Positions 1 through 24,664 of a stretch of DNA of 24,664 bases are shown here, in pieces. The stretch's first letter is position 1. Each line of letters opens with the position of its first letter. The position numbers and the translations under genes are program-made. The notes beneath the pieces were generated by a model. That model was not told the DNA's origin and ran no database searches. It worked only from the letters and a program-made list of their open reading frames with translations. The stretch comes from a virus, in IMG/VR virus record IMGVR_UViG_3300008219_000093, positions 1 to 24,664 of that record. One strand, 5' to 3'.

Positions 1-1
1 A

Positions 2-211
2 ACTGAAACAATGTTAAACCTTCTTGGTGGTCAACTTTATTATCCAACTACATCTAAAGCTGCTGAAAAAAGAGAAGATACAGATTTCAATAAAATATTT
101 ACTGAAGTAGTTGCTCGTCAATTATTAGTTGATCTTAAATCAGGTTTGATGAACAACGATTTAAAAAATGTTGATATTACAAAATTAACTAACAGAAAAG
201 AAGCCAAATGA
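2..211 (+). CDS. Unknown small protein, probably 5'-truncated by the window edge
   Basis: The reading frame is open from the first in-frame base of the window (codons for T-E-T precede the first ATG at 11), and no ribosome binding site stands before that ATG (only tgaaaca). The gene therefore probably begins upstream. The visible part is about 66-69 residues, hydrophilic and mostly helical in character, with a Lys-rich C-terminus (LTNRKEAK). I do not recognise a family. Its stop overlaps the next start (ATGA at 208-211), which places it in the same co-translated replication/recombination operon. A helper protein of that module is a guess from position only. Confidence 0.6.
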   Translation, partial: TETMLNLLGGQLYYPTTSKAAEKREDTDFNKIFTEVVARQLLVDLKSGLMNNDLKNVDITKLTNRKEAK

Positions 212-414
212 GTAGATTTAAAGATTTTTTAATAGGCCTCACTGAAGACTCTGAATATGTTATTAATAGTTGCGAAGACTTCGATGAGTTCTGTGCAAAG
301 ATGGAAAAAATCAACCCCCATTACATGCCAAGTTTGTTATCAGATATTTGGGATGAACATATGTGTTCTCAAGAACCAAATTATACTAATTTTTATGACA
401 GGAGCCCAAGGTGA
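208..414 (+). CDS. Small acidic hypothetical protein
   Basis: This 68-residue protein is acidic (many D/E: TEDSEYV, CEDFDEF, SDIWDEH) with no membrane segment, so it is probably cytoplasmic. I recognise no family. The ATG at 208 overlaps the preceding stop in an ATGA junction, and the TGA stop at 412-414 overlaps the GTG start of the AAA ATPase at 411. Both junctions imply translational coupling. Being immediately upstream of the recombinase ATPase suggests an accessory role in recombination or replication, but nothing in the sequence itself shows it. Confidence 0.65.
   Translation: MSRFKDFLIGLTEDSEYVINSCEDFDEFCAKMEKINPHYMPSLLSDIWDEHMCSQEPNYTNFYDRSPR
400..404 (+). promoter_or_regulatory. Shine-Dalgarno AGGAG for the GTG-started ATPase
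   Basis: AGGAG sits 6 bases before the GTG at 411, inside the end of the preceding gene. It decides the non-ATG start of the AAA_24 ATPase. Confidence 0.6.
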
Positions 415-1172
415 GTCTATTGGATACTATTGAAACAGGCATCAAAGTGCCAGCAATTAAAATAAATGTAGCTGGTACTGACGGCATAGGTAAATCTACT
501 TTTGCATCTAACGCACCAAGACCAATATTTATTAAGACAGAAGATGGAACAAACTTTATTGATGTTCCATCTTTTCAATTGTGCAAGTCATACGATGACA
601 TCGTTAAACAATTGCAAACTCTTTATGAGGAAAAACATAATTACAAAACTGTAGTGTTTGATACCACTGATTGGGCTGAAAAATTAGTTCAACAAAAAGT
701 TTGTGAGATGCATTCAATTAAATCTATTGAGGCCCTAGGATTTGGTAAAGGTTATACAGAATCTGCTGAGCTATATAGGCGCATACTTAAAATGTTTGAT
801 TTGCTATTAGATAAAAAGATGAATGTTATCTTTCTATCTCATGTAGCAATTAGAACTTTCAATGATCCAGAGCGTGAGCCCTATGATCGTTGGGAAATGA
901 GTTTACACAAGAAGGTATCTTCAATGATACGTGAATGGGTGGACTTCAACCTGTTTGCAAACTACGAGGTATCAACTCGTACTAGCGGACAGGGCTTTAA
1001 AGAAACAACCAGAGGCGTGTCATATGGCAAGCGAAAGTTATTTCATAAATTCACCGCAGCTTTTGATGCTAAAAGTCGAGTTGACCTGGGCAATGCTCCA
1101 TTAGATCTTGATTGGAATGCATTCATAACTGCTTTCAAAGAATCATTAAAATCTAAAATGAAGGAGAAATAA
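411..1172 (+). CDS. AAA_24 (Sak4-like) phage recombination ATPase
   Basis: This is a 253-residue P-loop ATPase of the phage nucleotide-binding AAA_24 family, to which the Sak4 RecA/Rad51-like single-strand annealing proteins belong. Visible motifs are Walker A GTDGIGKST (residues 22-30, K28), Walker B VVFDTTDW (81-88, D84), and the family's LSH..I.TF.DP followed by YDRWEMSLHKK, with an SVSYGKRK-like basic stretch near the C-terminus. The start is GTG, chosen because AGGAG at 400-404 lies 6 bases before it and it overlaps the previous stop as GTGA. In this family the enzyme anneals or exchanges DNA strands, often with a co-encoded SSB-like protein; the next gene (DUF669) fits that role. Sak4 function is inferred from family resemblance; the ATPase fold is seen directly. 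Confidence 0.88.
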   Translation: MSLLDTIETGIKVPAIKINVAGTDGIGKSTFASNAPRPIFIKTEDGTNFIDVPSFQLCKSYDDIVKQLQTLYEEKHNYKTVVFDTTDWAEKLVQQKVCEMHSIKSIEALGFGKGYTESAELYRRILKMFDLLLDKKMNVIFLSHVAIRTFNDPEREPYDRWEMSLHKKVSSMIREWVDFNLFANYEVSTRTSGQGFKETTRGVSYGKRKLFHKFTAAFDAKSRVDLGNAPLDLDWNAFITAFKESLKSKMKEK

Positions 1173-1173
1173 A

Positions 1174-1677
1174 ATGTCGGATGACTTATTTAATTTAAAC
1201 TTGACTGATGTTGAAGACGACACTGGATCAATTGGGCCCATGCCAGCCGGAGACTATGAATTGGTAGCTTGGTCATGGGAATCTAAAAATAGTAAAAAAA
1301 CAGGCCATAAAATGCTAAGTGTAACTTATGAGGTTGTAGGACCAAAGTATGCTGGTAGAAAAATTTGGGAAAACTTTATGCTTGAAGGCAATGGTCTAAA
1401 TGTTTCTAAAGGAAAGCTTCGTAACTGGAGAAAAGCCATGAGCATGAATCCTGATATGGAAGCTTTTGGTTTAGAGGATCTTGAAAGCATGATGAATGTA
1501 CCTTTTAATGCAACTCTTCGTGTAGAAGAGGGAACAGATAAAGGCGATGGTACTAAGTGGGAAGACAAAAATGTTATCGCTAGGTTTTTAGTTGGTACTG
1601 TGTCTTCCACTTCACCAGCTCCAGCACCTAATGCTGATGCATCAACAGAAGAAGATCCTTTTGATTGGGATAAGTAA
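1174..1677 (+). CDS. DUF669 protein, probable ssDNA-binding partner
   Basis: This 167-residue protein matches the DUF669 pattern: N-terminal MPAGDYE, then a beta-rich core (GHKMLSVTYEVVGPKYAGRKIWENFML) and GKLRNWRKAM. DUF669 proteins sit beside Sak/RecT-type recombinases in many phages and are generally taken as SSB-like. The last residues (ASTEEDPFDWDK) form a Pro/Ala/Ser linker plus an acidic, aromatic tip that resembles the protein-recruiting C-terminus of bacterial SSB (DDDIPF). This supports a single-strand binding role. The start lies one base after the stop of the ATPase, with GGAG at 1163-1166 just upstream. The stop at 1677 abuts the next ATG at 1678. Confidence 0.8.
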   Translation: MSDDLFNLNLTDVEDDTGSIGPMPAGDYELVAWSWESKNSKKTGHKMLSVTYEVVGPKYAGRKIWENFMLEGNGLNVSKGKLRNWRKAMSMNPDMEAFGLEDLESMMNVPFNATLRVEEGTDKGDGTKWEDKNVIARFLVGTVSSTSPAPAPNADASTEEDPFDWDK

Positions 1678-1911
1678 ATGGATTTCATCACAGAGTTACA
1701 TAATCAGGTCGACCTATTAAAAGGAGAGAGTAATTCTGTTGATGAGATAATCGAGCGAGCAGCTAAAGTTATGCAAGACCTGGGATATGCTTTGGCTACT
1801 CCTCGCCTTATTAAAGATAATGTAAAATATTATTTAAGAGAAAGTAATTGGGATAATTATAACTCAATTAATAAAAGTCCGGGGGCGAATGTTTGCAGTG
1901 GTGATAGCTGA
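1678..1911 (+). CDS. Small hypothetical protein
   Basis: This 77-residue protein starts directly after the DUF669 stop (TAAATG). The first ~60 residues look like a normal soluble helical protein (VDEIIERAAKVMQDLGYALATPRLI). The last ~12 (KSPGANVCSGDS) are encoded by an unusually GC-rich stretch that may instead belong to an RNA structure (see 1879-1961). No family recognised. Its place between an SSB-like gene and a helicase suggests a replication or recombination accessory. Confidence 0.6.
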   Translation: MDFITELHNQVDLLKGESNSVDEIIERAAKVMQDLGYALATPRLIKDNVKYYLRESNWDNYNSINKSPGANVCSGDS

Positions 1912-1961
1912 AGAAGCATTTAATTCACTATCTTTTGATTGTTCAATCCCGGCATTTTTTT
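1879..1961 (+). other. Possible structured RNA or terminator-like region between genes
   Basis: The only real gap in the left block (1912-1972) plus the end of the preceding gene contains several complementary arms. CCGGG (1879-1883) can pair with CCCGG (1948-1952), GATAG (1903-1907) with CTATC (1928-1932), and GATTG (1937-1941) with CAATC (1944-1948). Seven Ts follow at 1955-1961. The local GC content is higher than its surroundings. It matches no riboswitch class I know and cannot be folded as a canonical tRNA. It could be an mRNA element or a weak terminator, or chance. Confidence 0.25.
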
Positions 1962-1965
1962 GGAG
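1962..1965 (+). promoter_or_regulatory. Shine-Dalgarno GGAG that fixes the start at 1973
   Basis: GGAG lies 7 bases before the ATG at 1973. The reading frame stays open upstream to an ATG at 1889, but that one lacks a ribosome binding site and overlaps the previous gene, so 1973 is preferred. Confidence 0.6.
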
Positions 1966-1972
1966 AAAAAAT

Positions 1973-2161
1973 ATGACGATAGATAAAAGAGAGGCCAAAG
2001 CTCTCGTAAATGTAATAGAATCTTTATTAGATTCTTTAGACAAAACTTTTGATAGTTTGCCTGCTAATATAGATCAAAGGGTAAAAGATGCTAAACTAAC
2101 ATTATTAAATGTAAATATTGAAAATGAAAGACAACGAAAATTCCTTAGAATCTTTAGATAA
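1973..2161 (+). CDS. Small charged hypothetical protein
   Basis: Starting at the ATG behind GGAG (1962-1965), this is a 62-residue helical, charged protein (KREAKALVNVIESLLDSLDKTF ... NERQRKFLRIFR) with no membrane segment or known domain. A longer version from ATG 1889 would add 28 residues, translating the spacer, and has no ribosome binding site. The end overlaps the next gene by about 40 bases. Function unknown; probably a cytoplasmic accessory of the recombination operon. Confidence 0.55.
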   Translation: MTIDKREAKALVNVIESLLDSLDKTFDSLPANIDQRVKDAKLTLLNVNIENERQRKFLRIFR

Positions 2162-2417
2162 AAAAACCTGCGATCAAGTAACGCATGATATGCAAATATG
2201 CATGGACGACTGGTCAAAAAAAGACCTAGATACAAGAGCCGCTATAATTACTCTCACAAGATTCTGTGTTGAATTATCGTTTAAATTTTCACACACCCCC
2301 TATGATGCTATGCAATTACTATCTACAGTAGTAATGGATAATCTAGAATCTTACGAACATGAAGAGTTAATACAGCTTTTGACACAATCACGTGATCAAA
2401 AGGTAACTATTCATTGA
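2124..2417 (+). CDS. Hypothetical protein upstream of the helicase
   Basis: This protein is about 97 residues, starting at the ATG at 2124 (a TTG at 2118 in the same frame is an alternative giving 99). It is mixed acidic/helical, with DKKTCDQVTHDMQICMDDW near the N-terminus and a helical second half (DAMQLLSTVVMDNLE ... ELIQLLTQ). No recognised domain. It overlaps the preceding gene by 38 bases, and its TGA (2415-2417) overlaps the TTG start of the helicase at 2414, giving coupled translation. Role unknown. Confidence 0.6.
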   Translation: MKDNENSLESLDKKTCDQVTHDMQICMDDWSKKDLDTRAAIITLTRFCVELSFKFSHTPYDAMQLLSTVVMDNLESYEHEELIQLLTQSRDQKVTIH

Positions 2418-4078
2418 ATCTTAGATATTACCAACGCAACGCAATAGATGCTCTTCATAAATGGTTTGAAGCCAAACCAGAGGGACCAGCATTAATTTCT
2501 TTACCAACAGCCTCTGGTAAAACAATTATATTTTCACACTTTATTAAAGAGGTGTTTAATAAAAATCCTAACGCCAGGTTTCTTATCATGGCCCACAGAA
2601 AAGAACTTGTTGCTCAAGCTGAAAGCAAATTAAAATCTGTATGGTCTACTGCACCAGTGGGTGTGTTAGCGGCTGGAATGAAACGCTTTCAACACAATGC
2701 TCAAATACTTATCGCTAGTCGAGATACTTTGGCATCACCAAAGCGATTAGAAAAAGTTGGCAAGTTTGACTATATGATCATTGATGAAGCACACAATGTG
2801 CCACCTAGTTCTCTAACTCGTTATAAGAAAATCATTGACACTTTATCAAAACGCCAATCCATGAAAGTCATGGGTTGTACTGCGACACCTTATCGTATGG
2901 GTCAGGGTTACATCTATGGCAAACGTAAAGATCATTTCTTTAAAGGTCTTGCTTATAGTGTATCTATCCCGGAGCTGATCCAAGCAGGTTACTTGTGCCG
3001 ATTGTCTGCCTTTGCTGTTAATGAGAAAGCAATCATTGATGCTGGTCAAGTAAGCTTAAAGTTTAAGAATGGAGACTTCAAAGAAAAAGAATTAGAAAGT
3101 GTAGCAATGGTTGATGAAACCATTATTGAAGTTATAAATGATTGGATTGATAATGCTTATACAAAAGGCAGAACAGCTTCGGTTTTCTTTTGTGTTTCTG
3201 TTCTCCATGCACATAAGATGACTCAGTATTTGCAGCAATATGGAATTAATGCTGCTGTAGTTACTGGGGAAACGCCCAACCCAGAAAGAGATAAAATTCT
3301 TGCAGACTTTGAGCTCGGCAAGATACATGCTCTTTGTAATGTTGGTGTTTTAACTGAAGGCTGGGACGCTCCGAGGACAGATTGTATAGCATTGTTACGT
3401 CCAACACAAAGCATTGGATTATATGTCCAGATGTGTGGTCGTGGAATGAGATTGCATAATAAAAAAGATAATTGTTTATTGCTTGACTATGGGGAAAATA
3501 TAGCCCGCCATGGTTGTTTAGATGAAGTAGAGCCTGGGGAAAAACTTCCTGGAAAATATCACCCTAAAATTTGTGCGTCTTGTAATGCCATTAACTCGCC
3601 ATTTGCTAAAAAATGTATTGAGTGTGATCAGATCTTTGAATCAAATCAATCAAAAGTTTTGTGGACCAAGAAAGAAAGGGAAGTAGCAAGGCGTACGAAG
3701 GCTGAGAAGCAAGCTGTTTTATCAGATGAAAGGAAAGCATCAATTCCTAAAAACAAACCCATCACAGACATCTATGCGTCTGTGGTTGTATCTAAAAATG
3801 GAAGTGAGTATTGTCAAGTTATATTCACAATCAAGGATGAGTTCTTTCCAAAGAAGATGCCATTAATGTTTGGCCATCCAACTGCACACAATATGGCAGT
3901 GCGTAAATGGAAAAAAATTACTACCAAATGGGGGTCACCAAGTCAACCCTGGATGGCTGCTGAATTAATTAATAATGGTGCATTTGATACAATATCTGAG
4001 ATCATAGTGCAAAAACAAGGCAAGTATGAGAATGTTGTTGGAATTAAAACTAAACAAAATGAGAATATAGATTTATGA
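2414..4078 (+). CDS. SF2 DEAH-box DNA helicase with zinc ribbon
   Basis: This is a 554-residue superfamily 2 helicase (type III restriction/UvrB-like ResIII fold). Motifs seen: Q-motif-like YYQRNAIDAL near residue 5, Walker A PTASGKT (31-37), DEAH (124-127), CTATP (155-159), motif V VLTEGWDAP (312-320), and motif VI QMCGRGMRL (339-347). A C4 zinc ribbon follows (C387-x2-C390, C401-x2-C404), then a basic stretch and a C-terminal domain of ~130 residues typical of phage relatives. It would unwind branched or duplex DNA during replication/recombination. The start is TTG, overlapping the previous stop as TTGA; no other start gives the complete N-terminus. It overlaps the nuclease gene by 4 bases (ATGA at 4075), consistent with a helicase-nuclease pair acting together. 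Confidence 0.92.
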   Translation: MNLRYYQRNAIDALHKWFEAKPEGPALISLPTASGKTIIFSHFIKEVFNKNPNARFLIMAHRKELVAQAESKLKSVWSTAPVGVLAAGMKRFQHNAQILIASRDTLASPKRLEKVGKFDYMIIDEAHNVPPSSLTRYKKIIDTLSKRQSMKVMGCTATPYRMGQGYIYGKRKDHFFKGLAYSVSIPELIQAGYLCRLSAFAVNEKAIIDAGQVSLKFKNGDFKEKELESVAMVDETIIEVINDWIDNAYTKGRTASVFFCVSVLHAHKMTQYLQQYGINAAVVTGETPNPERDKILADFELGKIHALCNVGVLTEGWDAPRTDCIALLRPTQSIGLYVQMCGRGMRLHNKKDNCLLLDYGENIARHGCLDEVEPGEKLPGKYHPKICASCNAINSPFAKKCIECDQIFESNQSKVLWTKKEREVARRTKAEKQAVLSDERKASIPKNKPITDIYASVVVSKNGSEYCQVIFTIKDEFFPKKMPLMFGHPTAHNMAVRKWKKITTKWGSPSQPWMAAELINNGAFDTISEIIVQKQGKYENVVGIKTKQNENIDL

Positions 4079-5166
4079 AAGATATTAATCACTTGTTAGA
4101 TGATGTTGAATTAAAACAAAAGAGATGCCAAAGATTTTATTTAGGCATTAGTCAGATAGGTAATCCAAATCAACGTCTTTTGTGGATGCAATTTAGGTGG
4201 CTTATACCTGAAGACATGGGGGCTAGAATTTTAAGGCTGCTTGATCTAGGCAACGTAATTGAAAATGATCTAATTAAAAAGCTTAGAAATATTCCTGGTG
4301 CTCAGATCTTTAATCTTGATACCAATGGCAAACAGTTTGAGACACAAGCATTAGGTGGCCACGTTAAAGGGCATATCGATGGCGTGGGTCAAAACTTTCC
4401 AGGGATTGATACTAAAGATCAATTCTTGCTAGAGTTCAAGACAGCCAACGACAATCGTTTTAACAACCTATTAAAACTAGGTAGTTATTGTGAATGGTCA
4501 GAAGAATACGCTGCTCAATTACATTTATACATGGGCCTGTTTAACTTTAAGCATGCTATAGCTATTGTTTATAATAAAAATAATTCTGATTTATATACAG
4601 AGATAATTAAATATGACAATGATGCTTTTAATTCTTTAATGGAGAAAGCAGAAAATATTTTATTAGCAGAAATCCCCCCAGATAATTACATACCAGAAAC
4701 AGATTACCGAATCAAAAGCTACATGACGCCAGGCCAACAAGCTCGTTATCTAGGAAAAGCATTGCCGCCAAAGACTCATTGTAGATCTTGTAGGTTTGCT
4801 AAAGTTGATATTGATAAAGGGGATGCACACTGGCATTGTATCCAGCACGATAGAAAGATTAACGAAGACAGACAAATCAAAAGTTGTTCAAGACATAATT
4901 TTATACCCGAGTTGATACCCGCTCATGTCATTGAAAAAGATGACGATATGATCTTGTATGAGAAAGACAAGATTAGATTTGTTAATGTTGCAGAGAACCT
5001 TAACACTCCGGGCGAAAACTTTTTTTCTAGCAAAGAATTAATTGAGGTGGTGAACAGTGGATTCCCAGAGGATATATTAAAGACTTGCGATAATGTAAAG
5101 AAGTTATTTAATGGATCATCTATTGCAGAAATTAGACCCTGGGTTGAAAACCGGCCACCTTTCTAA
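4075..5166 (+). CDS. PD-(D/E)XK nuclease (RecB/Cas4-like) with four-cysteine C-terminus
   Basis: This 363-residue protein has the RecB-family nuclease motifs: GHIDG (99-103, D102), EFK (120-122) and Q148-x3-Y152 (QLHLY). These are the metal- and DNA-binding residues of PD-(D/E)XK exonucleases. After the nuclease core come C236-x2-C239, C255 and C271 (CRSCRF ... HWHC ... SC). In Cas4 and AddB such cysteines bind a 4Fe-4S cluster; here the spacing is wider, so zinc is also possible. It probably resects or trims DNA ends for the Sak4-like ATPase and works with the preceding helicase, to which it is fused translationally (ATGA). The last ~90 residues are unrecognised. The stop TAA shares a base with the RusA ATG (TAATG). 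Confidence 0.82.
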   Translation: MKDINHLLDDVELKQKRCQRFYLGISQIGNPNQRLLWMQFRWLIPEDMGARILRLLDLGNVIENDLIKKLRNIPGAQIFNLDTNGKQFETQALGGHVKGHIDGVGQNFPGIDTKDQFLLEFKTANDNRFNNLLKLGSYCEWSEEYAAQLHLYMGLFNFKHAIAIVYNKNNSDLYTEIIKYDNDAFNSLMEKAENILLAEIPPDNYIPETDYRIKSYMTPGQQARYLGKALPPKTHCRSCRFAKVDIDKGDAHWHCIQHDRKINEDRQIKSCSRHNFIPELIPAHVIEKDDDMILYEKDKIRFVNVAENLNTPGENFFSSKELIEVVNSGFPEDILKTCDNVKKLFNGSSIAEIRPWVENRPPF

Positions 5167-5546
5167 TGAATGTCAAATTACCTTTGGATGTTTACTATTC
5201 AAAGAAAAAGAAGTTCATATTAAATTTAAACAACTATAGAAATGCACACTATAGAGTGTTAGCCCTAGCAAAAAAGATATACTCAGAAGATCTAGTGACT
5301 AAGATACAAGACTTACCTAGGTTTTCTGACCCGGTTAGATTGACATACATATATTATGCTAGAAGTAATAGAAGATTAGACATTAGTAATCCATGTTCTG
5401 TTATAGATAAGTTTGCTTGTGATGCTTTGGTTAAAGCACGAATTATAGAAGACGATAACTTTAATCAAATAAAGGAAGTTGTCTATAAGTTTGGTGGGGT
5501 TGACAAAGACGATCCAAGATGTGAGTTGGTGATAGATATATTCTAG
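5166..5546 (+). CDS. rusA: RusA-like Holliday junction resolvase
   Basis: This 126-residue protein is close in length to E. coli RusA (120). It carries the family signature RRLDISN (69-75, D72), then IDKFACDAL (80-88) and a final acidic pair IIEDDNF (D96, D97), which match the metal-binding aspartates and lysine (K82) of RusA endonucleases. It would cut four-way junctions made by the recombination genes upstream, or debranch replicated DNA before packaging. The start overlaps the nuclease stop (TAATG). It is the last plus-strand gene; its TAG stop (5544-5546) overlaps the TAG stop of the opposing virion gene (CTAG palindrome), leaving no room for an intergenic terminator. Confidence 0.88.
   Translation: MNVKLPLDVYYSKKKKFILNLNNYRNAHYRVLALAKKIYSEDLVTKIQDLPRFSDPVRLTYIYYARSNRRLDISNPCSVIDKFACDALVKARIIEDDNFNQIKEVVYKFGGVDKDDPRCELVIDIF
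5543..5546. other. Convergent gene junction with shared stop palindrome CTAG
   Basis: The RusA stop (TAG, 5544-5546, plus) and the stop of the 1304-residue gene (TAG, 5543-5545 read on minus) share the four bases CTAG. I see no hairpin-plus-T-run terminator for either direction near here, so the two operons should read into each other. Confidence 0.85.
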
Positions 5547-8500
5547 GGTGTGCCGTATAGTTTCCTTTCTTCTTCTGCTCTAAGAGCTTCTCTTGCTCTT
5601 TCTTTTGCTGCTCTTTCTTTTGCTCTTATGTCTGGTGTTAAAAATTTACCAGTTAAATCTTGAGTTAATCCCTTACGAACCATATCAAACATTCCCTTGT
5701 AGATTGGTTGAGGAACTCCTATCTTACCAATCCTTGATTGTGTAACTAGATCTCTGTCTACTTCAATTGGTCGGAAGATTCCTTTCATGACATCTTGATA
5801 GTTGGCAACATTAGCATTTTTTAATTCTTTTTCTATCTCTCTTTCAGTCAACCCCAATATTCTTGAATCTTCTATGCTTGTGTATAAATCTCTTAATACT
5901 CTATATCTGTCTTCGTTTTCATTTATATAAGCTTGTAAAAATTGTTCTGCTGTTTTTGGCTCATGTATTCTTAATAATCTATTAAACTCATTAGTTGTAT
6001 CTCGTATTGCTCTCGTGGCTTCCCAACCTCGATATTTTAAAGTTCTTTGTAGTTGAGGTTTTACAACTTTGAACCCAGTAAATGCTTGGACCATTGTTTC
6101 AGCTACATCAATTTCCTTTCCATACCTATCTAATATTTTTTGATCATCGCCTTTTTTATTGGTGCTACCAAATACAGCCCTTGTAAAATTTTTAGGTGTT
6201 AGCCCTGGTGGAGCAATTCCTACTATTCTTTTATCAAATGGGTCTGTGTGTATTCTATATGGGCTAATTGTTGGAATTGCTGTGTCTACAAAATGAAGAA
6301 AACCTTTTGCGAATCTTAATCCGTCACTATCACCCTCGTTCCATACTCTTTTACCAGTTGATGTTTGTCCTTCCCGTGCATCAAAGACAGCTTGTAAAGC
6401 AAAAGCTGGCTCAGCAAAACTTTGTCCCAACTCGGCGATCGCTCCCCAAGATGAATCATTTAATATTTTTAGTAAAGATTCTTCATCTCTGTTACCACTG
6501 GCAATCTCTTGAAAGACTCTGTTGATTGGTCGTTTTATATAATCATAAGGGTTCATATAACTAAAATTAAACATTTGAGTTGGGTTACCATGTCTATCAG
6601 ATGCGATAGGTATTAATGTTCCTGTTCTATCCCAAGGAGTCCCATTTCTTTTATAAGCTTCTATTTTTTCTTTTGTAACTCCAGTCAATGCCATGCCTAA
6701 ACTTGTTAATGCTGTTCCGGTTAGTGATGCAGTTGTCACTGCACCAGTTACTCTTCGCATACCAATTTTTTGTAATTCTGTATTACTGCTTGCTAATTCT
6801 TTTATGCCCCTACTTAAAGCATTGCTTGTATTTCTTATAATTTCTGCTGGAAAAGCAACAAAGTTACCTAAAGGAGATTGTCTTACTAACTTTCCTGCAA
6901 ATGGAACAATCCTTTGATAGTTTTGCACAGTGTTTAAGGTAATTTCTCCAGCTTCAGATCTAGCAAATTGTTCTAATGCTTCTTGACCATATCTATCAAT
7001 AATGTCTTGTGGTTTAATGACTGCGCCACCTCTAGATCCTTCTATTAAATCTGCAAATCTTGTCATGTTTTTTGCTGACTCAATTGGAACAACCGAACCT
7101 GGTTCATTTACAAGGGCTTTAATCATCCTATCTTTTTCGCTTAGATAATTAAATACACGACCAGCATCATCAGTCATGCCATAAGTTTTTTCAAAAAACC
7201 TCATACCAGATTTGTCAGCAGCCCTTCCTACCTTAGAAACAAATCCACTTCTTTCAGCTGCAAGTTTTGCAATCTCTAAAGTTTCACCAAGTCGAGCACC
7301 ACCTTTTTGGATAATACCCTCTTCCATAAATTCTCGTATTTTATCTTTTCTTAATACTCTTGTTTTTGGATTTAATAAACCTGAGAAGCTTGTTTGAACT
7401 GCATCAACAAATCTTCCAGTGCTACCAAGGTTTCCATTTAATAATGAAAAGAAAGGAATACTGGTAAAGTTTCTTACTTGTGCGCCAGGAGATAAAACTG
7501 TTTTACCATATTGTGATCCAGCTTTAACAGCAAGCATACTTGTATACATTCTTCCCCAAATAGAGGTCTGTGATATCATGTCTGCTTTTGCTCCCATCAA
7601 TGCATCAAACACATCTGCTCTCGCATATGATCCAGCTAAAGCTCCAGCGTCTTCATCAAATTGTTTGAATACTATCGCATTACCTTGAGCATCGTAGTCT
7701 GTTAATTCTTTTGCAAACTTCCCATCTGCATCCATACCAAATTCCTTTGACCTTAAAAATTTTACGCCTCCTGTTTTTGGAGCTAGTTCATCTAATTGTT
7801 TTATTTGTTTAAACATTTCTGCCTTACCAATAAGACCTGAAAGTTTTTGCGATGTTATATTGGCTGTAAGCTTGGTGTTAGCAAGAGCAGTCCTCCAATC
7901 TGTTTGCAAATACCCTGCTGTTTCTCCTAATGCTCTTCTTACTTGTGGTAAGTTATCTAACTGTCTACCTTTAAGAATACTTTTTTCTCTTTGCAATCCT
8001 TCCATCAACATATCTTTAGTTTCAAATTCCAAACCAACTTTGTTTTTTGGTCCAGGATTTCTTAATTCAAAGAACGCTCTTCGTGCTGTTGTCTCATCTA
8101 CTCCAAAAGTATTTTGTATTTCTTTGACAGCTTTATCTTGAAACTTTGGCTGAACTTTAAAACCTTTATCAAGAATAGCTCGATATGCTCTAGTGCCATA
8201 AAGTCCTGCATTTTCTGCAATAATTGCTCTGAGTTCTTGAGGCACAAACAAGTGCATAAATCCATCTGCGGTTTCATCACTGTAATTTAATATTTGATTT
8301 GAATAGGTATCAAAAAGCTCTCTATTGTTTTTTAACAATGTAGATATCTTTAATCCTTCTCCGAGCCCAAGACCCTTATAGTTTATAAATTGTTTTTCTA
8401 AATCTAAAATATTTTGTTCAGCTTCTCTTTGTATTCTTTTAGCATCTTGTATTTTTTTCGTACGAGATAAATTGGGGGATTGATAATCAATTCTAATTCT

Positions 8501-9457
8501 AGGAAACATATAATCTTCTATGCTTCTAGATAACGCTAAAGCATTTGTTTGATTCATAGTTCCTGTATTTACACTTCTTTGAGTTGTTTTTATTATTTGA
8601 TCAAAAGCAGTATCAACTTGATCTTGCATCGCTTTTACTTGAGATGTTTTAGCGGCCATCGTTTGTGCTACAAATTCATCTGGCCTATCGCCTGCAAAGG
8701 TAAACCATTTTTTTAACACACTTTGATTAGCATCAAAAGCAGTTCTTTGTAACTCACCGGGTTTTAATGCTCTAGTTGTGCCTACTGCACCTTTGGCTAT
8801 AACTGATCCAAGTGGTGCTAATAAATCTGTTGCCCCATAAATTGCGCCTTTCGTTGCTTTAAATGCTAAAGGTATGCCTAATATAAACCCTGCGCCTTCT
8901 GCGGCTACATTTAATTTTTTCTTGAGTCTTTCATGTGCGGCCTCTGCACCATTGAGTCTTGCTAGTCTTGCCTCATCTGACTCTGATTGTTTATCTATAA
9001 AAACATCTTTGAGAGTTATTATATCGTCAGTGGCTACTGCGCCATCAACAATACCACCACCTAATGCTTGACCGATCTTGCCAATTTTTCCTGTCTTAGC
9101 TAAAACGCCAGCAACTCCAAAACCTGGTATACCAAATTGAACTAAATATTTTGTAATATTTCCTGCTGTGGTTTTAGCTTCACCCGGAGATATCTTATCA
9201 AAGTATTCATTAACATCTTTTGTTAAATCAGCATCATAATAAGAATCATAAGCAGATGTAACAGTGGTTGATAAACCTCTGCCGATATCTTGAACGCCTC
9301 TTACAGCTTGTCTGCCGACATCTCCAAGCACACTAGGCTCGCCTTTGTTTAAAAGCTTAAGTTCAGCTTCATGCTCTGCTTGAGCTCTTTTTATTGTTTC
9401 TGGATTTTTATCTTCTATGTATCTTGAGAAGCCATCTGAAAAAGTAATGTATGGCAT
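5543..9457 (-). CDS. Large (1304 aa) probable internal virion / DNA ejection protein
   Basis: This is the largest protein of the window and the last gene of the minus-strand virion operon. Hydrophobic Gly/Ala-rich stretches lie at residues 103-142, 184-226 and about 895-925. Long helical charged regions lie between them, and the last ~28 residues form an Ala/Lys/Glu/Arg helix (KERAAKERAREALRAEEER). I see no lysozyme or transglycosylase catalytic motif. Size, composition and position at the end of the tail genes resemble the large internal core or ejection proteins of podoviruses (as T7 gp16 or P22 gp16/gp20 in role, not in visible sequence identity). The start ATG lies 4 bases after the stop of the 715-residue gene; no clear ribosome binding site, so it probably depends on coupling. 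Virion role is inferred. Confidence 0.7.
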   Translation of the reverse strand: MPYITFSDGFSRYIEDKNPETIKRAQAEHEAELKLLNKGEPSVLGDVGRQAVRGVQDIGRGLSTTVTSAYDSYYDADLTKDVNEYFDKISPGEAKTTAGNITKYLVQFGIPGFGVAGVLAKTGKIGKIGQALGGGIVDGAVATDDIITLKDVFIDKQSESDEARLARLNGAEAAHERLKKKLNVAAEGAGFILGIPLAFKATKGAIYGATDLLAPLGSVIAKGAVGTTRALKPGELQRTAFDANQSVLKKWFTFAGDRPDEFVAQTMAAKTSQVKAMQDQVDTAFDQIIKTTQRSVNTGTMNQTNALALSRSIEDYMFPRIRIDYQSPNLSRTKKIQDAKRIQREAEQNILDLEKQFINYKGLGLGEGLKISTLLKNNRELFDTYSNQILNYSDETADGFMHLFVPQELRAIIAENAGLYGTRAYRAILDKGFKVQPKFQDKAVKEIQNTFGVDETTARRAFFELRNPGPKNKVGLEFETKDMLMEGLQREKSILKGRQLDNLPQVRRALGETAGYLQTDWRTALANTKLTANITSQKLSGLIGKAEMFKQIKQLDELAPKTGGVKFLRSKEFGMDADGKFAKELTDYDAQGNAIVFKQFDEDAGALAGSYARADVFDALMGAKADMISQTSIWGRMYTSMLAVKAGSQYGKTVLSPGAQVRNFTSIPFFSLLNGNLGSTGRFVDAVQTSFSGLLNPKTRVLRKDKIREFMEEGIIQKGGARLGETLEIAKLAAERSGFVSKVGRAADKSGMRFFEKTYGMTDDAGRVFNYLSEKDRMIKALVNEPGSVVPIESAKNMTRFADLIEGSRGGAVIKPQDIIDRYGQEALEQFARSEAGEITLNTVQNYQRIVPFAGKLVRQSPLGNFVAFPAEIIRNTSNALSRGIKELASSNTELQKIGMRRVTGAVTTASLTGTALTSLGMALTGVTKEKIEAYKRNGTPWDRTGTLIPIASDRHGNPTQMFNFSYMNPYDYIKRPINRVFQEIASGNRDEESLLKILNDSSWGAIAELGQSFAEPAFALQAVFDAREGQTSTGKRVWNEGDSDGLRFAKGFLHFVDTAIPTISPYRIHTDPFDKRIVGIAPPGLTPKNFTRAVFGSTNKKGDDQKILDRYGKEIDVAETMVQAFTGFKVVKPQLQRTLKYRGWEATRAIRDTTNEFNRLLRIHEPKTAEQFLQAYINENEDRYRVLRDLYTSIEDSRILGLTEREIEKELKNANVANYQDVMKGIFRPIEVDRDLVTQSRIGKIGVPQPIYKGMFDMVRKGLTQDLTGKFLTPDIRAKERAAKERAREALRAEEERKLYGTP

Positions 9458-9461
9458 AAGA

Positions 9462-11609
9462 TCACGGATTTGGGCTTGGTGCTGGGCCAGGAATGTTTAT
9501 TTTAGGCGGTTTCGGTCCTGCTACTGGACGTATTTGAATTCCAAAACCAGGATCTGTATAAACATCAACACCTTTGCCTAATAAAGATCCTACAAAAGGT
9601 GCCCCAACTGGTTTTCCGTTATAGGTTAGAGTAAAATCTGGATATCGATCAGCGGTATATCCAGCAAGTTCAATTTGGTCTATTAACAAAGTTTCATACA
9701 CAGATTCTGGTTGGCCTGGTTTGACGTCTCCAAGAGTCATTCCAAGTTGCGCTGCTTGCATTCGTTGGTAAATTGCAAGAAATTCTGGATTGTCTTGTAA
9801 AAATTTAAGTGTTTTTACATCAGCAGGCCACATGTCTGCTTGTCTTGTCTCTTCACCAAAGTATCCTTCGCCAAAAGCAACTGCTGGATTAATAGGAACA
9901 TATCCTTCAACAGGCTTCATCATGTTTAAAAATCCTGCCATCGCTTTTTTAGCAAAGTCTGGATCATCGGCAACTTTTTCCATGTAGCCTGATGGTAAGG
10001 CTTTAATATAATCAAAGAACTTAGGCTTGCCTTTTTCATCTCCAGTATCAGGATCTATAGTGTCTATAAACTCATCAGTCTTTTCATCTACTACAAAACC
10101 TTTGCCTTTTAATACTTGTTTCATGTGATAAGCTAAAGAGTTATCTTTTTGAGGAACACCGCCACCAAATGGACTTCCTTTTGGATCATCTGACAGTGTA
10201 TACTTTGAACCATCTTTTGGACCATCGGCACCGCCGCCGCCTCCACCTCCTTTTAAATCTTCTGAACCTACAAAAGGCCCCCATGGGCTCATTAGATATG
10301 CCGCGACGCCACCTGCAATTTGATATTTTCTTCCATAAGGATGAAATGGATTTATAAATTGCCCTGTTTTTGTCAAAAAACCTACTTTGTCAGGGTCACC
10401 AGCACCAGGCTGTATTATCTCTGGGTCTTTTGCTCCTGTTGAGCTTTTTGGTTGTTTACTTGGGCCGTCAATAGCATCATCTATTTTTCGATTAATTGCA
10501 GCTGCACCACTAGGAATTGGTGCAGCATCAATCTCAATACGATTGCCATGTTGATCTATCCTGCCATGTTTATAAATAGGCCTGCCCAACCTATCAGTCC
10601 CTGTTTGTTCAACCCAAACATTTTCCACAGGCTCTGTTTTAATCTCCTCAAGATCTTTCCTTCTATTAGCAGCTGCTGCTTCGTTTCTTTGTCTTTCTAA
10701 TTCTTTTTTTCTTCTTCTTGTTTCAGATGCTTTTTTATTTTTTTCCTTCTGTTTCGCAGCTTTTAATCTTGCTACTTCAGCTTTAAATTCTTTAGTAGAT
10801 TTCTTTGGACCTCCATCTTTGTTTTGTAGTTTAGGATTATTCTTTACTTTATTTAAAAAAGCTCTACCTAAAGTTAAACCACCGCCTGCTATATCAGTGC
10901 CTTTTGCAAGCATCATAATACCGCCATCAGCTTTGTGCTCTGGAAGATATTCATCCGGAAGCATCTGCCAAGGATTGTATCTAGAATAGTCTGCTTCTGT
11001 TACAGCGCCGGCTATAGCAGATGGTATGACTTTAACTTCTTCTGCAATTACTTCTCTACCTTCTGGTGATTGGGCTATTTCATAAAACTCTTTACCCATA
11101 CCACCAATATCTTTGACTAGATCCCACACACCCTTGTAGCCTTCTTCCTTCTGATAATCAGGATTTTCTTTTATATAGTCTTTCATTTCATCACTGTAGC
11201 CGATGCTGCCTAAATCTTGACCTAAAATCGATTCGATTCCTGTCTGGTGAGGAACCAAATCAGCTACCTCTTGCCTTACTAACAATTGACCTGTTTTACC
11301 TTTAATACTTTCTCTAGTTGGACCAAGTGTTAGGCCTTTAGCGGCTTTCACTTTTTCTAAAGTTTTCTTTAGTTTTCTTCCTTTAACTCCTGCTTGAATA
11401 AGTTTGGCTGCAATGCCTGCTGGAGGAAAAGCCATCAAACCAAGTACAAAATAATCAACAGGGTCTGTTGGGTCAAACAAAAAATCAGTAAAATCTCTTA
11501 AATTAGCGCCAGTGCCTGGTGCTGTTTTTTGAAGATTATAAAAATGTTGACCAGCATCACCACCTGGCTGCATCTTTACTGGATCAAGGCCTGATATTAT
11601 TCCCGGCAT
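9462..11609 (-). CDS. Gly-rich probable virion protein (715 aa)
   Basis: This 715-residue protein of the virion block has no recognised enzyme domain. Visible parts: a hydrophobic segment at residues 52-76, the motif ADGGIMMLAKG (227-237), which I have seen as a recurring short motif in marine phage virion proteins, a Lys/Arg/Glu-rich helix (268-325), a run of seven glycines (454-460), and a Pro-rich tail containing KPPKINIP (700-707). The same eight residues occur in the 605-residue protein at 224-231. The start codon shares a base with the stop of the S74 gene (TAATG at 11609). Position and composition suggest a second internal or tail-associated protein; this is inference. Confidence 0.65.
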   Translation of the reverse strand: MPGIISGLDPVKMQPGGDAGQHFYNLQKTAPGTGANLRDFTDFLFDPTDPVDYFVLGLMAFPPAGIAAKLIQAGVKGRKLKKTLEKVKAAKGLTLGPTRESIKGKTGQLLVRQEVADLVPHQTGIESILGQDLGSIGYSDEMKDYIKENPDYQKEEGYKGVWDLVKDIGGMGKEFYEIAQSPEGREVIAEEVKVIPSAIAGAVTEADYSRYNPWQMLPDEYLPEHKADGGIMMLAKGTDIAGGGLTLGRAFLNKVKNNPKLQNKDGGPKKSTKEFKAEVARLKAAKQKEKNKKASETRRRKKELERQRNEAAAANRRKDLEEIKTEPVENVWVEQTGTDRLGRPIYKHGRIDQHGNRIEIDAAPIPSGAAAINRKIDDAIDGPSKQPKSSTGAKDPEIIQPGAGDPDKVGFLTKTGQFINPFHPYGRKYQIAGGVAAYLMSPWGPFVGSEDLKGGGGGGGADGPKDGSKYTLSDDPKGSPFGGGVPQKDNSLAYHMKQVLKGKGFVVDEKTDEFIDTIDPDTGDEKGKPKFFDYIKALPSGYMEKVADDPDFAKKAMAGFLNMMKPVEGYVPINPAVAFGEGYFGEETRQADMWPADVKTLKFLQDNPEFLAIYQRMQAAQLGMTLGDVKPGQPESVYETLLIDQIELAGYTADRYPDFTLTYNGKPVGAPFVGSLLGKGVDVYTDPGFGIQIRPVAGPKPPKINIPGPAPSPNP
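9488..9512. repeat. 25-bp direct repeat copy 1 (encodes KPPKINIP)
   Basis: Matches 14566-14590 at 24 of 25 positions (one c/t difference). It encodes the Pro-rich motif near the C-terminus of the 715-residue protein. Confidence 0.7.
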
Positions 11610-12964
11610 TACATCACCTTACTGTAATCTACAGCGTAGTAGCCATCTTTAACAATGACTGCATCTGGTTTAACTTCGAGAACTTCTTGCGCTATTACAC
11701 CTTCAGCTGGTGTTGAATCAGCCCCAATGGCTTTACCTTTGTCGTTCCAATCCCATGTGTACCAATTAATACCTGGCTCAAGCTGGCCGACTTTTTTAAT
11801 GTTTTCTTTTAAACCTACATCAGAAAAAGGTGTGTATCCTAAAGAACCTAATCCAGTGGCAATAGTTCCAGCAGCGCCGACTGCTTGTCCTAATGCTGAT
11901 GGTTGCTGATAGACACCACGTTGATATGCGCTTGTGCCAGTACCTCCAGAGATACCTCCCATTGGAGATCCAGCTAGAAGCTGTTGACCTGTAAGCAATC
12001 TTTGTAATGGTTCTTGAGCAAGCTGTTGCGCTCCAGCAAACTGTCTTGTCAGCGCTGCTTGCTGAGTACCTTGGCCTTGTTGACCAAGTTGATTTAATAA
12101 GTTGATTTGATTTCCTAGTTGCTGTTGAGATTGTTGTCCTAATCCTGCTAACCCACTGCCAATCTGTCCAAACTGTCCACCCATGCCAGCAGATAACTGC
12201 CCCAATCCACCTAAAGTTTGACCTAATTGTGCTTGTTGTCCACCCAATCCTGCTTGCAATGCTGCAAAGCTTTGTTGAGATCCTCTTTGACTTTCAAATG
12301 CTTGTTGCGCTTGTTGTTGAGCTTGACCAAAACCTCTGCTTCTTATACCAGAAACAGCTTCTGCTGCACCACGTCCTGTCTGTCGGGCAAGTTCCTCTTG
12401 CGATATACGGCCACGAGAGCCACCAAATGCGCCTTGAGATATAGCTCTATCTCTTAGACCTATGCCTGCTTGCGCTGATTGTCGATTAATGTCTTCTAAT
12501 GTTTGTTGAACAACTTGGTCTTCATATGGGTCATAAAACATTTGAGCCATTGATGGGTCATACATCCCTGTGGTCCCCATACCTGTTTGTTCTGCTCTGC
12601 CTAACGCACCAAGACCACCTGTTACTGCTTCAGTAGCACCCGGCAAATATCCAAAAGCTTCGTCTAAAGCTCTCTCTTGTCTACCGAAGAGTCGACCAGA
12701 TTCGGTTAGATAAGGTTGATATTCTCCTAATCTCCCTGTCTGTTGCCGGGCTTGTATTTGTAGAGGAGTTAACCCAGCAGTTTGCTCAATTGGAATATCT
12801 CTTGGTCTTGATATGAGACCTTCGTATTCACCAGGTGCGCCAAAGTAAGATGATAATAATCTGCGTGAGTAATCCTCCATGTACGGAGAAACAAAACTAT
12901 AACCAGTTTGAGGGGTTGTTATAACCTCTGCTGGTGGTGCTGTTTTTGTTTTACTTAGACACAT
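11609..12964 (-). CDS. Ejection-like virion protein with C-terminal S74 chaperone-protease domain
   Basis: This 451-residue protein has two parts. Residues 1-~375 are rich in Gly, Ala and Gln and include QTLEDINRQSAQAG...AISQGAFGGSRGR (155-186), a pattern common in internal/ejection proteins of marine phages, followed by a long GLGGQ/GLGQQ low-complexity stretch (235-330). Residues 381-451 form a short Peptidase_S74 domain: S381-D-V-G-L-K386 (the Ser-Lys dyad), YTWDW (402-406), GVIAQEV (422-428) and a terminal VDYSKVM. S74 domains chaperone trimerisation and then cleave themselves off at the serine. AGGAAA precedes the ATG. What is odd is the domain at the end of an ejection-like protein and without the usual C-terminal helix. 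A tail fibre role is the alternative. Confidence 0.78.
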   Translation of the reverse strand: MCLSKTKTAPPAEVITTPQTGYSFVSPYMEDYSRRLLSSYFGAPGEYEGLISRPRDIPIEQTAGLTPLQIQARQQTGRLGEYQPYLTESGRLFGRQERALDEAFGYLPGATEAVTGGLGALGRAEQTGMGTTGMYDPSMAQMFYDPYEDQVVQQTLEDINRQSAQAGIGLRDRAISQGAFGGSRGRISQEELARQTGRGAAEAVSGIRSRGFGQAQQQAQQAFESQRGSQQSFAALQAGLGGQQAQLGQTLGGLGQLSAGMGGQFGQIGSGLAGLGQQSQQQLGNQINLLNQLGQQGQGTQQAALTRQFAGAQQLAQEPLQRLLTGQQLLAGSPMGGISGGTGTSAYQRGVYQQPSALGQAVGAAGTIATGLGSLGYTPFSDVGLKENIKKVGQLEPGINWYTWDWNDKGKAIGADSTPAEGVIAQEVLEVKPDAVIVKDGYYAVDYSKVM

Positions 12965-12971
12965 CTTTTAT

Positions 12972-13445
12972 TTATTTCCTATAATACATTCCACCTATTT
13001 GGTGAAAGCCCTTTTTGTTAAAAAGTTTCTTGGCTCTTTCAACTCCATCAAGGTTAAAAACGCCAAGAATCAAGGGTTTGTTTTGCTCTTTAGCATATTC
13101 TATTACTGCATCCATTAAAAGATGGGATGGCGGTGTTTGATCTTTTAAATTCCTATACTCAGGTAATACATAAAACCAACCATCACCTATGTATTGTTCT
13201 GCTGACCACCAATAATCATCAGGGCCTACAGCAATACTACCAATGATTGTATCGCCATCTAATACATTATACACAATCCCATTAAACAAGAAATGATTTA
13301 TGTGTGATGATGCACGACCCCATTCAATGGGTGGAGATCCTTTGCCTGAAAGAGAATGTTCTATCCAAAAATGTTCTGATAGAAAATCAGCTATACGTTT
13401 ACCATTTTCTAGTGTAGGCTCTACCTTTTCTAAGGTTAAATTCAT
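12972..13445 (-). CDS. GNAT-like N-acetyltransferase
   Basis: This 157-residue protein has a GNAT-type layout: N-terminal helices, strands GIVYNVLDGDTIIGSIAV (56-73), a strand DGWFYVLPEYR (88-98), a helix SHLLMDAVIEYAKEQ (107-121), and the C-terminal RAKKLFNKKGFHQIGGMYYRK (137-157) typical of the family's last helix and strand. The acetyl-CoA pyrophosphate loop, normally R/Q-x-x-G-x-G/A after PEYR, is degenerate here (NLKDQTPPSH). It overlaps the 605-residue gene (ATGA at 13442-13445) and lies inside the virion block, so it may modify a virion protein or host target. Activity is uncertain. Confidence 0.7.
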   Translation of the reverse strand: MNLTLEKVEPTLENGKRIADFLSEHFWIEHSLSGKGSPPIEWGRASSHINHFLFNGIVYNVLDGDTIIGSIAVGPDDYWWSAEQYIGDGWFYVLPEYRNLKDQTPPSHLLMDAVIEYAKEQNKPLILGVFNLDGVERAKKLFNKKGFHQIGGMYYRK

Positions 13446-15259
13446 ACAAGTTGTTGAGCTATTTCTTCTCCGAATTTTTGCATCTTGTACATTTCACGAG
13501 CACCTAACAATCTTTGCTCATATTCGTCTTGTGGATTTGCACCAGCCGCAATACCCATGCCTCTAACGGCTGCTGAATTAGTTACGAATTCACCATCACT
13601 TAACATGGCTGGAATTTGATCCCCTTGTTCTCCACCTGGTCCAGTAACTAATTCATCCCTTTCAGGATAATTTTCAACGCCCATTGCTCCAGTGCCATCT
13701 GCATATCCACGCAAATCTTTAAGTACATCTGCCATGATTTGGTTTGCTTCATTCATTCTTCTTGTATTTCCACCCATGCCTTGTGTCATTTGTAATTCTT
13801 TATCAATCAACTTAAGTTCATCGAGCAATGCATTAAAAGCTTTTGGATTATCATCCAAATATATAACATCTCTTTGTTCTCTATCTATGTAATAACCCTC
13901 TTCAATAATATCATTTATGTCTCTTCTTCTATCGTGCAAGTTTTCAACTGCTTCACTTGGATGTCCGTATGGATATTTAGGAATGCCAGTAACTTTAACA
14001 TCCTCAACATTTTCATTAGAAGGATTTAGATAATTATAAACTGCACTTGGTATGCTGGTTATGCCTTCTGCTAAACTAGAAATTCCACGCTTTGCCCCTG
14101 AAGCCATTTCACGAATAGCCCCCATTGAGCCGGTACCATCAGCATACGCATTAACGTATTTTCCATCTTTGGCGTATAACTGACTAGCCATACGTCTTGG
14201 TTGTAAAGCATCTATATAAGTTGCTTCTCTAGGAGGAGCCACTAATGGAGAAAATGGAACTCCTTTTGCTTGTGAATAAATTTTGGATACTTCACTTGGG
14301 TAGAATCGATAAACATCTGGTGTTGTGTCTTTAGCATTAATGCTTATAGGAGCGCCTGGTGTTGTATCTCTGTAACCCATTGATCTAGAGTAAGATCCTA
14401 TGCCTTCTGATGGTGCGCCATAGGCTCTAGCAAGAGCAGTAGCCATACCTTCTTCAGTAACTTCGCCAACATCTACGCCTAAAACGTTTTCTAAATAATC
14501 GTTAATATCAAAATCAAAATCAAGATCTAAGTTAGCTAAGCCACCTCCATTGTATCTTTGTATTTCAGGAATGTTTATTTTAGGTGGTTTCTTTATTAGA
14601 TCCAACATTCCTGCACCACTTGCGCCTTCAATCAGGTACTTAAAAGCATTTGCTTCTCCAACTTGACTTAGTAACTCACCGAAATTTTTGAATTTTTCTG
14701 CTTTTAATTTTAATTTTTCTTTTTCAACACCTTTTGCTAAATCATCACGAGCGTCATCTTCAACTGTTCTAGTGGCCTTCATATAATTTTCATATGCAGA
14801 TTTGTCAAAATCGTAACCTTCGCCATATTTACCAAAGTCAACAGACAAATCTGGTTCAAACTTAAAGTTTGGATCTGTTACATCATATGTTGGTGGAGTC
14901 ATGTTTCCTGCAAGTATATCTTCTATACCTCGTGTGCCTGCTGGTAAACTATTTGGGAGATTAATAAATGTACCAGCTGCATAGCCTGGCACAGCGGCTT
15001 CAACTTCTTCTTTAGTTTTTGTATGATAAGGCTTACCCATAAACTCAAAGACTTCATCGCCTCTTTCTCTAGCACGCTTAAACTCCATTTCAAACAGTTC
15101 TCTGATACTTAAGACTGGTTCAGAATCAAAATCAAAGCCTTCTGGTTTAAGGATATCACGCATGTATTCTTGTGCTGGTCCAAAAGGAGCTGACATAGAA
15201 GAACCAACCCCACCTCTGATTGCTTCGTAAATTTTTCTAAGGTTACTTTTGTCTTGCAT
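13442..15259 (-). CDS. Probable virion protein with repeated ADGTG motif and GPGG..SDGEF motif (605 aa)
   Basis: This 605-residue protein is of unknown fold. Visible motifs: GYAAGTF (92-98), KPPKINIP (224-231, also in the 715-residue protein), an Asp-rich patch LDLDFDFDIND (244-254), AYADGTGSMG (371-380), GYADGTGAMG (518-527), and near the C-terminus GPGGEQGDQIPAMLSDGEF (540-558). The last resembles a motif I have seen recurring in phage tail-associated proteins. It follows the nozzle-like genes and overlaps the acetyltransferase gene. No ribosome binding site precedes the ATG; the 60 bases upstream hold only two tiny overlapping frames of 8 and 10 codons. A structural role is inferred from motif and position. 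Confidence 0.65.
   Translation of the reverse strand: MQDKSNLRKIYEAIRGGVGSSMSAPFGPAQEYMRDILKPEGFDFDSEPVLSIRELFEMEFKRARERGDEVFEFMGKPYHTKTKEEVEAAVPGYAAGTFINLPNSLPAGTRGIEDILAGNMTPPTYDVTDPNFKFEPDLSVDFGKYGEGYDFDKSAYENYMKATRTVEDDARDDLAKGVEKEKLKLKAEKFKNFGELLSQVGEANAFKYLIEGASGAGMLDLIKKPPKINIPEIQRYNGGGLANLDLDFDFDINDYLENVLGVDVGEVTEEGMATALARAYGAPSEGIGSYSRSMGYRDTTPGAPISINAKDTTPDVYRFYPSEVSKIYSQAKGVPFSPLVAPPREATYIDALQPRRMASQLYAKDGKYVNAYADGTGSMGAIREMASGAKRGISSLAEGITSIPSAVYNYLNPSNENVEDVKVTGIPKYPYGHPSEAVENLHDRRRDINDIIEEGYYIDREQRDVIYLDDNPKAFNALLDELKLIDKELQMTQGMGGNTRRMNEANQIMADVLKDLRGYADGTGAMGVENYPERDELVTGPGGEQGDQIPAMLSDGEFVTNSAAVRGMGIAAGANPQDEYEQRLLGAREMYKMQKFGEEIAQQLV
14566..14590. repeat. 25-bp direct repeat copy 2 (encodes KPPKINIP)
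   Basis: Second copy of the sequence at 9488-9512, differing at one position, within the 605-residue gene at residues ~223-231. Confidence 0.7.
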
Positions 15260-15319
15260 TTTATATTTGTTTTTTTAATTCACATTCTTTCATTTGTATT
15301 CGTTTGATTGTGTCATAAA

Positions 15320-15688
15320 TTATGTATACCATTTTTCTATTCCCCAATACTCTTTATCAGATCCAAGGCTTATTGTTATGCTTCCTGCTATTTTTATTGT
15401 AACAGAACCAACTAATGCTTGAGCTTCATATCCTTGTTTATTTATTGGAGTATGTAACTGTATCCATTCAATGCCAGCATAAACCTGTAAAACACCAATA
15501 GATGTATTCCATATTACATCACCTTGATTAAAAGCTAAAGTGGTAATATCAGAATCATTAAACTGCGGGGTTGCACTTGGATCGAACTTTCCTAAATTAA
15601 TCTCTAGTATTCTAACTAATCTATTAAATGTGTCTGCGTCAACATCAGTTAATGCTAATGGTAACCTAGTATCAAGAAGCTTTGCCAT
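15320..15688 (-). CDS. Small probable virion protein
   Basis: This 122-residue protein is unrecognised. Its N-terminal half is helical (DADTFNRLVRILEINLGKF), and the second half is beta-rich with an amphipathic repeat VGSVTIKIAGSITISLG (93-109) and many aromatics near the end (KEYWGIEKWY). It lies 2 bases after the 626-residue nozzle-like gene and is followed by a 60-base gap before the 605-residue gene. A small tail or neck component is a reasonable guess by position. Confidence 0.6.
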   Translation of the reverse strand: MAKLLDTRLPLALTDVDADTFNRLVRILEINLGKFDPSATPQFNDSDITTLAFNQGDVIWNTSIGVLQVYAGIEWIQLHTPINKQGYEAQALVGSVTIKIAGSITISLGSDKEYWGIEKWYT

Positions 15689-15690
15689 TA

Positions 15691-17571
15691 TTACCTTCTA
15701 CCATCAGGCCTAATGTCAAATCTATTGGCTCCTATTCTCCATTTAAAACCTGTACGAACTGATGAATCTGCGTCATCATCTGATTGAACTCTAAGTACCA
15801 TTTGTCTTGCTCTTGCTCGTACATGGTTTTGTTGTGTTGAACTTGTTACATCGCTTGTTGACTTAGTTGTAAGTGAATCGCCTGGGAAATTTCTAGTTTT
15901 TAATACATAATTAATTTGGCCATCAGATGCATTTGCTCCAAAGAAATTAACATCTGGAACAATTCTTCTTATAAAACCAAATTGATCACCATCATTCAAA
16001 TCAATATCACCAGATTCTATATACACATTATCCATTGGAGATCCATCTGCATCATCTGTGCTTTCATGAGTATAAATATAGTTAACAGAATTATCTTTAC
16101 CAGTTGCTGTAGGTTTTTCAAATACACCATCATCAATCCAAGCTGTTCTTGAAAGCTGCCCAATACTCCAAGCTTGCTCTAAATAATTATAAGAAACATA
16201 TCTATCTATTTCTGTAGAAGAAGATGATGGGTAAAACCAACCAACTTCATTAAACTCTTTATTAGTAAAAGCAATAACTTTGTATGATTGATTTGAATTA
16301 AAGTCATCAAGAACATAATTTAAAACAGAAGAAATTAACCTGGTTACAGATCCATTGTAATTATAAAAACCATCTCTAGACATCCAATAAACTCCATCTG
16401 GAGCATTAATGGCCCCATTAGGAGATATCAATCCTACATTTTCATTAACCAAATTAACTCCAAAAGTATATGGAGCTCCAACAAATTGCATACTATATAA
16501 AGAAGTATCAGTCCATATAAGAATTTCTTGTCTTGATCTTAATCCACCAACTATTTCAGAACCAGAAGAAAGTCTTAGTGATCCTGCTGTGTTAGTAGAT
16601 GTCGGCTCCCATTCAGTAATGCTTTCTTGGTCAGAAAATGCAATAAATAAAGGGTCAATTGATCCTGTTCTAGCGCTTTCACTAATGGGATCTGCGCCCA
16701 ATACAATAACGTGTCTGTCTATATCGCTAACAATTGTTTGAATGCCCTTTGTGGGAGCAAGATTTGATCCAGATAAGCTTGTTATATTTACAGCCCTAGT
16801 TGTTAATCCGTTGCTTTTATCCCAATAATATATTCCTCCATATCTAGGATTAATAATAAGATCTTCGCCAAAAGCATCGTGTGACCACAATCTTAACTGG
16901 TCAGTTTCAGATAAAGCAGTAGTAGATCCAAAAGTTCCAGCACTCCATGTACCTGCACCCCAACCAGTTGATTGAACATATACATCTAAGCCCACATTTA
17001 TTTGATAAACCCCATCAACCCCAGACCCACCATTGCCACTGTCACTGCCAGTAGCGCTTACTTCATCTCCAGAAGTATCTTTGGCTATAATTTCATAAGT
17101 GTTTGTGCCTGTAACTCTGCTAATTTGATATTCTTGATTTAAAACAGCAGCCGTTATTGCATCTCCTAAGCTAACTGCGCCTGATATCGTTACAAAATCA
17201 TTGGCTACTGCGCCATGAGAAGAATCAGTAACAGTTAATGTTGATGACCCACTAGATGCTGAAAATGTTATAGAGTTTGTGCTTGTTTTTCTTGTTGGTG
17301 TAACATCATTTAAAACATTTCCACCTTTTATATAATATTTATATGTGGTTCCCAACCCTAAATATTTAGTTGAATCAAGGGAAACCCATGCAGTTAAAGC
17401 TCTACCTGTACCTTCATAATTTTCAGCGGTTGTTTTTTGCCAGCCGCCTATTTTTTCAGGAAGACCTTTTCTAAATCTAACAAGGTTACCATCAGTCCAC
17501 CCACCTTTATCCATGAGATCAGTCATTTCCTTTTGAATTCCAGGCTTAAATATAAATTTTGTTAAAGGCAT
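15691..17571 (-). CDS. Tail nozzle / DNA-stabilisation-like protein (P22 gp10-like role)
   Basis: This 626-residue protein is strongly beta-structured. It starts with a stretch I recognise from marine podoviruses: PLTKF.FKPGI, then GGWTDGNLVRFRKGLPEKIGGW (23-44), GTGRALTAWV and KYLGLGTTYKYYI. Later segments alternate DGVYWMSRDGFYNYNG, RYVSYNYLEQAWSIGQL and a C-terminal RARQMVLRVQSDDD...GFKWRIGANRFDIRPDGRR, which looks like a propeller plus a terminal arm. Such proteins form the lower tail tube (as T7 gp12 or P22 gp10). The match is by layout and N-terminal pattern, not by search. It begins 6 bases after the stop of the nuclease gene, and no good ribosome binding site is visible. Confidence 0.72.
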   Translation of the reverse strand: MPLTKFIFKPGIQKEMTDLMDKGGWTDGNLVRFRKGLPEKIGGWQKTTAENYEGTGRALTAWVSLDSTKYLGLGTTYKYYIKGGNVLNDVTPTRKTSTNSITFSASSGSSTLTVTDSSHGAVANDFVTISGAVSLGDAITAAVLNQEYQISRVTGTNTYEIIAKDTSGDEVSATGSDSGNGGSGVDGVYQINVGLDVYVQSTGWGAGTWSAGTFGSTTALSETDQLRLWSHDAFGEDLIINPRYGGIYYWDKSNGLTTRAVNITSLSGSNLAPTKGIQTIVSDIDRHVIVLGADPISESARTGSIDPLFIAFSDQESITEWEPTSTNTAGSLRLSSGSEIVGGLRSRQEILIWTDTSLYSMQFVGAPYTFGVNLVNENVGLISPNGAINAPDGVYWMSRDGFYNYNGSVTRLISSVLNYVLDDFNSNQSYKVIAFTNKEFNEVGWFYPSSSSTEIDRYVSYNYLEQAWSIGQLSRTAWIDDGVFEKPTATGKDNSVNYIYTHESTDDADGSPMDNVYIESGDIDLNDGDQFGFIRRIVPDVNFFGANASDGQINYVLKTRNFPGDSLTTKSTSDVTSSTQQNHVRARARQMVLRVQSDDDADSSVRTGFKWRIGANRFDIRPDGRR

Positions 17572-17577
17572 ATTATT

Positions 17578-18048
17578 TCATTTATCAATGGTTAAAGAAT
17601 TTAGCTTTGGCATTTTATTTATTTTTAATAAAGCTTTAAGCAAAGAATCCTTTGAATCTATTTTATTTAAAGTATTAATGCTTTTAGATACTTCTGTTAA
17701 ATTTTTTGTACCATCATAGACATCAAAAAATACTTTACTAATTGGCAAAGCAACAAAACAAAACATGTCGACTTGGCCGTTTCCATATCTTACCATTTTA
17801 TTTTGGCGAATGTTATTAGCAGTTCTTTTGCTTGTTCGCAACTCCCATCGATAATAATCACTATTTCTTCGTGTGTATATAGAATTTGTAGTTTTGACTT
17901 GAACTCTATAAAGATAGTTTTCATGATCAAGAATTAGATCAGATTTGTGCCCGTTGGGAGTAGGTATTACAGAGTCACAGTATCTAAGCAAAAATGATGC
18001 TGCTAGATATTCTCCTGCTAATGATATCCTAGAGGAGTATTCAGACAT
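17578..18048 (-). CDS. Free-standing PD-(D/E)XK endonuclease
   Basis: This 156-residue protein has an N-terminal PD-(D/E)XK core: G12-E13, D37 in GHKSDLIL (33-40), and Q50-V51-K52 in YRVQVKTT. This is the E...D...QxK form used by small resolvase-like nucleases and by the group I intron enzyme I-Ssp6803I. The C-terminal half is basic and unrecognised. It sits between the endolysin and tail genes, a common place for free-standing homing-type nucleases, but a packaging or host-DNA role is also possible. A perfect AAAGGAG (18054-18060), 5 bases before the ATG and inside the end of the lysozyme gene, makes this one of the best translation starts of the window. Confidence 0.75.
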   Translation of the reverse strand: MSEYSSRISLAGEYLAASFLLRYCDSVIPTPNGHKSDLILDHENYLYRVQVKTTNSIYTRRNSDYYRWELRTSKRTANNIRQNKMVRYGNGQVDMFCFVALPISKVFFDVYDGTKNLTEVSKSINTLNKIDSKDSLLKALLKINKMPKLNSLTIDK

Positions 18049-18053
18049 TTAGA

Positions 18054-18060
18054 CTCCTTT
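18054..18060 (-). promoter_or_regulatory. Strong Shine-Dalgarno AAAGGAG for the nuclease gene
   Basis: AAAGGAG on the minus strand, 5 bases before the ATG at 18048, overlapping the last codons of the lysozyme gene. It is stronger than those of the neighbours, suggesting independent and efficient initiation. Confidence 0.65.
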
Positions 18061-18505
18061 AAATATTTTGCCAGTCTTTTCCTTCAAACATTAAAGCTTC
18101 TGCTTCTCTTCTTCTTGTAAGCCCAGCCAAAACTTTTCCTCCAGCTTTATTCCATCTCTTAATTTGGTTTGGAACTTCGTCATATTTGCCTTCGTTTAAA
18201 AATCTTAAAAGAGAAGATCTTTTTAAATTGGCTGGTCCCAGGTTATACACCCAAGAACAAAGAGCATCAAATTGACATTGGTTAAGTGGCACTCTTACAA
18301 GAGCATTAACATAATGCTCATATTCATCTTCAAGTTCACGCCATAACATAAAATCTGCTTTTTCTTCAGACCATTTTTCCCCCTCTTCAACATCTTTGGT
18401 GTGGCCATAGCCTATGGTCCAAACACCAACAGCATCTTGGTATGCTTCAAGTTCACAACCTTCAAATGATTTTATAAGTTCATACCCTGCGTCAGAAATG
18501 TGCAT
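18059..18505 (-). CDS. Endolysin, T4-type lysozyme (muramidase)
   Basis: This 148-residue glycoside hydrolase family 24 lysozyme cuts the MurNAc-GlcNAc bond of peptidoglycan. The catalytic triad is visible with T4 lysozyme spacing: E15 in SFEGCE, D24 in AYQDAVG, T30 in VWTIGYGH (T4: E11, D20, T26). The C-terminal part has the usual NQCQFDAL.SWVYNLG and RWNKAGGKVLAGLTRRREAE. The frame is open further upstream (to 18649), but those 48 residues are Arg/Asn-rich shadow translation of the next gene. The ATG at 18505 overlaps that gene's stop as TGATG, so it is the real start. No signal peptide or SAR segment, so export depends on the holin. Confidence 0.92.
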   Translation of the reverse strand: MHISDAGYELIKSFEGCELEAYQDAVGVWTIGYGHTKDVEEGEKWSEEKADFMLWRELEDEYEHYVNALVRVPLNQCQFDALCSWVYNLGPANLKRSSLLRFLNEGKYDEVPNQIKRWNKAGGKVLAGLTRRREAEALMFEGKDWQNI

Positions 18506-18720
18506 CAAATATTCATCGTCCCTGATACAAGAGCGATTAAAAGAGTTGACAGAAAGCCAATACTTCCAAAAGTTGCAATTCTTATAGTCTTGTTTAAATC
18601 GTTTATTTCTTTTTTTATTTCTTCTGTTTCTGCAAAAATTGTTTTCCATCTTTCCTCACACTTTGCCTCGTGTTCTCGAAGGTCTGCTGATACATCTGAT
18701 ACTGTTTTTCTAATCGCCAT
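18505..18720 (-). CDS. XhlA-like membrane-anchored lysis protein
   Basis: This 71-residue protein has an N-terminal charged coiled coil (VSADLREHEAKCEERWKTIFAETEEIKKEINDLNKT) and a single C-terminal membrane segment (IATFGSIGFLSTLLIALVSG). This is the layout of the XhlA/haemolysin family that assists holins and endolysins. The start MAIRKTV at 18720 is chosen because it gives the family length and overlaps the holin end by only 11 bases; an upstream ATG at 18771 would add a further 17 residues inside the holin gene. It is coupled to the lysozyme gene through TGATG. A holin or pinholin role on its own is the alternative. Confidence 0.72.
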   Translation of the reverse strand: MAIRKTVSDVSADLREHEAKCEERWKTIFAETEEIKKEINDLNKTIRIATFGSIGFLSTLLIALVSGTMNI

Positions 18721-19198
18721 CTTTTTTTTCTGGTGTATGTGAAGCTCCAAAGTAAAAAGAAATAACAGCACTAGCTAAACCACCCAAATATCCCAACACT
18801 AGATTAATAAGTGCTTCACTATTCTGTTCTGGTGGTTGAAGGGTTACTAAAAATATATAAGACATAAACCCAAATATAGTAATAAATCCTAAAATCCTAG
18901 TTGTCCAATCTTTGCTGAACTTAAACCTTGCATCTTTCTTATCTGCTACTTCTAAGCTAAAGACATCTACTTCTAATTCTTTCATTTGCAATTCAAAGCT
19001 TTGCTCGGCTTTTTTAAGCTCAATCATTTGTTCTGGAGTTGCTTCTTGAATCGCTTGATTGATTGATCTTGGATCTGTTTTACAACCTAAAACTTGAGCA
19101 ATAACAGATGCCGCTTGTCCACCTAAAGGACCACCTAAAGCCGATCCTAATGTTGGTGCTACTGCGCCGATTACATTTTTTATTAAGCTAAATTTCAT
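18710..19198 (-). CDS. Holin, 3-TM superfamily (GTA-holin-like)
   Basis: This 162-residue protein matches the GTA_holin_3TM layout: a Gly/Pro-rich N-terminal hydrophobic stretch (VIGAVAPTLGSALGGPLGG, 9-27), a cytoplasmic helical charged linker (50-100), then FKFSKDWTTR (93-101) followed by two membrane segments (101-120 and 130-150) and a charged tail (HTPEKKDGD). It would form the inner-membrane lesion that releases the lysozyme. It lies directly upstream of the XhlA-like and lysozyme genes, completing a lysis cassette. The stop of the preceding gene is 4 bases upstream, with only a weak GGGG ribosome site. Confidence 0.82.
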   Translation of the reverse strand: MKFSLIKNVIGAVAPTLGSALGGPLGGQAASVIAQVLGCKTDPRSINQAIQEATPEQMIELKKAEQSFELQMKELEVDVFSLEVADKKDARFKFSKDWTTRILGFITIFGFMSYIFLVTLQPPEQNSEALINLVLGYLGGLASAVISFYFGASHTPEKKDGD

Positions 19199-19202
19199 AT
19201 TA

Positions 19203-19565
19203 TTACCCCGCTAATGGATTTTTATTATCTAGTTTATTAATCTCTTTCTCTAAACTTTTTATATCTGCTTTAATAGTAGCTATATTTGTTTTTATGTTTT
19301 CAATCTTTTCGCCTTGAGACTTTAATTCAACCATAATATTTTCATCAATACTTTTATTTATATATTCAACTGATGTTTCTATCCCAACAAATCTTTCTTC
19401 TATAATATTTTGTGCATCTTTTGTTTTTCCTAAACCACCAATTTTAGCCTCAAGGTTAGCTATGCGATTAACATAAGTAGCACCTGTATATCCAAAACCT
19501 GCAAGAGTTGTAACTATTGTTGCAAGAGCAATTAGTTGTGTTGTTCTATTTTGAAACCAATCCAT
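19203..19565 (-). CDS. N-anchored coiled-coil membrane protein of the lysis cassette
   Basis: This 120-residue protein has one N-terminal membrane segment (TTQLIALATIVTTLAGFGYTGATYV, about 8-32) and then an uninterrupted coiled-coil region to residue ~113 (IGGLGKTKDAQ ... TNIATIKADIKSLEKEINKL). This is the architecture of an inner-membrane spanin (Rz-like) or of a holin accessory. No partner outer-membrane spanin is overlapped or embedded in it, though a small lipoprotein is encoded at 24051-24317. AGGA stands before the ATG. Placement just before the holin supports a lysis role; the exact class is uncertain. Confidence 0.65.
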   Translation of the reverse strand: MDWFQNRTTQLIALATIVTTLAGFGYTGATYVNRIANLEAKIGGLGKTKDAQNIIEERFVGIETSVEYINKSIDENIMVELKSQGEKIENIKTNIATIKADIKSLEKEINKLDNKNPLAG

Positions 19566-19574
19566 ATCATTTTC

Positions 19575-19967
19575 CTATAATTTATTTTCCCAATTTTCTA
19601 TTGCTTGTCTGATAGCGTCTTCTGCTAATACACTACAATGTAATTTAATAGCTGGTAAATCTAAAGCTTCAGCTATATCTTTATCTTTTATTTGGTTTGC
19701 GTTTTGTATAGTCTTACCTTTTAACATATCAACAAACATAGTGCTAGATGCAATAGCTGAGCCACACCCATAAGTTTTAAATTTAACATCTGTAATAATG
19801 TTATCTTTAATTTTAAGTTGTAACTTCATTACATCCCCACATGCAGGCGCACCCGCTAAACCTGTTGCTATATCAGGGTCTTTTGGATTAAATCTTCCTA
19901 CAGAATGTTTTGTAGGATTTTTTAAAACGTTTTCAAATCTATCAATAACTTTTTGTGAATATGCCAT
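19575..19967 (-). CDS. iscU: IscU-type iron-sulfur cluster assembly scaffold
   Basis: This 130-residue protein is very close to bacterial IscU (E. coli 128 residues), the scaffold on which IscS-derived sulfur and iron are built into a 2Fe-2S cluster. All ligands are present: C43 and D45 in GAPACGDVMKLQ (39-50), C68 in FKTYGCGSAIASS (63-75), H110 and C111 in KLHCSVLAEDAI (108-119). The N-terminus MAYSQKVIDRFEN resembles E. coli IscU, then about six extra residues precede the first Cys. The chaperone (HscA) recognition motif LPPVK reads LPAIK (104-108). The ATG follows the stop of the secreted-protein gene with no spacer (TAAATG), so translation is coupled. No IscS, HscA/B or ferredoxin gene is in the window. 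It may work with host Isc machinery as an auxiliary metabolic gene. Confidence 0.95.
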   Translation of the reverse strand: MAYSQKVIDRFENVLKNPTKHSVGRFNPKDPDIATGLAGAPACGDVMKLQLKIKDNIITDVKFKTYGCGSAIASSTMFVDMLKGKTIQNANQIKDKDIAEALDLPAIKLHCSVLAEDAIRQAIENWENKL

Positions 19968-22289
19968 TTATAAGTTTGGTTGTAATTTTCTTAAATTAGT
20001 TAAAGTTTTTATACTTTGTTCTGCTAACCCATAAAAGGTAGCATTATTATCTAATAATTTATTATTAGTATAAATGCTTTTAGGCTCATACCAAAATTCT
20101 TTTTCAGGTATGTATACTGTTCTGTAATTATCAAACCCAGGTAAAAAGCCCATAACAGCTATAATTGCATTTTCTGATCCATATTCTCCTGTTTCTTCTT
20201 GTTGAGCCTGTACTTCTTCTTTAGCAGTTTGTAAGTTTTTAGCAATTATAGTTTCTACTGTAGTATCAGAATCAGAATCTAAATCAGAACTAGAAGTAAT
20301 TGAACCTGATGAAAAATCTGTTTGATCTTGGTTTGTATTATCAGAAACATTAGCTACAACTACTTCAGTTATTACTGTTTCCGTTTCAAATGTGTTACTG
20401 CTAACAGAATTAATGGAAAGATCTGATAAAGCCATATTACTCATATCAAGAACTTGGTTTGTTTGGGCCGTAGAAGATGCAAATTGATCTGACATACTTG
20501 GAGAACTACTGGTACTAATGCCCGCATTAATTGAAGAAGAGGCCCCTGTAGAATTAGTTCCAGCTATATTACTTGAAACAGAACTATTATTATTAGAATG
20601 AATTGAACTGCCAGCAGTTATTCCACTTACACTTTTTTGAGCAGTTGTTATTGTAGAAGCTACAACTCTAAGGGCCATCTCTCTACTAATAGAACTCTTC
20701 CCTTTTGCATTCTCTTTTTCAACAATTTGAAACTCTTCTGTAAAAGCTTCTTCAAACTCTTCTGTAACTTCTTCTCTTTCAATACGTTCTTCTTCTATTT
20801 CTGCTTCAGCCATTCTTTCCTCTATAGATTCAAAAATTTCTTCTACAGCTTCTTCTTCAAATATTTCCTCTATAAATTCTTCTTCAGGTTCATCTTCCAA
20901 TACAAATTCTTCTTCCATTTCTTCAAGATGTTCTGTTTCTTCTTCAAACCATTCCTCCAAATCCTCAATTGTTTCTAATTCTATAAATGTTTCTGGTTCT
21001 CGAAAATTTTCTACAAGAAAAGTTTCTTGAAATATAAATTCTTCCAATAGTATTTCTTCTGGTATATATTGTTCTTGTTCCCATGTATCCATAGCAATAT
21101 CAATATCATCATAAGACTCTAGAGGTGTGCTGTCCCAAACAACCATCCCATCTTCTTGAAATTCAACTTCCATACCATACCACTCATCTACTTGTTCTTG
21201 CCCGAATTCTTCTAAATCTATTTGATACCACTCTTCGTCTGTCATTTCTATTCCATAATAAGGATCGTCATCAAAAGTGTCATACTGTGTCATACTTTCT
21301 TCATACCCATAATCAATATAAGTTTCATCAAAATAAGCTACTGATTCTTGTTGGCTATAACCTGGACAAAAGGGGCCATATTGAGGATCTAAGTCGCATT
21401 GAAAGTCATCATAAGCGTCCCAATAATAAGGGCATGATTCAGAATATAATTGATCAATACCACATTGTTGAGATAAATAAGCTGCTGCATAACCATCACA
21501 ATCCTCGTCATATAAAGAATTTAATGCACATTGTTGAACTAGATAAGCTTCTGCATAACCAGCGCAATTCACTGAAGTTAAAGGCGAAGTTATACAAAGC
21601 GATTGACCAACTCCTACTCCATACAAAGAACCACCATTTTCTAATAAAGTATTTGCTGCGTTACTGCTAGAGTTCCAATCATAACTTACACAAGTTCCTG
21701 AAATATTAGTAGTGCCTGTATTACACTCATCAAAAAATAAGTAAGTATAAATATCTGAAGTAGTTGGACCCTGCTCTCCAATAAGAACATCGTGTGTTTT
21801 AATATCCAATTCACCATATCTATATTCAAATGTATTATTAGGATATAACCAAACTTCTATACTATTATCTGAACCACTTCTGTTATACTCCCTCATCTTA
21901 TACCAACCAAAAATAGTATAATCATCAAAGGCTTTAGCCCTCATAGCCGAACCATTATCTTTTATTAGATCAGTCCAGAATACAAATAAAGTATTAGTAT
22001 ATTGAGGTAGGGGGTCAGGGGTGTAGTCTCCACAATAACTACCTGTTAGATTAAAGTGCAGACAGCCATTGGTAGCCATTCTAGCTTTAGTAAAATCATT
22101 ACCATAAAAAGTAAAAGTAAAACCTAAATCAAAAGCTGCTGATACTGAATCATCATTTGAACCTAGTCCTGTTGAACCTGATGAATTGGTTTGTAAATCG
22201 TATAAGTCTTGATTGGCTTCATAAATGTATTGTGCTGATAGATTACTGGTAAGTAATAAACAACATATTATTTCAAAGCAGCGATACAT
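19968..22289 (-). CDS. Large exported protein with 22-residue Cys repeats and acidic segment
   Basis: This 773-residue protein has a Sec signal peptide (RCFEIICCLLLTSNLSA, cleavage after A19). Order of parts: a beta-rich Nidogen/NIDO-like N-terminal domain (~45-200: DLGFTFTFYG, ATNGCLHFN, FWTDL, EVWLYPNNTFEYRYG). Next is a cysteine repeat at C242, C254, C264, C276, C286, C298, C308 with alternating spacing of 12 and 10 residues, each unit like C-x2-Y-x3-Y-x2-Q-Q-C-x4-L-Y. A Tyr/Asp-rich then Glu-rich acidic segment follows (~320-525), a Ser/Thr/Asn-rich linker (560-680), and a conserved-looking C-terminus (FYGLAEQSI). Exported and disulfide-rich, it may be a virion appendage or a surface protein of the infected cell. 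It overlaps the upstream gene by 22 bases and abuts iscU. Confidence 0.7.
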   Translation of the reverse strand: MYRCFEIICCLLLTSNLSAQYIYEANQDLYDLQTNSSGSTGLGSNDDSVSAAFDLGFTFTFYGNDFTKARMATNGCLHFNLTGSYCGDYTPDPLPQYTNTLFVFWTDLIKDNGSAMRAKAFDDYTIFGWYKMREYNRSGSDNSIEVWLYPNNTFEYRYGELDIKTHDVLIGEQGPTTSDIYTYLFFDECNTGTTNISGTCVSYDWNSSSNAANTLLENGGSLYGVGVGQSLCITSPLTSVNCAGYAEAYLVQQCALNSLYDEDCDGYAAAYLSQQCGIDQLYSESCPYYWDAYDDFQCDLDPQYGPFCPGYSQQESVAYFDETYIDYGYEESMTQYDTFDDDPYYGIEMTDEEWYQIDLEEFGQEQVDEWYGMEVEFQEDGMVVWDSTPLESYDDIDIAMDTWEQEQYIPEEILLEEFIFQETFLVENFREPETFIELETIEDLEEWFEEETEHLEEMEEEFVLEDEPEEEFIEEIFEEEAVEEIFESIEERMAEAEIEEERIEREEVTEEFEEAFTEEFQIVEKENAKGKSSISREMALRVVASTITTAQKSVSGITAGSSIHSNNNSSVSSNIAGTNSTGASSSINAGISTSSSPSMSDQFASSTAQTNQVLDMSNMALSDLSINSVSSNTFETETVITEVVVANVSDNTNQDQTDFSSGSITSSSDLDSDSDTTVETIIAKNLQTAKEEVQAQQEETGEYGSENAIIAVMGFLPGFDNYRTVYIPEKEFWYEPKSIYTNNKLLDNNATFYGLAEQSIKTLTNLRKLQPNL

Positions 22290-23335
22290 TCTTTTTTATG
22301 CTGGGAAGAAGAGTGCCAAGTTGATTTACAACGCTTAACTTGGTCTTTATACCAAACTTTATAGTCAGGTCTATCTGTTTTATTTTTATCCCAAGCAGCA
22401 GTAGCATCTTTACCTATCTTTCCTCTGTATGGACAAGGCGTGCCAGCTTGCTCCATAGCAACAAATACTCTTGGATCAGCGCAAAGTAGTGATATAGAAG
22501 CTACCTTCATGCCCATATCATATAGATACTTAGATAATTTTAGCCTTTCGCAGTTTTTATCTGTAACTGTTCTACCACTTGAGAAACCAAATACTTGACC
22601 TTGAAAAGCTCCAGATCTACCTACAGTACAAAGGTCTTGAGAGTAAGACATAATACTAGGCGCTATAGCACTAGCAGGCGGTGCTTCTGATTTAATGTTT
22701 TGATTAATAGTTTGTGTGCTACTAGATTCATTAATATTTCGGTTCGTATTATCTGATGTGGAATTGTTATTGTTCTGATTAACATTGTTGGTCTGTACAT
22801 TTGACTCTGATGTTGATTGATTGACATTTGTATTATTTGAAGTGTTGACATTAGTATTGTTTGAAGTGCTTGTATTATTGACATTTTGATTTACTGTAGA
22901 ATTAACTGTGGAGTTAGATGTAGATGTTGATGTATTAACATTATTATTAGTGTTGGTATTATTAGAAGTTGAAATATTGGTATTATTAGAAGTTGAAATA
23001 TTGGTATTTGTATTAGAATTTGTATTTGTTGAATTATTAATATTTGTGTTCTGATTAGTACTAACGTTTGTATTTTGATTAGTGCTAACATTTGTATTTT
23101 GATTAGTGTTAACGTTTGTATTTTGATTAGTGTTAACGTTTGTATTTGTATTTACATTAGTATTGTTATTGGTGTTTGTATTATTTGTTGTTGTATTGTT
23201 AGTCGTATCTAAACTATTTTCTTCACAATACTGAGTGCCAGCAGTACAAGTTCCTGTTTGATCGGCATAAGTAAAATTTGCAAATAATAAAAGTGTTATT
23301 AGCCATGGGGAAAATTTAAGTTTTAGTGTTTGCAT
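22268..23335 (-). CDS. Exported protein with Asn/Thr-repeat stalk and Cys-rich C-terminal domain
   Basis: This protein is about 355 residues from the ATG at 23335 (a TTG at 23341 adds two; neither has a clear ribosome site). The signal peptide ends ...LLLFANFTYA (residue 24). After a short CTAGTQYC segment, residues ~45-215 are almost only N, T, S and V in 8-residue units such as NTNQNTNV, encoded by 24-bp DNA repeats. The C-terminal ~120 residues form a domain with six cysteines (C236, C262, C285, C301, C336, C350) and the signature DKNCERLKLSKYLYDMG ... CADPRVF.AM..AGTPCP. I recall this domain from other phage hypothetical proteins but know no function for it. The architecture suggests a stalk plus a head. 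It overlaps both the thermonuclease gene (20 bases) and the next gene (22 bases). Confidence 0.68.
   Translation of the reverse strand: MQTLKLKFSPWLITLLLFANFTYADQTGTCTAGTQYCEENSLDTTNNTTTNNTNTNNNTNVNTNTNVNTNQNTNVNTNQNTNVSTNQNTNVSTNQNTNINNSTNTNSNTNTNISTSNNTNISTSNNTNTNNNVNTSTSTSNSTVNSTVNQNVNNTSTSNNTNVNTSNNTNVNQSTSESNVQTNNVNQNNNNSTSDNTNRNINESSSTQTINQNIKSEAPPASAIAPSIMSYSQDLCTVGRSGAFQGQVFGFSSGRTVTDKNCERLKLSKYLYDMGMKVASISLLCADPRVFVAMEQAGTPCPYRGKIGKDATAAWDKNKTDRPDYKVWYKDQVKRCKSTWHSSSQHKKECIAALK
22955..23002. repeat. Perfect tandem duplication, 2 x 24 bp
   Basis: Two identical 24-base units (22955-22978, 22979-23002) encode NTNISTSN-type octapeptides in the stalk of the exported protein. Confidence 0.85.
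23043..23138. repeat. Tandem repeat, 4 x 24 bp
   Basis: Four consecutive 24-base units (starts at 23043, 23067, 23091, 23115) of the form tttgtattttgattagtg.taacg, differing by a few bases, followed by a partial unit. They encode NTNQNTNV/S octapeptides. The last two units are identical, a sign of recent duplication. Confidence 0.85.
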
Positions 23336-23756
23336 TTTCAATTAGTGTATGTAGCCCTTCTTTAATCAATATATCTCTATTCTTTAAGTGCTCTAATTGA
23401 ATATCTTCTTTGCTTTGGCCCTCATACCTAACTGCCATATGGTTTGTAATCATTTGTTGATTAATATTTATTCCATCTACTATAACTGATGCCAAAACCC
23501 TACCGAATTTTCCTTTAGAGTCTTTTAATTGCGTCTGTAAAATGACGTGTTTGCCATTTGATATGGCGTCTTGTAAAAACTTAGTAGCTAACTTACCTCT
23601 AGCCTTTTCGTCTTTATTGCGAGTCCGGGACTCAGGAGTGTCTATGCCATATAAACGTACACGACACCTATGAATTATATTAAAACCGAGATCAAGCTCA
23701 GCGTCAATAGTGTCTCCGTCAACAACCCTGCTAACTTTACACCCATACTCATACAT
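23316..23756 (-). CDS. Staphylococcal nuclease-like thermonuclease
   Basis: This 146-residue SNase-fold nuclease cuts single- and double-stranded nucleic acids with calcium. The active-site set matches staphylococcal nuclease with a shift of one: R34, D39, T40 and E42 in RVRLYGIDTPE (32-42), R86 in GKFGRVLA; the early DGDTI (13-17) supplies another conserved aspartate. No signal peptide is present, so it acts in the host cytoplasm or is packaged, possibly to degrade host DNA. The start shares bases with the preceding stop (TAATG at 23754-23758), and its end overlaps the exported stalk protein. Confidence 0.88.
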   Translation of the reverse strand: MYEYGCKVSRVVDGDTIDAELDLGFNIIHRCRVRLYGIDTPESRTRNKDEKARGKLATKFLQDAISNGKHVILQTQLKDSKGKFGRVLASVIVDGININQQMITNHMAVRYEGQSKEDIQLEHLKNRDILIKEGLHTLIENANTKT

Positions 23757-23938
23757 TATTTCTTAAGAGGTTGGCCTTTTCTTTTTTTAATTTGAGTGTA
23801 AGCTTCGTTTATATCTGGTGTTGTAGGATCGTCTGCAACATACCTACCACTTTTATTTCGAGCCCTTGTTGTTGAAGATACAATAGTATAAATAGGAGGG
23901 GGTGTAATAAACTTAATAAATTTTTTAAACCAGCTCAT
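23756..23938 (-). CDS. Small basic hypothetical protein
   Basis: This 60-residue protein has a basic, aromatic N-terminus (SWFKKFIKFITPPPIYTIV) that could be an amphipathic membrane-associating helix, then a polar part (TRARNKSGRYVADDPTTPDINEAY) and a Lys-rich end. No clear ribosome binding site. The stop overlaps the thermonuclease start, so the two are coupled. Similar short proteins with the SGRY.ADD.TTP pattern are familiar from marine phages, without known function. Confidence 0.6.
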   Translation of the reverse strand: MSWFKKFIKFITPPPIYTIVSSTTRARNKSGRYVADDPTTPDINEAYTQIKKRKGQPLKK

Positions 23939-23940
23939 TT

Positions 23941-24048
23941 TTAACTTTTAAACTTTGCTACTATTTCTGATAACAATTTAGGTTTAAGCTTTTTTATAGC
24001 AAAAACCAAAATTACTAAAATTATTCCTAGGGGTATTAAAAATTCCAT
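23941..24048 (-). CDS. Small single-TM peptide (35 aa)
   Basis: This very short gene reads MEFLIPLGIILVILVFAIKK, then LKPKLLSEIVAKFKS. One membrane helix (residues 3-18) is followed by a basic amphipathic tail, so it should sit N-out/C-in in the inner membrane. AAGGAG (24054-24059) lies 5 bases before the ATG and inside the end of the lipoprotein gene, which strongly supports translation. Possible roles are a lysis accessory or a membrane inhibitor; none is shown. Confidence 0.65.
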   Translation of the reverse strand: MEFLIPLGIILVILVFAIKKLKPKLLSEIVAKFKS

Positions 24049-24050
24049 AC

Positions 24051-24317
24051 TTACTCCTTGTCTTCATCTTGAAGTTTGTCAGTTTGCTTATCAACGTTTT
24101 CTACTACAGTATTTACTACGCCATCATAGGTTTCTGCTACAGTAGTAACAACATCACTAACATCTGTAAATACTGCGCCTGAAACATTACCAACAGTTTT
24201 TACAGTTGTATCTACAGTAGTTAAAGCTATATCTTTTCCGCCTTCTATAACAGACCCAACTGTTGCACATGAGGTAACAAAAATTCCAACACCCAATAAA
24301 TATATAAAATGTTTCAT
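24051..24317 (-). CDS. Small lipoprotein
   Basis: This 88-residue protein begins with MKHFIYLLGVGIFVTSC. The lipobox VTSC puts the lipidated cysteine at residue 17. The mature part is rich in Val, Thr and Asp in a repeating amphipathic pattern (VDTTVKTVGNVSGAV ... DVVTTVAETYDGVVNTVVENVDKQ) and ends in an acidic tail. AAAGGA stands about 8 bases before the ATG. It could be an outer-membrane spanin partner, a superinfection-exclusion lipoprotein or a surface factor; location far from the lysis genes argues weakly against a spanin. Confidence 0.72.
   Translation of the reverse strand: MKHFIYLLGVGIFVTSCATVGSVIEGGKDIALTTVDTTVKTVGNVSGAVFTDVSDVVTTVAETYDGVVNTVVENVDKQTDKLQDEDKE
24054..24059 (-). promoter_or_regulatory. 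Shine-Dalgarno AAGGAG for the 35-residue membrane peptide
   Basis: AAGGAG on the minus strand, 5 bases before the ATG at 24048. It is the main evidence that this short frame is a real gene. Confidence 0.65.
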
Positions 24318-24332
24318 ATTTTTTTCCTTTAT

Positions 24333-24404
24333 TTAATCCATTAGAAATGCAATAACACTAGCTAATGAAAATATTGCTATAAAATATATTGCTAAGTATA
24401 TCAC
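24333..24404 (-). CDS. Possible 23-residue membrane peptide with GTG start
   Basis: A GTG overlapping the stop of the upstream gene (GTGA at 24401-24404) opens a frame for (M)IYLAIYFIAIFSLASVIAFLMD, a single hydrophobic helix. The ribosome site is weak (GAG five bases upstream). It fills an otherwise empty 83-base gap in a genome without other gaps here, and a neighbouring gene of the same kind (23941-24048) is well supported. Could be chance. Confidence 0.35.
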   Translation of the reverse strand: MIYLAIYFIAIFSLASVIAFLMD

Positions 24405-24643
24405 GAACTCGATTCATCTTTTTCCTTTAAAGCTTCATTTGCTGCTTCTTTTGTGCTATCTATTAAAGCTTGTTTAAACACATTTAAAGAAGCATTAATT
24501 TGATCTAATTCAAATTGTAGTCTTGTTTGTTTATTGGTTAGATCTTGAACTTGTTGAGTAAAGTATTTTTGTTTATCAGTCATATCTGACTCCTTAAGTT
24601 CAACATCATTAATAAAGATTACCTTTTCTTCTGATTTAGCCAT
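24401..24643 (-). CDS. Short coiled-coil protein (DUF6447-like)
   Basis: This 80-residue protein begins with IFINDVELKESDMTDKQKYF, followed by a helical stretch QVQDLTNKQTRLQFELDQINASLNVFKQALI and a charged, Ser-rich tail. The layout is that of DUF6447 proteins found in marine phages, of unknown function. AAGGA lies just before the ATG. It is the first minus-strand gene inside the window; only 21 bases remain upstream, too few to judge a promoter. Confidence 0.65.
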   Translation of the reverse strand: MAKSEEKVIFINDVELKESDMTDKQKYFTQQVQDLTNKQTRLQFELDQINASLNVFKQALIDSTKEAANEALKEKDESSS

Positions 24644-24664
24644 TATCCTTCTAATGCAGTAACT

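Follow-up and report, generated by a model that had tools for sequence, protein, structure and literature searches.

A 22-residue cysteine repeat of phage proteins, predicted to form a length-variable stapled stalk encoded within a conserved gene trio

The window (the whole stretch of DNA analysed, 24,664 nucleotides) is a 24.7-kb virus record that carries phage replication, endolysin and structural genes. One of its genes, gene B, encodes a protein of 773 amino acids bearing an array of regularly spaced cysteines, and is well supported, by the genes found on either side of it across viral loci, as the middle gene of a conserved A-B-C trio. The best overall explanation, considered probable, is that B is an exported stapled stalk of variable length and that it works with A and C as an envelope complex. 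This explanation builds on the sequence pattern of the array, its steps in copy number, the rules followed by its cysteines and the gene trio, each of which is described below.

Gene B and its cysteine array

Gene B is an open reading frame of the minus strand (19968..22289), the strand on which all of the features given below for B lie. Residues 1-19 (MYRCFEIICCLLLTSNLSA; 22233..22289) are a predicted signal peptide, identified from the sequence and from the hydrophobic N-termini of relatives. A strongly hydrophobic N-terminus is found in 114 of 119 B relatives, versus 18.5% of the other neighbouring ORFs. Export of B is thereby predicted, in agreement with the secreted protein proposed in the earlier note.

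The signal peptide is followed by an N-terminal head (residues 20-226; 21612..22232), predicted to be a beta sandwich by AlphaFold2 with alignment A4; pLDDT is high for the strands of the head and low for its last part. The cysteine array (Cys232-Cys308; 21366..21596) comprises four C-x9-C loops and three helical linkers with a gap of 12. Next comes a Glu-rich acidic linker (about residues 312-560; 20610..21356; boundaries approximate), recognised from the sequence and similar in composition in close relatives. The conserved C-terminal domain (residues 689-773; 19971..20225; FxxY...FY...IY...DN...QY/QP) is common to diverse array proteins. The B family shares this layout: hydrophobic N-terminus, head belonging to one of two families, array, acidic or low-complexity linker, C-terminal domain. 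The two head families are those given by iterative profile clustering; single-linkage clustering had merged all heads.

The cysteines at residues 242, 254, 264, 276, 286, 298 and 308 (21366-21566) are separated by gaps of 12, 10, 12, 10, 12 and 10 exactly, as first reported. The reported count of seven missed Cys232 (21594-21596), located 10 residues before Cys242. The array thus contains eight cysteines (Cys232-Cys308; gaps 10, 12, 10, 12, 10, 12, 10). The longest chain with 12/10 spacing was four in 20,000 shuffles of the B protein versus the eight observed, so the register is not due to chance. The motifs C-x2-Y and Y-x2-Q-Q-C are present, as described, in units 1 and 2. The third unit (CPYYWDAYDDFQC) had been called degenerate. 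This does not reflect decay: the arrays of close relatives end with a near-identical sequence, which makes this unit a conserved terminal cap. Between window B and eight-cysteine relatives, the dN/dS of the array is about 0.15-0.38, with synonymous changes exceeding non-synonymous ones. Judged by these values, the reading frame of the array is under purifying selection.

Distribution of the repeat

Six peptide patterns derived from the window array match 166 related viral stretches, and the array profile gives 246 viral matches. With a consensus profile, relatives are found on at least 579 viral contigs and at two loci (L159 and L160) among 84,980 prokaryote species genomes. Genes of phage families lie around L160, among them endolysins, a protease, an exonuclease and a helicase loader. 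The contig of L159 measures 8 kb; its genes near the array are also of phage type, and its phage nature is less clear than that of L160. An earlier genome scan with a close-family profile gave zero matches. The window array, the whole of B and a long array from a relative gave no true tblastn match in the cultured phage records (50,697) or the plasmids (72,556) searched. Within the sensitivity of pattern-based scans, the repeat is thus frequent among uncultured viruses, and in cultured viruses and cells it is rare or absent.

The gene trio and its neighbours

The product of gene A (22268..23341, minus strand) is exported and rich in Thr and Asn, and has a conserved domain containing Cys (phrog_20531; PHROG E 9.9e-13). 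Of the 99 loci with enough sequence, 93 have gene A upstream of the array gene. The Cys domain is preceded by a long Thr/Asn low-complexity stretch (TNTNxNTN) whose length varies among relatives; several of the versions from large phages have a hydrophobic C-terminal tail. Gene C (19203..19565, minus strand) encodes, according to its translation, a protein of 120 amino acids with one N-terminal TM segment, a coiled coil and a C-terminal NPLAG. In 115 of 121 testable loci, one of the three gene positions that follow the array gene downstream (+1 to +3) is occupied by a small ORF ending in NPL; among background ORFs, 10 of 1,285 have this ending. One N-terminal TM segment is found in 119 of 128 C genes. 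The NPL(A) tail is nearly invariant on this one-TM coiled-coil protein in about 120 loci; it is perhaps a binding motif.

The trio occurs in sequences whose size ranges from about 32 kb, in a pelagiphage devoid of the array, up to 316 kb, in a viral contig. The cultured pelagiphages Mosig, HTVC033P, HTVC202P, Baldr, HTVC115P and HTVC023P carry, like the window, a homologous gene A and, in most cases, an exported B with an acidic linker and an NPL-ending TM gene C. Their B differs from window B by another head and by the lack of the Cys array. The array is thus not essential to the trio; it looks like an optional stalk within a wider phage module. Gene order, together with a weak profile match between the C-terminal domains (hhalign probability 43%, E 0.00025), hints at homology between pelagiphage B and array B. 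HTVC115P also carries, near its trio, an acyltransferase gene annotated as toxin-activating.

The gene order in the window is B, NifU-like gene, C, holin-like gene, lysozyme gene. The second of these (19575-19967, minus strand; Pfam NifU_N E 4.7e-40) encodes a NifU N-terminal domain and lies between B and C, inside the trio. A PD-(D/E)XK nuclease gene (17578-18048, minus strand) is located between the lysozyme gene and a relative of genes annotated as stabilization protein. An acetyltransferase-like gene (phrog_1249; 12972-13445, minus strand) is found among the structural genes. In close relatives, as in the window, the trio has spanin-like, holin-like and endolysin genes next to it.

Two other roles can be considered for the trio. 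The trio could alter the envelope, either by superinfection exclusion or by ligand or surface binding, B being a head-on-stalk adhesin or a receptor mask. This is possible, if somewhat unlikely: the exported head-stalk layout, the two head families and the variable stalk length would suit such a role, and genes at the B position are annotated as carbohydrate-binding in one cultured phage and one fosmid phage, but no PADLOC defence model is matched and no cell-surface anchor was identified in B.

The second role is lysis, B being for example a spanin accessory that disrupts the outer membrane. It is unlikely: although the gene order of the window, the endolysins near the L160 array and the Rz-like and lipoprotein spanin-like genes recurring near close relatives all speak for it, distant large phages keep the trio, recognised lysis clusters adjoin 3 of the 50 loci with 4 kb downstream, and trio-bearing loci can have separate spanins. 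When gene C was examined as an Rz-like spanin, window C gave weak coiled-coil matches in PHROGs (including phrog_739, E 9e-4) and a longer C gave none. The proposal that the trio always lies inside a lysis cassette was dropped in view of the distant loci without adjoining recognised lysis clusters. Since the trio is kept without recognised lysis clusters in distant larger phages, the common denominator of these loci is a set of three envelope-directed proteins.

Array rules and cysteine pairing

The rules given here derive from 142 distinct arrays, 112 of which are within reading frames closed at both ends. Array length shifts by exactly 22 residues, close relatives differing by one whole unit, and the arrays of relatives contain 3 to 15 Cys loops. 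Adjacent units show up to 98% DNA identity in one locus (L177), which indicates that arrays grow by recent tandem duplication. An even number of cysteines and a loop at both ends of the array are found in 111 of the 112 closed-frame arrays, an evenness that follows partly from whole-unit duplication and on which the arrays are non-independent. The sole exception (L228) is a broken contig, in which an ambiguous base and a change of frame interrupt the array.

The first loop varies (9-11); every later loop is exactly C-x9-C (582/582). Linker lengths are 12 (529 linkers), 16 (20), 10 (19) and 8 (14); those of 16 and 8 correspond to 12 plus or minus four residues, i.e. about one helical turn. The array of L160 (L160:7383-9524) includes 28 cysteines, and most of its linkers are of 10 instead of 12, leading to a nearly uniform 10-residue Cys ladder. 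The consensus of 525 distinct units is C-[PTS]-G-Y-A-x-A-Y-x-x-Q-Q-C-x-[LIA]-[ND]-P-L-Y-[DSN]-x-x, in which C1 and C13 are invariant and Y4, A7 and Q12 near-invariant. A profile ignoring the Cys columns detected no unit devoid of a Cys; its matches were the 16-gap variants.

Only the loop is constant and the loop alone opens and closes arrays, so pairing would be simplest with a single disulfide in each C-x9-C loop. Each loop is thus probably closed by its own disulfide. In the window, the spacing of 10 and this loop rule would pair Cys232 with Cys242 (loop 1; 21564..21596), Cys254 with Cys264 (loop 2; 21498..21530), Cys276 with Cys286 (loop 3; 21432..21464) and Cys298 with Cys308 (loop 4, array end; 21366..21398).

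Ladder links are possible in stacked solenoids, and the cysteines might pair across stacked units (e.g. Cys i with i+3) instead of inside the loops. Such a pairing is quite improbable: the length of the loop is fixed whereas the linker slides by 2-4 residues, and a ladder would leave terminal cysteines unpaired in arrays that open and close with a loop. Binding of a metal (zinc or an iron-sulfur cluster) by cysteines free of disulfides is very improbable even though the array cysteines are invariant and a NifU-like gene adjoins B, as B appears exported and the cysteines of exported proteins are normally oxidised, no gene of NifU type was noticed at annotated cultured-phage trio loci, and the array cysteines have neither a conserved His nor a strictly conserved acidic ligand beside them. 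Of the "disulfide-bonded or metal-binding" array suggested in the earlier note, the first term is therefore retained, as the probable one, and the second is disfavoured.

Predicted structure and family searches

AlphaFold2 predicts a six-loop relative with a pLDDT of 96.9 and a pTM of 0.68; in this model, 12-residue helices repeat every 22 residues. The window array is predicted with a pLDDT of about 89-94, its N-terminal neighbour being the beta sandwich. Its helices are located at residues 245-256 (helix 1; 21522..21557; positions 227-238 of model m61a16ac48716), 267-278 (helix 2; 21456..21491; positions 249-260) and 289-300 (helix 3; 21390..21425; positions 271-282). Helix 3 belongs to the terminal cap unit conserved in close relatives. 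Structure prediction, which had been proposed as a check, thus yields a regular helical array with very high confidence. The stacked, disulfide-bonded solenoid that had been suggested agrees with the invariant cysteines in even number, with a constancy limited to C-x9-C and with this confident helical model, in which the array fold is predicted and the disulfides are putative.

A profile search of the unit, another of the checks proposed, places it in no characterised repeat family of the libraries searched. The statement that no named family was known also holds: no model of the array was found in Pfam, NCBIfam or PHROGs, and no match to it was found in the PDB. In Pfam, no family is found for window B at E 0.1, and none beyond chance for its relatives. 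PHROGs, NCBIfam and PADLOC give zero families for B; the array relatives also give zero in NCBIfam. A PDB sequence search gives nothing for the window array, and the profile gives one match, a neurotrophin (E 0.6). The best PDB match of the array with Foldseek has an E of 5.4 among 350,542 chains; the VIA-align comparison spanned 12 chains only. Comparison of the window model with the PDB gave common beta-sandwich arrangements only (Z < 6, over the head), which were set aside. Foldseek also retrieves A0A6J7WUF5, a protein of an uncultured Caudovirales phage (BFVD) whose predicted array matches with a rmsd of 1.3 A and 48% identity. This protein is uncharacterised and carries no function or family label. 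No description of the repeat was found in the literature. There is a fair chance that the array is a new fold, a missing PDB match falling short of proof.

Proposed mechanism

B would be carried out of the cytoplasm by the Sec pathway, and its cysteines would then oxidise. Every C-x9-C loop would close on itself through one disulfide. The 12-residue helices (C-P-G-Y-A-x-A-Y-x-x-Q-Q-C) would link the loops and stack into a rigid helical solenoid. This rod would set the distance between the N-terminal beta-sandwich head on one side and the acidic linker and conserved C-terminal domain on the other, and its length would evolve as whole 22-residue units are gained or lost. B, the exported A and the inner-membrane coiled-coil C would most likely be assembled into an envelope complex in the infected cell. 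A broader claim is put forward only tentatively: the repeat may define a virus-only class of solenoids, i.e. a new 22-residue fold with a C-x9-C disulfide in each repeat, serving as the adjustable rod of a widespread and undescribed three-protein envelope machine assembled by phages in the host.

Comparison with known repeats and significance

Repeat region 2 of CagY from Helicobacter pylori belongs to an exported envelope protein and consists of tandem alpha-helical modules with regular cysteines that probably form disulfides; its modules are gained or lost in-frame (PMC2581425). CagY is a cellular type IV secretion protein whose Lys/Glu-rich repeats include an A motif of 38-39 residues and a longer B motif (PMC2581425). 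The array of gene B is like CagY in kind only (tandem helical modules, regular cysteines, in-frame changes in copy number). It differs by its 22-residue units, its Tyr/Ala/Gln pattern, its strict C-x9-C loops and its presence in phages. CagY is absent from the matches of the unit-profile scan of the 84,980 prokaryote species genomes.

The Hcp proteins HcpB and HcpC are secreted helical solenoids made of disulfide-bridged Sel1-like repeats (PMC2581425). The Hcp repeat is a two-helix unit of 36 residues (SEL1 subfamily of TPR), whereas the B array has one 12-residue helix and a loop with a putative disulfide per 22 residues. Sel1, TPR and other Pfam helical-repeat profiles do not match the B array, nor was any sequence or fold match for it found in the PDB. 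By unit length or by profile, the B repeat is not a member of the CagY or Hcp families.

To our knowledge, few repeat proteins have each of their units pinned by a disulfide. The B repeat is short, highly regular, variable in length and apparently confined to phages, and its array could serve as a simple template in the design of stapled rods. If the model of an exported stapled stalk holds, the repeat would define a family that Pfam, NCBIfam and PHROGs lack, and would provide a clear signature by which hundreds of so far unknown phage genes could be annotated. It would also point to a conserved envelope module encoded by A, B and C.
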